Source of the DNA: Thermosynechococcus sp. HN-54
GTDB lineage: Bacteria; Cyanobacteriota; Cyanobacteriia; Thermosynechococcales; Thermosynechococcaceae
Length of the DNA stretch: 64,000 nucleotides
Reading direction: 5' to 3'
Assembly: GCF_023650955.1 (NCBI RefSeq)
Contig: NZ_CP098039.1
Location: 1,178,001 to 1,242,000 of the forward strand
The position numbers and the translations under genes were made by a program. The notes beneath the pieces are model-generated. The model worked only from the letters and a program-made list of their open reading frames with translations. It was not told the DNA's origin and did not search any database. Every line of letters starts with the position of its first letter. The stretch's first letter is position 1. Shown in pieces: positions 1 to 64,000 of this stretch.

Positions 1-145
1 TGTCTAGCAGTTCCGGATGGGTCACCCGTTGCGGCGAAAATTGCCGTTGCGATTCGATACCAAGGGTCAACAAACTGCGAATGAGATTGGCCATCGCCAA
101 TAGTGCCAAGACCGTAAAAGCAACAATATAGATCAACTGCAACAT
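1..145 (-). CDS. DUF2973-type small membrane protein (3' end outside window)
   Basis: An open frame on the minus strand starts with ATG at 145 and runs off the left edge of the window. The first 48 residues begin MLQLIYIVAFTVLALLAMAN, a hydrophobic N-terminal helix, followed by a polar stretch with QRQFSPQR. This matches my memory of the cyanobacterial DUF2973 family, which often lies beside DUF2605 genes; a DUF2605 gene indeed sits 36 bp upstream on the same strand. Function unknown; probably a small membrane-anchored protein. Confidence 0.6.
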   Translation of the reverse strand, partial: MLQLIYIVAFTVLALLAMANLIRSLLTLGIESQRQFSPQRVTHPELLD

Positions 146-181
146 GAAGAGAGCACCTCCGAGCCAAGCGCCGAGAATGGT

Positions 182-505
182 TTAAGCGTCACAAGATTTA
201 GATAGGCGATAGTGGTGGGCAACCTGCCAGCACTCCATCAACAGCGTATGCCACTGCATCAACACCTGTGTATCAACGCCCACTTGGCCATCCGTTGCCC
301 GAAACAGGCTTTGGGTGGCAACGACATCGTTGAGGGCAGTCTCCACCCGTTCAAGGAGGGCTCGCTGTTCCACCACGCTCAAGAAGGGAATCACTTCTGT
401 CTGCAAGAGCGATCGCGATCGCGTGAACCAGTACTGAAAATCTTCGAGTAGCGGTTCCAGCAAGACCTTAAGCAGTTGAGGTTCAGGTAAATTTGAGTGC
501 AGCAT
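182..505 (-). CDS. DUF2605 family protein
   Basis: A 107-residue soluble protein, mostly helical, beginning MLHSNLPEPQLLKVLLEPLL and containing EDFQYWFTRSRSLLQTE near residues 21-37. This N-terminal block is typical of the cyanobacteria-specific DUF2605 family, whose function is unknown. It lies upstream of the DUF2973-like gene on the same strand with a 36-bp gap, so the two are probably co-transcribed. The pairing is a recurring cyanobacterial arrangement as far as I recall. Nothing in the sequence suggests catalysis. Confidence 0.7.
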   Translation of the reverse strand: MLHSNLPEPQLLKVLLEPLLEDFQYWFTRSRSLLQTEVIPFLSVVEQRALLERVETALNDVVATQSLFRATDGQVGVDTQVLMQWHTLLMECWQVAHHYRLSKSCDA

Positions 506-670
506 AGGGGTTAATGAGGGCGACCTACTTCTATCTTAAATCTTAAACTCGTTTACATATCGTTACATTTTTAATCTTTGACTGCATCTTTCCTCGGCCA
601 AGGCAAACGCATACTGGAAAAGTAAGCCAATCGTTGGTGGGAATGCCACCATGCCTCTGCCCGCCTGCTC

Positions 671-1047
671 GACCATCAACTCCTTGACATCATTGCTCTA
701 ACCATCTGTACCATCCTCTGTGGTGCAGAGACTTTGGGGGCAAGCCGTGGCTCAACTGCGAGAAGGAGAAGTCATTGCCATCGATAGCAAGACCCTGCGG
801 CACTCTTACGAGCAAGGCGGAAAACGAGGAGCAATTCACAGGGTCAGTGCTTCGGCCAGTCAGCACGTCGGTGTTCTGGACACGCACCAACTATCGAGCG
901 ACGCTACTCTCTGCTGAGTCTTGACGGTGGGGTAGAGCGGTTTGCGCAGGTGGTGCGTTGGGGGATTGAAAACCAAGGGCATTGGGTGCTGAATGTGGCT
1001 TTTGGGGAGGATGACTGCCTTGCTCGCCTCCTTGCTACTGCCTGAGT
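671..1047 (+). mobile_element. Decayed ISAs1-family transposase remnant
   Basis: Three blocks in different frames resemble ISAs1 (H-repeat) transposases: an N-terminal DHQLLDIIALTICTILCGAE from 671, a central block with VIAIDSKTLRHSY and AIHRVSA around 770-850, and a C-terminal block with WGIENQGHWVLNVAFGEDD near 959-1017. The blocks are joined by frameshifts and the spacing is shorter than in an intact transposase, so it is a deleted, non-functional copy. No terminal inverted repeats were recognised. The last bases (1019-1061) recur at 42099-42141. Confidence 0.75.
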
Positions 1048-1140
1048 ATGCGTTTGCCCTGCTTGAATCATATTAAAACTAGACACCCGTTCAAAAAAAA
1101 GATGTTTACTAGGAATGAACATTTGCTCAGGCAGACAACC

Positions 1141-1590
1141 ATGGATGAATTTATGGCAGCGGCGATCGCCGAAGCAGAGCAAGGACTCAGAGAAGGTGGC
1201 ATTCCCATTGGCTCAGTCTTGGTGCGCAATGGTCAAATCATTGGTCGTGGTCACAACCAGCGGGTGCAGCGGGGCAGTCCGATTCTGCATGCGGAGATTG
1301 ACTGTCTGGCTAATGCGGGTCGCATCGGTTGCTATGATGATACGGTGCTGTACTCAACCCTGATGCCCTGTTATCTCTGTGCCGGTGCGGTGGTACAGTT
1401 TGGCATCAAAAAAGTGATTGCTGGTGAATCCCAGACCTTTGCCGGCGCGCGGGAGTTTATGGAAGCCCACGGGGTTGAAGTCATTGACTTGAATTTGCAG
1501 CGATGCCAGCAGTTGATGCAGGACTTTATTGCGCAGCATCCCCAGCTCTGGTTTGAGGACATCGGTGAACTTGCCCCTGAAGGAGAGTAG
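1141..1590 (+). CDS. Cytosine/nucleoside deaminase family protein
   Basis: A 149-residue zinc deaminase of the CDA fold. It carries the zinc-binding and proton-shuttle motif HAEIDCL (His and Glu) and the second zinc motif PCYLCAGA. The sequence around HAE and TLMPCYLC resembles yeast-type cytosine deaminase more than tRNA adenosine deaminase TadA, so cytosine or a related base or nucleoside is the likely substrate. I chose ATG 1141 because the longer frame from 1048 adds residues unlike the family that come from the IS remnant. The promoter may therefore have been affected by the decayed IS. Substrate is inferred, not proven. Confidence 0.75.
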   Translation: MDEFMAAAIAEAEQGLREGGIPIGSVLVRNGQIIGRGHNQRVQRGSPILHAEIDCLANAGRIGCYDDTVLYSTLMPCYLCAGAVVQFGIKKVIAGESQTFAGAREFMEAHGVEVIDLNLQRCQQLMQDFIAQHPQLWFEDIGELAPEGE

Positions 1591-1596
1591 CAAAAT

Positions 1597-2748
1597 TTAG
1601 GACACGGGAATACGCGGCAAGCGGTTCTTGAAGCCGCAGAGAATTTCCCAAGTAATTGTGCCTAGGGCGTCCGCCCAAGTCTCCACGGTTAGGCAGTCCT
1701 CGCCATCTTCGCCTAGGAGCGTGACGACATCCCCCTCTTGCAAGCCATCAATGTCACTCACATCAATCATCAGTTGATCCATCGTAATTGCCCCCACTTG
1801 GCGCACCCGTTTTCCCTGGACTAGGACTTCGAGCTTGTTGGAAAGAAGGCGCGGCACCCCATCGGCGTAACCAATGCCAACAACGGCAATTTTCATCGGT
1901 TTCGGGGCAATGAATTGGTGGCCATAGCTAATGCCCGTATGGGCGGGAATCTCCTTCAAAAGGGTAATGCGCGATCGCACCTGCATGACTGGTCGCAGCG
2001 GCACCACATCTCGTAAATGGGGGGCAGGATACACGCCGTAGAGACTCAAACCAATCCGCACCATGTCATAGTGGCTACTGCGATTGGCCAAGGTGGCTGC
2101 TGAATTGGCCATGTGACGGCGCACAGCGCCTAAACCTAGGGCTGAAATTTGTTCCCACACCTGCTCAAAATAGGCCTGCTGCTGCCGCATCAAAGTGGAG
2201 TCAGGGTCATCGGCACTGGCAAAGTGGGAGTAAATGCCTTGGATGCGCAGGTGGGGTAACCGCTGCACAAATTGCACAAAACCCACCGCATCCTGCCACG
2301 GACAGCCCAAGCGAGACATGCCCGTATCAATCATCAAATGCACATCAAGGGGTTCCCGCAGATGATCGGCGTAGTCGGAGAAAATGAGTGCCTGCTTAGG
2401 GGTTGAGAGGGTAGGCTGGAGTTGCCACTCGGCCATCATCTGTACCTGCACGGGCAAGTTGACCGATCCCAAGACCAAAATTGGTGCTGTCATCCCCGCC
2501 TGCCGTAGAGCAATCCCTTCGGGAATGGTGGCTACCCCCAACCAAGTGGCTCCATGGGCTAAAACCGTCTGTGCTACCGTGACCGCGCCATGACCATAGG
2601 CATCTGCTTTCACCACGGCTAAGAGTTCCGTTGTCGGTGCCAGCCACTGGCGGAGATGTTGGGTGTTGGCTGCCAAGGCGGCCAAATCAATTTCGATCCA
2701 CGCGCGCTCACACTCATGGGAACTGGTGAGCTGTTCCTGACTGAGCAT
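1597..2748 (-). CDS. alr: Alanine racemase
   Basis: Pyridoxal-phosphate enzyme that interconverts L- and D-alanine for peptidoglycan. With ATG 2748 the protein has 383 residues, normal for Alr. The PLP lysine is visible in AVVKADAYGHG (Lys47), and the catalytic tyrosine region appears as GISYGHQF in the C-terminal half. A longer frame opens at 2862 but its first 38 residues look like untranslated leader. It stands divergent from murI, the glutamate racemase, so the two D-amino-acid enzymes for the cell wall share a 309-bp control region. Confidence 0.93.
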   Translation of the reverse strand: MLSQEQLTSSHECERAWIEIDLAALAANTQHLRQWLAPTTELLAVVKADAYGHGAVTVAQTVLAHGATWLGVATIPEGIALRQAGMTAPILVLGSVNLPVQVQMMAEWQLQPTLSTPKQALIFSDYADHLREPLDVHLMIDTGMSRLGCPWQDAVGFVQFVQRLPHLRIQGIYSHFASADDPDSTLMRQQQAYFEQVWEQISALGLGAVRRHMANSAATLANRSSHYDMVRIGLSLYGVYPAPHLRDVVPLRPVMQVRSRITLLKEIPAHTGISYGHQFIAPKPMKIAVVGIGYADGVPRLLSNKLEVLVQGKRVRQVGAITMDQLMIDVSDIDGLQEGDVVTLLGEDGEDCLTVETWADALGTITWEILCGFKNRLPRIPVS

Positions 2749-3057
2749 TGTTTTTCCTATCCTCACACCATAATTCCCTAGTAGGGGGTGACCAACCCTA
2801 CAGCCACTGACGGTCTGTGATTCAATGTATAGCACTCTATGTTCAGTCTTAGCGTCAATCATTCGGTTCTTAGCAAAACCTGCTAGAGTGGCACTACAGC
2901 TCTTTTCTAAGACCTAGGGCCTATCAAGGGGATGCCTTGTGGCTCTCACGGTTTTTGAGCGTGTTCCATCTCCGTAAAAAGGGCGGTAGATTGGCTGTGG
3001 TTGCCCTCTGTCTGAACGGGGCAATGTCATTTTTGTTGGTGTGAGGTCGAGGTTCGA
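2749..3057. promoter_or_regulatory. Divergent alr / murI intergenic region
   Basis: This 309-bp region between two divergent cell-wall racemase genes must hold both promoters. I see no gene in it: the open frames are short and start with residues unlike any family I know. No clear -35/-10 pair or operator could be singled out by eye. Confidence 0.4.
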
Positions 3058-3951
3058 GTGGACAACTGGCACAAGACATCCCTAGGGCTAAATCCTCTGG
3101 GAGCGATTGGCGTGTTTGACAGTGGGGTGGGGGGCTTAACGGTTTTACAGGCACTCCAAAGCCTTTTACCCCAAGAATCGTTTCTCTACTTTGGTGATAC
3201 GGCACGGTTGCCCTATGGAACTCGCCGCCGCAGTGAAATTCTCCAATATGTGCGGGAGATTCTAACGTGGATGCATTCCCAAGGCGTCAAGATGGCGGTG
3301 ATGGCCTGCAACACCAGTTCAGCCCTTGCCCTGGCACAGGTGCGTAGTGAGTTTCCCTTTCCGATCCTTGGCTTGATTGTCCCCGCTGCCAAGATGGCGG
3401 TCACTCTAGGAGAGCGCATTGGTGTCATTGCTACCCCCGCAACGGTTAAAAGCGGTGCCTATGCACGGGCACTTCAGGAACTCTCACCCACAGTGGCGAT
3501 CGCCCAAGTGGCTTGCCCTGAGTTTGTCCCCCTTGTGGAAAGTAACTGCTTAGAGGGCGATCGTGTCCATCGCATTGTTCGTCAGACCCTAAAACCTCTA
3601 GTTGACTTTGACCCCGATACCCTCATTTATGGTTGCACCCATTACCCCCACCTGCGCCATGTGATTGAACAGTATTTGCCCGCAACGGTTCATCACCTTG
3701 ATCCTGCCCATGCCGTTGCCCGTGCAACAGTGCGCAAACTAGAGGCCATGAATTTAGCGACTCCCTGCCCCCAAGGCCAAGTGCAATTTTATGTCAGCGG
3801 CATACCCGAACAATTTGCCCAATTAGCGAGCCAGTGGCTGGGATACTATCCAACAGTGGAGCATCTCCCCTTGAGCCTCTTGACCCAGTTCTATCCGCCA
3901 TTAGAGATAACCGCCCCCCATCCAGAAGTGCCGATTGTTGTTGCCAGCTAG
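3058..3951 (+). CDS. murI: Glutamate racemase
   Basis: Cofactor-independent racemase making D-glutamate for peptidoglycan. The 297-residue product shows the two-cysteine active site: ACNTSS with Cys84 and YGCTHYPH with Cys193, plus the N-terminal signature FDSGVGGLTVL and the FGDTARLPYG motif. The start is GTG at 3058; the protein begins about 12 residues before the conserved core, which is acceptable for the family, and no better start was found. It is divergent from alr and 88 bp upstream of a Bax-inhibitor-1-like gene in the same direction. Confidence 0.93.
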   Translation: MDNWHKTSLGLNPLGAIGVFDSGVGGLTVLQALQSLLPQESFLYFGDTARLPYGTRRRSEILQYVREILTWMHSQGVKMAVMACNTSSALALAQVRSEFPFPILGLIVPAAKMAVTLGERIGVIATPATVKSGAYARALQELSPTVAIAQVACPEFVPLVESNCLEGDRVHRIVRQTLKPLVDFDPDTLIYGCTHYPHLRHVIEQYLPATVHHLDPAHAVARATVRKLEAMNLATPCPQGQVQFYVSGIPEQFAQLASQWLGYYPTVEHLPLSLLTQFYPPLEITAPHPEVPIVVAS

Positions 3952-4039
3952 GTGCTCTTGGGAATTTTGGCACAATGGAACTATGCCAGAAGTATGCTAT
4001 CTGGCTGTGTTGTCTATTCACCACCCTTGGAGGATTCCC

Positions 4040-4762
4040 GTGAGTAGTACCAGTAATTTTCAAGAGGCGATTCGTGAGGCGCGCAGTAGTGCGATTGTCG
4101 GCGGCAATGTGATTCGCAATGCCTTGCCCTTTGTCGGGGGGGGACTCATCCTCACTGCCATCGGTAGCTGGGGTGGTCTTGGGATAATCAGCGCTGCGCC
4201 TCAGCTGTTCATGCCCACGTTTATCGTGGCGATTATTGCGGAGCTGGTGCTCTTTTTCGTGGCTCAGGGAGCGGCTAACAAAGGGAATAATGGGCTGGCA
4301 CTGCCCCTGTTGGCCACCTACAGTTTGCTGTCGGGCTACACGCTCTCCGGGTTGATTGCCCTCGCCCTCAGTAAGGTGGGCATTATGGGAATTATCATTG
4401 CCGCTGCTGGTTGTGGCATCACATTTATGGCCGCCAGTCCGATTGGCTCTAATCTCTCGGAGCGCGACGGCTTTGCCCTTGCCAAGACGGTACAACTAGG
4501 GATTATTGCCCTGCTGGTGGTGCTGGTTCTCCAGTTAGTCTTCAGCTTCTTTGGTGTCTTTACACCCACGTTTCTGGAAATTGCGATTTCTGGCATCGGT
4601 GTCGTGCTCTTTGTGGGGGCTGCGGTGGTGGACTTCTTTGTCCTGCCGCGGACATACCGCGATGATCAGTATCTCGCTGCTGCCCTTTCGATGTACCTCA
4701 CCTACATCAACCTATTCATCTTTATCCTGCGGTTGCTCATTGCTCTCAATCGCAGTCGCTAA
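4040..4762 (+). CDS. Bax inhibitor-1 / YccA-like membrane protein
   Basis: A 240-residue integral membrane protein with about seven hydrophobic segments, ending in a short basic tail (LNRSR). The layout, with an amphipathic N-terminus followed by [19 protein letters not shown] and the closing [12 protein letters not shown] helix, fits the BI-1/UPF0005 (TMBIM) family, members of which are pH-sensitive Ca2+ leak channels. GTG at 4040 is preferred because GGAGG lies 7 nt upstream; the longer frame from 3935 starts inside murI. The 3' end overlaps aroC by 4 nt tail to tail. Confidence 0.8.
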
Positions 4763-5850
4763 AACAGCAGGTGACATTGGGCATGATCCCGTAAGAGGTG
4801 GTCGCAGAGAACTAGAGCCACCATTGCTTCGACCATCGGCACTGCCCGTGGTAGCACACAGGGATCATGCCGCCCTTTGGCTGCAAGGATGGTTTCCTCG
4901 CCAGCTTGATTAACGGTTTTTTGCGGTTGACCAAGGGTTGCGGTCGGCTTAAAGGCGACCCGCAGGATAATGTTTTCACCATTGGAAATCCCCCCCTGAA
5001 CACCGCCAGAGCGGTTGGTACGGGTACGAATTCGCCCCTGTGCATCGGTATAAAACTCATCGTTGTGCTCTTTGCCAGTGAGCAGGGTACCGGCAAACCC
5101 AGAGCCAATTTCAAAGCCCTTACTGGCGGGCAGCGACATCACGCCCTTGGCGAGATCGGCTTCCAGTTTGTCAAAAACGGGTGACCCCAAGCCCACAGGC
5201 ACATTGCGAACCACGCACTCAATGACGCCACCAATGGAGTTGGCCTGCCGCCGAATCTCATCCACAAGGGCAATCATCTTTTCGGCAGTGGTGGCGTCAG
5301 GACAGCGCATGATGTTGGCTTCCACCGCAGCCGCTTCTACGGTGTCGGGATCAACTACGGCTTCAATGTCCTTGACCCGCTTGACGTAGGCAATGATTTC
5401 AGTACCCGCTACCTGAGTCAGAATTTTGCGGGCGATCGCCCCCGCTGCAACCCGCCCAATCGTTTCCCGTGCCGAGGAACGCCCACCCCCTTGCCAGTTA
5501 CGAATTCCATATTTGCCCTCATACGTGGCATCCGCATGGGAGGGACGATAGACCTGTGCCATTTCGGCATAATCTTCAGGACGGGTATCCTTGTTGCGCA
5601 CCAGAATGGCAATGGGCGTACCGAGAGTTTTGCCCTCAAAGACCCCGGAGAGAATTTCACAGCGATCGCTCTCTTGGCGAGGTGTGGTTAAACGACTTTG
5701 GCCGGGGCGGCGGCGATCCAGTTCCTTTTGAATATCGGCTTCCGATAGCTCCAGACGGGGAGGGCATCCATCCACAACCACCCCCACACCGCCCCCGTGG
5801 GACTCCCCAAAGGTGGTGACACGAAACAGATGCCCAAACGTATTGCCCAT
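4759..5850 (-). CDS. aroC: Chorismate synthase
   Basis: Last step of the shikimate pathway: removes phosphate from EPSP to give chorismate, with reduced FMN as cofactor. The 363-residue protein starts [20 protein letters not shown] and carries the family signatures FGESHG, RPGQS near residue 48, GGRSSARET and [11 protein letters not shown]. Length and motif order are those of a normal AroC. It ends 4 nt into the BI-1 gene and sits 15 bp downstream of the IscA-like gene on the same strand, so the two may be co-transcribed. Confidence 0.96.
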
Positions 5851-5865
5851 AACGATTCCTGAAAC

Positions 5866-6204
5866 CTACGATCCGCTCACCCGAAAGGCCATGCCACAGC
5901 CACAGGTTTGACTGGCATTGGGGTTGTGGAAGCGAAAGGCACCCCCCATCAAATCCTCGATGTAATCCACCCGCAAGCCCCGCAAAAGATCAGCTGCTTC
6001 AGCGGCGATCGCGATCGTCCAGCCTTGGGACTGAGTGAGCACATCCGTCGGCTCAGGTTCAGCCACAAGGGCAAGATCATAGCGCCAGTCACTGCAATCA
6101 CTGGGTTGCACCTGAATCCGCAGAATGGTTGCTTGGCCTCGACTGACGCCGTGGGCTTGGAGACGTTCCAACTCTTGAATGGCTGCGGGGGTCAATTCCA
6201 CCAT
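5866..6204 (-). CDS. HesB/IscA/ErpA-like iron-sulfur carrier
   Basis: A 112-residue A-type iron-sulfur protein. The C-terminal CGCG motif is preserved as QTCGCGMAF and the family block DYIEDLMGGAFRFHNPNA precedes it. The first of the three usual cysteines, normally near residue 35, is not obvious: a Cys appears only in PSDCSDW. It may therefore bind cofactor differently from canonical IscA. ATG 6204 (MVELTP) matches how family members usually start; an ATG at 6213 is the alternative. It lies between aroC and the epimerase gene, all on the minus strand. Confidence 0.8.
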   Translation of the reverse strand: MVELTPAAIQELERLQAHGVSRGQATILRIQVQPSDCSDWRYDLALVAEPEPTDVLTQSQGWTIAIAAEAADLLRGLRVDYIEDLMGGAFRFHNPNASQTCGCGMAFRVSGS

Positions 6205-6215
6205 TTTGCACAAAA

Positions 6216-7154
6216 CTAACGGGAACCATTAGTATATCGTGGTTTGAGGAGCTTAGTTAGAGCCGCCTTGGCGTTGGCATAGTCAAATTGAAAGCCCGTA
6301 GCCAGCGTCCGCTCCGGCAACACTCGCTGACCCTTGAGAACGACATCGGCGCCCTCCCCAAGCAGGAGTTGGAGGACGGGAGCCGGCACAGGCAACCACG
6401 AGGGGCGTTGCATCACCTCTCCTAATACACGGCAAAAGTCCGCCATCGTCAGTGGCTCCGGGGCGGTGGCATTGTAAACCCCCTGCATTCCCGCTTGATC
6501 CACTGCGGCCAGAATCAGGCGCACTAAGTCCTGCTGATGGATCCACGAAAACCACTGCTGACCCGATCCAAGGGGACCCCCTAGATATAACTGAAAGGGC
6601 AGTAGGAGCTTGGCCAGTGCCCCCTGCTCGCCGAGGACAATGCCAAAACGGAGAATCACTAACCGCACCCCCAAGTCTGTCACCCCTTGGGCAGCCGCTT
6701 CCCAGTCCACACAGACCTTGGCGAGAAAATCATTTCCCGCTGCATGGGTTTCGACAAATGTTTCTGTATCACTGGTGCCGTAGTAACCAATGGCAGAGGT
6801 GGAGACTAACACCTGCGGTCGCTGTTGACATTGGGCGATCGCCTGCACCAACTGCTGTGTCCCCACCACGCGACTATCGTAAATCTCTTGCTTGCGCTGA
6901 GCCGTCCAACGGCCATTGGCTAGGGGTTCACCCGCTAGGTTAATCACGGCATCCGCCCCCTCAAGGGCAGCAAACCAGTCCCCAGCGGCTTTGGGGGTGT
7001 AGCCCACCCATTCAACCTGGGGAATGCCAGCGAATTGTTTGGCCGCTTTCGCAGGGGAGCGTACCAAGGCAACCACGTGATCACCGCGATCGCTGAGGGC
7101 TTTGACCACGTGTTGGCCAACAAATCCTGTGGCACCGCTAACAACGACTCTCAT
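6216..7154 (-). CDS. TIGR01777-type NAD(P)-binding epimerase (SulA/YfcH family)
   Basis: A 312-residue extended short-chain dehydrogenase/reductase. The N-terminal nucleotide motif is VSGATGFVGQHVV, followed by AVINLAGEPLANGRW, which is diagnostic of the TIGR01777/YfcH group, and a YYGTSD segment with the catalytic tyrosine region. A C-terminal DUF1731-like part includes GEGADVVLKGQRVLP. In plants and cyanobacteria members are sometimes called cell-division inhibitor SulA-like, but the enzymatic substrate is not known. It starts 9 bp after the next gene upstream ends, consistent with an operon. Confidence 0.85.
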   Translation of the reverse strand: MRVVVSGATGFVGQHVVKALSDRGDHVVALVRSPAKAAKQFAGIPQVEWVGYTPKAAGDWFAALEGADAVINLAGEPLANGRWTAQRKQEIYDSRVVGTQQLVQAIAQCQQRPQVLVSTSAIGYYGTSDTETFVETHAAGNDFLAKVCVDWEAAAQGVTDLGVRLVILRFGIVLGEQGALAKLLLPFQLYLGGPLGSGQQWFSWIHQQDLVRLILAAVDQAGMQGVYNATAPEPLTMADFCRVLGEVMQRPSWLPVPAPVLQLLLGEGADVVLKGQRVLPERTLATGFQFDYANAKAALTKLLKPRYTNGSR

Positions 7155-7163
7155 AGGTGGGGA

Positions 7164-7604
7164 TCAATGGGATACACTGGACGTTGCAGCCTCAAGGGAT
7201 TCGACAAGGGGTTGCCACTCTGTACCGTAGCGCTCCCGTAGGGCTTGCCAAGCAGCCACCTGACCCTCTGCATATTCACCGGGTTTGCCCCACTGCAAAA
7301 AAGCACTGAGGACAGATTTTTCGTTGTCATCAAGAAAGCGAATGGCATAGGTGGGGAAGTTGCCCCGCTTGGCTTGCCCCTCCTCGAAGCGAATTTTGGC
7401 CACCTGATCCATATTCAGGTGAAACTCAAAGTCCTCCGTGTGCATGTTGGCATAGCGCCCCTTGGGCAGTTCAGCATAGAAGACCTTGGCGAGGGGCGAT
7501 CGCACCTCCAAAACTGCAACATCGTTGGTGACGACAAGGCGCAGTAGCCCCAATTGCTCACAATCTTTGAGAAATTGCTGAAAGGAGGGAGAGGTATCGG
7601 ACAT
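7164..7604 (-). CDS. ChuX/HutX-like domain protein (putative)
   Basis: A 146-residue soluble protein. The part around FEFHLNMDQVAKIRFEEGQA and YAIRFLD suggests the heme-utilisation ChuX/HutX-like fold found in short cyanobacterial proteins, but this is a recollection and not a certain match. No heme-binding motif stands out. I chose ATG 7604 (MSDTSPSF) over the longer frame from 7673, whose first 23 residues look non-coding. It lies between transaldolase and the epimerase gene on the same strand. Confidence 0.5.
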   Translation of the reverse strand: MSDTSPSFQQFLKDCEQLGLLRLVVTNDVAVLEVRSPLAKVFYAELPKGRYANMHTEDFEFHLNMDQVAKIRFEEGQAKRGNFPTYAIRFLDDNEKSVLSAFLQWGKPGEYAEGQVAAWQALRERYGTEWQPLVESLEAATSSVSH

Positions 7605-7682
7605 GGTTGGTGCATCAGCTATGAACGCTTCTTCCACTGTGACGCACAGGGGATGCCGATGCAAGCCTGCCAAGATGGCTCT

Positions 7683-8858
7683 CTATTTCGCCTTAGCCAA
7701 GTGCAGGACAACTCCCAAACCCGCGCCCATATCCTCTGGCGTGACTTTACCATCGTGGTTGGCGTCAAGGGCATCAAAGACCGCATCGGTTCCCAGCCAC
7801 TCTTCGCGGGTGATAATGCCATCGCCATCGAGGTCATAGACATGGAAGAGTTCTTCCGCTGCATGGGTGAGGGTTTCTGCCCCTTCAAGGCGCGCCAGTC
7901 GCTGCGTCAAGAGATCCTCAAGGGTCTCCAGTGCCTTGGTGAAGCCCTTAATGCCCTCATCCAGTTTTTCACTGGCCATCTCATCAGCCGCGTGCATCTT
8001 GCGGAAGGTGGCCTCATCCATCGGGATTTTTTCAATGTCAAGGGTGGCAGCGATCGCCGGATCCAGTTTGCGTTTTAGTTCGCCCGTCGTATTTTGTAGC
8101 TCTTGCAGCAGTGCCGGCGAAATGGTGAGCAGATCGCAGCCTGCGAGTTCAATGATTTCGCCAATATTGCGGAAGCTGGCGCCCATCACTTCGGTGGGAT
8201 AGCCAAATTTCTTGTAGTAGTTATAGATTTTGGTGACGGAAATCACCCCCGGATCCTCAGACCCCGGATACTCGGCACGACCGGTTTTTTTCTTGTACCA
8301 GTCAAGGATACGACCCACAAAGGGAGAAATCAGGGTCACACCCGCCTCAGCGCAGGCGATCGCCTGATGCAGGCCAAACAGCAGCGTGAGATTACAGTGA
8401 ATGCCCTCTTTTTCAAGAATTTCAGCAGCGCGAATCCCCTCCCATGTCGAGGCAATTTTAATGAGCACGCGATCGCGCCCCACGCCAGCGGCTTCGTACT
8501 GGGCAATCAAATCCCGCGCCTTTTGGACTGTGGCTGCCGTATCGTAGGACAGCCGTGCATCCACTTCCGTTGAGACCCGACCGGGAATAATCTGCAAAAT
8601 TTTCAGGCCAAAGGCCACCGCCAAGCGATCCACAGCGAGGGAGACAATCTCACGCGAAGTCGCACCAGACCCCAAATCAGCTTTGGCCTTGAGCAGGGTT
8701 TCATCCACAATGGGCTGGTACTCTTTCATTTGGGCGGCAGCCGTAATCAACGAGGGATTGGTGGTGGCATCACGGGGGGTAAATTTTTTGATGGCGAGGA
8801 TGTCTCCCGTATCGGCGACCACGACTGTCATTTGTCGCAACTGTTCCAGCAAGTTCAT
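7683..8858 (-). CDS. tal: Transaldolase with C-terminal EF-hand pair
   Basis: Transfers a dihydroxyacetone unit between sugar phosphates in the pentose phosphate pathway. Residues 1-325 form a type-1 transaldolase: DATTNPSLI near residue 30, the Schiff-base lysine in [11 protein letters not shown] (Lys134), and [10 protein letters not shown]. The C-terminus adds two EF-hand loops, residues 342-353 ([12 protein letters not shown]) and 365-376 ([12 protein letters not shown]), both with good Ca2+ ligands. The total of 391 residues exceeds the about 320 of plain transaldolase. The fusion suggests calcium sensing or Ca2+-stabilised structure; that is inference. Confidence 0.93.
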
Positions 8859-8943
8859 GAGACAGGTCTCCCAAACGTGTCCCTTTCATTATCGTTCGCC
8901 CGGGGAAAGCAGCGTAACAAAGCGCAATATCAAAGCCCAGTCT

Positions 8944-9486
8944 CTAGGTGCGATCCGTCACTGACCACCCCTGAGCCTCGACCCGCGATCGCCAGTGCTG
9001 CCATTGTTGCTGTAGCTCCCGACCCGTTGCCGGCGTATTCAGGTGATTGCGCCAAAGGATCAGCGCGTCTTCGGGGGGGTTCTCGTAGTAGTGGGAACGC
9101 CGTCCCACCAGTTCAAAGCCAAAGTGCTGATAGAGCCGTTGCGCGGCTTCGTTGCTGGCCCGTACTTCCAACGTTGCCCACTGGCGATCGCCCCTCTGAT
9201 GCCCCAGTTGCAAGAGCCGACACAGGAGCACCCCCGCCAAGCCCTGCCGCCGGTACTGCGGATGCACCATCAACAGCACAAGGTGCAATTCATCAGCAAT
9301 CCCCCAGCTGACACCACAACCGCAAATCTGATCCGGTGTGGCCACCACCAAGAGGGTGTGGTGCGGATTCTCCAACTCACGGGCATAGCTTTGGTGTGAC
9401 CAAAAGCCCCCCAGACACACCTGATCCAGTTGAACGATGCTATCTAGATCCTTAATCGTTAGGCGTCGTAATTCTAATTGCCCCAT
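8944..9486 (-). CDS. rimI: Ribosomal-protein-alanine N-acetyltransferase RimI-like
   Basis: A GNAT-fold acetyltransferase of 180 residues. The acetyl-CoA loop is visible as HPQYRRQGLAGVLL (Q/RxxGxA type), followed by TLEVRASNEAAQRLYQHFGF and RSHYYENPPEDALIL, the latter typical of RimI, which acetylates the N-terminal alanine of ribosomal protein S18. ATG 9486 is chosen over the frame from 9501, which adds only five residues. It is divergent from the DUF2996 gene, whose ATG is 61 bp away. Confidence 0.82.
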   Translation of the reverse strand: MGQLELRRLTIKDLDSIVQLDQVCLGGFWSHQSYARELENPHHTLLVVATPDQICGCGVSWGIADELHLVLLMVHPQYRRQGLAGVLLCRLLQLGHQRGDRQWATLEVRASNEAAQRLYQHFGFELVGRRSHYYENPPEDALILWRNHLNTPATGRELQQQWQHWRSRVEAQGWSVTDRT

Positions 9487-9547
9487 GGCCGTTGCCTGCA
9501 AGGGAGAGTGCTATCATGCAGAGGAAATGGTACCGTGTAGCAGTGCT

Positions 9548-9925
9548 ATGGCAGAAGAGACGCCCACCCAAGCCCCCAAAAAAGAAAAACCCCCGGCCAT
9601 TGAGGATAAACCCTTTGCTGAGTTTATCAACGAGGCTTTTTTACCTGCTCTCCAGAACGCCCTCAGCGCCAAAGTGGGGGATGTGAGTCTGCGCCTAGAG
9701 GAGAATACCGTGATTGGTGAGTGGGGCAAGGGAATGTATCAGTTTCGCCTCTACTTCCTAGAGGGGGATATCCAAGGGCCGAAGGCCTTTGTCTGTAGTA
9801 GCGGCGGTATTGTGCCGAGTACCATTGAGCCATTTTTGGGGGATGAGCGCAAAGTGACGCTGGATCTGCTGGTCTTTGGCGTGATGCAGCGCCTGAATGG
9901 CCAAAAGTGGTTGGGAGGCAATTAG
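9548..9925 (+). CDS. DUF2996 family protein
   Basis: A 125-residue protein with a charged, proline- and lysine-rich N-terminus (residues 1-22) and a compact domain beginning EDKPFAEFINEAFLPALQNA. This resembles the cyanobacterial DUF2996 family, of unknown function. ATG 9548 is preferred; the longer frame reaches back into the divergent rimI gene. Its stop codon precedes the peroxiredoxin start by only 7 bp, so the two are probably one operon, which could hint at a redox-related role. Confidence 0.65.
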   Translation: MAEETPTQAPKKEKPPAIEDKPFAEFINEAFLPALQNALSAKVGDVSLRLEENTVIGEWGKGMYQFRLYFLEGDIQGPKAFVCSSGGIVPSTIEPFLGDERKVTLDLLVFGVMQRLNGQKWLGGN

Positions 9926-9932
9926 AAAGCGT

Positions 9933-10409
9933 ATGGGCACCGCCATTCAAGTGGGCGATCGCGCCCCTGATTTTGAACTGACCGCCGCCGATGGCCGCAG
10001 GGTCAAGCTCTCTGATTTTCAGGGGAAAAAGAACGTGGTTCTCTACTTTTACCCCGCTTCAGAAACCCCCGGCTGCACCATTCAAGCCTGTGCCTTTCGT
10101 GATGCCTACAGCATCTTCCAAGAACTTGGTGCCGAAGTCATTGGCATTAGTGGTGACCCCGTGGAGCGACAGCAGGGCTTCCAAAAAAATCACCAACTCC
10201 CCTTTCTCATCCTCAGTGATCCCGGCAATAAAGTGCGCCAGCAGTACGGGGCAGCTACCCTGTTTGGCCTCTTCCCCGGACGGGTCACCTATGTCATTGA
10301 TAAAGCGGGGGTGGTACGCTACGTCTTTGACTCCATGCTCAATTTCAAAGCCCACGTGGACGAAGCGCTCAAAATTCTGCGGCAGTTGGCCAATGCTGCT
10401 GCCTCATAG
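9933..10409 (+). CDS. Peroxiredoxin, PrxQ/BCP type
   Basis: Thiol peroxidase that reduces H2O2 and organic peroxides, recycled by thioredoxin. The 158-residue protein has the PrxQ motif with peroxidatic Cys48 in PASETPGCTIQAC and resolving Cys53 five residues later, as in atypical two-Cys PrxQ. The conserved proline and threonine before Cys48 are present. ATG 9933 is supported by GGGAGG near 9914 and by the usual family start (VGDRAPDFEL at residues 7-16). Cytoplasmic; follows the DUF2996 gene closely. Confidence 0.9.
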   Translation: MGTAIQVGDRAPDFELTAADGRRVKLSDFQGKKNVVLYFYPASETPGCTIQACAFRDAYSIFQELGAEVIGISGDPVERQQGFQKNHQLPFLILSDPGNKVRQQYGAATLFGLFPGRVTYVIDKAGVVRYVFDSMLNFKAHVDEALKILRQLANAAAS

Positions 10410-10509
10410 GGAGGGGGCGATCGCGATCACAGCTCAGTCGTAAGCTAGTTCACTGTTCAAGACTGCCCCATCGGACTATGGTGGAGCCAGCATTTTTAGG
10501 AGTTTGGCC

Positions 10510-11238
10510 ATGCGTCGCCTTGTTGCCCTTGTGCCCACCGTCACTCTTTGTCTGTGCTCCGTTGGCATCGCCCATTTGAGTCTGGCTCAAGGGGGAGCAG
10601 CAGTGCTTGCCCAAAGCACGAGTTTTGCCGCCCGCCTGCGCGCTAACCTGCCCGAGCGCGGCGTTCCCGGCAGTCGTTTTGGGGGTGCCACTCGCGGCGC
10701 TTGTGTCACAGGTAATCAGCGGTTAACGGCTCTTGTGCCCTCGACTAACGTGGGTCAAACGACCTTGGCGGCGCCGACTCTCTTTGTTTTTGTTCCTCCC
10801 AGCAAGGCTCGCCAAGGGGAACTGGTCATCACAGATGCTCAGGATCAGCCATTGGCAACAATGGTGGTGGATTTGCCCGCTGAACTGGGAGTTATGGCGC
10901 TGAAGCCCAAGGTGCAGCTTCAACCCGGTCAAGACTACCGCTGGACATTCACGTTGCTGTGCGGTGCCGATGCCGATGATCCGTCCGCCTTTATCTCTGT
11001 CAGTGGGGTTGTTTCGCGGGTGCAGCCAAGCACAGATTTGGCCAAAAAACTTCAGGGCAAGAGTGTTGGCGATCGCCTTGGCGCTGCGGTTGATGCCGGT
11101 CTTTGGTATGAAACCTTGGCGATTTTGGCGGAGCTACAGCGGGATCAAACCACACGGGAGATGGCTCGTCGTGAATGGGTAGCGGTGCTCTCGGCTGTTG
11201 GTCTCGATGGTCTTGCCCAAGCGCCCCTAGTACAATAA
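10510..11238 (+). CDS. Secreted DUF928-like protein
   Basis: A 242-residue protein with an N-terminal signal peptide (basic MRRL, then hydrophobic core to about residue 27, with SLAQG as likely cleavage area). The mature part contains TRGACV, LTALVPS and LKPKVQLQPGQDYRWTF, a pattern I associate with cyanobacterial DUF928 proteins, thought to be periplasmic or surface proteins of unknown function. AGGAG at 10497-10501 supports ATG 10510; TTG 10504 is the alternative. It ends just before the RNase P RNA gene. Confidence 0.7.
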   Translation: MRRLVALVPTVTLCLCSVGIAHLSLAQGGAAVLAQSTSFAARLRANLPERGVPGSRFGGATRGACVTGNQRLTALVPSTNVGQTTLAAPTLFVFVPPSKARQGELVITDAQDQPLATMVVDLPAELGVMALKPKVQLQPGQDYRWTFTLLCGADADDPSAFISVSGVVSRVQPSTDLAKKLQGKSVGDRLGAAVDAGLWYETLAILAELQRDQTTREMARREWVAVLSAVGLDGLAQAPLVQ

Positions 11239-11242
11239 AACT

Positions 11243-11609
11243 GAATGAGTTAGCGCGGTGGTTGCGGGAGTGAACTGCTCCTGAGGAAAGTCCGGGCTTC
11301 CGAAAGACCAAGCTTGCTGGGTAACGCCCAGTGCGGGTGACCGCGAGGAAAGTGCCACAGAAATAAACCGCCGATGGAGGGCAACCTCACAGGCAAGGGT
11401 GCAACGGTGCGGTAAGAGCGCACCAGCAACATCGAGAGGTGTTGGCTCGGTAAACCCCGGCTGGAAGCAAGGCGTGCTAGCGCTAAGGAACCAAGGTTGG
11501 TCTTTTCCCCAGTTCTTTGCTAGCCAGAGCCGCTAGAGGCACTTGGTAACAAGTGTCCCAGAGAGATAACCACCCTTTGAACAGAACCCGGCTTACGTCT
11601 AACTCATTC
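11243..11609 (+). ncRNA. rnpB: RNase P RNA
   Basis: About 367 nt with bacterial type-A RNase P hallmarks: the 5' core GAGGAAAGTCCGGGC near 11281-11296, the internal GGTAACGCCC hairpin, GAGGAAAGTGCCACAGAAA near 11343-11362, and the 3' core AGAGAGATAACCACC followed by CAGAACCCGGCTTA. The 5' GAATGAGTTAG and 3' CTAACTCATTC segments are complementary and form P1, which sets both ends. It is the ribozyme that matures tRNA 5' ends. Convergent overlap with no gene; the pheA gene follows. Confidence 0.96.
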
Positions 11610-11619
11610 ATTTTTTTTA
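11599..11619 (+). terminator. 3' end of rnpB with U-tract
   Basis: The 3' strand of helix P1 runs directly into eight T residues at 11611-11618, which would act as an intrinsic terminator or processing site for the RNase P RNA. Confidence 0.5.
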
Positions 11620-11688
11620 TGATTTTTAGAAGTGACGTGTGAGTAACGTGCCCTTGACCCTTTGCCGCCTGTGTACTGAAGCTCGTCT

Positions 11689-12543
11689 ATGGTGAGGCTG
11701 GGTTACCTTGGCCCAGTGGGCACCTACAGCGAAGAAGCCGCCCAAAGCTACGCCCAATGGCAGCAACAACAGGGAGCCTGCCTTCGCTTGATTCCTATGG
11801 TCACGATCGCCAGCTGTCTGGAGGCCTTGGCGGCGGGAGAGTTAGATTTAGCCCTAGTGCCCAGTGAAAACTCCGTTGAGGGCAGTGTTAACATCACCTT
11901 GGATTCTCTGTGGCGACTAGATACCCTCCACATTCAGCACGCCTTTATTCGCCCCATTGTCCACGCTTTTATTGCTCAGACAAGGGATCTAGCCCAAATT
12001 CAAGCTGTCTATTCCCATCCCCAAGCCCTTGGGCAGTGCCAGCGTTGGCTACAACAATTTCTCCCCCATGCTCGCCAGTGTCCAGTGGCTTCAACCGCCG
12101 AGGGCTTGCAATATGCGGCTCAATCGGATCAAGCGGGGGCAATCGCCTCCATTCGGGCGGCGCAGTTGCATCAATTGCCCATTGTGGCCACGGAGATTCA
12201 GGATATTCCGGACAATTGCACCCGTTTTTGGGTGGTGAGTCGCCAACAGGGGGAAGGCTGGCCGCAAGCGGGAGATACCCACACCTCGATTGCCTTTAGT
12301 CTCAAGGCCAATGCCCCCGGTGCGCTGCTGAAAGTGCTGCAACTGTTTAGCGATCGCCAGATTAACCTCAGTCGCATTGAATCGCGTCCCAGCAAACGTG
12401 CCCTAGGAGACTATTTATTTTTTGTGGATCTAGAGGTGAATCATCGGCCTAAGGTAGTTGTAGATTGTCTGTTGGCGCTCAAGGAGACCACAGATGTGCT
12501 GAAAGTGTTTGGTAGTTATCGATTCCTCGACCTCGGAGAATAG
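11689..12543 (+). CDS. pheA: Prephenate dehydratase
   Basis: Converts prephenate to phenylpyruvate in phenylalanine synthesis. The 284-residue monofunctional enzyme has an N-terminal PDT domain (YLGPVGTYSEEAA, VPSENSVEGSV, DNCTRFWV with the catalytic threonine) and a C-terminal ACT regulatory domain from about residue 200 with the phenylalanine-binding motif IESRPSK. Phenylalanine feedback inhibition is therefore expected. Ald starts 7 bp after its stop codon, suggesting one transcript. Confidence 0.95.
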   Translation: MVRLGYLGPVGTYSEEAAQSYAQWQQQQGACLRLIPMVTIASCLEALAAGELDLALVPSENSVEGSVNITLDSLWRLDTLHIQHAFIRPIVHAFIAQTRDLAQIQAVYSHPQALGQCQRWLQQFLPHARQCPVASTAEGLQYAAQSDQAGAIASIRAAQLHQLPIVATEIQDIPDNCTRFWVVSRQQGEGWPQAGDTHTSIAFSLKANAPGALLKVLQLFSDRQINLSRIESRPSKRALGDYLFFVDLEVNHRPKVVVDCLLALKETTDVLKVFGSYRFLDLGE

Positions 12544-12550
12544 GTTGGTC

Positions 12551-13642
12551 ATGCGCATTGGTGTCCCCAAGGAAATCAAGGATCAAGAATTTCGCGTCGG
12601 TCTCACCCCAGCGGGAGTCCAGAGTCTGCGGGAGCGGGGTCATGAGGTCATCATTGAAAGTGGCGCCGGGGTTGGTTCGGGCTTCCTCGATGAGGCCTAT
12701 GTGGCAGCAGGGGCGCAAATTGTGGCTACGGCCCAAGCGGCGTGGGATGCTGAACTGGTCATCAAAGTCAAGGAACCTTTGCCCTCAGAATATCGTTACC
12801 TGCGTTCTGGCCAAATCCTCTTTACCTACCTCCATCTCGCCGCTAGTCGAGAGCTGACGGTGGCGCTTCTGCAATCGGGCACGACCGCGATCGCCTACGA
12901 AAGTGTCGAAGAAACCCACCATCATCAACGCAGTTTCCCGCTGCTGACCCCCATGAGCATGATTGCTGGTCGCTTGGCAGTGCAGTTTGGTGCCCGCTTT
13001 CTAGAGCATACTCAAGGGGGGCGGGGGGTGCTCCTCAGTGGCCTGCCGGGGGTGCGGCCAGGGCGGGTTGTCATTCTGGGTGGCGGTGTTGTGGGGACAG
13101 AGGCAGCACGCATGGCTGTTGGCTTGGGGGCACAGGTGAGCATTCTTGACATTAATTTGGAGCGTCTAAAGTACCTTGAAACCCTCTTTGGTGCACGGGT
13201 GGAGTACCTCTACAGCAGTTCTCATCTCATTGCCGAGCTACTGCCCCAAGCCGATTTGGTGATTGGTGCTGTTCTTGTGCCGGGTCAACGTCCTCCTTGT
13301 CTTGTGCCCAAGTCGCTGGTGCAAAGGATGCGCCCCGGAGCCGTGATTATTGATGTGGCTGTGGATCAAGGGGGCTGTGTGGAAACCCTGCGACCCACTA
13401 CCCATTCCAACCCCACCTACACGGTTTTTGGCGTCGTGCACTATGGCGTTCCCAATATGCCGGGAGCCGTGCCTTGGACAGCAACCCAAGCCCTAACGAA
13501 CAGTACCTTGCCCTATATTCTCTGCCTCGCCGATCATGGCGATCGCGCTCTCGAACTTTCCCCTGCCCTTGCCAAAGGTCTAGTGGTCAAGCAGCACTAT
13601 TTAGTCCATCCCGATGTCCGGGTTGTCTTTCCCGATCTTTAG
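12551..13642 (+). CDS. ald: Alanine dehydrogenase
   Basis: NAD-dependent interconversion of L-alanine and pyruvate plus ammonia. The 363-residue protein begins MRIGVPKEIKDQEFRVGLTP and has the ELVIKVKEPL substrate-binding segment, FTYLHLAA with the catalytic histidine, and the NAD-binding HxGGGVVGTEAAR-like stretch near residue 175. ATG 12551 fits the family; the frame from 12509 overlaps pheA. It lies 7 bp downstream of pheA and immediately upstream of the CRISPR leader. Confidence 0.95.
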   Translation: MRIGVPKEIKDQEFRVGLTPAGVQSLRERGHEVIIESGAGVGSGFLDEAYVAAGAQIVATAQAAWDAELVIKVKEPLPSEYRYLRSGQILFTYLHLAASRELTVALLQSGTTAIAYESVEETHHHQRSFPLLTPMSMIAGRLAVQFGARFLEHTQGGRGVLLSGLPGVRPGRVVILGGGVVGTEAARMAVGLGAQVSILDINLERLKYLETLFGARVEYLYSSSHLIAELLPQADLVIGAVLVPGQRPPCLVPKSLVQRMRPGAVIIDVAVDQGGCVETLRPTTHSNPTYTVFGVVHYGVPNMPGAVPWTATQALTNSTLPYILCLADHGDRALELSPALAKGLVVKQHYLVHPDVRVVFPDL

Positions 13643-13901
13643 GCGGAGGATCAAGCACCTCTGGACAAAAATATCCTCCCATCTCAGCAATTTTGCCAAA
13701 GCCAGATGCAGTGAGGTTTTGAGGAATTTCTAACAGATTTGGAGGTGCTTGAATTTTCCTGAAAGTCGCCTCTGGAGGGCATTTGGCATCTCCACCAATC
13801 AGAGATCCAAAAATTTTACCGCAACAAATAAATCAAACTCAGTAGGTGCTTGAAAATGATCTGTGCTATAGTAGTCAGGGACAGCTTCCTAGGGGGGCGG
13901 T
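13643..13901 (+). promoter_or_regulatory. CRISPR leader region
   Basis: Non-coding stretch between ald and the first CRISPR repeat. It contains the 11-bp sequence AGGTGCTTGAA twice (13743 and 13844) and a 10-bp inverted copy (TCAAGCACCT at 13651). It is on the 5' side of the array if the repeat 3' end GGAAAC serves as the crRNA 5' handle, as is usual for such repeats. The opposite end of the array shows a degenerate repeat, which also points to this side being the leader. Confidence 0.6.
13864..13872 (+). promoter_or_regulatory. Candidate extended -10 promoter for the CRISPR array
   Basis: TGCTATAGT reads as an extended -10 (TG-n-TATAGT, hexamer 13867-13872), placing a start site near 13879, about 20 nt before the first repeat. 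No convincing -35 was seen at normal distance. Confidence 0.4.
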
Positions 13902-15592
13902 ATGCTGAGACCTGTTCTCAGTAGATTGAATGGAAACGAGTTATGCTGCCTGGCTTCGCTAATACCATACCATGCTGAGACCTGTTCTCAGTAGATTGAA
14001 TGGAAACTTCGAATTGTAATAATCCTCAAAACGTCCCTCCCATGCTGAGACCTGTTCTCAGTAGATTGAATGGAAACGTTATCGCTTACTTACCTTTGGC
14101 CCCAAATTGGAGGATGCTGAGACCTGTTCTCAGTAGATTGAATGGAAACGGGCCCCAGGGGACTTTGGGTGAGAGAGACTGATAGGGATGCTGAGACCTG
14201 TTCTCAGTAGATTGAATGGAAACCGTCAAACGGGATTCAAGAAATCTCGACAACTCCGCTATGCTGAGACCTGTTCTCAGTAGATTGAATGGAAACCTGG
14301 GGGGTGGGAGAGTTTTAGGAATTAAAATTTATGCTGAGACCTGTTCTCAGTAGATTGAATGGAAACGGCTCGGCCGCAGATTGGCTCACATTTACAAGAA
14401 ATGCTGAGACCTGTTCTCAGTAGATTGAATGGAAACTTGTCAAATTCGCGAAATCTAAGATTTCGTCGCTTATGCTGAGACCTGTTCTCAGTAGATTGAA
14501 TGGAAACACGCTAACAAAAGTATTTGGGTTAATTTCAGCAAGATGCTGAGACCTGTTCTCAGTAGATTGAATGGAAACACGAAAATTCAAACTAGCGCCA
14601 ACTATCAGCCGGTATGCTGAGACCTGTTCTCAGTAGATTGAATGGAAACTTTCGGTAGAGGCGGTCACGCGTAGATGGTACAGATGCTGAGACCTGTTCT
14701 CAGTAGATTGAATGGAAACTTAACTAAAAGGGGAGGTCTTCGTCGATAGATAGAATGCTGAGACCTGTTCTCAGTAGATTGAATGGAAACTGGCCGGTTT
14801 CGAACTTGCGTCCACCCGCCAGATGCTGAGACCTGTTCTCAGTAGATTGAATGGAAACATTCAAAATCTTGGGGTTTGGTTACTGGGAAACCATGCTGAG
14901 ACCTGTTCTCAGTAGATTGAATGGAAACTTTACGAGTGTAGCGCTGCTTAAGTAAAAGTAAACATGCTGAGACCTGTTCTCAGTAGATTGAATGGAAACA
15001 ACAGACCTCCATCAGTCTCTCTCAGCCGAAGCCCATGCTGAGACCTGTTCTCAGTAGATTGAATGGAAACCGAAATTGCGATTCCCTTTTGGCTCAAAAA
15101 CAGCAAATGCTGAGACCTGTTCTCAGTAGATTGAATGGAAACGTAAAATTATATTTGTGCCTAAGTTTTTAGAGGTAAATGCTGAGACCTGTTCTCAGTA
15201 GATTGAATGGAAACAAGCGGTTTGGGAGCAGGTTTCACTAGGAATAGAATATGCTGAGACCTGTTCTCAGTAGATTGAATGGAAACTTCTTTGTCAACCA
15301 AAGAAAAACCCGGATTCCGGTTATGCTGAGACCTGTTCTCAGTAGATTGAATGGAAACAGATAGCGGCATCGCAAAGGGTAGCTAGCTTCGAATGCTGAG
15401 ACCTGTTCTCAGTAGATTGAATGGAAACGAAGCCTACTGAGGTTGACCTAGCTCTACCTAGGATATGCTGAGACCTGTTCTCAGTAGATTGAATGGAAAC
15501 TTTCCTTGCCAAAGGTGCGCTCAATTTGCGTCAGGGATGCTGAGACCTGTTCTCAGTAGATTGAATGGAAACTAAGTAGATTGAGTGAAAAC
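13902..15592 (+). CRISPR. CRISPR array, 24 repeats of 36 bp, 23 spacers
   Basis: Twenty-four identical 36-bp repeats begin ATGCTGAGACC and end TGAATGGAAAC; the first is 13902-13937 and the last 15537-15572. Spacers are 32-38 bp. Each repeat holds a perfect 6-bp inverted repeat (CTGAGA, loop CCTGT, TCTCAG). After the last repeat a degenerate half repeat (15573-15592) ends GAGTGAAAAC, marking the trailer end. No cas gene is present in the window, so the array depends on effector genes elsewhere or is an orphan. The 8-nt 3' end ATGGAAAC resembles the crRNA handle of Cas6-processed type I or III systems; the exact type cannot be told from this. Confidence 0.98.
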
Positions 15593-15661
15593 ATGGAAAT
15601 ATTGAAACCTATGAGTCTTTTTTTGGTGCGTTTAATCACACGGGAAGGGACGCTGTTTCTT

Positions 15662-16519
15662 TTATTGACACAGGGGCAACAGCAACGTCACAAAGTAAAA
15701 CACAAGGGGTGCCGTAAAAACATAGCTATCGGCGCGATCCAAAATGCCGCCATGCCCCGGAATCAACTGGCCAGAATCTTTGACCCCAGCATCCCGTTTC
15801 ATCATTGACTCCGTTAAGTCCCCCAATAGACTGGCAATGCCAATCATGAGGCCAAACATTGCACCCAAAAGCCAAGGGAGTGGCCAGCCAAGGGAATGTG
15901 CTCCCCAAAGAGCGACACCTAAACTCCCTAGAACGCCAAACACTGCCCCTTCTACGGTTTTCTTGGGGCTGATGTGGGAAAGCCGCGTCCGGCCAAAGAG
16001 CTTACCAACAGCATAGGCACCAATATCTGCCGCCCAAATACAGACAAAGGCCAAGAGCGTCACCTGTAACCCCAAGGGCAAAGCGGTGAGTTGAAACTGC
16101 TCTGGCCAAAATCCCCCCAAAGGTAATGTTGCTTGCTGCTCTAGTCCCCGCAGGCGCACCCAATAGCTTGGCAAATAGCCGCCATAAAACAGCCCCATGA
16201 TTGAGGTGGAAATATCGGCGATCGAGGCCAGCTTGGGTTGAAATAGCAAGTAGAAGCAAATGAAGGTACCCGCCACGGGAAAGACAGCATCCGCAAGGTC
16301 TGGACGCAGCAGTGAGGTGATGAGGAGCACTTGACTGACCACGAGGGTAGTTTTAGCGGCTGGTGCACTCCCTTTGGCACGCGCCAGTTCAAAGTATTCT
16401 AGTTGACCCAGATAAATCAGTGCTCCAATGCCCAGACAAAAATACCAACCACCTAGAAAGGTCATCAGCAGCGCGAGAGCGATCGCGACAAGTCCACTGG
16501 CAATGCGGATCCAGAGCAT
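15662..16519 (-). CDS. cdsA: Phosphatidate cytidylyltransferase
   Basis: Makes CDP-diacylglycerol from phosphatidic acid and CTP in the membrane, the entry to phosphatidylglycerol. The 285-residue polytopic protein has the C-terminal CDP-DAG synthase signature: SHISPKKTVEGA, DLTESMMKRDAGVKDSG and PGHGGILDRADSYVF. About seven to eight hydrophobic segments are visible. It is convergent with the CRISPR array, whose degenerate last repeat lies 70 bp from the cdsA stop. Confidence 0.95.
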   Translation of the reverse strand: MLWIRIASGLVAIALALLMTFLGGWYFCLGIGALIYLGQLEYFELARAKGSAPAAKTTLVVSQVLLITSLLRPDLADAVFPVAGTFICFYLLFQPKLASIADISTSIMGLFYGGYLPSYWVRLRGLEQQATLPLGGFWPEQFQLTALPLGLQVTLLAFVCIWAADIGAYAVGKLFGRTRLSHISPKKTVEGAVFGVLGSLGVALWGAHSLGWPLPWLLGAMFGLMIGIASLLGDLTESMMKRDAGVKDSGQLIPGHGGILDRADSYVFTAPLVFYFVTLLLPLCQ

Positions 16520-16711
16520 GGTGGTGAGGGGCGGTGATAAGGGGTTACATTGAGCCGCGCGTTGAGTGTTTGCGTAGCGCGTCCAAAGAAAGAACGATCG
16601 CCGCTACAATAAAAAGTTTAATCTAAATTCACCAACGTTAAGGGAACATTAACAGACTCGCATCCAAAACAGGATGCATGGCAATGTCCTTGGCAAGCTA
16701 TAACGGATCAG

Positions 16712-16736
16712 GGAACATCATGGGGGCAAGGGCGTC
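16712..16736 (+). promoter_or_regulatory. Candidate ECF-type promoter of sigG
   Basis: GGAAC (16712-16716) and CGTC (16733-16736) are separated by 16 bp, the general layout of ECF sigma promoters, and lie 35 nt before the sigG start codon. This would allow sigG to activate its own transcription. A second GGAAC at 16643-16647 has no matching -10. Found by eye only. Confidence 0.4.
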
Positions 16737-16770
16737 ATGAAAAGCGATTGGTCTGAGGTCGATTGTATCC

Positions 16771-17436
16771 ATGACATCCAGTCTTCCCCTTGCTTGGACG
16801 TGTGTTGAGGAGACCAGTGCTCGGGTGACGCTGCCGCTGACAAAACTTACACCCCAAGAGTTGGTTGTCCGCTGTCAGGCTGGCAAAACCCCAGATCGCG
16901 CTGCCTTTACAGAGCTGTTGCGCCGCTATCAACCCCATGTGGAGCGAATTATCTATCACCTCGCGCCCGACTGGGACGATCGCGCTGACCTTGTTCAAGA
17001 AGTCTGGATTCGGGTGTATCGCAACATTCACAAATTGCAGGATGCCAGCAAGTTTCGCGGTTGGCTCAGCCGCATTGCCACCAATCTGTTTTACGATGAA
17101 TTGCGCAAACGCAAACGCCATCAACCGCCCCTGTCACTGGATGCACCCCTGAAAACCCAAGAGGGGGAAATGAATTGGGAACTTGCTGCCAATAACGCCA
17201 GTCCTGATGACTTACTGCACACGGATGAGTTTTATGACCAATTGCGGCGGGCGATCGCCAACTTGCCAGAAACCTTTCGGACAACGATTGTCCTGCGGGA
17301 AATTGAAGGCCTCTCCTACGAAGAAATTGCCCAAATCACCGGGGTTTCCCTCGGAACCGTGAAATCACGAATCGCCCGTGCCCGACAGCGACTCCAACTA
17401 GAACTCCAACCTCACCTCGATCTTCCTTCAACCTAA
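16771..17436 (+). CDS. sigG: ECF-family RNA polymerase sigma factor SigG
   Basis: A 221-residue extracytoplasmic-function sigma factor. Region 2 spans roughly residues 55-115 (DLVQEVWIRVYRNI, FRGWLSRIATNLFYDELRKRKR), and region 4 lies at the C-terminus (LPETFRTTIVLREIEGLSYEEIA, SLGTVKSRIARARQRL). The acidic linker and about 40-residue N-terminal extension fit cyanobacterial group-3 SigG. The next gene, overlapping or 41 bp further, encodes a one-pass membrane protein with an anti-sigma helix, which would be its regulator. Confidence 0.88.
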   Translation: MTSSLPLAWTCVEETSARVTLPLTKLTPQELVVRCQAGKTPDRAAFTELLRRYQPHVERIIYHLAPDWDDRADLVQEVWIRVYRNIHKLQDASKFRGWLSRIATNLFYDELRKRKRHQPPLSLDAPLKTQEGEMNWELAANNASPDDLLHTDEFYDQLRRAIANLPETFRTTIVLREIEGLSYEEIAQITGVSLGTVKSRIARARQRLQLELQPHLDLPST

Positions 17437-17477
17437 TGCGAATCACCCCTACCCTTTTCCTGCAAGGACAGACCCCT

Positions 17478-18008
17478 ATGATGGACGAACTGGATCACTG
17501 CAAACGCGATACCTTTGAACTCCTGAGCGCCTATCTCGATGGTGAAGTGACGGCGGCGGAGCGGCAACAGGTGGAAGCATGGCTGGCCACTGACCCCGAA
17601 GGCCAACGCCTCTATCAACGGCTGCTCATCCTCAAGCAGCAAATGCAGGAGCTGCCCGTGCCGTTGACCCCCTGTTCAGCCGATCATTTAGCCGCGCAAG
17701 TCATTGCTAAGGCCAATCGCCCCCGTCGTATTTGGGTCTTAGGGAGTGCGGGGGCGACCCTAGCGGCATCCTTCGTGGCAATGCTGACGGGTCTAATTCC
17801 CAATCCCTTCCCCAGTCTGCCTGTGGCTATCACAAGTCCTGCCGGCATTGAGCCAGAGGTATCTCCTCTACCGATTGAGCCAACGGCAGTCGGTTTGATG
17901 CTCAGTCTTGATCGTCCGCCTGTGGCTATTCCTGTGAGTGAAACGGCTCCTGCGGCGCTGCCGGCGCCCCGTGCAAGTTCACAGCCAAGGACTGAAGCTA
18001 CTGACTAG
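17478..18008 (+). CDS. Membrane-bound anti-sigma factor (zf-HC2-like, zinc ligands absent)
   Basis: The product (176 residues from ATG 17478, 190 from ATG 17436) starts with an anti-sigma domain: ELLSAYLDGEVTAAERQQVEAWL resembles ZAS anti-sigma factors. The zinc motif HxxxCxxC is replaced here by W, D and G, so it should not bind zinc. A single transmembrane helix (VLGSAGATLAASFVAMLTGLI) follows at about residues 83-103, then a proline-rich, probably periplasmic tail. Position right after sigG makes it the likely SigG antagonist. ATG 17478 is favoured by an upstream AAGGA; overlap with sigG at 17436 is the alternative. Confidence 0.75.
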   Translation: MMDELDHCKRDTFELLSAYLDGEVTAAERQQVEAWLATDPEGQRLYQRLLILKQQMQELPVPLTPCSADHLAAQVIAKANRPRRIWVLGSAGATLAASFVAMLTGLIPNPFPSLPVAITSPAGIEPEVSPLPIEPTAVGLMLSLDRPPVAIPVSETAPAALPAPRASSQPRTEATD

Positions 18009-18924
18009 GAATCATCTCCGGCTTGAAGGGACGCTCCAAAAGACAGTTGAGGGCAGCTTGGGGAGTGAGATGGCCACCGAGAACAGCATTGACCATGGTA
18101 GTAATCGGAATATCTAACTGGTGCTGCTGGGCATAGGTGCAGAGCACCCAAGCGGTGTTCACCCCTTCAGCCGTCCCCTTTGTCAGTGCTAGGGCTTGGG
18201 AGAGGGACTTACCGTGGGCAAGATGCCACCCCACTTGATAGTTGCGACTGAGGGCGCTGGTACAGGTGGCGAGGAGATCCCCTAACCCTGAAAGGCCGTA
18301 GAAGGTTTCCACTTGTCCGCCCCAGTGGGTACCCACCCGCACCATTTCTACGAGTCCTCGAGTAATCAGGGCAGAGCGGGCATTGACGCCAAGACCTAGA
18401 CCATCATTGACCCCACAGGCGATCGCAATCACATTTTTGAAGATGCCCCCCATTTCAACACCCCGCCGATCCTCATTGCTATAGAGGCGAAACGTGGTAC
18501 TGCCCAAACAGTGCTGCACTTGCTTGGTGGCTGCTGGCTTTCCCCCCACCACTGCGGCTGCCGGTAGTCCCTGCTGAATTTCGCTGGCTAGGTTGGGTCC
18601 TGAAAGCACCACAAGATCGTGATGCGGGCAGTAATTTTGCCAAATATCCGCCGCTGTGGCAAAGGTTTCCGATTCTAGACCCTTCGTGGCACTGACAAGG
18701 ATCATTCCTAAGGGGGGTTGAAGGGCAGCGACTTGGGCAGCCACTTCCCGTACCGCTTTGATGGGGAGAGCCGAAACCAGTAAATGAATGTCTTGGAAAA
18801 GAGCAGCCGAGAGTGCCCCCTGGGATCGCCCCCAAGAAGAGACCGTGCACCCCTGTTGCTGGAATAGGTAGGCTAGTGTCTGTCCCCAATGCCCTAAGCC
18901 CAAAATCAATACCCTTGGGGACAT
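17998..18924 (-). CDS. gpsA: Glycerol-3-phosphate dehydrogenase [NAD(P)+]
   Basis: Reduces dihydroxyacetone phosphate to sn-glycerol-3-phosphate for membrane lipids. The 308-residue protein has the N-terminal dinucleotide motif GLGHWGQTLA, SATKGLE, VLSGPNLASEI, and the catalytic lysine region GGIFKNVIAIACGVNDGLGLG with N-A-R-S-A-L-I after it. Length is slightly short of the usual 330. It overlaps the anti-sigma gene by 11 nt tail to tail. A small secreted-protein gene precedes it on the same strand, 12 bp away. Confidence 0.94.
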   Translation of the reverse strand: MSPRVLILGLGHWGQTLAYLFQQQGCTVSSWGRSQGALSAALFQDIHLLVSALPIKAVREVAAQVAALQPPLGMILVSATKGLESETFATAADIWQNYCPHHDLVVLSGPNLASEIQQGLPAAAVVGGKPAATKQVQHCLGSTTFRLYSNEDRRGVEMGGIFKNVIAIACGVNDGLGLGVNARSALITRGLVEMVRVGTHWGGQVETFYGLSGLGDLLATCTSALSRNYQVGWHLAHGKSLSQALALTKGTAEGVNTAWVLCTYAQQHQLDIPITTMVNAVLGGHLTPQAALNCLLERPFKPEMIPSQ

Positions 18925-18936
18925 GGCACCCCTGTC

Positions 18937-19257
18937 CTAGGGCGTAACTGTCAAATTTTGGAATTGCTGCTGCTGCCGTTGGCGAAAGGCCTCCGCTTGA
19001 GCATTAAGATTTTCCATTTGATCGGTCACCACTTCGTTGGGATCGCGGCCATCCATGAGGCGCAGCCGATTCATCAGTCCCGGCACGGAAAAGTTGCCAT
19101 TCTGGGGATTGAGAATACTTCCCAGATCGTTGGCAGTGCCGTTTTGCTGCCAGCCCTCCATGGGGTTATTGGCGCCTGCGGTTTGAGCGAGAGCGACGTT
19201 CCCTAGACTGAAACTGAGTACAGCAAGGGTAAAACCAGCCAAGTAGCGAGGTGCCAT
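18937..19257 (-). CDS. Small secreted protein of unknown function
   Basis: A 106-residue protein with a clear signal peptide (MAPRYLAGFTLAVLSFSLGN, likely cleaved after VALAQ) and a polar Asn/Gln-rich mature part with NPQNGNFSVPGLMNRLRL and a run of QRQQQQ near the C-terminus. I recognise similar short cyanobacterial hypothetical proteins but no defined domain. It lies 12 bp upstream of gpsA on the same strand and may share its transcript. Function not assigned. Confidence 0.7.
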   Translation of the reverse strand: MAPRYLAGFTLAVLSFSLGNVALAQTAGANNPMEGWQQNGTANDLGSILNPQNGNFSVPGLMNRLRLMDGRDPNEVVTDQMENLNAQAEAFRQRQQQQFQNLTVTP

Positions 19258-19376
19258 GGGTCACTCCTCAAAAATTTGCGCTATGTATGAGTTTAGACGA
19301 AACAATGCCTCAACAAGTGTCTAACCTAACCACCGGAATGAGCGTTTGAATGCAAGAAATTATACCAAGTCTTTAC

Positions 19377-20231
19377 CTAGGGGTTGCAGAAGTAGCATTG
19401 ACTGGCATCGGCAACGGTTTCAGGGACGGGTAGAGTCAGTTGGTGCAAACAGCGTTGACAGCGGTAGCGGCTGGCTTTGATGGCACTAGTGGGGGCGCCA
19501 CACAGTTCACAGGGTAGCCCCGGTAGTTTCTCACGAGCCACAAACCCCGGCCAACCACACTGGGGACAGCCTTGAGTCATGGCTTGCACGAGTTGCGCAG
19601 CCGCTTCAGCAATGACCCGCATGCGCGTCGGGTTCATGTGGGCTCGCATATCCGTTTCGAGGTGAATCGTGGGGCGATAGGTTTGCAAGGTGGCGATCGC
19701 CTGCGCTAGTTGTTCCTCGGTTTGCAACCCCTTGAAGATAGGGGTGTTGGCCGGTGGCTCTGCACTTACCATGGCAATCAAAGCATGATCTGGAAAACCC
19801 ACCCGTGCTGCAAAGGCTAGAGCCTCTTCCAGATTCCCCACCGTCGCATGGTTAAAGTTGGTTTCTAGGGAGATGACTTCGCCCCACAGCGTCAAATTGT
19901 GGCGGCGATCAAGGAGGAGAACAAGTTCGCGATCGCTCGGGAGCATCGGAAACTGGGGATGGGGACCAAAGCTCCCCTCACTGGCAAGGACTAACTCTGC
20001 CTCCGTTTGCGCGAGAACTGCTTCGGCCTTCGCCAGCGCTGCCTCCTCTTGGGTACCGCAGCGGGGAATTTCCCGACTAAAGGTGCCAAAGCGATCGCTA
20101 TCAAAGTCGTTTGCGACCACGACTGTTACCCCTAGGGGGGCAAGCGCGGGGGCAATCACCTGTTCTTTGCCGTGCTTCGTAGCCAGAATCGCTGTTCGTC
20201 CTTGAAAGTAAGAATCCGTTGCCTTAAACAT
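19377..20231 (-). CDS. DUF6671-like protein with C-terminal zinc-ribbon cysteines
   Basis: A 284-residue protein. The N-terminal two-thirds (GRTAILATKHGKEQVIAPAL, VLASEGSFGPHP, LETNFNHATV) matches what I know as DUF6671, an uncharacterised family. The last 60 residues hold four CxxC pairs (CPQCG, CELCG, CQRCL, CYFC), enough for two zinc ribbons. ATG 20231 (MFKATDSYFQG) is preferred over 20252, giving an 8-nt overlap with the upstream ABC ATPase gene, as expected for translational coupling. The biochemical role is unknown. Confidence 0.65.
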   Translation of the reverse strand: MFKATDSYFQGRTAILATKHGKEQVIAPALAPLGVTVVVANDFDSDRFGTFSREIPRCGTQEEAALAKAEAVLAQTEAELVLASEGSFGPHPQFPMLPSDRELVLLLDRRHNLTLWGEVISLETNFNHATVGNLEEALAFAARVGFPDHALIAMVSAEPPANTPIFKGLQTEEQLAQAIATLQTYRPTIHLETDMRAHMNPTRMRVIAEAAAQLVQAMTQGCPQCGWPGFVAREKLPGLPCELCGAPTSAIKASRYRCQRCLHQLTLPVPETVADASQCYFCNP

Positions 20232-20994
20232 CGCCGCCGAGGTATGCCTCAATTACCTTGGGATCATTTTTAACCGTCAGAGGATCCCCTAAAGCAATGA
20301 GTTGACCAAAGTCCAATACGGCCAAGCGATCGCACAAACTCATCACAAGGGGCACATGGTGCTCAATGAGAATCACCGTCAGGTCGAATGTTTCCTTAAG
20401 GCGACGAATCAACTCACAAAGGTCTTGCTTTTCCTTGGGATTCATGCCGGCGGCCGGCTCATCCAGTAATAGCAGTCTGGGTTGCAGCGCCAAGGCACGC
20501 GCCAGTTCAAGGCGGCGTTGTTCGCCATAGGGCAAGTTTCCTGCTCGCTCGTGGCGCCGCTCGTAGAGATCCACCCAGTAGAGGAGTTCCTTGGCCCGAT
20601 TCTCCAAGCGCTCCTGAGCATGGCGCACTGGTGGTGCGCCCCATAGGTTTGCCCAGAAGTTCGAGGGGGCATGGAGATGCTGTCCCATCCGCACATTCTC
20701 CCAAACACTCATTTCTGGAAAAAGGCGGATATTTTGAAATGTGCGAGCAATACCCAAAGCAGCAATCTGGTGAGGTTTGAGGCGGTGAAGGGACCGCTGC
20801 TGAAACTGAATGTTGCCGGCGGTAACAGGAATTAATCCCGTGAGCAAATTAAAGAGGGTGGTTTTACCGGCGCCATTGGGGCCAATAATGCCAAAAATCT
20901 CCCCCGTTGCCACGCTAAAGGACACGCGGTCAACCGCCTTGAGGCCGCCGAAGTAGCGGCACACCTGATGGAGGGTAAGGAGGGGCTGTGACAT
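20224..20994 (-). CDS. Branched-chain/neutral amino acid ABC transporter ATP-binding protein (LivG type)
   Basis: A 256-residue ATPase with Walker A GPNGAGKTT, a Q-loop in ARTFQNIRLF, the signature-like NLPYGEQRRLELARAL, Walker B LLLDEPAAGMN and the H-loop IEHHVPLVM. ARTFQNIRLFPEMSVWENV and AAGMNP are typical of LivG/NatA proteins, which energise uptake of neutral and branched amino acids. No permease or binding protein gene is near; the partner genes must lie elsewhere, as is common in cyanobacteria with scattered nat genes. It ends overlapping the DUF6671 gene. Confidence 0.82.
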   Translation of the reverse strand: MSQPLLTLHQVCRYFGGLKAVDRVSFSVATGEIFGIIGPNGAGKTTLFNLLTGLIPVTAGNIQFQQRSLHRLKPHQIAALGIARTFQNIRLFPEMSVWENVRMGQHLHAPSNFWANLWGAPPVRHAQERLENRAKELLYWVDLYERRHERAGNLPYGEQRRLELARALALQPRLLLLDEPAAGMNPKEKQDLCELIRRLKETFDLTVILIEHHVPLVMSLCDRLAVLDFGQLIALGDPLTVKNDPKVIEAYLGGDV

Positions 20995-22053
20995 CTAAGG
21001 CTGAGGAGGGGGAAGTTTCTCAAAGGCTTGGTAGGCCATGCGCGAGACTTGGCGGATCAGTTCACTACCTCGGGGATCGTTGTAGGGGCGTTTCACCATC
21101 ATGGCGGCCACATAGCGTTGGCCATTGGGCATATCCACCATGCCAGCATCCCCCACCACAATACCAATATCCCCGGTTTTGTGGGCAATCGTCGCTCCTT
21201 TGCCGAGGCCAGCCGGTAAGAGCGTATTAGTTACCGTTCGCCGCATAATGTCCAGCAGGCGATCGCGACTACGGGGGGAGACAATTTCCCCCTGACCAAT
21301 TTTCAGCATCAGCGTTGCCAAGTCGCGGGGGCTAGTGGTGTTGGTGCCCTTCATATCCGGTAGCAGATTGTTGATCACCGTGTTTTCTAACCCCCATTCC
21401 TGAAACTGTTGGTTCAGCACGGCTGCACCCCCGAGGCGATCAATGATCATATTGGTGGCCGTGTTATCGCTAATCGTAATCATTAAATCTGCCACCTCAA
21501 GGGCGGGGTACTGGGAATTGGGCTTTTGATACTGTAACGTACCGGCCTCAGGCGCAATGAGATCGGGGCGCATCGTCAGGCGTTCGTGGAGTGTGACTCG
21601 TCCCTCATCCACCGCCTTGAAAAAAGCAACCAAGATCGGAAACTTAATCGTAGAAGCCGCCGGAAAGACCTCGTCCCCGCCCACATTCAAAGACGCTCCG
21701 GAGTCGAGGTTAAAAAAGTACAGCCCCGCCGTCAGATTGGGTTGACGGCTAACCAGTTGTTGAATTTGCTGTTGCAGGGTGGGGAGGGGACGTTCTGGGG
21801 GCAAGTTGGGGGTTGGTGTTTCAGGGGCGATCGCCTGACTGGCAGTCGTCTCTAAGGCAAGTTCCTGAGGCTGTAGCACCGACAGGAGAGTGCCTACTAT
21901 CGTGGCAAGCGCCACCCCACTGACGCCAAAACGCAAACTAATTAAGAACAAATTGGGACGGGGCGGCGTCGTGTTAGGAATCGGTGGTGACGCCGGACGA
22001 GGCAGTGAGGAAAAACTAGAGGACGGAACCATTGACCGAAACCGAGCAACCAT
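20995..22053 (-). CDS. Class A beta-lactamase-fold serine hydrolase, membrane-anchored
   Basis: A 352-residue protein with an N-terminal transmembrane anchor (about residues 34-58), a Pro/Thr-rich linker and a penicillin-binding-type serine hydrolase domain. The three active-site motifs are present: S134-T-I-K137, S195-D-N197 and K292-T-G294. The usual class A omega-loop glutamate (Glu166) appears replaced: the segment reads ENTVINNLLP where E-x-x-L-N is expected, so deacylation should be poor. It may be a cell-wall-acting enzyme and not a resistance enzyme. ATG 22053 avoids overlap with the upstream trmJ-like gene. One base separates it from the LivG gene. Confidence 0.8.
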   Translation of the reverse strand: MVARFRSMVPSSSFSSLPRPASPPIPNTTPPRPNLFLISLRFGVSGVALATIVGTLLSVLQPQELALETTASQAIAPETPTPNLPPERPLPTLQQQIQQLVSRQPNLTAGLYFFNLDSGASLNVGGDEVFPAASTIKFPILVAFFKAVDEGRVTLHERLTMRPDLIAPEAGTLQYQKPNSQYPALEVADLMITISDNTATNMIIDRLGGAAVLNQQFQEWGLENTVINNLLPDMKGTNTTSPRDLATLMLKIGQGEIVSPRSRDRLLDIMRRTVTNTLLPAGLGKGATIAHKTGDIGIVVGDAGMVDMPNGQRYVAAMMVKRPYNDPRGSELIRQVSRMAYQAFEKLPPPQP

Positions 22054-22058
22054 GCCAT

Positions 22059-22829
22059 TTACTTTAGAGGGAAGGTGTCTGAAGCGGTAGTGGCTGCATG
22101 CTGAATCGCCCACTCCACCTGACGAACCATACCCCGCAACAGCGCTACTTCAGCAGCCGTGGGGTAGGCGCGCCCGAGGAGCGATCGCACCTTGGCCATA
22201 CGACTCGCAGCAGTATGGGGATACAAAAAACCAATCTGGAGCAACACCTGCTCTAAATGGTCATAAAACCCCTGCAACTGCTCAAAGGGGACGGCAGCCC
22301 CTTGGGGAAAAGTTCCCCTGCTGTCGCTGGCACTCAACCACAACTCATAGCAGCATACGGCAACAGCTTGCGCCAGATTCAAAGATGGATAGGCATTGGC
22401 CGTAGGAATTTGCACCAAGCCATGGGCAAGCTCCAATTCAGCATTCGTCAGCCCCCGATCCTCACGACCAAAAACCAGTGCTGACTGCGGCACAGCCAAC
22501 AGTTGAGGAGCCGCTTGACGCGGTGTCCAAAGCGGTAGCGCTAAATCCGCCACCTCCCGCCCCACTGTGGCAAAGACCCGCTGACAATTCGCCAGCGCCG
22601 TCTGGAGGGAATCCGTCACCCTAGCGTGCTGGAGTACATCCTCGCCATGAACAGCCCAGCGCTGCGCTAGCTCTCCCTTGGGATCACAGCGGGGACTGAC
22701 AATCCACAACTGCTGTAACCCCATATTTTTCATCACACGGGCAATGCTACCGACATTGATTTCCCCTTGGGGTTCCACAAGAACAATGCGCAGCGAAGCG
22801 ATGGTATCCACCCTGATTTGATCAGTCAA
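22059..22829 (-). CDS. SPOUT RNA methyltransferase, TrmJ-like
   Basis: A 256-residue SpoU-class methyltransferase. The knot motifs are RIVLVEPQGEINVGSIARVMKNMGL near the N-terminus (N-x-G-x-x-x-R), ALVFGREDRGLTNAEL in the middle and IPTANAYPSLNLAQAVAVCCYE further on. This arrangement is typical of TrmJ/TrmH-like enzymes that 2'-O-methylate position 32 of tRNA. Substrate is inferred from family. It lies 5 bp upstream of the beta-lactamase-fold gene, apparently heading an operon of four minus-strand genes. Confidence 0.85.
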   Translation of the reverse strand: MTDQIRVDTIASLRIVLVEPQGEINVGSIARVMKNMGLQQLWIVSPRCDPKGELAQRWAVHGEDVLQHARVTDSLQTALANCQRVFATVGREVADLALPLWTPRQAAPQLLAVPQSALVFGREDRGLTNAELELAHGLVQIPTANAYPSLNLAQAVAVCCYELWLSASDSRGTFPQGAAVPFEQLQGFYDHLEQVLLQIGFLYPHTAASRMAKVRSLLGRAYPTAAEVALLRGMVRQVEWAIQHAATTASDTFPLK

Positions 22830-23130
22830 AATGAAGAGATAATTAAGATTTTCTAGATGATTTTAGAAGACTTTTACCAATCACCTCAACCCCTGAGTAA
22901 TTCAGGACTTTCCCACACATTTCATAAATTTAACAAGTGTAACGTTTTGAGGTGTGCTTCTCAGGGAAATCATTAAAATTGGAATTAATTTTTTAGGTGT
23001 GACCCCTACTGGCAAACCATTTTCCCTTGATGAGGAGGTTCCGAAGAATGCTCCTAGGGGTTCATTGTGTTTGGTTGCTAGCAGGGGGCTTGGCCTCGTG
23101 ATCTATGTTGTGGCGATGAGGAGTTGACTG
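22830..23130. other. AT-rich intergenic region with inverted repeat and micro-ORF
   Basis: Holds the divergent promoters of the trmJ-like gene (minus) and of the small ORFs to the right. A perfect 8-bp inverted repeat, CACCTCAA (22882-22889) and TTGAGGTG (22947-22954), could be an operator or part of a hairpin. A 17-codon open frame at 23048-23101 with a strong Shine-Dalgarno sequence is listed separately. Confidence 0.45.
23048..23101 (+). CDS. Possible 17-residue hydrophobic micropeptide
   Basis: ATG 23048 is preceded at 8 nt by GAGGAGG, one of the strongest ribosome-binding sites in the window, and encodes MLLGVHCVWLLAGGLAS before TGA. The next ORF starts 29 nt later with its own GAGGAG. 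It could be a leader peptide that controls the downstream 59-residue ORF, or a membrane micropeptide. Very short, so chance cannot be excluded. Confidence 0.3.
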   Translation: MLLGVHCVWLLAGGLAS

Positions 23131-23310
23131 ATGTGGCGTTTTATGAGCTTGCATTGGCCAAAACTAAGTGCTGTCGGCATTCTGTACTGTGGTCTTGCGG
23201 CCGGTCTAGGATATCTTACGAATCTACAATTGGACATAATGCACAATCAAGCCAAAAATCAGGCTATCACTGTGCAATTGTCCCAGATGTTGAATGAGAT
23301 CAATCCCTGA
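23131..23310 (+). CDS. 59-residue putative membrane protein
   Basis: ATG 23131 with GAGGAG 8 nt upstream opens a 59-codon frame ending TGA at 23310. The product starts MWRFMSLHWPKLSAVGILYC, has one hydrophobic segment (about residues 12-30) and an amphipathic Gln/Asn-rich C-terminal half (QAKNQAITVQLSQMLNEINP). It ends 2 bp from the stop codon of the convergent GntR gene. No family recognised. Position after a micro-ORF with a similar ribosome-binding site suggests a genuine small-protein operon. Confidence 0.5.
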   Translation: MWRFMSLHWPKLSAVGILYCGLAAGLGYLTNLQLDIMHNQAKNQAITVQLSQMLNEINP

Positions 23311-23311
23311 G

Positions 23312-24319
23312 TCAAGAGGCTTTGGCTTCAAGGGGCAGATCATCAGTGAGGCCGATTTCCCGTTTCAGGAGTTCTACCGACCGCGGATCAATGTAGCTTT
23401 CACAGCAAATGAGACGGGGGATGCGAATTAACTCATGGCGAGCCGCTGCAATGGCTGCTTTGACTCGTTCCCCACTGGCGCGATCGCTAATGATTGTGTG
23501 GGCACGGTGCACTAGGGCATTGAGCTTATAGCTATCGTTGGCTTGAGCGGTAACCAAGAGTAGCTCATCCCCTCGCAAACTGTGGATCATGACCTCTGCC
23601 ACGCCGAGGGTACCAGAACTAAGACTCACCAAGCCCAAGCAGGAGCCTTTTGGCAATTGCCGCACCACTTCCAGTTCGCGCTGGTAGTTGTAGATGTCAA
23701 TAAAGAAGACCCGCACATCCTTATCGCGGGTAATGGCTTCCGTCATGCTGGCAAAATAGCGCACCGTAACAACCGTTGCAGAGGTATCGCCATCGAGAAC
23801 CGCTTCCAAGTCTTCGAGAAAGACGAGTTCTACGGGAATTGGCAGCAATTGTTGCAATTCCTGAACAATCAGTTCGCCAGCCCCTTGATCGTGGCGGGGC
23901 ACTGTCACCAAAACCCGCACCCCGGCTTTTTGGCGGGCGTCGATCTCGGCAAGGAATAGCTCGCGAATTTGACTTAGGGAATAGCCCATCTCGAGGAGGG
24001 TATCAACGCTTTCTTGGACAATGCGATGTACAGGCACAACAGCAGGTCGCCGTTGCCGCGGTCGGGTTTCCTCTTGGCCAAGGGCACGCACATAGATGCC
24101 AGACCCCACTTGGGGGACAACTAAACCAGCGGCTTCAAGGCGTTCGTAAACTTTGCTAATCGTGTTGCGGTGCAGTCCGGTTTGCATGGCCAGCTGCCGC
24201 GTACTGGGCAAACGATAGCCTGGTGGAAATTGCCGTGCAGCGATCGCAAAACTAATTTGATTAAAGAGCTGAGTTGAAGCAGGAATTTCGCTGTCTGGTT
24301 GGATGTGGAATTGAACCAT
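23312..24319 (-). CDS. GntR-family transcriptional regulator
   Basis: A 335-residue regulator. Residues 1-75 form the GntR winged helix-turn-helix (PPGYRLPSTRQLAMQTGLHRNTISKVYERLEAAGLV, with GSGIYV closing the wing). The remaining 260 residues form a large, non-aminotransferase effector domain specific to a cyanobacterial group. The closest named relative I can think of is Synechocystis sll1961, linked to photosystem stoichiometry, but this link is a recollection. ATG 24319 (MVQFHIQPDSEIP) is preferred over 24337. Upstream is a 148-bp gap to proB's stop. Confidence 0.8.
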   Translation of the reverse strand: MVQFHIQPDSEIPASTQLFNQISFAIAARQFPPGYRLPSTRQLAMQTGLHRNTISKVYERLEAAGLVVPQVGSGIYVRALGQEETRPRQRRPAVVPVHRIVQESVDTLLEMGYSLSQIRELFLAEIDARQKAGVRVLVTVPRHDQGAGELIVQELQQLLPIPVELVFLEDLEAVLDGDTSATVVTVRYFASMTEAITRDKDVRVFFIDIYNYQRELEVVRQLPKGSCLGLVSLSSGTLGVAEVMIHSLRGDELLLVTAQANDSYKLNALVHRAHTIISDRASGERVKAAIAAARHELIRIPRLICCESYIDPRSVELLKREIGLTDDLPLEAKAS

Positions 24320-24485
24320 AGGTTTCCTTTCGCCCATCAGGTACTGTCCTAGAGGGATACGCCCTCCTTGGTGTGGCTATGCCAGATGCAAAACCTACCC
24401 CCAATCGCTGCATAAACCGTCACAGTTAGTGAGTAATTTTACCGCACTTGCTACCGATCGTTCTTTTGATGGCGATAGAGCACTC

Positions 24486-25595
24486 TTACAGGGTCACCAC
24501 CAAGTTATCGCGGTGGACAATTGTATCGGCACCGGCATAGCCGAGGATGTTGGCTAGTTCACTGGACTGTTGCCCCTGCACACGGCGGATTTCCTCACTG
24601 TTGTAGTTGACTAGGCCGCGGGCAACTTCAGTTCCTGTAGGATCACAGAGCCTGACGGCATCTTGGGCTTGGAACTCCCCTTCGACGCGGGTAATGCCTG
24701 CTGCCAAGAGAGACTTGCCCCCAATGGTAATTGCTTTAACAGCACCGTCATCCAGCCACAACTCACCTTTGGGAATTAGGGCACGGGCGATCCAGCGTTT
24801 ACGGGCATTGATGGCTTTGGGACGGGGTTCAAATTGGGTGCCTAACGGTTCTCCCTCTAGAATTTTCAGAATGTTGGTGGGCGATCGCCCATCGGTAATC
24901 ACGGTGCGGACGCCAGCTTCGGTGGCAATCTCGGCAGCCCGAATTTTGGTGGTCATGCCCCCGGTGCCCCAAGCGGAGCCAGCAGCACCAATTTGAATGG
25001 TTTGTGTTAACTCGGCTAAGGAGACCACCCGCTCAATGGGAACGGCTGTTTTATCAATGCGCGGATCCGCTGAGTAGAGGCGATCGACATCCGTGAGCAA
25101 AAATAACCAATCGGCTTCCACAAGGCTCGCCACAAGGGCTGAGAGGGTATCATTGTCGCCAAACTTGAGTTCATCCACTGCCACCGTGTCGTTCTCATTG
25201 ACAATGGGAATGACGCCCAGTTCAAACAGCGCTTGGAACGTGTTGTAGATATTGAGGTAGCTCTGGCGATCGACAAAATTTTGCCGCGTCACGAGGATTT
25301 GGGCAATGGGCTGGCGCAGCACAGAAAAGAGATCATCGTACATGCGCATTAGGTGTCCCTGACCCACCGCAGCCACTGCCTGTTTGTGGGCTAACTGTTG
25401 GGGACGCTCTCTCAAGCCTAGACGGACGGCACCTACACCCACAGCACCAGAGGAGACGAGAACCACGCGATCCCCCCGCCGTTGACAGTGACACAGCACC
25501 TCCACCAGTTGGGCAATGGTTGCTAAGGCAAGATGCCCTTCCTTACCCCCCGTCAGGCTTGATGTGCCAATTTTCACGACCAGTGTTTGTGCCAT
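24486..25595 (-). CDS. proB: Glutamate 5-kinase
   Basis: First step of proline synthesis: ATP-dependent phosphorylation of glutamate. The 369-residue protein has the amino-acid kinase domain ([63 protein letters not shown]) and a C-terminal PUA domain from about residue 275, as in bacterial ProB. Length is standard. It is divergent from the inositol-phosphatase-family gene, 78 bp away, and no proA neighbour is present. Confidence 0.96.
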
Positions 25596-25673
25596 GGCAA
25601 GTGAGACGAACCTGCAGCAGCAGTATTAGGATGAGGGGCGACGTGCTCATTTTATCGCGGTGGGAGACAGTGA

Positions 25674-26477
25674 ATGAACTCAGGGTTTTGGTCTGAGGTG
25701 CTAGAAACCTGTCAACAGATTCAACAGGTGGTCGCCCCCCGTTTGTTGGAGTGGGCGGGGCAATCCCCGAGCGATCGCAAGGCCGATGGCAGCCTTGTCA
25801 CCCGTGCCGACCTTTGGGCGGATCGGAAAATCACCGAGATGCTTCAGGAACGCTTTCCCCACCACGGCTGCCTGAGTGAAGAGGGAAACCATACCTACGG
25901 TGGTGAACCGTGGTGTTGGATTATTGATCCCATTGATGGCACCACCAACTATGCTCATGGGTTGCCCATTTGGTGTATTGCCCTCAGTTTGCTATACCAA
26001 GGCACACCTGTATTTGGCTATGTCCACGTTCCCGGCTTGCAGCAAACCTTCCATGGCTTCTATCAAGCCCCTGACCATGCTAACGGTGCCTATTTAAATG
26101 AGAAACCCATTCGCGTTAAGGTCAGTGAGCCAACTTTGCAGACCTTTTTTAGTCTTTGTGCTCGTAGTACTGATGTGCTCAAGCGTTCCTTTCCTTGCAA
26201 AATTCGTATGTTGGGATCCGCCAGTTACAACTTGCTGACCGTTGCTGCGGGTTATACCCTCGGTGCTGTGGAGCGCACACCTCGCATTTGGGATGTTGCC
26301 CCCGCTTGGCCAATTGTCCATGCTGCTGGTGCCCACTGGCAATGGTTAGACCCGCCAGAACCGTGGCAGAGAATGTTTCCCATTCAGCCGGGGCATGAAG
26401 CCGGGAGTCGTATCTTTCATACACTGGTGAGTGCTAGTCCTCACTTGGGGCAATTTTTTGCGGCGTACATTATCTAA
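25674..26477 (+). CDS. Inositol monophosphatase family protein
   Basis: A 267-residue Mg2+-dependent phosphatase of the IMPase/FIG superfamily. The metal sites are visible: EEG in LSEEGNHTYGG, the IDPIDGTTNY motif (D-P-I-D-G-T) and a third Asp in RIWDVAPAW. The family includes inositol-1-phosphatase, histidinol-phosphatase and PAP phosphatase; the sequence alone does not decide the substrate. The start at 25674 follows proB's divergent promoter region. The DUF29 gene begins 34 bp after its stop. Confidence 0.88.
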   Translation: MNSGFWSEVLETCQQIQQVVAPRLLEWAGQSPSDRKADGSLVTRADLWADRKITEMLQERFPHHGCLSEEGNHTYGGEPWCWIIDPIDGTTNYAHGLPIWCIALSLLYQGTPVFGYVHVPGLQQTFHGFYQAPDHANGAYLNEKPIRVKVSEPTLQTFFSLCARSTDVLKRSFPCKIRMLGSASYNLLTVAAGYTLGAVERTPRIWDVAPAWPIVHAAGAHWQWLDPPEPWQRMFPIQPGHEAGSRIFHTLVSASPHLGQFFAAYII

Positions 26478-26511
26478 AATGCAGCTTGAGGGGATCAGCT
26501 CATCAAAAATC

Positions 26512-26961
26512 ATGCACAGCAATCTTTATGAAAGCGACTTTTATGCTTGGATCCTAGAGCAGGCGAACTTGCTCAAGACAGGAGACTTTAGCCACCTTGA
26601 TATTGCCCACTTAGTAGAGGAAATCGAAGCCTTGGGACGGCAGGAGCGGCAAGAACTGAAAAACCGCCTCGGTGTTTTGATTGGGCATTTGCTGAAGTGG
26701 GAGTATCAGCCAGAAAGACGCAGTAAAAGTTGGCGAGTCACGATTCAGATGCAACGACGTGAGATTAAGGATTTATTGGAAGAAAATCCTAGCCTTCAGT
26801 CTTATCTAACGAAGGCGATCGCCAAAGCCTACTTGGCAGGGCTAGACTTAGTATGCTTGGAAACGCCCTTGGACTATAAGGATCTCCCCCCAACTTGTCC
26901 CTATACTCCGGAGCAACTGCTGGGTTCAGAATTTCCTAGAGATTTGCATGTCATTGAATAG
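26512..26961 (+). CDS. DUF29 family protein
   Basis: A 149-residue helical protein starting MHSNLYESDFYAWILEQANL and carrying LDIAHLVEEIEALGR and LKNRLGVLIGHLLKW, the hallmarks of DUF29, a family expanded in cyanobacteria with unknown function (some members sit near toxin or mobile genes). ATG 26512 is chosen; the longer frame from 26431 lies inside the preceding gene. The IS4 element begins 33 bp after its stop codon. Confidence 0.85.
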   Translation: MHSNLYESDFYAWILEQANLLKTGDFSHLDIAHLVEEIEALGRQERQELKNRLGVLIGHLLKWEYQPERRSKSWRVTIQMQRREIKDLLEENPSLQSYLTKAIAKAYLAGLDLVCLETPLDYKDLPPTCPYTPEQLLGSEFPRDLHVIE

Positions 26962-26993
26962 TTCACCATCAAAGACCATGACTCAGCAATAGG

Positions 26994-28084
26994 CCAGAAG
27001 TGTTGAAAGATAGTTTAAGAGGCTAGAAAAAAGGGAAGAAATGTCGTATTCTTCCCTCAAAAGAAGAAAAATTAATCAGCTTACTATGGCATCTTTTTCA
27101 GTTCTTGTCAAGTCTATTCTCAAGCAGCTCAGCCCTTGCGACTACCCCGTCCTCAACTCTCAATTGTTCTTCAAAATCTGGTTGACCTACATTCTCGACC
27201 AAGGATTAACCAGCATGAGAGCCTTATTTTATCGCTTGAATCATTCGGGGATTACAGTGGATATGTCCACGTTTTCCAAGGCGAACAAAACTCGAACAAC
27301 CACCTTATTTGAGAGGATTTACACTCATCTCATGTCTCAAGCTCGCAAGAGACATCGTTGTTCAAGTCTGATGCTGTTTCCTATTGATTCAACCGTCATT
27401 ACCCTGACGAGTAAGCTCTTTTGGTTCTACAAATACCATCAAGTGAAGTTAATTACAGGATTTGATTTAACAGAGAACATCCTGGGTAAGGCAGTAGTCT
27501 CTTTTGGGGAGAGACATGACCTAAGCTTTCAAGACGAGATTTTAGAAATGATCCCTGAGAATGCCGTTGCCATCATGGATAGAGGGTTTGCGAGTTGGAG
27601 ATTTTTAGAGCGGCTGAGTGAGAGGAAGTGTTTATTTGTTGTGCGTATCAAGAATAACATGAGAATGAAGCTCAATCATGAGAGATACCGAGTGGTTCAA
27701 TTTTTTGATGAGCATGGAACAGAGTTTCGTATTGCGACGAATCTAATGCATCTAAGTGATGAGGAAGTGAGTGAGCTGTATCGGCATCGGTGGGGGATTG
27801 AGAACTTATGGAAGTTTCTAAAGATGCATTTATCATTAGACAAGCTGATTACGAAGAGTTTGAATGGGGTGATAAATCAGATTTATATGGTTTTGATTGG
27901 GTACTTAATTTTAGAGCTAATGGAGATACCTGAATACTTTGGCAGGAAGCTATTAGACAAATTGCGATATTTGCAACTGGAACTGAGTCGCCGCTGCTCG
28001 ATAGTGCATTGGAGCTTTGATTGGCAGCCAGAGCTACTTGTCACTTAGGATGTTAAGTTTTGTTGCAGAATTCAACACTTCTGG
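26994..28084 (+). mobile_element. IS4-family insertion sequence, copy 1
   Basis: A 1091-bp element bounded by inverted repeats CCAGAAGTGTTGAA (26994) and its complement ending at 28084. It is flanked by direct repeats CAATAGG (26987-26993 and 28085-28091), the target duplication; the exact element edge is uncertain by one base because the repeat may extend. It holds one intact transposase gene. The second copy is at 33248-34338, inverted and of the same length, with a different target duplication, so the two inserted independently. Confidence 0.93.
27041..28048 (+). CDS. IS4-family transposase, copy 1
   Basis: A 335-residue DDE transposase. The catalytic residues appear as D in PIDSTVITL, D in IMDRGFASW, and E in YRHRWGIENLWKFLK, which fits the IS4 signature Y-x2-R-x3-E-x6-K exactly. 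Its amino-acid sequence is identical to copy 2 at 33284-34291. No frameshift or internal stop, so it is probably active or was until recently. It lies 205 bp upstream of the adhesin start codon, pointing toward it. Confidence 0.95.
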   Translation: MSYSSLKRRKINQLTMASFSVLVKSILKQLSPCDYPVLNSQLFFKIWLTYILDQGLTSMRALFYRLNHSGITVDMSTFSKANKTRTTTLFERIYTHLMSQARKRHRCSSLMLFPIDSTVITLTSKLFWFYKYHQVKLITGFDLTENILGKAVVSFGERHDLSFQDEILEMIPENAVAIMDRGFASWRFLERLSERKCLFVVRIKNNMRMKLNHERYRVVQFFDEHGTEFRIATNLMHLSDEEVSELYRHRWGIENLWKFLKMHLSLDKLITKSLNGVINQIYMVLIGYLILELMEIPEYFGRKLLDKLRYLQLELSRRCSIVHWSFDWQPELLVT

Positions 28085-28178
28085 CAATAGGCCTATTGAC
28101 ATTCAAAAAAATCCAAGCTATTCTCGCCTAGGAAATTATAGGGGGATCCGAAGAAGATTAGCATTTCCTTGGTTGTAG

Positions 28179-28197
28179 TTCCCAGTTAACTTGGGAA
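28179..28197. promoter_or_regulatory. Palindrome upstream of the adhesin gene
   Basis: TTCCCA-GTTAACT-TGGGAA forms a 6-bp inverted repeat around the palindromic core GTTAAC, 92 bp before the adhesin start. It is a candidate operator; no binding protein can be named. Confidence 0.35.
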
Positions 28198-28288
28198 ACA
28201 AGGGGAGAGCATTTCTTCTTGGGTAGAGTAACTGCGACTGTAGGAAAAACCGAACTTTCTTGCTTAATAGATTCAGGTAGGTAGTGTG

Positions 28289-31200
28289 ATGTTCTCTAAA
28301 CGATTACACCCCCTTTTAGCGCTTTTGGCGAGCACGTTAGTGCAAATCATTTTGAACAGTTTACCAGCGCTGTCGCAAACTACAAACGATTGTGGGAATC
28401 CCGGCTCTAGCTTTTTCAACTCTACCGTCGGTACAGCTAATGACAACTTAATTTGTGGCTCACAAAATAGCCTTCTTGTCACACTCGAGCGATCTATTGC
28501 TATTGGTATTAGAAACACAGTAAATACTCCTGCTACTCTTAATCCTCCTGCGAACCATGCAATTGGCAGTGATAATGAGATTCAAAACATGAATACTCAA
28601 AACACCGCTGTTGGTGATAACAACACAATTAACGGGGTTAACGCCCAAAATCATGCTTTTGGTTCTAACAACACAATTGGTCTTGGAGGTTCCGATCCAG
28701 ACCCTAGTACCGCTCAAGACCGAGGGAACAATAACACTGCTTTAGGCGCACAGAATACAGTTGGCACAACTGGCGTACCCTCAGGGATTGGTGCTTTTCC
28801 TAACGCTGCTAGAAATAACAACACTGCTGTGGGTTTCAATAATGTCGCTGATGGAACTGCTGTCAGTACTGGCAGCAACAACACGGCTGTAGGCATGCAA
28901 AACCGAGCAGAAGGTGAAAACAATACTGCCATAGGTATGCAAAACCAAGCTCGAAATGTTAACAGCACAGCCATAGGCATGCAGAACCGGGCTCAGGCTG
29001 ATAACAGTACAGCGGTGGGCATGCAGAACCAGGCTCAGGCTACTAACAGCACTGCTATGGGGTTTGTCAATACTGTACAGGGCGATAACAGCACTGCCGT
29101 GGGGTTTGCCAACCAAGCTCAAGGGGTAAATAGTACCGCCGTCGGCTTCGTAAACGTTGCACAGGGCGATAACAGCACTGCCCTGGGGTTTGTCAACCAA
29201 GCTCAAAGGATAAATAGTACGGCCGTCGGTTTTGCGAATACGGCACAGGGCGATAACAGCGCTGCCCTGGGGTTTGCCAACCAAGCTCAAGGGGCAAATA
29301 GTACGGCCGTCGGCTTTGTAAATACTGCACAGGGCGATAACAGCACCGCCATGGGGTTTGCCAACCAAGCTCAAGGGGCAAACAGTACGACGGTAGGCAT
29401 GCAAAATTCAGCGAATTCGGACAATGCTACTGCTCTTGGCATGCAAAATAACTATGACGGAAGCTACCTTACTCCAGGTCAGCGCAGCACTGCTGTCGGT
29501 TTCCAAAACCGAGCATTAGGTGATGACAGCACCGCCATGGGGTCAGGTAGCCAAGCCCAAGGGGCAAGGAGCACCGCCATTGGCAACAACAGTATTGCGA
29601 CCCCCGATGACAGCATTGCCCTTGGGTCATCTGCCACCGTCGCTGCTGGAGCTGCAAACGGCATTGCCATTGGTCGGAACACGCAGGCGAATGGTGTGAG
29701 TAGCACCGCCATGGGGTCAGGTAGCCAAGCCCAAGGGGCAAGGAGCACCGCCATTGGCAACAACAGTATTGCGACCCCCGATGACAGCATTGCCCTTGGG
29801 TCATCTGCCACCGTCGCTGCTGGAGCTGCAAACGGCATTGCCATTGGTCGGAACACGCAGGCGAATGGTGTGAGTAGCACCGCCATGGGGTCAGGTAGCC
29901 AAGCCCAAGGGGCAAGGAGCACCGCCATTGGCAACAACAGTATTGCGACCCCCGATGACAGCATTGCCCTTGGGTCATCTGCCGCCGTCACGGCTGGAGC
30001 TGCAAACGGCATTGCCATTGGTCGGAACACGCAGGCGAATGGTGTGAATAGCACCGCCATGGGGTCAGGTAGCCAAGCCCAAGGGGCAAGGAGCACCGCC
30101 ATTGGCAACAACAGTATTGCGACCCCCGATGACAGCATTGCCCTTGGGTCATCTGCCACCGTCGCTGCTGGAGCTGCAAACGGCATTGCTATTGGTCGGA
30201 ACACACAGGCGAATGGTGTGAGTAGCACCGCCATGGGGTCAGGTAGCCAAGCTCAAGGGACAAGGAGCACCGCCATTGGCAACAACAGTATTGCGACCCC
30301 CGATGACAGCATTGCCCTTGGGTCATCTGCCACCGTCGCTGCTGGAGCTGCAAACGGCATTGCCATTGGTCGGAACACGCAGGCGAATGGTGTGAATAGC
30401 ACCGCCATGGGGTCAGGTAGCCAAGCCCAAGGGGCAAGGAGCACCGCCATTGGCAACAACAGTATTGCGACCCCCGATGACAGCATTGCCCTTGGGTCAT
30501 CTGCCACCGTCACTGCTGGAGCTGCAAACGGCATTGCCATTGGTCGGAACACACAGGCGAATGGTGTGAGTAGCACCGCCATGGGATCAGGTAGCCAAGC
30601 CCAAGGGGCAAGGAGCACCGCCATTGGCAACAACAGTATTGCGACCCCCGATGACAGCATTGCCCTTGGGTCATCTGCCACCGTCGCTGCTGGAGCTGCA
30701 AACGGCATTGCCATTGGTCGGAACACGCAGGCGAATGGTGTGAATAGCACCGCCATGGGATCAGGTAGCCAAGCCCAAGGGGCAAGGAGCACCGCCATTG
30801 GCAACAACAGTATTGCGACCCCCGATGACAGCATTGCCCTTGGGTCATCTGCCACCGTCACTGCTGGAGCTGCAAACGGCATTGCCATTGGTCGGAACAC
30901 ACAGGCGAATGGTGTGAATAGCACCGCCATGGGATCAGGTAGCCAAGCCCAAGGGGCAAGGAGCACCGCCATTGGCAACAACAGTATTGCGACCCCCGAT
31001 GACAGCATTGCCCTTGGGTCATCTGCCACCGTCGCTGCTGGAGCTGCAAACGGCATTGCTATTGGTCGGAACACACAGGCGAATGGTGTGAGTAGCACCG
31101 CCATGGGGTCAGGTAGCCAAGCTCAAGGGGCAAGGAGCACCGCCATTGGCAACAACAGTATTGCGACCCCCGATGACAGCATTGCCCTTGGGTCATCTGC

Positions 31201-33298
31201 CACCGTCGCTGCTGGAGCTGCAAACGGCATTGCCATTGGTCGGAACACGCAGGCGAATGGTGTGAATAGCACCGCCATGGGGTCAGGTAGCCAAGCCCAA
31301 GGGGCAAGGAGCACCGCCATTGGCAACAACAGTATTGCGACCCCCGATGACAGCATTGCCCTTGGGTCATCTGCCACCGTCGCTGCTGGAGCTGCAAACG
31401 GCATTGCTATTGGTCGGAACACACAGGCGAATGGTGTGAGTAGCACCGCCATGGGATCAGGTAGCCAAGCCCAAGGGGCAAGGAGCACCGCCATTGGCAA
31501 CAACAGTATTGCGACCCCCGATGACAGCATTGCCCTTGGGTCATCTGCCACCGTCACTGCTGGAGCTGCAAACGGCATTGCTATTGGTCGGAACACGCAG
31601 GCGAATGGTGTGAATAGCACCGCCATGGGATCAGGTAGCCAAGCCCAAGGGGCAAGGAGCACCGCCATTGGCAACAACAGTATTGCGACCCCCGATGACA
31701 GCATTGCCCTTGGGTCATCTGCCACCGTCACTGCTGGAGCTGCAAACGGCATTGCCATTGGTCGGAACACGCAGGCGAATGGTGTGAATAGCACCGCCAT
31801 GGGGTCAGGTAGCCAAGCCCAAGGGGCAAGGAGCACCGCCATTGGCAACAACAGTATTGCGACTCCCGATGACAGCATTGCCCTTGGGTCATCTGCCACC
31901 GTCGCTGCTGGAGCTGCAAACGGCATTGCCATTGGTCGGAACACGCAGGCGAATGGTGTGAATAGCACCGCCATGGGATCAGGTAGCCAAGCCCAAGGGG
32001 CAAGGAGCACCGCCATTGGCAACAACAGTATTGCGACCCCCGATGACAGCATTGCCCTTGGGTCATCTGCCGCCGTCACGGCTGGAGCTGCAAACGGCAT
32101 TGCCATTGGTCGGAACACGCAGGCGAATGGTGTGAATAGCACCGCCATGGGGTCAGGTAGCCAAGCCCAAGGGGCAAGGAGCACCGCCATTGGCAACAAC
32201 AGTATTGCGACCCCCGATGACAGCATTGCCCTTGGGTCATCTGCCACCGTCACTGCTGGAGCTGCAAACGGCATTGCCATTGGTCGGAACACGCAGGCGA
32301 ATGGTGTGAGTAGCACCGCCATGGGGTCAGGTAGCCAAGCCCAAGGGGCAAGGAGCACCGCCATTGGCAACAACAGTATTGCGACCCCCGATGACAGCAT
32401 TGCCCTTGGGTCATCTGCCACCGTCGCTGCTGGAGCTGCAAACGGCATTGCCATTGGTCGGAACACGCAGGCGAATGGTGTGAGTAGCACCGCCATGGGG
32501 TCAGGTAGCCAAGCCCAAGGGGCAAGGAGCACCGCCATTGGCAACAACAGTATTGCGACCCCCGATGACAGCATTGCCCTTGGGTCATCTGCCACCGTCG
32601 CTGCTGGAGCTGCAAACGGCATTGCTATTGGTCGGAACACACAGGCGAATGGTGTGAGTAGCACCGCCATGGGGTCAGGTAGCCAAGCTCAAGGGACAAG
32701 GAGCACCGCCATTGGCAACAACAGTATTGCGACCCCCGATGACAGCATTGCCCTTGGGTCATCTGCCACCGTCGCTGCTGGAGCTGCAAACGGCATTGCC
32801 ATTGGTCGGAACACGCAGGCGAATGGTGTGAATAGCACCGCCATGGGGTCAGGTAGCCAAGCCCAAGGGGCAAGGAGCACCGCCATTGGCAACAACAGTA
32901 TTGCGACCCCCGATGACAGCATTGCCCTTGGGTCATCTGCCACCGTCACTGCTGGAGCTGCAAACGGCATTGCCATTGGTCAAGGGGCTGGAGTGACTGC
33001 TAGCAATAGTGTTGCAATTGGTGCCAATTCACTAGCAAATCAGCCAAATACCGTATCTGTAGGAGCACCAGGACAAGAGCGCAAAGTTGTTAACGTTGCT
33101 GATGGAATTATTTCTCCAACGAGTACGGATGCAATCAATGGTAGTCAGCTTTCTGCACTTATTAATCAATTGTTTGCGACAGGAATTTGCTCTATTACGG
33201 GTTCGACTGTGACTTGCGGTAACATTGCCCTTGGTAATGCTGCAAACCCAGAAGTGTTGAATTCTGCAACAAAACTTAACATCCTAAGTGACAAGTAG
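28289..33298 (+). pseudogene. YadA-like trimeric autotransporter adhesin, 5' part, interrupted by IS
   Basis: Encodes a surface adhesin of the type V secretion class. Residues 1-30 are a signal peptide (ending SLPALSQT). Residues 80-400 carry about 14-residue YadA-head repeats such as NSTAVGFVN. Then come 20 tandem 58-residue units (29528-33007) and a neck/HIM-like block with VSVGAPGQERKVVNVADG and STDAINGSQLSALI. At codon 1653 (33247) an IS4 element cuts the gene; the frame runs 17 codons into the IS and stops at 33298. The beta-barrel anchor is therefore lost from this product and it should not reach the surface in trimeric form. ATG 28289, with AGGTAGG upstream, is the start. Confidence 0.93.
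29528..33007 (+). repeat. Twenty tandem 174-bp units in the adhesin gene
   Basis: Units of 174 bp (58 codons) start with AGCACCGCCATGGG at 29528 and recur every 174 bp up to 32834; the twentieth diverges after GIAIG. The units are nearly identical in DNA; the variable codons are few: S/N at the junction, A/T in VAAG/VTAG, T/A in SATV/SAAV and A/T in QGAR/QGTR. Each unit holds several short head motifs (STAMGSGS, STAIGNNS, SIALGSSA, GIAIGRNT). Such identity implies recent expansion or gene conversion and probable length variation between strains. Confidence 0.97.
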
Positions 33299-34338
33299 CT
33301 CTGGCTGCCAATCAAAGCTCCAATGCACTATCGAGCAGCGGCGACTCAGTTCCAGTTGCAAATATCGCAATTTGTCTAATAGCTTCCTGCCAAAGTATTC
33401 AGGTATCTCCATTAGCTCTAAAATTAAGTACCCAATCAAAACCATATAAATCTGATTTATCACCCCATTCAAACTCTTCGTAATCAGCTTGTCTAATGAT
33501 AAATGCATCTTTAGAAACTTCCATAAGTTCTCAATCCCCCACCGATGCCGATACAGCTCACTCACTTCCTCATCACTTAGATGCATTAGATTCGTCGCAA
33601 TACGAAACTCTGTTCCATGCTCATCAAAAAATTGAACCACTCGGTATCTCTCATGATTGAGCTTCATTCTCATGTTATTCTTGATACGCACAACAAATAA
33701 ACACTTCCTCTCACTCAGCCGCTCTAAAAATCTCCAACTCGCAAACCCTCTATCCATGATGGCAACGGCATTCTCAGGGATCATTTCTAAAATCTCGTCT
33801 TGAAAGCTTAGGTCATGTCTCTCCCCAAAAGAGACTACTGCCTTACCCAGGATGTTCTCTGTTAAATCAAATCCTGTAATTAACTTCACTTGATGGTATT
33901 TGTAGAACCAAAAGAGCTTACTCGTCAGGGTAATGACGGTTGAATCAATAGGAAACAGCATCAGACTTGAACAACGATGTCTCTTGCGAGCTTGAGACAT
34001 GAGATGAGTGTAAATCCTCTCAAATAAGGTGGTTGTTCGAGTTTTGTTCGCCTTGGAAAACGTGGACATATCCACTGTAATCCCCGAATGATTCAAGCGA
34101 TAAAATAAGGCTCTCATGCTGGTTAATCCTTGGTCGAGAATGTAGGTCAACCAGATTTTGAAGAACAATTGAGAGTTGAGGACGGGGTAGTCGCAAGGGC
34201 TGAGCTGCTTGAGAATAGACTTGACAAGAACTGAAAAAGATGCCATAGTAAGCTGATTAATTTTTCTTCTTTTGAGGGAAGAATACGACATTTCTTCCCT
34301 TTTTTCTAGCCTCTTAAACTATCTTTCAACACTTCTGG
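33248..34338 (-). mobile_element. IS4-family insertion sequence, copy 2, inside the adhesin gene
   Basis: Same 1091-bp element as copy 1, inverted. Its ends are CCAGAAGTGTTGAA at 33248 and the complement ending at 34338. It is flanked by direct repeats CTGCAAAC (33240-33247 and 34339-34346), the target duplication. Deleting the element and one duplication joins GCT-GCA-AAC to CCT-GTT-GGT in frame, restoring the adhesin frame. Confidence 0.95.
33284..34291 (-). CDS. IS4-family transposase, copy 2
   Basis: Translates to the same 335 residues as copy 1 with no difference, including the DDE residues and the Y-x2-R-x3-E-x6-K motif. The gene runs against the adhesin gene, so its transcription is antisense to the adhesin message. 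Perfect identity points to very recent transposition. Confidence 0.95.
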   Translation of the reverse strand: MSYSSLKRRKINQLTMASFSVLVKSILKQLSPCDYPVLNSQLFFKIWLTYILDQGLTSMRALFYRLNHSGITVDMSTFSKANKTRTTTLFERIYTHLMSQARKRHRCSSLMLFPIDSTVITLTSKLFWFYKYHQVKLITGFDLTENILGKAVVSFGERHDLSFQDEILEMIPENAVAIMDRGFASWRFLERLSERKCLFVVRIKNNMRMKLNHERYRVVQFFDEHGTEFRIATNLMHLSDEEVSELYRHRWGIENLWKFLKMHLSLDKLITKSLNGVINQIYMVLIGYLILELMEIPEYFGRKLLDKLRYLQLELSRRCSIVHWSFDWQPELLVT

Positions 34339-34346
34339 CTGCAAAC

Positions 34347-34916
34347 CCTGTTGGTTCCAACGCGATCGCCCTTGGTAATAATTCTAGTACTAATGGTAAT
34401 AATGCAATTGCCCTTGGTAATGCTGCAAGCGCCAGTAACGCCAATGCGATCGCCATCGGTTCAAGCGCAAGTGCAATACATCCCAACAGTGTGGCAATTG
34501 GCGCTGGCTCTGTAACAACTGCTCCCAACACTGTTTCTGTGGGCGCCCCCGGAGCAGAACGGCGGATTACAAATGTAGCTGCCCCAATCAATCCAACAGA
34601 TGCAGTGAACAAAGCCTATGTTGATGGTATGGGAGCCATTGCTCTTGGAGCAGCAAATGCTTACACTGATGCTCAAATCAATCAACTACGGGGAGAAGCT
34701 TTTGCTGGAATTGCCTCAGCTGCTGCCTTAATGCCAATCGTGCCTGCTCGCTCTGGTCAAACAACTTTCAATGTTGGGTTTGCTACCTATGGCGGGTACA
34801 GTGCAGCAGGAGTTGCAATGGCGCATCAAGTTGGGCCTGTCATTATTGATGCAGGAGCTAGTTTTTCTAGCGCAGGTTACCCCCTAGCACGGATTGGTAT
34901 CGGTGCTCGCTTCTAG
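34347..34916 (+). pseudogene. YadA-like adhesin, 3' part with neck and membrane anchor
   Basis: The 189 codons after the IS continue the adhesin: more head motifs (NAIALGN, NAIAIGSSA), a second neck/HIM block with SVGAPGAERRITNVAAP and TDAVNKAYVD, a short coiled stretch with AYTDAQINQLRGEAFAG, and a C-terminal YadA anchor of four beta-strands (TTFNVGFATYGGYSAAGVAM to ARIGIGARF). An open frame reaches back to ATG 34272 within the IS, but it has no signal peptide, so the anchor cannot be exported on its own. Original protein about 1842 residues when both parts are joined. Confidence 0.92.
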
Positions 34917-34989
34917 GCGCCTAGGTTGCTAGTGACGTTAAAGGTCTTTAGCGGCTAGATTAGCAATTAATGCCATAGGAGTCCCCACG

Positions 34990-35175
34990 ATGGATACAGC
35001 CCAGCTTAAAGCTCTAGTGGAAAAAGCCCTAGAAGATAAAATTCTCACTCTCGAGGAACATGGCCAAATTATTGACGCAGTGCTTTCCGATGGCCAAATT
35101 TCTGAAGAAGAAGAAAAAATTCTCCAAGAGATTCTAGAGCGAGTTGCCTCTGGAGAAATTGATTCTCAGTATTAG
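34990..35175 (+). CDS. Small acidic helical protein of unknown function
   Basis: A 61-residue, strongly acidic protein (MDTAQLKALVEKALEDKILT and SEEEEKILQEILERV). It is predicted all-helical and soluble. AGGAG lies just before the ATG. It recalls the short helical cyanobacterial proteins with a TerB- or EF-like acidic stretch, but I cannot assign a family. It overlaps the convergent tsaC-like gene by 4 nt. Whether it belongs with the adhesin 73 bp upstream is not clear. Confidence 0.6.
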   Translation: MDTAQLKALVEKALEDKILTLEEHGQIIDAVLSDGQISEEEEKILQEILERVASGEIDSQY

Positions 35176-35750
35176 AGAATGTGTACCCGTCCTTGGCGTA
35201 GCACTTGCCAACTCCCTGCTTGCCATTGGACTACGGTTGAGGGTTGCGGTGGGCTAGGGGGTAACTGCCACGGGTGGAGCGTCAGCACTTGGGGAAACTC
35301 GCGGGCGATCGCCCCCAATTCAATTAGCGGCGGCTGACCCGAACGGTTAATACTGGTGGTGGCCAACGGTCCTGTTTGCTCGAGAAGAGCTTGCGCAGGC
35401 AGCCAGTCAGGAACCCGTAGGCCAATCGTGCCTGTGCCGAGGGGATTCAAGCCGGGGGGCAATTCGGCAGCAGGTAAAACAAAGGTGACAGCGCCCGGCC
35501 AATACTGAGCCGCCATTGCAGACCACTGCTCCCATTCAGCGGCACTACCGCGCACAAACGGCCAGAGTTGCTCAGGATGAGCACCCATGAGGATCAACGG
35601 TTTATCGGGTTGGCGCTCCTTGGCAGTGTAGATCAATTCCCCGCGATCGCAACGACTGGCCAAGGCGGGAACCGTATCGGTGGGAAAACTAATCAACCAA
35701 TTGCCCGTGCGCACTGCAGCCACTAAAGCGGCCATACTCACCTGTGCCAT
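35172..35750 (-). CDS. L-threonylcarbamoyladenylate synthase (Sua5/YrdC/TsaC family)
   Basis: Makes threonylcarbamoyl-AMP for the t6A37 modification of tRNAs that read ANN codons. The 192-residue single YrdC domain shows FPTDTVPALASRC, KERQPDKPLILM, WPGAVTFVLPA, GTIGLRVPD and TTSINRSGQPP, a set of basic and nucleotide-binding motifs typical of the family. The usual S-x-N near the C-terminus is represented by SINRSG. It follows ggt on the same strand with a 9-bp gap and probably shares its transcript. Confidence 0.88.
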   Translation of the reverse strand: MAQVSMAALVAAVRTGNWLISFPTDTVPALASRCDRGELIYTAKERQPDKPLILMGAHPEQLWPFVRGSAAEWEQWSAMAAQYWPGAVTFVLPAAELPPGLNPLGTGTIGLRVPDWLPAQALLEQTGPLATTSINRSGQPPLIELGAIAREFPQVLTLHPWQLPPSPPQPSTVVQWQAGSWQVLRQGRVHIL

Positions 35751-35759
35751 ACTCCCCCT

Positions 35760-37487
35760 CTACCAACCCATGGCTGCACCTTCCCCGCGAGGATCGGCGG
35801 CTCCTTCCAATTGTCCATGATCCAAAACGCGAATGAGGCTGGCATTTCCCCAAGGGCGGGTTTGTTCTACCCGATAGCCCCACTGCTGCCATGTGTTGAT
35901 CCAAGAACTGGGAACCGTTGGTTCGACAAAGAGGATATCCGGTGCCCACTGCTGATGAATGCGGGGACGGGCAACGGCGGTGGCGGCATCCTGCCCTAAA
36001 TCAACGACGTTCAAAAATAGTTGCAGTACGGTGGTAATAATTCGACTGCCGCCGGGGGAGCCTAAAACCATACTGAGGCGATTATCCTTTAGGACAATGG
36101 TCGGACTCATGCTGGAAAGGGGACGCTTGCCGGGTTCAATGCCATTGGCTAAGGGGGCGTTGTCCGCTGGAATACCGACGACACCAAAGAGGTTGGGTTG
36201 ATTGGGGGCAATGGCAAAATCATCCATCTCATTGTTCAGGAGAATCCCTGTTTGCGGCACAACCACACCCGCACCAAAGGGGCCATTGATCGTAAATGTC
36301 AGGCTAACAGCATTTCCTTGGGCATCCACCACATTCAGGTGACTGGTATTGTCAGCCTCGGCAAGCTGGATCGGGGTTGCAGCACTCACAGCGCTTTGGG
36401 GACGCGCACGCCGGGGGAGAATTTCCCTTACCCGCTGTTGGGCATAACGACGACTGGTGAGTGCAGCCACAGGCACAGGTACAAAGTCACTATCCCCTAG
36501 GTAACGGGCGCGATCGGCATAGGCAATTTGCATCACGCTGGCTAGATAGTGACCGCGATCCATCGGCGTAGGCGCAGGGGGGAGCAGTTGCCAGAGATTG
36601 AGCATTTGCACAAGGGCCACGCCACCAGACGACGGAGGCGGCATTGAACAAACCTGAAACACACGGTAGGTGCCACAGATTGGCTCCCGCCAAAGGGGAG
36701 TATAGCTTTGTAAATCCTCTTGGGTGATTTTGCCCCCTTGCTGCGCCATAAAGTCGGCGATCGCTCTGGCAATCCAACCCTCATAAAAACTTCTGGGATC
36801 ACGGGCGATCGCCCCTAGGGTTTTTGCCAACGCCGGCTGTTGAATCACCGTGCCTAAGGGGGGAACTTGACCATCCCTGAGGAAAATGCGTGCGGCGGTA
36901 GCATCCTGCTGAAGAACGGATTGGCGCATTGTTGCCCACTGCTGATAACGGCGGGTAACGGCAAATCCCTGCTGAGCCGCCTGAATCGCGCGTGTCACCA
37001 CCTGAGACCAAGGGAGTTGACCATAGCGTTTGTGCAAAGCAGCTAAGCCAGCAACGGTGCCGGGGGTGCCTGCGGCCAAAACGCCATCCAAACTGGCGCG
37101 GGGAATCACCTCCCCCTTCTCATTGAGATACATCGTTGGTGTCGCTTGTAGGGGTGCCCGCTCCCGAAAATCAAGGGCACGCATGGTTTGGGATGGGGCG
37201 TGATACACAAGGGCAAAGCCCCCGCCCCCAATCCCAGCGGCATAGGGTTCGACCACCGAGATCATGAATGCGGTTGCCACGGCTGCATCCACAGCATTCC
37301 CCCCTCCCTTGAGGATGTCTCTTCCGACTTGTGCTGCTGCGGGTTGAGCTGCCGTTACCATCCCCCGCTGGCCAATGGTTTGTCCTTGGGTGGGTAGGGT
37401 GGGAAAAAGCGTCACCGTGAGGACAACGCCGAGGAGGCGCGATCTCCGCCGTTGATCAACTTTCCCTAGAGTAAACCCTTGCCCCAT
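35760..37487 (-). CDS. ggt: Gamma-glutamyltransferase
   Basis: Periplasmic enzyme that removes or transfers the gamma-glutamyl group of glutathione. The 575-residue precursor has an N-terminal signal segment (RRRSRLLGVVLTVTLFPTLP), the conserved GGNAVDAAVATAF and GIGGGGFALVY blocks, and the autocleavage site before the catalytic threonine in DNTSHLNVVDAQGNAVSLT, near residue 380. The PLSSMSPTIV and GSPGGSRIITTVLQ blocks of the small subunit follow. It should self-cleave into two subunits. The promoter region is shared with ndhF4, which starts 99 bp away on the other strand. Confidence 0.94.
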   Translation of the reverse strand: MGQGFTLGKVDQRRRSRLLGVVLTVTLFPTLPTQGQTIGQRGMVTAAQPAAAQVGRDILKGGGNAVDAAVATAFMISVVEPYAAGIGGGGFALVYHAPSQTMRALDFRERAPLQATPTMYLNEKGEVIPRASLDGVLAAGTPGTVAGLAALHKRYGQLPWSQVVTRAIQAAQQGFAVTRRYQQWATMRQSVLQQDATAARIFLRDGQVPPLGTVIQQPALAKTLGAIARDPRSFYEGWIARAIADFMAQQGGKITQEDLQSYTPLWREPICGTYRVFQVCSMPPPSSGGVALVQMLNLWQLLPPAPTPMDRGHYLASVMQIAYADRARYLGDSDFVPVPVAALTSRRYAQQRVREILPRRARPQSAVSAATPIQLAEADNTSHLNVVDAQGNAVSLTFTINGPFGAGVVVPQTGILLNNEMDDFAIAPNQPNLFGVVGIPADNAPLANGIEPGKRPLSSMSPTIVLKDNRLSMVLGSPGGSRIITTVLQLFLNVVDLGQDAATAVARPRIHQQWAPDILFVEPTVPSSWINTWQQWGYRVEQTRPWGNASLIRVLDHGQLEGAADPRGEGAAMGW

Positions 37488-37586
37488 GATTGATTTGGCT
37501 CAAAACTGCTGCGGAACGCCAACCTGTAAAATACACCAAGAGAGCTTTATTGCAAATTTCTAAAACGCCAAGAGCCAGCTTTTACC

Positions 37587-39416
37587 ATGCCAAATTCACT
37601 CTTAGAAACTAGTTGGTGGGTGCCCTGTTACGGCTTAGTGGGTGCAGCCCTAACGTTGCCTTGGGCCACCGGTTATGTGCGGCGCACGGGGCCTCGACCC
37701 GCAGCCTATTTCAACCTCTTGATGACAGTTGTTGCTTTTGTTCATGGCTTTTTTCTATTGCAACAAACTCGCAGTGGCGCCACCGCAACGATTGTTTGGC
37801 ATTGGCTGCAAGCACCGGGACTTGATCTCTCGTTTTCACTGTTGATCAATAGTGTCACCACGGGTGCCATGGAGTTGGTGACTGGTCTGAGTATCTTGGC
37901 GCAGATTTTTGCCCTTGGTTATCTCGAAAAGGACTGGGGCATGGCGCGATTCTTTGCCTTGATGGGCTTTTTTGAGGCGGCTCTCAGTGGCATTGCCATT
38001 AGTAACTCCCTGCTCCTAAGCTATGGGCTATTGGAGATGCTCACCCTCTCCACCTATTTGCTGATTGGCTTTTGGTATGCTCAGCCCCTAGTGGTCAAAG
38101 CGGCACGGGATGCCTTTCTCACCAAACGGGTAGGTGACATTTTACTCCTGATGGGTGTGGTGGCGGTGGGTAGCCTTGCTGGCAGCTACGATTTTCCAGA
38201 TCTGTATGCCTGGGCTGAGGAAGCCCACTTACCCCAAGGGTGGGGCTTTTTGCTAGGACTGGCCTTAATTGCAGGACCGACTGGGAAATGTGCCCAAGTG
38301 CCTTTGCACCTCTGGCTCGATGAAGCCATGGAAGGCCCCAACCCCGCTTCGATTATGCGCAACTCGGTGGTGGTGGCTGCGGGTGCCTATATCCTCATCA
38401 AGCTACAGCCGATTCTGGTGGCCTGCCCGGGAGCCAACATTGCCTTGATCCTGATTGGAGCAGTCACAGCCATCAGTGAATCCCTTGTATCTATTGCTCA
38501 AATTGACATTAAGCGGGCATTGTCCCACTCGACCAGTGTTTATCTAGGGCTGGTGTTTATTGGCGTCGGCACGAACTGGACGGATTTTGCCCTGTTTGTA
38601 TTACTGACCCACGCGATCGCCAAGGCACTGCTGTTCATGAGTATTGGCAGTGTGATTATGACTACCAACTGTCAAGATTTGACGGAATTGGGGGGGTTAG
38701 GTGGACGGATGCCGGCCACAAGTTCAGCCTTTGTCATCGGTGGTCTATCCCTGATTGGCTGTCTTCCCCTAGGTGCCTTTTGGTCGTTTTATCGCGGCAT
38801 TGACTACTACTGGCAAGCGATGCCTTGGCTGGTGGGTCTGATTTTGGTGGTCAATGTCCTGACAGCGGTTAACCTGACCCGTGTCTTTCGCTTGGTCTTC
38901 CTAGGCTCTGCCCAACCCAAGACCCGTCGTGCCCCTGAAGTGCCTTGGCCGCTAGCAGTACCGATGGTGACCTTGAGTATTTTGAATGTGCTGGTGCCCT
39001 TTATCTTGCAGCGGGTGCAGTTGTTACCAGAGACCATCGATTGGACAATTGTGGCGCTCCTTGTGGTGTCGGGAGTGGTGGGCATTCTCCTTGGTGGCTT
39101 TGTCACCCTCAAGCGCCAGTGGACTCGTCCGATCAAGGTGCCCTTGCGCTTTGTCCAAGATTTCTTAGCCTACGATCTCTACATTGAGGAACTGTATCGC
39201 TATACCGTAGTCTGGGCGGTGCGATCGCTCTCGCAGTTGAGCGCTTGGGTGGATCGCCACATTGTGGATCGGATTGTAAATACAACGGGTGTGGCGTCCC
39301 TTGTGGGGGGTGAATTGCTCAAGTATAGTGCCAGCGGTCAGTCCCAAGCCTATTTGCTGCTGGTGTTTATTGGTGTGGCGATTCTTGGGGGGGCGATCGC
39401 ATGGCTACTACTGTAA
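37587..39416 (+). CDS. ndhF4: NDH-1 subunit NdhF4 (CO2-uptake complex)
   Basis: A 609-residue proton-pumping membrane subunit of the Nqo12/NuoL type, with about 15-16 transmembrane helices and the conserved segments GLLEMLTLSTYLLIGFW, AGPTGKCAQVPLHLWLDEAM and KRALSHSTS, which contain the lysine and glutamate residues of the channel. Its neighbours ndhD4 and cupB identify it as NdhF4 of the constitutive NDH-1MS' CO2-hydration complex, not the respiratory NdhF1. NdhD4 begins 16 nt before its stop, so translation is coupled. It acts in the thylakoid membrane. Confidence 0.9.
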   Translation: MPNSLLETSWWVPCYGLVGAALTLPWATGYVRRTGPRPAAYFNLLMTVVAFVHGFFLLQQTRSGATATIVWHWLQAPGLDLSFSLLINSVTTGAMELVTGLSILAQIFALGYLEKDWGMARFFALMGFFEAALSGIAISNSLLLSYGLLEMLTLSTYLLIGFWYAQPLVVKAARDAFLTKRVGDILLLMGVVAVGSLAGSYDFPDLYAWAEEAHLPQGWGFLLGLALIAGPTGKCAQVPLHLWLDEAMEGPNPASIMRNSVVVAAGAYILIKLQPILVACPGANIALILIGAVTAISESLVSIAQIDIKRALSHSTSVYLGLVFIGVGTNWTDFALFVLLTHAIAKALLFMSIGSVIMTTNCQDLTELGGLGGRMPATSSAFVIGGLSLIGCLPLGAFWSFYRGIDYYWQAMPWLVGLILVVNVLTAVNLTRVFRLVFLGSAQPKTRRAPEVPWPLAVPMVTLSILNVLVPFILQRVQLLPETIDWTIVALLVVSGVVGILLGGFVTLKRQWTRPIKVPLRFVQDFLAYDLYIEELYRYTVVWAVRSLSQLSAWVDRHIVDRIVNTTGVASLVGGELLKYSASGQSQAYLLLVFIGVAILGGAIAWLLL

Positions 39417-40897
39417 TGCCGCTGTTGAGTTTTCTCCTCTGGGTGCCCTTGCTGGGTGCCCTTGCCCTCAGCCTGTTGCCCGCTGAGAGTTTGGGGCGCA
39501 CCTACCGCAGTTTAGCCGCTGTGGTGATGGCGATCGCCCTTGTGGTCAGTCTTGCGATCGCCCGTCTATTTGACCCCGGCAATGCAGCACCGCAATTAAC
39601 CGAGGTGATTCCTTGGCTAGAGCCATTGGGCTTGAGCTATCGCCTGAGTGTGGATGGCCTATCGCTGCCGCTATTGGTCTTAAATAACTTCCTGACGCTG
39701 ATTGCCCTGTTGGCCACTTCTGTCAATCTGCCCCGTCCTCGGTTGTATTACCCGCTGGTACTGCTGTTGAATGCGGGTGTCAGTGGCGCCTTTTTGGCCG
39801 ATAATTTGCTGCTCTTTTTCCTCTTCTATGAGTTGGAGCTGATTCCCCTCTATCTTTTGATTGCTATTTGGGGTGGGGCACGGCGCAGTTATGCGGCCAC
39901 CAAGTTTTTAATTTACACGGCCATTTCCGGTGTGCTGCTCCTCGCTGGCTTCCTAGGCCTAGTGTGGTTTGCCCATGCTCCCTCCTTTGACTTTGACCCC
40001 CAGTTATCCACCCTCTTGCCCCTGAGTTCACAACTTGTTTTGCTAGGGCTGATTTTGGTGGGGTTTGGCATCAAAATTCCCCTCGTGCCCTTCCATACTT
40101 GGCTACCCGATGCCCACGTCGAAGCCTCAACGCCGATTTCTGTGCTGCTAGCGGGGGTACTCCTGAAACTGGGTACCTATGGGCTAGTACGCTTTGGGGT
40201 GCAGTTATTCCCGCAGGCATGGCAAGTTTTGGCACCGGGGCTAGCCACTTGGGCGGTGGTCAGTGTGCTCTATGGTTCCCTGATGGCGATCGCCCAAACT
40301 GATATGAAAAAAATGGTGGCCTACAGTTCCATTGGGCACATGGGGTTTGTTCTCTTGGCCACCGCCACTGCTACCCCCTTGAGCATTCTGGCCGCCATTG
40401 CCCAAATGATGAGCCACGGGTTAATTTCCGCCCTCCTCTTTTTGCTAGTGGGGGTTGTCTATGAAAAAACCGGCAGTCGCAACATTGAGGTGCTAAGGGG
40501 CTTGCTGAACCCTGAGCGGGGGTTGCCCCTGATTGGCAGTCTGATGATTGTCGGTGTCATGGCCAGCGGTGGGATTCCCGGCATGGTCGGCTTTGTGGCG
40601 GAGTTCCTGATCTTTCGCAGTAGTTTCCTCACATTCCCAGTGCAAACACTTCTGTGTATGGTGGGGACGGGCTTAACGGCAGTGTATTTTCTCTTGCTGG
40701 TGAACCGCGTCTTTTTTGGTCGTCTGCCCAATGAATTGACGGATCTGCCGCCCGTTGCTTGGGGCGATCGCCTGCCGAGCCTGCTCTTGGCCACGCTAAT
40801 CTTAATCTTAGGGATTGTTCCCAACTGGCTGATCCATTGGAGTGAAACCACTGTTAGCCTTCTTACCACTGCTGTTGCTACGCTGCCCGTACCATGA
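39401..40897 (+). CDS. ndhD4: NDH-1 subunit NdhD4 (CO2-uptake complex)
   Basis: A 498-residue Nqo13/NuoM-type antiporter-like subunit with about 14 helices. Key blocks are LLFFLFYELELIPLYLLI (with the proton-channel glutamate), GIKIPLVPFHTWLPDAHVEAST, and AQTDMKKMVAYSSIGHMGFV. It overlaps ndhF4 by 16 nt and cupB by 4 nt (ATGA). Together with NdhF4 it forms the distal membrane arm that carries CupB and drives low-affinity CO2 uptake. Confidence 0.92.
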   Translation: MATTVMPLLSFLLWVPLLGALALSLLPAESLGRTYRSLAAVVMAIALVVSLAIARLFDPGNAAPQLTEVIPWLEPLGLSYRLSVDGLSLPLLVLNNFLTLIALLATSVNLPRPRLYYPLVLLLNAGVSGAFLADNLLLFFLFYELELIPLYLLIAIWGGARRSYAATKFLIYTAISGVLLLAGFLGLVWFAHAPSFDFDPQLSTLLPLSSQLVLLGLILVGFGIKIPLVPFHTWLPDAHVEASTPISVLLAGVLLKLGTYGLVRFGVQLFPQAWQVLAPGLATWAVVSVLYGSLMAIAQTDMKKMVAYSSIGHMGFVLLATATATPLSILAAIAQMMSHGLISALLFLLVGVVYEKTGSRNIEVLRGLLNPERGLPLIGSLMIVGVMASGGIPGMVGFVAEFLIFRSSFLTFPVQTLLCMVGTGLTAVYFLLLVNRVFFGRLPNELTDLPPVAWGDRLPSLLLATLILILGIVPNWLIHWSETTVSLLTTAVATLPVP

Positions 40898-42036
40898 CCC
40901 TGATTACTGCTGCTCCAACCTCCCTGCATCAAGAACTGCGTACCGCCATCCTAGAGCGGTTGCTCCACGGTCAAGCCCTGTTACCGGATACACCAACCCA
41001 TGTGATGGAAGTGGTGGGCATCCTCAAAAGCTATGGGGTGGTGCTCAAGGCCTATGCGGAAAATCTCTGCGATATTAGTGAGCGGCAGTTTCTTGTTCTC
41101 TTTCCCTTTTTCAAATACTTCAACGGCGAGATTACCATTCCCAAGCTGCTGCGCCACTGGTGGCACGACCGCATTAACTACGAATATGCCGAATACTGTA
41201 TGCGAGCCATGATGTGGCATGGGGGTGGTGGTCTTGATGCCTTCCTTGATTCGGCAGAATTTCGCCAACTGGCGGGCAAGGCGATCGCCGCCAAGCTACG
41301 GGGCAATCCCTTCATGCAACTTCTGAACTATCTGTTTCCAGAGTTCTTGCTCGAAACGGTGCGGATGCTCTGCTACTACAGTGGCTTGGGGCAGTTTTGG
41401 ACGGTGATGTATCCCATCTTTCTCACCTTGAGCGATCGCTACGATGCGGGTGAAATTCATAGCATTCCCGATGTTGTGGATCACATTCGGGCGGGTTTGA
41501 TTGCCGCTGCCGATCGCCCGATTACCTATAGCGTCACAATTGACGGCCAAACCTACGATATTCTCCCTCCTAGCGCGGGTCTCACCTTTTTAGCGGACAC
41601 AGCCATTCCCTATGTTGAAGCTGTGTTTGTGCGGGGTACACCCTTCTTTGGCCTCATTTCCTTTAATGCCCAAGCCCAGCAAATTTCCCGCGATCAAGCG
41701 GAGTTTGGCTATGGTGCTCTCTTTGCCGATCCCATTCCCACGGGTGCTGCCGGCATTCCTCCCACGCTGCTCATGCAGGATATGCGCCACTATCTCCCTC
41801 CCTATCTTTTAGAGTTCTATCGTCGCCAAGGCCGAGGTGAAGACGATCTGCGCGTGAAAATTTGCCAAACCTTCCAAAAATCAATGTTTTGCGTCACCAC
41901 AGCGGCAATCACCGCCCTTGCCCCCTATCCTTGGACGACCACTGCCCCCCAAGAGCAAGCCGCCAATCAGGCATTCTACGAAACGTGGCTGGATCGCCTC
42001 GAAACCTCCCGCCTCTGGAACGTGCAACTGAGCTAG
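40894..42036 (+). CDS. cupB: CO2 hydration protein CupB (ChpX)
   Basis: Soluble subunit that docks on NdhD4/NdhF4 and hydrates CO2 to bicarbonate in a vectorial reaction on the cytoplasmic side of the thylakoid. The 380-residue protein matches the ChpX/ChpXY family (LKSYGVVLKAYAENLCDISE, FPFFKYFNGEITIPKLLRHWWHDRINYEYAEYC split over residues 67-110). The length is closer to CupB than to the longer CupA, and the partner genes are the D4/F4 type. Its start overlaps ndhD4 by 4 nt. A degenerate repeat lies downstream. Confidence 0.92.
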   Translation: MTLITAAPTSLHQELRTAILERLLHGQALLPDTPTHVMEVVGILKSYGVVLKAYAENLCDISERQFLVLFPFFKYFNGEITIPKLLRHWWHDRINYEYAEYCMRAMMWHGGGGLDAFLDSAEFRQLAGKAIAAKLRGNPFMQLLNYLFPEFLLETVRMLCYYSGLGQFWTVMYPIFLTLSDRYDAGEIHSIPDVVDHIRAGLIAAADRPITYSVTIDGQTYDILPPSAGLTFLADTAIPYVEAVFVRGTPFFGLISFNAQAQQISRDQAEFGYGALFADPIPTGAAGIPPTLLMQDMRHYLPPYLLEFYRRQGRGEDDLRVKICQTFQKSMFCVTTAAITALAPYPWTTTAPQEQAANQAFYETWLDRLETSRLWNVQLS

Positions 42037-42098
42037 GGCAAACCCATACCAGAGCAGATTGCCCAGCAGATGATTGAGCGGGATAGGACGATGCCTGC

Positions 42099-42141
42099 CT
42101 CGCTTGCCTCTTTGCTACTCCCTGAGTATGCGTTTGCCCTG
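42099..42141 (+). repeat. 43-bp sequence shared with the ISAs1 remnant at 1019-1061
   Basis: 39 of 43 positions match the segment at 1019-1061, and the last 21 are identical (from CCTGAGTATG to TTTGCCCTG). In both places the open frame reads LASLLLPEYAFAL or close to it. It is probably a fragment of an old mobile element lying between cupB and cpcS. Confidence 0.75.
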
Positions 42142-42242
42142 TTTCCTCAGCGCGATCGTTTGGAAGGAATCGAAGAGACGGTGTACCCTAAAAAAAGACT
42201 CAAAAATACCGATCTTGTCCCCATTACACAGTGTGCGCAGGT

Positions 42243-42779
42243 ATGGACATCCGCGATTTTTTTGCCCAAAGTGCTGGCCGCTGGTTTTCCCAACGTACCA
42301 GTCATCACTTGGCCTTTAAGCAAACTGAGTCAGGCAAGTCTCAGTTAACCATTGAATTACTGTCTGTGGATGATCCTGCGGTTATTGCCCTGTGTCAGCA
42401 ATACGACGTAGATCCCGCTTGGGCAGTCTGCGGTGCCCGCGTTAGCTGGGACGGGACGATGGAATGGGACAGCGAGAAGCACGAAGGCTCAACGGTACTA
42501 GTGCCGATCATAGATCAGGGATCGCGGATGGAAGGCAAGCTCCTGCGGGAGATGGGCTATGCTGAAAAAGCACCGGTTGCCGGTCGCTTCAGTATGGGGA
42601 GTGATGGTGCCCTGACCTTGATTACCGAATACGAAACCATGTACTCCGAAGAGCGCCTTTGGTTTGCCAGCCCCAATCTACGCCTGCGCACCAGTATTCT
42701 CAAGCGCTTTGGTGGCTTTAGTATGGCCTCCTTCTGCTCAGAAATTCGCTTAGGAGTGACGCAACCCGCCAATTCCTGA
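42243..42779 (+). CDS. cpcS: Phycobiliprotein lyase, CpcS/CpeS family
   Basis: Attaches phycocyanobilin to the Cys-84-type site of phycobiliprotein beta subunits and allophycocyanin. The 178-residue protein starts [20 protein letters not shown], the N-terminus typical of CpcS lyases, and continues as a lipocalin-like barrel with [20 protein letters not shown] and [22 protein letters not shown] 42243 is preferred to the frame from 42231. It overlaps the VOC gene (TGATG), so the two are translationally coupled. Confidence 0.88.
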
Positions 42780-43132
42780 TGGTCTTTCTCCATGTTGCCA
42801 TTAACGTCACGGATCTAGAGCGAGCTGCGGCCTTCTATGAAGGGTTGCTCGGCCTTACCCCTGTTGACCGTCCCCTGAAATTTCCCGGCCGCTGGTATCA
42901 AATCGGCACGGTGCAAATTCATCTTATCCCAGCGGAGCAGGTGGTCGATCCCTGTCAAGATCAGCGGTGGGGACGTAATCCCCACTTTGCCCTTGGCGTA
43001 ACTGATTTAGCTAGTGTCGAGCAACGCCTAGCCGCAGCCCAAATTCCCTTGCAGCGCAGTGCCTCAGGACGAGCCGCAATCTTTGTCGCGGATCCCGATG
43101 GCAACCTGATTGAACTCAGTCAAGTGTCCTAG
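42779..43132 (+). CDS. VOC-superfamily (glyoxalase-like) protein
   Basis: A 117-residue vicinal-oxygen-chelate fold protein: HVAINVTDLERAAAFYEGLLGL at the start, a central HFALGVTDL and the closing FVADPDGNLIELSQ. The likely metal ligands His (HVAI), His (HFAL) and Glu (LIEL) are in the usual places. Substrate is unknown; the family ranges from glyoxalase I to dioxygenases. The start codon overlaps the cpcS stop. The 3' end overlaps the convergent sfsA gene by 4 nt. Confidence 0.85.
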   Translation: MVFLHVAINVTDLERAAAFYEGLLGLTPVDRPLKFPGRWYQIGTVQIHLIPAEQVVDPCQDQRWGRNPHFALGVTDLASVEQRLAAAQIPLQRSASGRAAIFVADPDGNLIELSQVS

Positions 43133-43860
43133 AGCACCAGCTTGGCCGTTCCCAAAAACTGAATGCCTGTTGGCTCAATGGCAAAACGATAGGGCAAAAT
43201 TTCTACTCCTTGGTTGTAGGCGGCGCGTAAGAGCTGTCCATAGGTGGGATCGGCACTGTCCCCCGGCGCAAAGCGATCGCAATCGCCGCGATTGATGAAA
43301 TAGAGCATACACACACGAGTGTCTGGCTGGGTTTGCCGCAGCCATTGCAGTTCCCGCAGATGCTTTTGGCCTCGCGTGGTCACCGTATCAGGAAACAGAG
43401 CTAAGCCCCCTTGCGCCCAAGTGGTATTTTTCACCTCAACATAGGCAGGGGGCTGTTGGGGATGATCTGTCAAGTAAAAGTCAATGCGGCTGCGCTCTTG
43501 ACCATAGGCCACCTCTCGCTGCTGAGTGCCGTACCCAGTCAGTTCCGGTAGGATGCCTGCTGCCAATGCCGAAGCAATCACCCGATTCGGCAGACTCGTA
43601 TTTACCCCTACCCACGTGCCATCAACAAAAATCATCTCCCACGTATAGGCCAGCTTGCGTTTAGGGTCAGCATGGTAGGAGACTTGGACAGGGGCACCCA
43701 CTTGGCAAATTCCTGTCATGGGTCCCGTATTCGGGCAGTGAGCCGTGATGCGATCGCCAGAGACCAACTCAATATCTGCAAAAAATCGCTGATAGCGGCG
43801 ACAGAGAATTCCCTGCTGCAGGGGTGGATAGCGCCAACAGAATGGTGCGGTCACAGGCAA
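43129..43860 (-). CDS. sfsA: Sugar fermentation stimulation protein homolog
   Basis: A 243-residue SfsA-family protein with an N-terminal OB-like part (RRYQRFFADIELVSGDRITAHCPNTGPMTGI) and a nuclease-like part holding DFYLTD, AYVEVKNTT (PD-(D/E)xK-type E-x-K) and FPDTVTTRGQKHLREL. E. coli SfsA was named as a regulator of maltose genes and binds DNA; the actual function in cyanobacteria is not known. It is convergent with the VOC gene and followed on its 5' side by a 345-bp gap. Confidence 0.92.
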   Translation of the reverse strand: MPVTAPFCWRYPPLQQGILCRRYQRFFADIELVSGDRITAHCPNTGPMTGICQVGAPVQVSYHADPKRKLAYTWEMIFVDGTWVGVNTSLPNRVIASALAAGILPELTGYGTQQREVAYGQERSRIDFYLTDHPQQPPAYVEVKNTTWAQGGLALFPDTVTTRGQKHLRELQWLRQTQPDTRVCMLYFINRGDCDRFAPGDSADPTYGQLLRAAYNQGVEILPYRFAIEPTGIQFLGTAKLVL

Positions 43861-44205
43861 CGTATAGAAAGCGCAGTGCCCTATTCTACCTCTAAAAGTA
43901 AAATGCCAGCTCCCCTTAGTAGTAGAGAAAGGAAGCCAGCATTCTACAGAATATTAAAGGAGATTTAAGGTTAAGGTCTATATGGGCTGACCTCAATTGA
44001 ATACCCCTATCATGGCATCACTTCTTGGCAGGGGCGGCTTCCCTAATCTTTTCTTTATATTTATGTTGCAAAGGTCTGATCTTTCGTTACATGTCTTAGA
44101 GTTTCGCAGTATTGTCCTGAAAACTCCCCCGTCTTCGTCACAAGAAACGCCCCTAAATCCCGTAGTATTAAGATGTATGTCGCAAATCTTAAAAATTTCT
44201 GAGGT
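43861..44205. other. Intergenic region between sfsA and rubA
   Basis: Carries the divergent promoters of sfsA (minus) and rubA (plus). A 70-codon frame at 43997-44209 overlaps the rubA start but shows no recognisable protein features and lacks a good ribosome-binding site. I see no RNA gene or clear operator. AAGGAG at about 43958 is not followed by a usable frame. Confidence 0.4.
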
Positions 44206-44541
44206 ATGACCGCCGAAACCCCTGATGTTGCGCCCTTAGATCGGTTTGAGTGCCGTGCCTGCGGCTACATCTACGAACCCGCAAAGGGAGACGAAAATCG
44301 CTCGATTCCGCCGGGAACTGCTTTTGCTGATCTTCCCCTGAACTGGCGGTGTCCGGTGTGCAGTGCCCCCAAAAAGCAATTTAGCAACATTGGACCGGTG
44401 GGATCTCCCTCCGGCTTTAAGGAAAATCTCAACTATGGTTTCGGTGTGAATCGCCTCACCCCCGGCCAAAAGAACATCCTCATTTTTGGTGGTCTTGCCC
44501 TTGCCGTTCTTTTTCTACTGAGTTTCTATAATGTTCGCTAA
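44206..44541 (+). CDS. rubA: Membrane-anchored rubredoxin RubA
   Basis: A 111-residue protein with a rubredoxin domain (ECRACGYIYEPAKGDE, then LNWRCPVCSAPKKQF), giving the two CxxC pairs that bind one iron, a linker, and a C-terminal transmembrane helix (NILIFGGLALAVLFLLSFY). This form is specific to oxygenic phototrophs and is needed for photosystem assembly. The stop overlaps ycf48 by 11 nt, a conserved pairing for PSII biogenesis. In this window psbEFLJ does not follow. Confidence 0.94.
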   Translation: MTAETPDVAPLDRFECRACGYIYEPAKGDENRSIPPGTAFADLPLNWRCPVCSAPKKQFSNIGPVGSPSGFKENLNYGFGVNRLTPGQKNILIFGGLALAVLFLLSFYNVR

Positions 44542-45571
44542 ACAAATTGATAGTTTTCGGCAAAAAATGAAAGGATTCAAGTTCCTCCACTGGCTACTGG
44601 TTATGGCTATCCTCTGGGTGGGCATTAGCTTCTCTGCCCTCGCCATTCCAGCGCTAGATTACAACCCTTGGGAAGCCATCCAACTGCCAACAACCTCAAC
44701 GATTCTCGACATCAGCTTTATTGATCGCAATCATGGTTGGTTGGTGGGTGCCAACGCTACGTTGATGGAAACTCGCGATGGTGGTCAAACGTGGGAGCCA
44801 CGTACGCTGGTTTTAGATAATCCTGACTATCGCTTTAACAGCATTAGCTTCCAGGGCAATGAGGGTTGGATTGTTGGTGAGCCGCCAATTCTACTTCACA
44901 CGACCGATGGTGGCCAATCTTGGAACCAAATTCCCCTCGATCCCAAACTACCGGGTGCGCCTCGCTTTGTGAAAGCACTTGGCAGCGGCTCTGCGGAAAT
45001 GATGACCGATGTGGGAGCCATTTATCGTACCCAAGATGGTGGCAGAAACTGGCAGGCGTTAGTTCAAGAAGCCATTGGGGTCATGCGCAACCTTAACCGT
45101 TCCGCCTATGGGGAGTATGTGGCTGTCTCCTCGCGGGGAAGCTTTTATTCCACGTGGCAGCCGGGACAAACTGCTTGGCAACCCCACAACCGCACGACCT
45201 CGCGCCGTGTCCACAATATGGGGTTTACTCCTGATGGTCGCCTCTGGATGATTGTCAATGGCGGCAAAATCGCCTTCTCTGATCCAGAGAACTCTGAGAA
45301 CTGGGGAGAACTGCGCAGTCCTTTACGCCGCAATAGTGTTGGCTTCCTCGATCTGGCCTATCGAACCCCCAATGAAGTGTGGCTGGCAGGAGGTGCTGGC
45401 GTACTGCTGTGTAGCCAAGATGGCGGGCAAACGTGGCAGCAGGATGTGGACGTGAAAAACGTTCCCTCGAACTTTTATAAAATTCTCTTCTTTAGCCCCG
45501 ATCAAGGGTTCATCATTGGTCAGAAGGGAATCTTGCTGCGGTATGTTACTGATTTAACTGCCGCTACCTAA
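44531..45571 (+). CDS. ycf48: Photosystem II assembly factor Ycf48/HCF136
   Basis: Lumenal seven-bladed beta-propeller that helps early PSII reaction-centre assembly and chlorophyll delivery to D1. The 346-residue precursor has an N-terminal export signal (FKFLHWLLVMAILWVGISFSALA) and blades marked by the repeated T(R/Q)DGGQTW motif (TRDGGQTW, TTDGGQSW, TQDGGRNW, SQDGGQTW). Length is standard. It overlaps rubA by 11 nt, indicating coupled translation. The gene after it encodes a Rieske protein 112 bp downstream and is probably a separate unit. Confidence 0.95.
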   Translation: MFAKQIDSFRQKMKGFKFLHWLLVMAILWVGISFSALAIPALDYNPWEAIQLPTTSTILDISFIDRNHGWLVGANATLMETRDGGQTWEPRTLVLDNPDYRFNSISFQGNEGWIVGEPPILLHTTDGGQSWNQIPLDPKLPGAPRFVKALGSGSAEMMTDVGAIYRTQDGGRNWQALVQEAIGVMRNLNRSAYGEYVAVSSRGSFYSTWQPGQTAWQPHNRTTSRRVHNMGFTPDGRLWMIVNGGKIAFSDPENSENWGELRSPLRRNSVGFLDLAYRTPNEVWLAGGAGVLLCSQDGGQTWQQDVDVKNVPSNFYKILFFSPDQGFIIGQKGILLRYVTDLTAAT

Positions 45572-45683
45572 AGTCAAGAAAAGGTATATTGAAACCTGAT
45601 TCGGGGGCGATCGCTAGATCCGGCGATAAATGTCCCCTTTGTTTCCTTTTCATTTTCTGCCCAGCATCTGGTAGGATTGCGCC

Positions 45684-46757
45684 ATGACTTCCAGTAGCAC
45701 GGTATTTTCGCTCCATGAGGGCAGTAACTTTCTGCGCAACATCTGGTACTACGGCCTACCATCCGCTGACCTCAAACCGGGTCAGTGTCAAGCGAAGGTT
45801 CTCCTAGGGGAACCCATCCTATTTTGTCGTACCACCGCGGGCAAGCCCTTTGCTCTGCGCAATCTCTGCCCCCACCGTGGCATTCCCCTGCATTACGGTC
45901 GTTTTGATGGGGAAGAGGTAGAGTGTCCCTACCATGGTTGGCGCTTCAATGCCCATGGCCACTGTACCCTGATTCCCTCCCTCACCAGTGATAGTGATGT
46001 GGATTTGAAGCACTTTGGCGTGTTCAGCTATCCTGTGCGCGAGGTGCAGGGCAATCTCTGGATTTTTTTCCCGGCCAACGAGCGTGACACGAGTGAACCG
46101 ACCATAGAGGTGCCGCTAGTTCCCGGATTCAGTGCTGACACACAACCGCAAGCAGTGCAAAGGTTCATCTTTCCGGGACATCTAGATCAGGTGTTTATTA
46201 ACTTTATGGATCCCTCCCATGCGCCCTTTGTCCATGGGGCGTGGTGGTGGCGCAAGCGGGGCAAGCTCTTTGAGAAGGCAAAAACCTTTGATCCGTCGCC
46301 CTATGGCTTTACAATGCGGCGGCATCCCCTACTGCGCAAGTCGTGGGCACACCATATTCTAGGCGGCCATCCAGAGGTGGAAATTATCTATCGGCTGCCG
46401 GGAATTCGCATCGAAACCAACTATAGCGATCGCCACACCTTTTGCTTTCTGATTACCCTCACCCCGATTAATGATCGGGAAACCGAACTCACCGCCACCT
46501 ATTACTGGACGTTTCCGTGGCTAGCGCCCCTCAAGCCGTTTCTCGCTCCCCTCGCTCGCGAGTTTCTCAACCAAGATTTACGCATTATTGCCAAGCAAAG
46601 CGAAGGCCTAAAGTACAAGCCACCCTTGACGCTCATTAAAGAGGCAGATAACCAAGCCAAATGGTACTACCAGCTCAAGCGCGAGTATGAGAAAGCCACC
46701 CAAGAGGGACGAGCATTTGTCAACCCCCTGAAAACCCAAGTCCTGCGCTGGCGCTAA
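45684..46757 (+). CDS. Rieske-type non-heme oxygenase (PaO/CAO-like group)
   Basis: A 357-residue Rieske oxygenase. The [2Fe-2S] ligands are C-x-H in NLCPHRGIPL and C-x2-H in VECPYHGWRF; the catalytic iron site is NFMDPSHAPFVHG with the two histidines and the preceding Asp/Asn pattern. Cyanobacterial and plastid relatives act on chlorophyll breakdown products, choline or other hydrophobic substrates; which one applies here is unknown. No C-terminal transmembrane pair is obvious, though FPWLAPLKPFLAPL is moderately hydrophobic. It stands alone between ycf48 and fabI. Confidence 0.82.
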   Translation: MTSSSTVFSLHEGSNFLRNIWYYGLPSADLKPGQCQAKVLLGEPILFCRTTAGKPFALRNLCPHRGIPLHYGRFDGEEVECPYHGWRFNAHGHCTLIPSLTSDSDVDLKHFGVFSYPVREVQGNLWIFFPANERDTSEPTIEVPLVPGFSADTQPQAVQRFIFPGHLDQVFINFMDPSHAPFVHGAWWWRKRGKLFEKAKTFDPSPYGFTMRRHPLLRKSWAHHILGGHPEVEIIYRLPGIRIETNYSDRHTFCFLITLTPINDRETELTATYYWTFPWLAPLKPFLAPLAREFLNQDLRIIAKQSEGLKYKPPLTLIKEADNQAKWYYQLKREYEKATQEGRAFVNPLKTQVLRWR

Positions 46758-46767
46758 AGGCAGCAGC

Positions 46768-46788
46768 CCCTCTGGTACGATCAGAGGG
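46768..46788 (+). terminator. Hairpin between the Rieske gene and fabI
   Basis: CCCTCTG (46768-46774) and CAGAGGG (46782-46788) form a perfect 7-bp stem with a 7-base loop, 11 bp after the Rieske stop codon. It is followed by TTAGATCTTT and not by a clean T-run, so termination would be weak. Confidence 0.35.
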
Positions 46789-46814
46789 TTAGATCTTTCA
46801 CACCCTCTGTACCT

Positions 46815-47594
46815 ATGCTCCTAGACCTATCGGGAAAACGCGCCCTTGTCACAGGTATTGCTAATAACCGCTCGATTGCTTGGGGGATTGCCCAACAGCT
46901 CCATGCAGCGGGTGCCGAACTAGCAGTGACGTACCTTCCCGACGAGCGGGGGAAGCTGAAGCAAAAGGTCGAGGAACTCACTGCACCCCTGACCCCCAAA
47001 CTTCTCTTGCCCCTTGAGGTGCAGCAACCTCAACTAATTGACGAGGCCTTTGCGGCGATTCAATCCACATGGGGTGGCCTAGATATTTTGATTCACTGCT
47101 TGGCCTTTGCCCAAAAAGAAGATCTCAGTGGTGACTTTTCAGCCGTTTCCCTTGAAGGATTTAATCTCGCTCTCGACATCAGTGCCTACTCCCTCATTTC
47201 CCTTAGCCGTGCCGCTAAACCATTGATGACCAACGGCGGGTCAATCATTACCCTCACCTATTTGGGGGGTGTGCGGGTTGTGCCGAACTACAATGTCATG
47301 GGCATTGCCAAGGCAGCCCTAGAAATGAATGTGCGCTACCTAGCGGCAGAACTAGGGCCTCAGAATATTCGTGTCAATGGTATCTCCGCAGGTCCGATTC
47401 GTACGTTGGCCTCTTCGGCGGTGGGGGGGATTCTCGATATGATTCACCATGTGGAAGCCACAGCCCCCCTACGGCGTACTGTCACGCAAACGGAGGTGGG
47501 CACTGCAGCAGCCTTTCTGGCCAGTGATCTTGCCAGTGGGATTACGGGGCAAATTCTTTATGTTGACTCCGGCTACTGCATCATGGGGATGTAA
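46815..47594 (+). CDS. fabI: Enoyl-ACP reductase (NADH)
   Basis: Last reductive step of fatty acid elongation. The 259-residue SDR protein has the FabI nucleotide motif ALVTGIANNRSIAWGIAQ, HCLAFAQ, the Tyr-x6-Lys pair in YNVMGIAKAALEMNVRYLA, and GPIRTLASSAVGG in the substrate loop. Length and motifs are standard. The start at ATG 46815 places the conserved core at the usual distance. Vipp1 follows 47 bp downstream on the same strand. Confidence 0.96.
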   Translation: MLLDLSGKRALVTGIANNRSIAWGIAQQLHAAGAELAVTYLPDERGKLKQKVEELTAPLTPKLLLPLEVQQPQLIDEAFAAIQSTWGGLDILIHCLAFAQKEDLSGDFSAVSLEGFNLALDISAYSLISLSRAAKPLMTNGGSIITLTYLGGVRVVPNYNVMGIAKAALEMNVRYLAAELGPQNIRVNGISAGPIRTLASSAVGGILDMIHHVEATAPLRRTVTQTEVGTAAAFLASDLASGITGQILYVDSGYCIMGM

Positions 47595-47641
47595 AAGGCA
47601 TGCGCTAGAGTAGAGTTAGCGAGTTATTGACGAGGCAAAGC

Positions 47642-48487
47642 ATGGGTTTACTTGATCGTGTGGGCATGGTGATTCGCTCTAACCTCAATGCCCTAGTCAG
47701 TGCTGCCGAAGATCCAGAAAAAATTCTTGAGCAAACGATTATTGATATGAATGCCGACTTGGTGAAGTTACGCCAAGCGGTTGCTCAGGCCATTGCCGCC
47801 CAAAAACGACTCGAACAACAGTACACCCAAAATCTTAAGGATGCCCAGCAGTGGGAAGAGCGGGCACGGCTTGCCCTCAATAAGGGGGATGAAGCGCTTG
47901 CTCTCGAAGCCCTAAATCGCAAGAAAACAGCAGCAGATACCGCCGCTGCCCTTAAAGCCCAAGTGGATCAAATGGCGGTGCAGGTGAAAACCCTCAAGGA
48001 CAACTTGACGGCTCTTGAAAGCAAAATTTCGGAGGCGAAAACGAAGAAGGAAATGCTCAAGGCACGTGCCCGGGCAGCCAAGGCCTCTGAGCAAATTCAT
48101 CAGGCCGTCAGCAAGGTGGGCACCTCCAATGCGATGGCCGCATTTGAACGCATGGAAGATAAAGTTTTGCAAATGGAAGCCCGCTCACAAGCGATCGCTG
48201 AGCTGAGTGGCGATACGCTCGAAAGTAAATTCCAAGCGCTCCAAAGCAGTGCCAGCAAACAGGATGTGGAATTTGAACTGCTGGAAATGAAGCGGCAGAT
48301 GGGTTTGTTGCCCGATGCCCCCTCTGCGGGGACGCTCCCCCAGAGTTCCCCTAGCACCAGTCAGTTGAATATCAACATCAACGTTTCTACGCCAGAAGTG
48401 CAGGACACGCCACGCACCAGTTCGTCGCCTCAGAGTAAATCTATTGATGACGATATGGCAGAACTCCGCCGCCTACTGGATAGTTAA
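47642..48487 (+). CDS. vipp1: Membrane-remodelling ESCRT-III-like protein Vipp1/IM30
   Basis: PspA/Vipp1 family protein that forms rings and rods on membranes and is needed for thylakoid biogenesis and repair. The 281-residue product starts MGLLDRVGMVIRSNLNALV (amphipathic helix 0), continues as a long coiled coil, and carries the Vipp1-specific C-terminal extension: a Ser/Pro/Gln-rich linker followed by the short helix DDDMAELRRLLDS, absent from bacterial PspA. ATG 47642 is chosen over the upstream frame. The tRNA-Lys gene follows in the opposite direction. Confidence 0.95.
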   Translation: MGLLDRVGMVIRSNLNALVSAAEDPEKILEQTIIDMNADLVKLRQAVAQAIAAQKRLEQQYTQNLKDAQQWEERARLALNKGDEALALEALNRKKTAADTAAALKAQVDQMAVQVKTLKDNLTALESKISEAKTKKEMLKARARAAKASEQIHQAVSKVGTSNAMAAFERMEDKVLQMEARSQAIAELSGDTLESKFQALQSSASKQDVEFELLEMKRQMGLLPDAPSAGTLPQSSPSTSQLNININVSTPEVQDTPRTSSSPQSKSIDDDMAELRRLLDS

Positions 48488-48493
48488 CCTGAA

Positions 48494-48565
48494 TGGGTCG
48501 CCTGGGATTCGAACCCAAGACCAATCGGTTAAAAGCCGAGTGCTCTACCGCTGAGCTAGCGACCC
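48494..48565 (-). tRNA. trnK: tRNA-Lys (TTT)
   Basis: A 72-nt cloverleaf on the minus strand: acceptor GGGTCGC/GCGACCC, D-arm AGCTCAGCGGTAGAGC, anticodon loop CTTTTAA with anticodon TTT, T-arm GGGTTCGAATCCC, discriminator A. CCA is not encoded. Confidence 0.97.
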
Positions 48566-48619
48566 GCGCTGTTTCGCAGCTTTTTCAGTATAGAGAAAAC
48601 CCCCTGCAAAGACAAGGGG

Positions 48620-49402
48620 TTAGGGGGAAAGCCAGTGGGGAAATTCACAAAATTGTTTTAGGTTGAGGAGATGGATGCGTGGATCTGCCTCGGCTTGGGC
48701 GCGATCGCCCGCAGTGGTATAGCCCCATGTGGCCAAGAAGAGTTCTGTTGCCCCTAGCGCTGGTGTGGCTGCGACCTGTAAAAGCGCTCCAAGGCGATCT
48801 TCGACAAACCACAGAGGGGCGCCATAGGTGGACTGGAGGGCTTGAAGAATCACGGGCTTGGGCTGCTGCTGCTCTTTGCCATAAATGGCCTCAGGGGGAA
48901 AGGAAACGCCCGCTTGCTCCAGCAAATAGGTGACAAAACGCTGTTCCTTGGTGGTGACAATCGCTAGGGGTTGCCCCTGAGCCTGCCAGCGTTGCAGAGC
49001 AGCTATGACACCGTCATAAAAGTCATGGAGCGCTAACCAGCTTGGCCAATCGGTTTGAATCCAGCGATCGCGTAGGCTATCCACCCGCTGTCCCAAATCC
49101 GCAGCAGTGAGATGATATTTGGCAAGTAGGCGATCGCGCACCGTTGGCCAGTCTTGGAGAATCTCTGGAGTAGGGGTACCTTCAACAATTGCCCGCAGCA
49201 GCAGTGGCATCTCCCAACCCACCGTAATCACAGGCCGCAGTTGGCCAAATTGATGCTCGAGGGTTTCAAGGGAAAGCGCAATCGTCTGGTCAGGCCACAC
49301 CTGCTGATAGACCCGCCAACTGGTTTGGAAATATTCCCGTAGGCCATTGCAGAGCACGCCATCAAAATCTAAGGCCAGAAGGCGAGGAAGAAGTTGTCCC
49401 AT
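48620..49402 (-). CDS. HAD-superfamily hydrolase
   Basis: A 260-residue phosphatase-like protein. Motif I is LLALDFDGVLC (DxD), motif II LAIVTTK (T), motif III the lysine in GKEQQQPKP and motif IV VEDRLGAL. A helical cap domain lies between residues 20 and 140. It resembles phosphoglycolate phosphatase-like and uncharacterised cyanobacterial HAD proteins; the substrate cannot be told. It is located between two tRNA genes on the same strand. Confidence 0.85.
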   Translation of the reverse strand: MGQLLPRLLALDFDGVLCNGLREYFQTSWRVYQQVWPDQTIALSLETLEHQFGQLRPVITVGWEMPLLLRAIVEGTPTPEILQDWPTVRDRLLAKYHLTAADLGQRVDSLRDRWIQTDWPSWLALHDFYDGVIAALQRWQAQGQPLAIVTTKEQRFVTYLLEQAGVSFPPEAIYGKEQQQPKPVILQALQSTYGAPLWFVEDRLGALLQVAATPALGATELFLATWGYTTAGDRAQAEADPRIHLLNLKQFCEFPHWLSP

Positions 49403-49419
49403 AATTCACAAAAAACGAA

Positions 49420-49491
49420 CTGGGGCGGGAGGATTCGAACCCCCGAATGGCGGGACCAAAACCCGCTGCCTTACCGCTTGGCGACACCCCA
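49420..49491 (-). tRNA. trnQ: tRNA-Gln (TTG)
   Basis: A 72-nt cloverleaf on the minus strand: acceptor TGGGGTG/CGCCCCA with discriminator G, anticodon stem GCGGG/CCCGC with anticodon TTG, T-arm GGGGGTTCGAATCCTCC. The weak U1-A72 pair and G73 are typical for bacterial tRNA-Gln. CCA is not encoded. Confidence 0.96.
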
Positions 49492-49560
49492 TTGCATCGC
49501 TTTGTTAGCATAGCAAGTTTGGCTTGCTTTGTTCAAGGGATAAGCGGATTTTTTTCCTGC

Positions 49561-50571
49561 CTAAATGCTGTAGTAGAGGGGAAAAGACTTTGCCTCCCTT
49601 GGCTTAATAAAGACCTGTTGTTGGGGTTCAAGGCGCAGTTCATCAAATCGCTCCCGCGATAGGTGAGCCATCAATTCCTGCCCATCATCGAGGCGCAGTT
49701 CCACCTGAATTTCCCAGCCGAGGTGAATAATACGGTGGATGCGAGCTGAGACCGTATTGCCATTAGGACTGGTTTCAATAATGATGTCGCGGGGGCGTAG
49801 AAAAATATCGCAGTGGGGGGCATTGTCTTCGGTTGGCTGAAAGACGCGGGAGCGCAAGACGTTCACAGGACCAATAAAGCTCATGACGAAGGGGCTGGCG
49901 GGATGGTCGTAAATTTCCGCGGGGGTACCCACCTGCTCCACTTGGCCTTTGTTCATGACGACAATTTGATCCGCCACTTCCATGGCTTCCTCTTGGTCGT
50001 GGGTCACGAAGACCGTTGTCACATGGACATCATCGTGGAGGTGGCGCAGCCATGCTCGCAGTTCCTTGCGCACCTTGGCATCGAGGGCACCAAAGGGTTC
50101 ATCCAGTAACAGCACCTTCGGTTCGACGGCAAGGGCACGGGCAAGGGCTACTCGCTGACGTTGTCCCCCCGATAACTGGGAGGGATAGCGATCGCCCAAA
50201 CCCGATAGCTGCACCAACTCTAGCAATTCCTCAACACGGGCTTTAATCTTGGCGCGGGGCACCTTGCGCAACTCTAGACCAAAGGCGATATTTTGGCGCA
50301 CCGTCATGTGCTTAAAGAGGGCATAGTGCTGAAAGACAAAACCGATATTGCGCTCCTGCACACTTTGATACGTGGCATCCTTGCCCGTGAGCAGAATCCG
50401 GCCAGTATCGGGCATCTCTAGACCCGCAATCAGCCGCAGCAGTGTGGATTTACCAGACCCTGAAGGCCCCAACAGCGCCACCAAAGAGCCACTGGCAATA
50501 TCCAAATCCACCTGCCTGACCGCTTGAAAGGAGCCAAAGGACTTAGAAACATTTTCAATGGTGATGCCCAT
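49561..50571 (-). CDS. cysA: Sulfate/thiosulfate ABC transporter ATP-binding protein
   Basis: A 336-residue ATPase of the CysA type: Walker [11 protein letters not shown]-loop FVFQHYALF, signature [15 protein letters not shown], Walker [12 protein letters not shown] and H-loop VTHDQEEAM. The C-terminal TOBE-like domain ([25 protein letters not shown]) is typical of sulfate importers. [19 protein letters not shown]-like sequence ([14 protein letters not shown]) strongly favours CysA. The permease and binding-protein genes are not in this window. Confidence 0.92.
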
Positions 50572-50772
50572 AGCACTGCCAGCAATACTCTAGTTTCTCT
50601 ATAAGATTACCGTAGTTTTGAGGGCTTGTGTTTTTGTCAATCCGGTCAATCCCCTCTCAACAATCCTTAGTCACAGTCAAACCCATGAATGACGCTACTC
50701 CTCGTCAAGATGATCGTCTAAGAGACTTGTCATAGCCCCTAGACGCTTGCTAGAATTATGAAGCACTTTCAG

Positions 50773-50845
<73 letters not shown>

Positions 50846-50862
50846 TCGGCCCCAAAGGGCGC

Positions 50863-51540
50863 CTTGTTTCGCTCCTACCGAGTGCCACAGAAATTATTGC
50901 TGCCCTAGGATTGACACCGTTTCTTGTGGGGCGCAGCCATGAATGCGACTATCCGCCAGAGGTCAAGGCATTACCTGTTTGTACACGGCCAAGGTTAGAT
51001 GCACAGCAGTCGAGCTTAGCGATTGATCGGGCGGTTCAAGGCCTCCTGCGATCCGCATTGGGCATTTATGACTTGGAACTGGGCACTTTGCAAACACTAA
51101 AACCCACCCACATCATTACCCAAGATCAGTGCGATGTTTGTGCGGTAACCTTTGCAGAAGTCCAGCGGGCGATCGCCAGACTCTTTGAGCCACCACCGCA
51201 GTTAATTTCCCTCCAACCCCATTGCCTTGAGGATGTCTGGCAGGATATTCGGCGGGTGGGTCTTGCCCTCGGTGTCTCTCCCGACCCCCTACTGAATTCG
51301 CTACACACCAGAATTCATGCCTGTCAAGCATGGGTGAGCGATCGCCCGCGGCGGCAAGTCGTAACCATTGAATGGATTGACCCCCTCATGGCCAGTGGCA
51401 ATTGGGTACCGGAATTGATTGCCCTCGCGGGGGGTGAAAATGTCCTCGGTACAGCAGGAAAACATTCCCCCTACATTGAGTGGTCAACACTGCTGGCGAT
51501 CGACTCAGAGGTAATCATTGTCATGCCCTGCGGCTTTGAC
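50863..51540 (+). pseudogene. Cobalamin/siderophore ABC binding-protein (BtuF-like), 5' part
   Basis: From codon LVSLLPSATEI at 50863 the frame shows a periplasmic-binding-protein fold of the helical-backbone (BtuF/FecB) group: GLTPFLVGRSHECDYPPEV, PTHIITQDQCDVCAV, ISLQPHCLEDVWQDI, VVTIEWIDPLMASGNWVPEL and VIIVMPCGFD. No ATG, GTG or TTG in frame exists between the tRNA-Phe gene and the conserved start; the only in-frame starts are inside or before the tRNA (ATG 50758). An IS200/IS605 element splits the gene after Asp at 51540. No signal peptide is present, so it may act in the cytosol or be defective. Confidence 0.85.
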
Positions 51541-51589
51541 CAAAAACATTGGGATGCAAGCCCCGTCCTGCTACGCACGACCTAACGGT

Positions 51590-51994
51590 CTACAAGGACG
51601 GCTTTTTTTGATTTCTCATGTACTCAATCAGCACCTTGATAGGGGCACCGCCAACCGACACGGCAAAGTAACTGGGACTCCATAGGGCAGCTTTGCCGTG
51701 AGGCTTTTTGTATCCAGCCTGTCCATACCGTCTACTGGAAACCCCTTTTAGGGCATTCACGATTTTTGATATAGACAACTTTGGTGGATACTCAATCAAG
51801 GCGTGGATGTGATCAGACTCCCCGCTGATTTCCAAGATCTCGAAATTCATCTGCTTTGCAACGTGCCGGAAGACTTCTTCTATGAGCACAAGCTCTTCAG
51901 CAGAAAACACATGTTTTCCATCCTTGGTTACACAGACCAAGTGAGCCCTTAAGTCTGTAACGCTGTGCCTTTCCCGCCTAAAACTTATTGTCAT
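51590..51994 (-). CDS. tnpA: IS200-type HUH transposase TnpA
   Basis: A 134-residue Y1 single-strand transposase. The HUH pair is H62-I-H64 in SDHIHALIEYPP and the nucleophile is probably Tyr125 in VLIEYMRNQ. SPSYFAVSVGGAPI is the usual block before it. ATG 51994 (MTISFRRERHSV) is preferred over the frame from 52144, whose N-terminal half runs into tnpB. It should cut and join single-stranded transposon ends at the hairpins. Confidence 0.93.
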   Translation of the reverse strand: MTISFRRERHSVTDLRAHLVCVTKDGKHVFSAEELVLIEEVFRHVAKQMNFEILEISGESDHIHALIEYPPKLSISKIVNALKGVSSRRYGQAGYKKPHGKAALWSPSYFAVSVGGAPIKVLIEYMRNQKKPSL

Positions 51995-52044
51995 AGATGC
52001 TAGGCCAAGTATAATATGAGCACAGACCAATTCTACCAACCCCA

Positions 52045-53217
52045 GTGAAAGTCCGATACCAGTACAGAATCTACCCAACTCTAGGGCAACAGGCCAAACT
52101 TGCCCGGCTGTTCGGTTGTTGTCGTGTCGTCTGGAATGATGCACTGGCGTTAATCAAATCAATCCCAAAGGGCGAGAAGTGGCCAAGCAATACTGAATTG
52201 CAGAAGCTCTGTATCACTCAGGCCAAGAAGCTGGAGGGGCGGAAATGGCTGTCAGAAGTTAGCAACATTCCCTTGCAGCAGTCGATCCGAGACCTAGCAG
52301 CCGCCTTGAAGAACTTCTTTGAGTCTCGGAAAGGGAGGCAGGTTGGATTCCCTCGCTTCAAGAAGAAAACCAACGAGCAGTCCGCGCGGTTCACGAGAGG
52401 CGGTTTTGCAATCAAGGGGAAGAAGGTTTACCTCGCCAAGATGGGTGAAGTCAAAATCAAGTGGTCTAGACCGCTGCCCGCTGAACCGAGTTCTGTGACA
52501 GTCATCAAAGACTGCGCTGGACGATATTTTCTCAGCTTTGTGGTTGAGGTTGAACCTGTTCACATCGAACCTAAGAACCAAGGGGTCGGCGTGGATTTGG
52601 GATTGGAAACGCTCGCCACATTGAGCACGGGTGAAAAGGTGAAAGCGCCCGACACCAGTGCGTTAGACCGCAAACTCCGTAAAGGGAAGCGCAAACTTGC
52701 CAGAGCAGTAAAAAGCTCAAAGCGGTACGAACGGTTGCGGATTGCGATTGCTCGTATTGAGTCCAAACAGCGTCATATACGCAAGGACTTCAACCAAAAG
52801 CTGGCAACTCGTTTAGTTCGAGACAACAGCGTGGTAGTGCTGGAAGACTTAAATGTCTCTGGCATGATGAAAAATCGGCGGCTGGCAAGAGCGATTCATC
52901 GAGCGGGCTGGCGGCAAATCAGAACGATGTGTGAGGCCAAGGGCAAGATGATTGCAGGGCGGGAAGTGAGAACCATCAACCGATGGGAGCCAACTTCTCA
53001 GGTCTGCTCTTGTTGTGGGTATCGATGGGGTAAGTTAGACCTCTCGATTCGGTCTGTAGTTTGCCTAAACTGTGGGGCTGAACACGATAGAGATGAGAAT
53101 GCTAGCAAAAATATTGAGGCGGCAGGACTATGCCGACCTGAATGGGCGGACGCTAAGCAGTGTAAGACCTCCGTGGAGGCAGTTGCTTGTCCGCCTACCC
53201 GTCAGGAGTCAGCTTAA
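52045..53217 (+). CDS. tnpB: RNA-guided endonuclease TnpB
   Basis: A 390-residue TnpB, the ancestor type of Cas12. The RuvC catalytic residues are present: D184 in [13 protein letters not shown]267 in [11 protein letters not shown] and the final Asp in [11 protein letters not shown]. The zinc finger is C321-x2-C324 and C340-x2-C343. Start is GTG 52045. The N-terminal helical domain ([20 protein letters not shown]) is intact. It should use an RNA made from the 3' end of the element as guide, cleaving DNA next to a TTTGAC- or TTGAC-like motif. Its start is 51 bp from that of tnpA. Confidence 0.94.
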
Positions 53218-53286
53218 TGCTGGCAGACTGGGAATCCTCGCGCCTTTAGGCCGAGGAGGATGTCAACTCGAACGCACCCGTCAAGA
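53218..53286 (+). ncRNA. Predicted 3' end and guide of the TnpB omega-RNA
   Basis: In this family the guide RNA is made from the end of tnpB plus the right end of the element. Here it would run through the right-end hairpin (53235-53257) to 53266 and then into flanking DNA. The guide would be about 16-20 nt from 53267, reading CTCGAACGCACCCG, which belongs to the interrupted BtuF-like gene. The 5' limit, inside tnpB, cannot be placed by eye. Confidence 0.4.
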
Positions 53287-53521
53287 ACTTAATCAAGCCG
53301 TGCAAACCTATCCCCAGTGGCAGCAACTGCGTGCCCTGCAAACAGGTCAACTGTATATTGTTGATGGCAATGCCTATTTCAACCGCCCCGGCCCGCGCTT
53401 AGTGGATTCCCTTGAAATTCTCGTCGAGATTCTCCACCCGCCCCAAGAACCGAAATTTCAAGGCGTGGGTTGGCAACCCTACCGCCCTTTTCACAAAGAT
53501 CGCACACGCTCAAAGCCGTGA
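53267..53521 (+). pseudogene. BtuF-like binding protein, 3' part
   Basis: The 84 codons continue the interrupted gene in the same frame: [40 protein letters not shown] and [15 protein letters not shown] are the usual C-terminal blocks of these binding proteins. Joined to the 5' part, Asp at 51540 is followed by Leu at 53267 with no lost codon. By itself the fragment has no start signal, so it is not expected to be made. Confidence 0.88.
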
Positions 53522-53727
53522 AAGCCAGTGCAGGAAAGGATTTGCTTTCCTCTACCTAATTTCAGAAAAGGGCCCGAAGCACTATCCCATCATCCAAACA
53601 ATAAATCTGAAGAAAAGATAAAAATTACCCGTTGCAGATTTGGCTATTTCGCCTAAGATGGGGGAAACTCAAATGATCTCATTGATCCCCTGCCGTTGTC
53701 CCAAATACATCAATAGGCAAATTTCCT

Positions 53728-55317
53728 ATGGCAATTGGTTATTTAGCGCTGGTTTTGCATGCTCACCTCCCCTTCGTCCGCCACCCTGAGAGCGACTACG
53801 TCCTAGAGGAAGAGTGGCTCTTTGAGGCCATTACTGAAACCTACGTGCCCCTGATCCGAATGTTTGAGGGGCTGAAGCGTGACGGCGTGGACTTCAAAAT
53901 CACGATGAGTATGACGCCGCCGTTAATCTCAATGCTGCGAGATCCGCTACTTCAGGAACGCTACGATCAGCACTTGGCAAAACTGGAGGAACTGGCGGAG
54001 CTAGAGGTAGAGCGCAATACCTACAACGGCCACATCCGCTACCTTGCTGAGCACTATGCCCAAGAATTCAACAACGTGCGGCAAACGTGGGAAAACTACG
54101 ATCGCGACCTCGTCAAGGCCTTCAAGCAGTTTCAAGACACCAATAACCTTGAAATCATTACCTGTGGTGCTACCCACGGCTACCTGCCCCTGATGAAAAT
54201 GTATCCCCAAGCGGTGTGGGCACAACTGCAAGTGGCCTGTGAGCACTATGAGCAAACCTTTGGCCGGCCACCCAAGGGCATCTGGCTGCCAGAGTGCGCC
54301 TACTACGAAGGGCTGGAGCGAATGCTAGCCGATGCTGGGTTGCGCTATTTCATTACCGATGGCCACGGTATTCTCTATGCTCGTCCCCGGCCACGTTTTG
54401 GCACCTATGCGCCCATTTTTACCGAAACGGGGGTCGCTGCCTTTGGCCGTGATCACGAATCCTCGCAGCAGGTGTGGTCGTCGGAGGTGGGTTATCCGGG
54501 TGCCCCTGAATACCGCGAATTCTACAAAGACTTGGGTTGGGAAGCAGACTACGAATACATCAAGCCCTACATCATGCCCAATGGCCAACGCAAAAATACG
54601 GGGATTAAGTACCACAAAATTACCGGTCGTGGCCTTGGCTTAGGAGATAAGCAGCTCTATGACCCCTACTGGGCACGGGAAAAAGCCGCCGAACACGCGG
54701 CCAACTTCATGTTTAACCGCGAGAACCAAATTCGCTACCTCTACCACTTGATGCAGCGCCCGCCGATTGTGGTCTCTCCCTACGATGCCGAACTCTATGG
54801 TCACTGGTGGTACGAAGGGCCTTGGTTTTTGGACTTTCTTTTCCGCAAAGTTTGGTTTGACCAAGACACCTTTGCCATGACCCACTTGGCAGACTATCTA
54901 CGTGCCCATCCCACCCAGCAGGTGTGCCGTCCCTCCCAGTCGAGTTGGGGCTACAAGGGCTTCCATGAATACTGGCTCAATGACACCAATGCTTGGATTT
55001 ACCCCCACCTCCATAAGGCCGCTGAACGGATGATTGAACTGGCCAAGGGGGAGCCGTGGGATGAACTGAGTTGGCGTGCCCTCAACCAAGCGGCACGGGA
55101 ATTGCTCTTGGCTCAATCCTCAGACTGGGCCTTTATCATGCGCACAGGAACCATGGTGCCCTATGCAGTTCGCCGCACCCGTAGCCACCTGATGCGCTTC
55201 CACAAGCTCTACGATGACATCAAGGCACAAAAAATTGATGCGGGTTGGTTAGAAAAGGTGGAAGCCATTGATAATATCTTTCCCCACATTAACTATCGGG
55301 TCTATCGCCCGTTGTAG
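53728..55317 (+). CDS. GH57 1,4-alpha-glucan branching enzyme
   Basis: A 529-residue glycoside hydrolase of family 57. The start MAIGYLALVLHAHLPFVRHP holds the conserved HAHLPFVRHPE block; the probable nucleophile is E189 in IWLPECAYYEG and the acid is D353 in SPYDAELYGHWWYEG. Length and motifs match GH57 branching enzymes such as those of Thermococcus and Thermus, which make alpha-1,6 branches in glycogen. A C-terminal helical part follows (from about residue 420). It lies alone, convergent with ffh, which ends 12 bp away. Confidence 0.88.
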   Translation: MAIGYLALVLHAHLPFVRHPESDYVLEEEWLFEAITETYVPLIRMFEGLKRDGVDFKITMSMTPPLISMLRDPLLQERYDQHLAKLEELAELEVERNTYNGHIRYLAEHYAQEFNNVRQTWENYDRDLVKAFKQFQDTNNLEIITCGATHGYLPLMKMYPQAVWAQLQVACEHYEQTFGRPPKGIWLPECAYYEGLERMLADAGLRYFITDGHGILYARPRPRFGTYAPIFTETGVAAFGRDHESSQQVWSSEVGYPGAPEYREFYKDLGWEADYEYIKPYIMPNGQRKNTGIKYHKITGRGLGLGDKQLYDPYWAREKAAEHAANFMFNRENQIRYLYHLMQRPPIVVSPYDAELYGHWWYEGPWFLDFLFRKVWFDQDTFAMTHLADYLRAHPTQQVCRPSQSSWGYKGFHEYWLNDTNAWIYPHLHKAAERMIELAKGEPWDELSWRALNQAARELLLAQSSDWAFIMRTGTMVPYAVRRTRSHLMRFHKLYDDIKAQKIDAGWLEKVEAIDNIFPHINYRVYRPL

Positions 55318-55329
55318 TCAGGCCGGCGC

Positions 55330-56739
55330 CTAAAGCACGCCAAAGCCTTTGCGTTTCTTTTGTTTCTTGGGCTTTTTGGGAGCTTGAGCACGTCCCCCTC
55401 GACCCATTGGGTTCATGCTTGGCCTACCCATGCTCGGAAAGCCCCCTTGACCCATCTGCTGCATCAGCGATCGCATGCGCTGGAAATCACTCACGAGCTT
55501 TGTGACATCGGCCACCTGATAGCCCGAGCCTTTGGCGACCCGTTCACGCCGACTGGGGGAGCTAGCCAAAAGTTCAGGATTGTGGCGCTCTTCGCGGGTC
55601 ATGGAGTTAATCATGGCCTCCGCCCGTTTGAGTTGCACTTCCCCCTGCTGGAGTTGCTCTGTTGAAATTTTATTCATGCCGGGGATGAGCTTCATAATTC
55701 CCGCAAGGGAACCCATATTTTTTAGTAGGCGCAGCTGCTTGAGGAAGTCATCAAAGTCAAACTGGGCTTCGAGGATTTTGCGGGACATTTTTTCGGCATC
55801 GGCTAGGTCCACTTCCTCTTGGGCTTTTTCCACTAGGGTAAGGACATCCCCCATCCCCAAGATGCGAGAGGCCAAGCGATCGGGATAAAAGGGCTGGAGA
55901 GCCTCAACTTTTTCACCCACACCAATAAACTTAATCGGCTGTCCTGAGACCTGACGCACCGAGAGAGCTGCACCGCCGCGTGTATCGCCATCCAGTTTGG
56001 TGAGAATGGCTCCCGTAATCCCCACCTGCTCATGGAAGGCACGGGTAAGATTGGCCGCCTCTTGCCCTGTCATTGCATCCACTACTAAGAGGGTTTCGTG
56101 GGGTTGTACCGCGTCCTTAATGGCCGCCAGTTCCGCCATCATGTCGGCATCAATTTGGAGGCGCCCCGCTGTGTCAATAATCACGGTATCGACACCGAGT
56201 TCCTTGGCCTTGGCCACCCCTTGGCGGGCAATTTCCACAGGGCTTACCTCGGTGCCCATTTCAAACACCGGCACGTCAATTTGTTTGCCAAGGGTTATTA
56301 ACTGCTCAATGGCAGCGGGACGATAGACATCGGTGGCCACTAAGAGGCTGCTGCGGTGTTCTTTGCGCAGGTGCAAGGCAAGCTTTGCTGTGGCGGTGGT
56401 TTTCCCCGTTCCCTGTAAACCTGCCATGAGAATAATCGTGGGGGGTGGCTGCACGTGGGCAAGGGGGCTATGGGATTCCCCCATGACCTCCACAAGGGCA
56501 TCGTAAACAATTTTGATAAATTGCTGGTCAGGACGAACCCCAGCAATCACCTCGGCACCGATCGCCCGCTGACGCACATTTTCAATAAAATCTTTGGCAA
56601 CCTGTAGGTTGACGTCGGCCTCCAATAGGGCACGGCGCACTTCCCTGAGAGCCTCTTGGATATTGTTTTCCGTAATTTTGTCTTGACCCCGTAGGGTTTT
56701 CCACGCAGATTCAAGGCGTTCGGCAAGGGCGTCAAACAT
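55330..56739 (-). CDS. ffh: Signal recognition particle protein Ffh (SRP54)
   Basis: GTPase that binds signal sequences as they leave the ribosome and delivers them to FtsY. The 469-residue protein has the N-domain (residues 1-95), G-domain motifs GLQGTGKTTATAKL, DTAGRL, TKLDGDTRGGAAL, and the methionine-rich M-domain from about residue 310, ending in a glycine-, lysine-rich tail (PKKPKKQKKRKGFGVL). All canonical. It is convergent with the GH57 gene. Confidence 0.97.
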   Translation of the reverse strand: MFDALAERLESAWKTLRGQDKITENNIQEALREVRRALLEADVNLQVAKDFIENVRQRAIGAEVIAGVRPDQQFIKIVYDALVEVMGESHSPLAHVQPPPTIILMAGLQGTGKTTATAKLALHLRKEHRSSLLVATDVYRPAAIEQLITLGKQIDVPVFEMGTEVSPVEIARQGVAKAKELGVDTVIIDTAGRLQIDADMMAELAAIKDAVQPHETLLVVDAMTGQEAANLTRAFHEQVGITGAILTKLDGDTRGGAALSVRQVSGQPIKFIGVGEKVEALQPFYPDRLASRILGMGDVLTLVEKAQEEVDLADAEKMSRKILEAQFDFDDFLKQLRLLKNMGSLAGIMKLIPGMNKISTEQLQQGEVQLKRAEAMINSMTREERHNPELLASSPSRRERVAKGSGYQVADVTKLVSDFQRMRSLMQQMGQGGFPSMGRPSMNPMGRGGRAQAPKKPKKQKKRKGFGVL

Positions 56740-57030
56740 GGATACTACAGCTTAAGGGATGACAATGATTCTATGAACCTTAGAGTATCTATCCTAGCAA
56801 ACTGTCTCCCTTCTACCGTCTTTGCTACCTCACTGCCGCGGTCTGAGGGAAAAGGGGGGAATGGGAAGATTGTTGTCGAGGAGTTCTAATTTGTAGCAAA
56901 CTTAGCAGTGGTAGTCAACCGTATCCGCTAGGCTTTCACGATAAGATAGAAGCATTAGGGTTAGAGCCTTTTTTCTAAATTTTCTATAGGAAACTGAGGA
57001 TTCAAGGCTCTGATCGGCGGGAGGTGTCCT

Positions 57031-57258
57031 ATGCTTGTGATCCTCACCCAAAATCAGATTTTACCGTCACAATCTGTGTGTCAATCCTGCTTGTTTGCCG
57101 ATCGCCAAGGTCAACCCCGCTGGCAAGAGGGTCAACTCCGTTGTGGAGCGCCGCTGTGGAGTAGTGCGGAAGCGGGATGCCAACACTTTCGCTGTCAAAT
57201 GGGATTTCATTTAGTGGCGGTGTCCGATTTGCCCACTCCTTTGGAGCAAGATACCTAA
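57031..57258 (+). CDS. Small cysteine-rich protein of unknown function
   Basis: A 75-residue protein with five cysteines: C17-x2-C20, then C38, C50 and C55 (QSVCQSCLF, LRCGAPLW, AGCQHFRCQMG). The pattern could bind zinc or an iron-sulfur cluster. GGGAGG lies 7-12 nt before ATG 57031, a strong ribosome-binding site. I recall similar small proteins only from cyanobacteria. It ends 33 bp before the ATP-grasp gene and may be in the same operon. Confidence 0.65.
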   Translation: MLVILTQNQILPSQSVCQSCLFADRQGQPRWQEGQLRCGAPLWSSAEAGCQHFRCQMGFHLVAVSDLPTPLEQDT

Positions 57259-57291
57259 GGGAGCGCAACTGATCGCCACAAGGAAATATCA

Positions 57292-58728
57292 ATGCTGGAA
57301 TTTGATAACTACGATCCAGGAGACTTTTACGACGAGTGGTTTTTGGCCAAGGGGCAGCCGCGACCCTTCATTCAACCGCTTTTACAGCGGGTGCGATCGC
57401 TTCCCCCCGGAGAGCTACAACAACGCCAAAAAACGGCTCAACAGGTGATGTTTAACATTGGTGCCACCTTTACGGTTTATGGCGCTGCGGAGGGCACCGA
57501 ACGCATTATGCCCTTTGACATTTTACCGCGTGTTATTCCAGCCCAAGAGTGGCAAGGCCTTGAACGGGGTCTCAAACAACGGACGGCAGCGCTGAATACA
57601 TTTATTGCCGATGTCTATGGCGATCAAAAAATCCTTAAAAATGGTGTCATTCCGCGAGAGTTGATTGAGTCGGCCAAGGGCTATCTGCGTCCCTGCCACG
57701 AGCTGAAACCACCGGGCGGTATCTGGTGCCACATCACGGGAACTGACCTCGTGCGCGATCGCGACGGCACATTCTATGTGCTAGAGGATAACCTGCGCTG
57801 TCCCTCAGGGGTCTCCTACGTGCTGGAAAACCGGCGTGTGATGAAAAGCACGTTTCCCCTAGTCTTCAAAGAACTGCAAATTCAACCCGTGGACGAGTAC
57901 CCCAGCCATCTCCTCGAAACCCTGTTGAACCTTGCGCCCCTCGGCCTGCCAGATGCCACTGTGGTCGTGCTGACGCCGGGAATGTACAATTCGGCCTATT
58001 TTGAGCATTCCTTCTTGGCTCAACAAATGGGGGTGACGCTCGTGGAAGGGCGGGATCTCGTGGTTGCCGATGGTTACTTACAAATGCGCACCACCAAAGG
58101 CCTCAAGCGGGTGGATGTGGTCTATCGCCGCATTGATGATGACTTTATTGACCCCGCCGTATTTCGTCCTGATTCGCTGCTGGGGGTCAGAGGCTTGATG
58201 GAAGTGTATCGCCAAGGGCGGGTGGCGATCGCCAATGCCCTCGGCACGGGTGTGGCCGATGACAAGGTGATTTATGCCTATGTGCCGCAAATGATTCGCT
58301 ACTATCTTGGCGAGGAACCCCTCCTTCCCAATGTGCCCACCTACCTCTGCTGGGAGCCGAAACAATTGGATCATGTGCTCAAGAACCTCGATTCCCTCGT
58401 GGTGAAATCCGCCAACGAGTCCGGCGGCTATGGCATGCTCATTGGCTGTCAAGCCACTGCTGAGCAGCGAGCAGAATTTGCAGAACGCATCAAAGCCAAT
58501 CCCCGCAACTACATTGCCCAGCCCACCCTGTCCCTATCGCGGGTGCCCACCCTTCTCGGTGATGAAATTGTTGGCTGCCATGTGGACTTACGCCCCTATA
58601 TTCTCTATGGCAAAGACATCTACGTGCACCCCGGTGGACTGACGCGAGTAGCGATGAAACGGGGTTCCTTGGTGGTCAATTCATCCCAAGGGGGCGGCAG
58701 TAAGGATACTTGGGTATTGAACGAATAG
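57292..58728 (+). CDS. Circularly permuted ATP-grasp type 2 protein
   Basis: A 478-residue member of the DUF404/DUF407 (CP_ATPgrasp) family. Signature segments are ERIMPFDILPRVIPAQEW near residue 65, HITGTDLVRDRDGTFYVLEDNLR, SGVSYVLENRR, and VVKSANESGGYGMLIG, the ATP-grasp loop. Such proteins are usually found with alpha-E and transglutaminase genes in a peptide-ligase-like system, but neither follows here. Reaction unknown; it may ligate a carboxylate to an amine. Start ATG 57292, with AAGGAAAT upstream. Confidence 0.88.
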   Translation: MLEFDNYDPGDFYDEWFLAKGQPRPFIQPLLQRVRSLPPGELQQRQKTAQQVMFNIGATFTVYGAAEGTERIMPFDILPRVIPAQEWQGLERGLKQRTAALNTFIADVYGDQKILKNGVIPRELIESAKGYLRPCHELKPPGGIWCHITGTDLVRDRDGTFYVLEDNLRCPSGVSYVLENRRVMKSTFPLVFKELQIQPVDEYPSHLLETLLNLAPLGLPDATVVVLTPGMYNSAYFEHSFLAQQMGVTLVEGRDLVVADGYLQMRTTKGLKRVDVVYRRIDDDFIDPAVFRPDSLLGVRGLMEVYRQGRVAIANALGTGVADDKVIYAYVPQMIRYYLGEEPLLPNVPTYLCWEPKQLDHVLKNLDSLVVKSANESGGYGMLIGCQATAEQRAEFAERIKANPRNYIAQPTLSLSRVPTLLGDEIVGCHVDLRPYILYGKDIYVHPGGLTRVAMKRGSLVVNSSQGGGSKDTWVLNE

Positions 58729-58926
58729 GGCTGCTTTTGCCTATCGTTAGCCTATGGCATTGCTCATAAACAGGGGAGTATCAACCCGTGCTCTAGTACA
58801 CCATCAGGATGAAAAAGGCAGCACTGACGGTAGCGGTAAGGCACCACCTATGTTAAACAATTATTAGCCAACACTGATCGGTGAACCTAGCCTAAATTTG
58901 CTGAGGTACTGAAGGAACTTAAGCGC

Positions 58927-59397
58927 ATGAATGAATTTGAGACATCCCCAACCACAGAAACCACCCATACAGAAAAGCCTATCTTTGAGCCGACCCCTGC
59001 GCCAGCGCCCCTTGCAGAATTAGAATCCCAGCCGGCATCCCCCAAGGTGGGTGGCCTCACAGATGAACAGTGGCAACAGGCTCGCGAAAAACTTTATTGG
59101 CTCCTCACGGTCTTCCCCGATCAGGTTAGTACGTTTCTTGGTGAGTATCAGCAGCCCCTCCGCACCCTTCTGATCATTCTGGCAACAGTTCCCTTTGTGG
59201 CACTTGCGGTGGCTATTTTAGAGGTCGTGAATGCCATTCCTCTCCTAGGCCCCACCTGCGAACTGGTCGGCTTTGGCTACACTTGTTGGTTTCTCTATCG
59301 CTATGTCCTCTTTGAATCCGGTCGCCGTGAATTTGGCCAGAAGGTGAACGAGTATAAATCCCGTATCCTTGGCAATGAAGGCGGCAGTTCTTCCTAA
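58927..59397 (+). CDS. CAAD-domain (CurT/CURT1-like) membrane protein
   Basis: A 156-residue protein with a disordered Pro/Thr-rich N-terminus (about 1-40), an amphipathic helix (LTDEQWQQAREKLYWLLTVF) and two transmembrane helices (LLIILATVPFVALAVAILEVV and LLGPTCELVGFGYTCWFLYRYVLF) ending in RREFGQKVNEYKSRILG. This is the CAAD layout found in cyanobacterial CurT and plastid CURT1, which bend thylakoid membranes. CurT is the likely role, but CAAD domains also occur in other proteins. The amidotransferase gene starts 8 bp downstream. Confidence 0.82.
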   Translation: MNEFETSPTTETTHTEKPIFEPTPAPAPLAELESQPASPKVGGLTDEQWQQAREKLYWLLTVFPDQVSTFLGEYQQPLRTLLIILATVPFVALAVAILEVVNAIPLLGPTCELVGFGYTCWFLYRYVLFESGRREFGQKVNEYKSRILGNEGGSSS

Positions 59398-59405
59398 GGG
59401 AATTC

Positions 59406-60098
59406 ATGCGGCTGCACTACCTCCAGCACGTGCCCTTTGAGACCCCCGCCCACATTGCGCAGTGGGCGATCGCCCGTGGTTTTGATTGGCAAGGCAGTCA
59501 TCTTTATGCGGGCGAGTCGCTACCCGCATTGACGGAGGTGGATGCGCTGATCGTTATGGGCGGCCCCATGGGGGTACACGATGAGGCTGTTTATCCGTGG
59601 TTAGGGGCTGAAAAGGCCTTTTTGCGCCAAGCGATCGCCCGTGGCTTACCAGTTCTAGGCATTTGTCTGGGTGCTCAACTATTGGCGCAAGTCCTCGGGG
59701 CGGAGGTCACCACAGCACCCATGAAGGAAATTGGTTGGTTTCCCATTGAATTGACCGCTGCTGCCCAAGCCCATCCTTGGTTTCAAGATTGGCCACCTCA
59801 ACTGACGGTACTCCATTGGCACGGCGAGATGTTTAGCTTACCCCCGCAGGCGCTCCATTTGGCCAAAAGTGCTGCCTGTCCACAGCAGGGTTTTCTGTGG
59901 CGCGATCGCGTTATGGGCCTTCAGTTTCACCTAGAAGTGACGCCGGCGAGCCTTGGGGAGTTGATTCAGCATTGCCAGCACGAACTGGTACTTGGCCCTT
60001 ATATTCAATCGGCACCAGAGATTCAAGCTCAAGCGGCACAAACAGCACTCTTGACCCCCTATCTGGAACGTTTACTTGAGCGCTGGATTCAGTCGTGA
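59406..60098 (+). CDS. Class I glutamine amidotransferase-like protein
   Basis: A 230-residue stand-alone GATase-like domain. The nucleophile elbow is GICLGAQLLA with the catalytic cysteine; HWHGEMFSLP and GLQFHLEVTPAS hold the His-x-Glu pair. MGGPMGVHDEAVYPWLG is typical of the GuaA-like GATase family of small proteins annotated GMP synthase-like. The actual substrate is unknown. It overlaps the TrmH-like gene by 4 nt (GTGA). Confidence 0.85.
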   Translation: MRLHYLQHVPFETPAHIAQWAIARGFDWQGSHLYAGESLPALTEVDALIVMGGPMGVHDEAVYPWLGAEKAFLRQAIARGLPVLGICLGAQLLAQVLGAEVTTAPMKEIGWFPIELTAAAQAHPWFQDWPPQLTVLHWHGEMFSLPPQALHLAKSAACPQQGFLWRDRVMGLQFHLEVTPASLGELIQHCQHELVLGPYIQSAPEIQAQAAQTALLTPYLERLLERWIQS

Positions 60099-60874
60099 TC
60101 ATTACCAGTCGACAGAATCCCTTGGTGCGCTCAATTCGCAAGCTGCACCACCGCAAATATCGCCAAGGGCACTTGCTATTAGAGGGAACTCATCTTCTCC
60201 AAGAGGCTGTGGCTGGGGGCTATCACCTCTCTGTGGTTTGCTATACCAGCGCTTGGCAAGCCAAGCAATCGCCAACCTTTTGGCAGCAGGTTGTTCACAG
60301 GAGCGATCGCACCGTTGAAGTCACTGAAGAGGTACTGACTGCCCTCTGTACAACAACCACTCCCGATGGTGTCGTTGCTGTTGCTGACTATACACCCCTT
60401 CCTACCTTGCCACTCCAGCGTTTAGGTCTGTGCTTAGTTACGCTTCAGGATCCGGGCAATTTGGGAACGATTATTCGCACCGCTGCTGCTGTGGGTGTTG
60501 AGGGGCTATTGCTGACCCCCGATTGCGTGGACATGACCCATCCCAAGGTATTGCGTGCCAGTGCGGGTCAGTGGTTTCGCCTACCGATGCAAACCATTAC
60601 TAATGGCCTAGAAACCCTCAAAGCCTACCAAGCTCAAGGATGGCAAATTGTGGTGACACTACCGACTGCCCCCTGCGTTTATTGGCAGGCGGACTTTCGC
60701 CGACCCACCCTGTTGGTGATGGGCAATGAAGGCCAAGGACTCCCCCCGGCCTACCACGACAGCAGCTTTACTGCCCTCCGGATTCCTCAGGAGCCAAATG
60801 TCGAATCCCTGAATGTGGCGATCGCCACGGCAGTGCTCTTGTACGAAGTTTATCGCCAACGCTCGCTGGACTAA
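60095..60874 (+). CDS. TrmH/SpoU-family RNA 2'-O-methyltransferase
   Basis: A 259-residue SPOUT enzyme with an N-terminal substrate-binding domain (residues 1-95; [21 protein letters not shown]) and a knotted catalytic domain: [34 protein letters not shown] and [22 protein letters not shown]. These are the three SpoU motifs. It probably methylates a ribose in rRNA or tRNA. Start GTG 60095 overlaps the preceding stop, so it is translationally coupled. It overlaps psbZ by 4 nt tail to tail. Confidence 0.9.
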
Positions 60875-61059
60875 ACCACAAAGAAGTTGAGAACGCCCAC
60901 CACCAACACTAGGGCAATCCATACCCCGGAGCCAAGGAAAATTAACTGCTTTGAGCGATCCCAATCTTGGGGAGAGGCGTAGGCCACTGGCACACCCACC
61001 ACCATCACAAAGGACAGAATGACAAGGGCAGCAAGAGCCAGTTGAAAGAGAATCGTCAT
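60871..61059 (-). CDS. psbZ: Photosystem II subunit PsbZ (Ycf9)
   Basis: A 62-residue, two-helix protein ([20 protein letters not shown], then [20 protein letters not shown]) that stabilises CP43 and PSII dimers with the light-harvesting antenna. The loop [16 protein letters not shown] is strongly conserved in PsbZ. It is monocistronic between a TrmH gene (convergent, 4-nt overlap) and the M23 peptidase gene. Confidence 0.96.
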
Positions 61060-61176
61060 TGTTGCTAACTCCCAAATTTTATCAGCGGCAATGGTAGCGA
61101 AGCAGCTACCTCTGAACTAGCATTATCGCCCATTTCTTGACCCTAAACTAGGCTCAGCAGCGAGTTCATATCGCAA

Positions 61177-62031
61177 CTATTGCCAGCCCTGAGCCAGCCA
61201 CGATCGCGGATCAACGCACTCGCCATTAACGTAGAGTCCCCAATGTAAATGCGGCCCTGTGGCAGCACCCGTATTGCCAACAGTACCAATGACTTGCCCC
61301 GCTTCAACCATTTGTCCCTCTTGAACGCGAATTTGATCGAGGTGAAGGTAAATCGTCAGCACCCCCTGCCCATGATCAATACCAATTGTGTTGCCATGGA
61401 TCAGAAACCCTTGGGATTCTCGCCCCACTAAGGCCACTCGCCCCCGCTGCGCCGCTACTACGGGTGATCCCTTGGGGCCTGCATAGTCCAAACCGCGATG
61501 GAAGTAGTCCTTGGCAAAAACCCCGTTGTAATACCGCCGCACGCCGTAGGGTGTGGTCACAGGACCACTATTGGGGCGGCGAAAGGCACCTTGCCAGAGT
61601 CTTTCGGGGGTGACCAGTGCCTTAAAGGCATCCACGCGATCAAATTCTAAATCCGTTCCTGAGGAGTCTTTGCCCGGTGGGAGCCAAATACTTTGCACAG
61701 GAAAGGAGCGATCGCCCACCCACAGCAACATGTTGCGGGTTTCATTTCCTGCCCGAACCACCAATGAACGGCGGCCGGGTGTCTGTAGTGGTGTTGTTGC
61801 CACAAACGCACGCCATTGCTGGGGGCCAATGGAGAAAACCGGCAGGGCTTTGCCCGCAACCTCGACTGTGGGCTGTTCTGAAGCGTTGACCACAATGGCC
61901 AGCGTATCTCCCAAAACAGCGCGATCGGGACTGACGGTGACCATCAGCGGAATCGTCACTTGACTACTGGCGGGCAGAACGGTGGCAGTGATAATGGCGG
62001 GTACTAGCCACGGGAGAAGGCGATCGCGCAT
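61177..62031 (-). CDS. M23-family (LytM-type) metallopeptidase
   Basis: A 284-residue exported peptidase with an N-terminal signal peptide (LLPWLVPAIITATVLPASS), a beta-rich middle domain and a C-terminal lysostaphin/LytM domain. The zinc ligands are visible as H in FHRGLDYAG with the following Asp, and H in GPHLHWGLYV. It should cleave peptidoglycan cross-links or, if inactive, activate amidases; the ligands look complete. ATG 62031 is preferred over 62070. It lies between psbZ and the cpc operon terminator on the same strand. Confidence 0.9.
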   Translation of the reverse strand: MRDRLLPWLVPAIITATVLPASSQVTIPLMVTVSPDRAVLGDTLAIVVNASEQPTVEVAGKALPVFSIGPQQWRAFVATTPLQTPGRRSLVVRAGNETRNMLLWVGDRSFPVQSIWLPPGKDSSGTDLEFDRVDAFKALVTPERLWQGAFRRPNSGPVTTPYGVRRYYNGVFAKDYFHRGLDYAGPKGSPVVAAQRGRVALVGRESQGFLIHGNTIGIDHGQGVLTIYLHLDQIRVQEGQMVEAGQVIGTVGNTGAATGPHLHWGLYVNGECVDPRSWLAQGWQ

Positions 62032-62103
62032 TGCTGCAAGAAATACTAAGCCTTTAGGTTGGACACGCAAAAATTCAATAGGGTTCCCAGCAGGAACGAA
62101 CGA

Positions 62104-62134
62104 GAAAAAGCCGCCAGTAAGTTGACCGACGGCT
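62104..62134 (-). terminator. Intrinsic terminator of the cpc operon
   Basis: On the minus strand AGCCGTC and GGCGGCT form a 7-bp stem (one G-T pair) with a 12-base loop, followed by TTTTT, 29 bp after the last cpcG stop codon. It would end the long cpc transcript before the M23 peptidase gene. Confidence 0.8.
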
Positions 62135-62162
62135 AGATCATTAAAGCATCCTTGAGCGTGAT

Positions 62163-62951
<789 letters not shown>

Positions 62952-63692
62952 CTAGCGCAGCGGAAAAGCCGCCGTCGGGTTGATCGACGCCGGTACATTC
63001 GGGCGATCGCGCCGCGTGGTATCGGGGATTTGCACATTGGCCGTGGAGACCGGCTTAAATTGCACAGGCGTCACCTTGACCGATCGTGCCATCTCCAAGA
63101 AATTGCGAATGTCGCCCCACTTGTAGCGACTGTTCTCTAACTTATCGCGCCAGTAGTCACCATAGCGAGGGGTAACCAGATTAAAGGGGCGATCTTTATA
63201 GCGACGACGCTGGTAGGGCACCGTATTATCACCAAAGTTTTGCGTATATTCGTCACTGTCCACAAGGGTATCCACAAATTTTTGCCAACCATCGGTGGCA
63301 ATGCGAATGGACCACGCCAGTTCTTCATCCTTGTTGTAGGGGGCACGCCCAAGGAGCCGCTTCAGAGCAATTTCCACCAAGCGATAGTTGGAGTTCGTCT
63401 CCACCACCAAGCGACGGAATGTCTCGGATTTGGCCAAGCCACGAATAAAATCCCGTACCGAAATGGCACGATTGGCCAGTTGGGACTCTAGATGGGGCTG
63501 GCGGGTACTCTTGAGGACAACGTGCTCGCTAAACACTTGGCGATAGGCGACCCAAATCAGTTCATCAATATCCGACTGATCCACTGCATCCTCAAGGGAA
63601 TAGCGCCAAGGGGTGTCTTCATTGGGCACTTCATAGCCCGGTACCCGCTGATTTTGGGAACTAGGGGCATAGCTCAGCAAGGGAATTGTCAT
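62952..63692 (-). CDS. cpcG2: Phycobilisome rod-core linker CpcG (second in tandem, CpcG2-like)
   Basis: A 246-residue rod-core linker starting MTIPLLSYAPSSQNQRVPGY. The linker domain ([80 protein letters not shown]) spans residues 20-185. The C-terminal tail is polar (RDRPNVPASINPTAAFPLR), so it attaches to the core and is not a membrane-anchored CpcL. It is 3 bp from the first cpcG stop and 33 bp before the third, all in one operon. Confidence 0.9.
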   Translation of the reverse strand: MTIPLLSYAPSSQNQRVPGYEVPNEDTPWRYSLEDAVDQSDIDELIWVAYRQVFSEHVVLKSTRQPHLESQLANRAISVRDFIRGLAKSETFRRLVVETNSNYRLVEIALKRLLGRAPYNKDEELAWSIRIATDGWQKFVDTLVDSDEYTQNFGDNTVPYQRRRYKDRPFNLVTPRYGDYWRDKLENSRYKWGDIRNFLEMARSVKVTPVQFKPVSTANVQIPDTTRRDRPNVPASINPTAAFPLR

Positions 63693-63695
63693 GGC

Positions 63696-64000
63696 TTACA
63701 CCTTTGGTTGAGAGGGCAAATAACGGTAGGGCAAGGCAACGGGCACCGGTTTGACTGGTGTTGGCGGTAGATCGCGCTCTTGGGCGGTGTCGGGAACCGT
63801 AACCAAACTGGAGGTAGCCCGTGCTACATGGCGTTGAGTATCGAGGGTGGGCACCACAATTGAACGCGCCATAGAGAGGAAGTTGGCTGGGATCGCACCG
63901 CGGACAATTTGTTTGTCCAGTGGCCCTGCGGTGTAGTAGCGCACTTGATAGTAAGAACGACCACTGAGGGACATTTCCTTGTTGCGCCAGTAGTCGCTGT
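63696..64000 (-). CDS. cpcG1: Phycobilisome rod-core linker CpcG (first in tandem), C-terminal part
   Basis: The gene enters from the right edge; about 100 C-terminal residues are visible. They include SDYWRNKEMSLSGRSYYQVRY, the end of the linker domain, and a tail with ATSSLVTVPDTAQERDLPPTP and PVALPYRYLPSQPKV. The polar, proline-rich tail is typical of the rod-core linkers. Three cpcG genes in a row fit Thermosynechococcus as I remember it. cpcBACDEF would be expected just beyond the window. Confidence 0.85.
   Translation of the reverse strand, partial: SDYWRNKEMSLSGRSYYQVRYYTAGPLDKQIVRGAIPANFLSMARSIVVPTLDTQRHVARATSSLVTVPDTAQERDLPPTPVKPVPVALPYRYLPSQPKV

What the first reader, a model, noticed from the sequence alone, without database searches (positions are those of the whole stretch)
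50863..53521. BtuF-like gene split by IS200/IS605, with target motif and TnpB guide readable from the sequence
The element sits between Asp (51540) and Leu (53267) with no duplicated or lost base. The left flank TTTGAC gives the target motif, thus the predicted TnpB target-adjacent motif. The first bases of the right flank (from 53267) would be the TnpB guide, so this copy is predicted to cut the uninterrupted btuF-like allele and so favour its own retention. All catalytic residues of TnpA and TnpB are present.
Basis: partly seen in the sequence, partly recalled or inferred. Interest (0 to 1): 0.7.

Follow-up and report, generated by a model that had tools for sequence, protein, structure and literature searches.

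The report
Guide-carrying jumping gene splitting a gene
A bacterial jumping gene of a well-known kind (IS200/IS605 with the RNA-guided cutter TnpB) has landed cleanly inside a vitamin-binding-protein-like gene of a Thermosynechococcus-type cyanobacterium, and comparing it with relatives shows that the short DNA word it targets, the DNA guide that chooses that word, and the cutter residues that probably read it tend to change together.

Summary
Confirmed: a 1,726-bp IS200/IS605-family element (51541-53266; Y1 TnpA on -, TnpB on +) interrupts a BtuF-like ORF exactly between Asp and Leu. Eight congeners carry the uninterrupted allele and align gaplessly across the junction, so no base was duplicated or lost. 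Catalytic residues of TnpA and TnpB are present, and a conserved, covarying omega-RNA fold (53118-53266) runs straight into the right flank.

Corrected: the target motif is the tetranucleotide TGAC, not TTTGAC. It is set by the left-end DNA guide CAAG. Across 40 distinct insertion sites guide and target bases pair at both variable positions, 40/40 (TGAC/CAAG, TTAC/AAAG, TTAT/AAAA, TCAC/GAAG, TCAT/GAAA). A T before TGAC is only a preference (16/26).

Unexpected: TnpB residue 74, aligned to the ISDra2 lysine that reads TAM base -3, is Asn in 24/28 elements with G at -3 and 0/27 without; a loop aligned to residues touching base -1 tracks that base 55/55. On a tree all informative independent switches agree (5/5, 4/4), too few for significance alone.

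The element is an ordinary member of a known kind; its retention mechanism is already described for ISDra2. No RNA or cleavage was measured. "BtuF" is only a similarity.

The parts
50863..51540 (+). 5' part of the interrupted BtuF-like (Peripla_BP_2) ORF; start codon uncertain (congeners mostly ATG one codon earlier, here GGG)
51537..51540 (+). Target motif / predicted TAM TGAC (left cleavage site CL)
51541..53266 (.). IS200/IS605-family element, 1726 bp
51557..51560 (+). Left-end DNA guide GL = CAAG, 5' of the hairpin foot; pairs with TGAC
   Evidence: covariation with target in 40/40 insertion sites
51563..51601 (+). Left-end hairpin (IPL), stem CCGTCCT/AGGACGG
51590..51994 (-). tnpA, 134-aa Y1 HUH transposase (H62, H64, Y125, Q129)
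52045..53217 (+). tnpB, 390-aa RNA-guided nuclease (D184, E267, D350); N74 aligns with ISDra2 K76
53118..53266 (+). Predicted omega-RNA (reRNA) scaffold overlapping the tnpB 3' end and the right end
53232..53235 (+). Right-end DNA guide GR = GAAT, followed by the right hairpin
   Evidence: sequence; same as IS608 GR (PMC5934647)
53263..53266 (+). Right cleavage site CR = TCAA; stands where the TAM would be, so the filled site lacks a TAM
53267..53282 (+). Predicted 16-nt TnpB guide CTCGAACGCACCCGTC, taken from the right flank
   Evidence: position by analogy with ISDra2 (PMC8612924); target adjacency shown
53267..53521 (+). 3' part of the interrupted BtuF-like ORF

Best explanation
This is an apparently intact, autonomous IS200/IS605-family 'peel-and-paste' element. 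TnpA inserted the single-stranded circle 3' of TGAC inside a BtuF-like gene; the target was chosen by base pairing with the left-end guide CAAG. The transcript through the tnpB end and right end is processed to an omega-RNA whose 3' guide is copied from the right flank. When TnpA later excises the element, the re-formed joint TGAC-CTCGAACGC... becomes the only TAM+target match and TnpB cuts it, so repair from a filled sister copy restores the element. Shown here: clean insertion, protein families and catalytic residues, guide-target code, conserved RNA fold. Inferred from ISDra2 and IS608: transcription, processing, cleavage and retention. In the wider cyanobacterial clade, target word, TnpA guide and TnpB TAM-reading residues appear to switch together.
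For: Eight gapless empty sites; a second copy at G000:864535-865916 also sits in a site that is uninterrupted in congeners. Y1_Tnp and TnpB families; ISDra2 TnpB and IS608 TnpA structures as best natural solved homologs. GL/CL pairing 40/40 at both variable positions; 20,000 shuffles reach at most 31 and 38. Omega-RNA: 17 of 45 pairs with both-sided changes, 0/500 shuffles, slid controls 1-7; model hits abut tnpB or a right end in many cyanobacterial loci. No TAM-adjacent guide match in the genome within 3 mismatches; the only hit is its own right end, preceded by TCAA.
Against: No RNA-seq, excision or cleavage data. The other copy of this element in the genome lacks most of tnpA, so recent activity is not demonstrated by near-identical copies. 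The TAM of this TnpB is inferred from the insertion motif, not measured. Four TGAC elements of divergent subgroups have Ser, not Asn, at residue 74.
Confidence: 0.88

Rival explanations
1. A dead relic: the element inserted long ago and neither TnpA nor TnpB is active now.
For: Only one copy of the full element in the genome; the 92% copy lacks most of tnpA. The host ORF lacks the usual ATG.
Against: Both ORFs are intact with all catalytic residues; ends, guides and hairpins are intact; both gene halves are still open with dN/dS 0.14 and 0.30 against the nearest species, so the insertion is probably young.
Confidence: 0.08
2. The TnpB-guide unit has been put to another use, e.g. as a guided regulator, rather than retention.
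For: TnpB-derived regulators are known from the literature (own knowledge).
Against: RuvC D-E-D triad intact; tnpA and both ends retained; no other TAM-adjacent match to the guide in the genome within 3 mismatches.
Confidence: 0.02
3. The link between TnpB residue 74 / loop 49-53 and the target word is only shared ancestry, not co-adaptation.
For: Few independent switches: 5 and 4 informative pairs, sign tests 0.0625 and 0.125; four TGAC elements with Ser74.
Against: All informative independent pairs go the same way with none opposed; the positions align with the ISDra2 residues that contact exactly those TAM bases (PMC10097598); the pattern seen in one sample recurred in a mostly non-overlapping second one.
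Confidence: 0.3

Closest known systems
ISDra2 (Deinococcus radiodurans), TnpA + TnpB
   Same: Same gene content; TnpB homologous over residues 5-363 (9e-56) with the same RuvC triad; RNA from tnpB 3' end plus right end with a ~16-nt flank guide; motif doubles as TAM (PMC8612924).
   Different: Target TTGAT there, TGAC here; residue 74 Asn instead of Lys76; no Tyr52/Ser56 equivalents (Q53 loop), in line with C instead of T at -1.
IS608 (Helicobacter pylori)
   Same: TnpA is the closest solved natural homolog (1.6e-16); tetranucleotide target read by a left guide 5' of the hairpin; right guide GAAT and right cleavage site TCAA identical (PMC5934647).
   Different: Target TTAC/guide AAAG there; TGAC/CAAG here (a natural counterpart of the engineered retargeting).
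PATE-like ends-only elements (e.g. Halanaerobium hydrogeniformans)
   Same: L152 and L154 carry the omega-RNA/right end without tnpB, as in PMC7290912 (left-end hairpin + last 58 nt of tnpB + right end).
   Different: In related cyanobacteria, not in this window; omega-RNA fold conserved without the protein.

Membership tests
IS200/IS605 family (IS605 group, tnpA + tnpB) | Y1 HUH transposase with HUH motif and catalytic Tyr | tested here: met
   PF01797 5.3e-32, NF033573 112 bits over cut-off 55; H62, H64, Y125
IS200/IS605 family (IS605 group, tnpA + tnpB) | Insertion 3' of a short motif with no target duplication | tested here: met
   Gapless empty sites in 8 congeners
IS200/IS605 family (IS605 group, tnpA + tnpB) | Subterminal hairpins with guide sequences pairing with the cleavage sites | tested here: met
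   GL/CL covariation 40/40; GR GAAT/CR TCAA as in IS608
TnpB RNA-guided nuclease (OMEGA) | RuvC D-E-D triad, zinc finger, OrfB domain | tested here: met
   over cut-off for NF040570 guided_TnpB (298 vs 100 bits), below the stricter NF038281 (307 vs 425)
TnpB RNA-guided nuclease (OMEGA) | Structured RNA overlapping tnpB 3' end and right end, running into a flank-derived guide | tested here: met
   Conserved covarying fold reaching the element end; its expression was not testable
TnpB RNA-guided nuclease (OMEGA) | TAM-dependent guided cleavage | not testable with these tools
   No biochemical data
BtuF vitamin B12-binding protein (interrupted gene) | BtuF equivalog score and BtuCD partners | tested here: not met
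   25 bits vs cut-off 234 for the 5' half; the only FecCD-type hit in the genome is weak (33 bits) and looks ZnuB-type by eye

The most novel reading that the evidence does not exclude
In cyanobacterial IS200/IS605 elements one specificity code is written three times and switches as a unit: the target tetranucleotide, the left-end DNA guide used by TnpA (GL1 pairs with target base 2, GL4 with base 4), and the TnpB residues that read the same bases as TAM (residue 74 for base -3: Asn with G, Ser/Ala/Val with T or C; loop 49-53 for base -1: Tyr/Phe..Ser with T, Gln with C). This would be sequence-level evidence for the proposed co-evolution of TnpA and TnpB specificity and a natural code for TnpB TAM preference.
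Probability: 0.6. Interest if true: 0.55.

Novelty: new member of a known kind. Interest (0 to 1): 0.42.

Why it matters
The element itself adds one well-documented case with its exact empty site, guide and motif. More useful is the comparison: that TnpA and TnpB co-evolved to use one motif has been proposed (PMC11043419), but the papers I could search do not show it residue by residue. Here nature supplies repeated switches with close relatives on either side (for example TGAC/Asn against TCAC/Val at about 75% TnpB identity), which makes the TAM-reading residues of a compact nuclease directly testable. The host is probably polyploid, a setting in which TnpB gene-drive behaviour, shown for multicopy plasmids (PMC11870625), could matter; that is inference.

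Tried and rejected
TTTGAC as the motif: rejected; position -5 is T in 16/26 TGAC sites and -6 shows no clear preference. A viral contig (L226) with an exact 22-nt match to motif plus guide: rejected as a homolog; the match lies in a phage gene coding for the same short peptide (DLERTRQ) and the contig does not otherwise align with the window. Rfam: no family covers this omega-RNA, only tRNAs hit. A loose left-end pattern search gave mostly noise and was replaced by a stricter one that leaves the tested bases free. Left-end calls for L190 and L357 were judged false and L326 has a frameshifted TnpB; all three were left out of the tree. No structure prediction was run: solved ISDra2 structures already give the contacts.

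Full report
What is there. Window 51541-53266 is a 1,726-bp element of the IS200/IS605 family in a 2.7-Mb cyanobacterial genome (window = G000:C1:1178001-1242000). tnpA (51590-51994, minus) is a Y1 transposase and tnpB (52045-53217, plus) an RNA-guided nuclease homolog. The HUH histidines and tyrosine of TnpA and the D-E-D triad and zinc-finger cysteines of TnpB are in place.

Clean insertion. The ORF halves at 50863-51540 and 53267-53521 join in frame as ...[14 protein letters not shown].... Eight genomes of the same genus have the uninterrupted allele, and all align to the joined flanks without a gap at the junction. The nearest (L044) is 93% identical and reads GGCTTTGACCTCGAACGCAGCCGTC. 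A second copy in the genome (864535-865916, 92% identical, most of tnpA missing) likewise lies in a site that is uninterrupted in all ten other members of the genus searched, gapless around the junction in the five alignments that were printed.

The motif. Left flanks of related copies end in TGAC whenever the four bases before the left hairpin are CAAG, and in TTAC when they are AAAG (one of the G028 copies, L132, reads TCAC and is an exception). I then scanned all fetched loci with a pattern that leaves target bases 2 and 4 and guide bases 1 and 4 free: 40 distinct insertion sites fall into TGAC/CAAG (26), TTAC/AAAG (7), TTAT/AAAA (3), TCAC/GAAG (2) and TCAT/GAAA (2). Both variable positions pair in 40/40; the best of 20,000 shuffles reached 31 and 38. 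The scan requires T and A at target bases 1 and 3 and AA in the guide, which does not touch the tested bases. With the target left wholly free, 53 of 58 loci with a TnpB still show one of the matched pairs; two of the five others were judged false left ends, and two more (TGGC/CAAG, GTAT/AAAA) still pair at both tested positions. This is the IS608 rule (PMC5934647), seen here as natural variation.

The RNA. The last 149 nt of the element fold well (with the guide, -67 kcal/mol, z -2.45). In nine related right ends, 17 of 45 consensus pairs show changes on both sides (0/500 shuffles; slid controls 1 to 7). A model built from them finds matches at the tnpB end or right end of many cyanobacterial loci (the nine build sequences match by construction). 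Two of the nine (L152, L154) have no tnpB upstream, so protein coding does not explain their pairing. The guide would begin at 53267; the 16-nt length is taken from ISDra2 (PMC8612924).

What it would cut. Within three mismatches, the own genome holds one match to TGAC plus the guide region: the element's own right end, where TCAA stands in place of TGAC. The donor joint after excision would be a perfect target. Among congeners the motif TGAC is kept in five of eight alleles (TGAT or CGAC in the rest), and the nearest allele has one mismatch at guide position 11. So the retention model of Karvelis et al. (PMC8612924) applies directly; cutting of other species' alleles is uncertain.

The interrupted gene. 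The 5' half matches Peripla_BP_2 just above its cut-off (33.1 vs 27.5 bits) and BtuF only far below (25 vs 234); being a fragment it scores low in any case. The genome's only FecCD-type hit is weak and looks ZnuB-like to me (not tested further). Two of eleven genus genomes lack the gene. dN/dS against the nearest species is 0.14 and 0.30 for the two halves, so the ORF was under constraint until recently. In the sister the ORF starts with an ATG right before RLVSLLPS; the window has GGG there, and three other species have GTC, CCC and ATC, so either a different start is used or the start has been lost.

The unexpected part. Grouping TnpBs by target word showed residue 74 (window numbering) as Asn in all TGAC elements with an in-frame alignment there, and Ser/Ala/Val otherwise. 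By the alignment it corresponds to ISDra2 Lys76, which bonds base -3 of the TAM (PMC10097598). TTAT and TCAT elements mostly carry Tyr/Phe and Ser where ISDra2 has Tyr52 and Ser56, which touch base -1, while C-ending ones carry Gln in that loop. A second sample of 100 loci, mostly non-overlapping with the first, repeated this with four exceptions (Ser with TGAC). In the combined set of 55: -3 G with Asn74 24, -3 G without 4, other base with Asn74 0, other base without 27; base -1 T and the Ser-type loop agree 55/55. The loop rule was worded after seeing the sequences. On a tree built without those columns, independent pairs agree 5:0 (two uninformative) and 4:0, and guide with target 7:0. The first two are too few to be significant alone, and the tree is a quick one with some weak branches.

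Verdict. The element is a new member of a known kind. The three-way co-switch is the part worth pursuing; I found no residue-level account of it in the papers searched, a library that lacks most subscription journals.

Noticed in passing
L152 (G015:C15, about 44128-44275) and L154 (G049:C13): Right ends with the full conserved omega-RNA scaffold but no tnpB upstream; in L152 a left-end-like sequence (TTGAC|CAGTGAA...CAAG) directly precedes it, giving a mini-element of roughly 200 bp that could use TnpA and TnpB in trans.
   Followed up: partly
50758-50875: The BtuF-like ORF begins directly after tRNA-Phe (50773-50845). The sister species has an ATG there but the window has GGG, and three congeners have GTC, CCC or ATC, although dN/dS stays low; a non-ATG start or a tRNA-linked transcript may be involved.
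   Followed up: partly
G028:C1 (13 loci, L122-L134): One congener carries a dozen copies of a related TGAC/CAAG element with near-identical ends at different sites, which suggests recent activity there.
   Followed up: partly
G000:C1:864535-865916 (L065): Second copy in the own genome: left end, tnpB and right end kept, most of tnpA deleted; its guide (AAACTTGGTG...) differs from that of the window copy.
   Followed up: yes
G000:C1:1882322-1883398 and 1935064-1936140 (L003, L004): Two further intact tnpB genes of a distinct subfamily (41% identical) in the same genome.
   Followed up: no
L333, L336, L340, L346: TGAC elements whose TnpB has Ser at residue 74 and a changed QQ motif (VQ or IQ); they may read base -3 in another way.
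   Followed up: no
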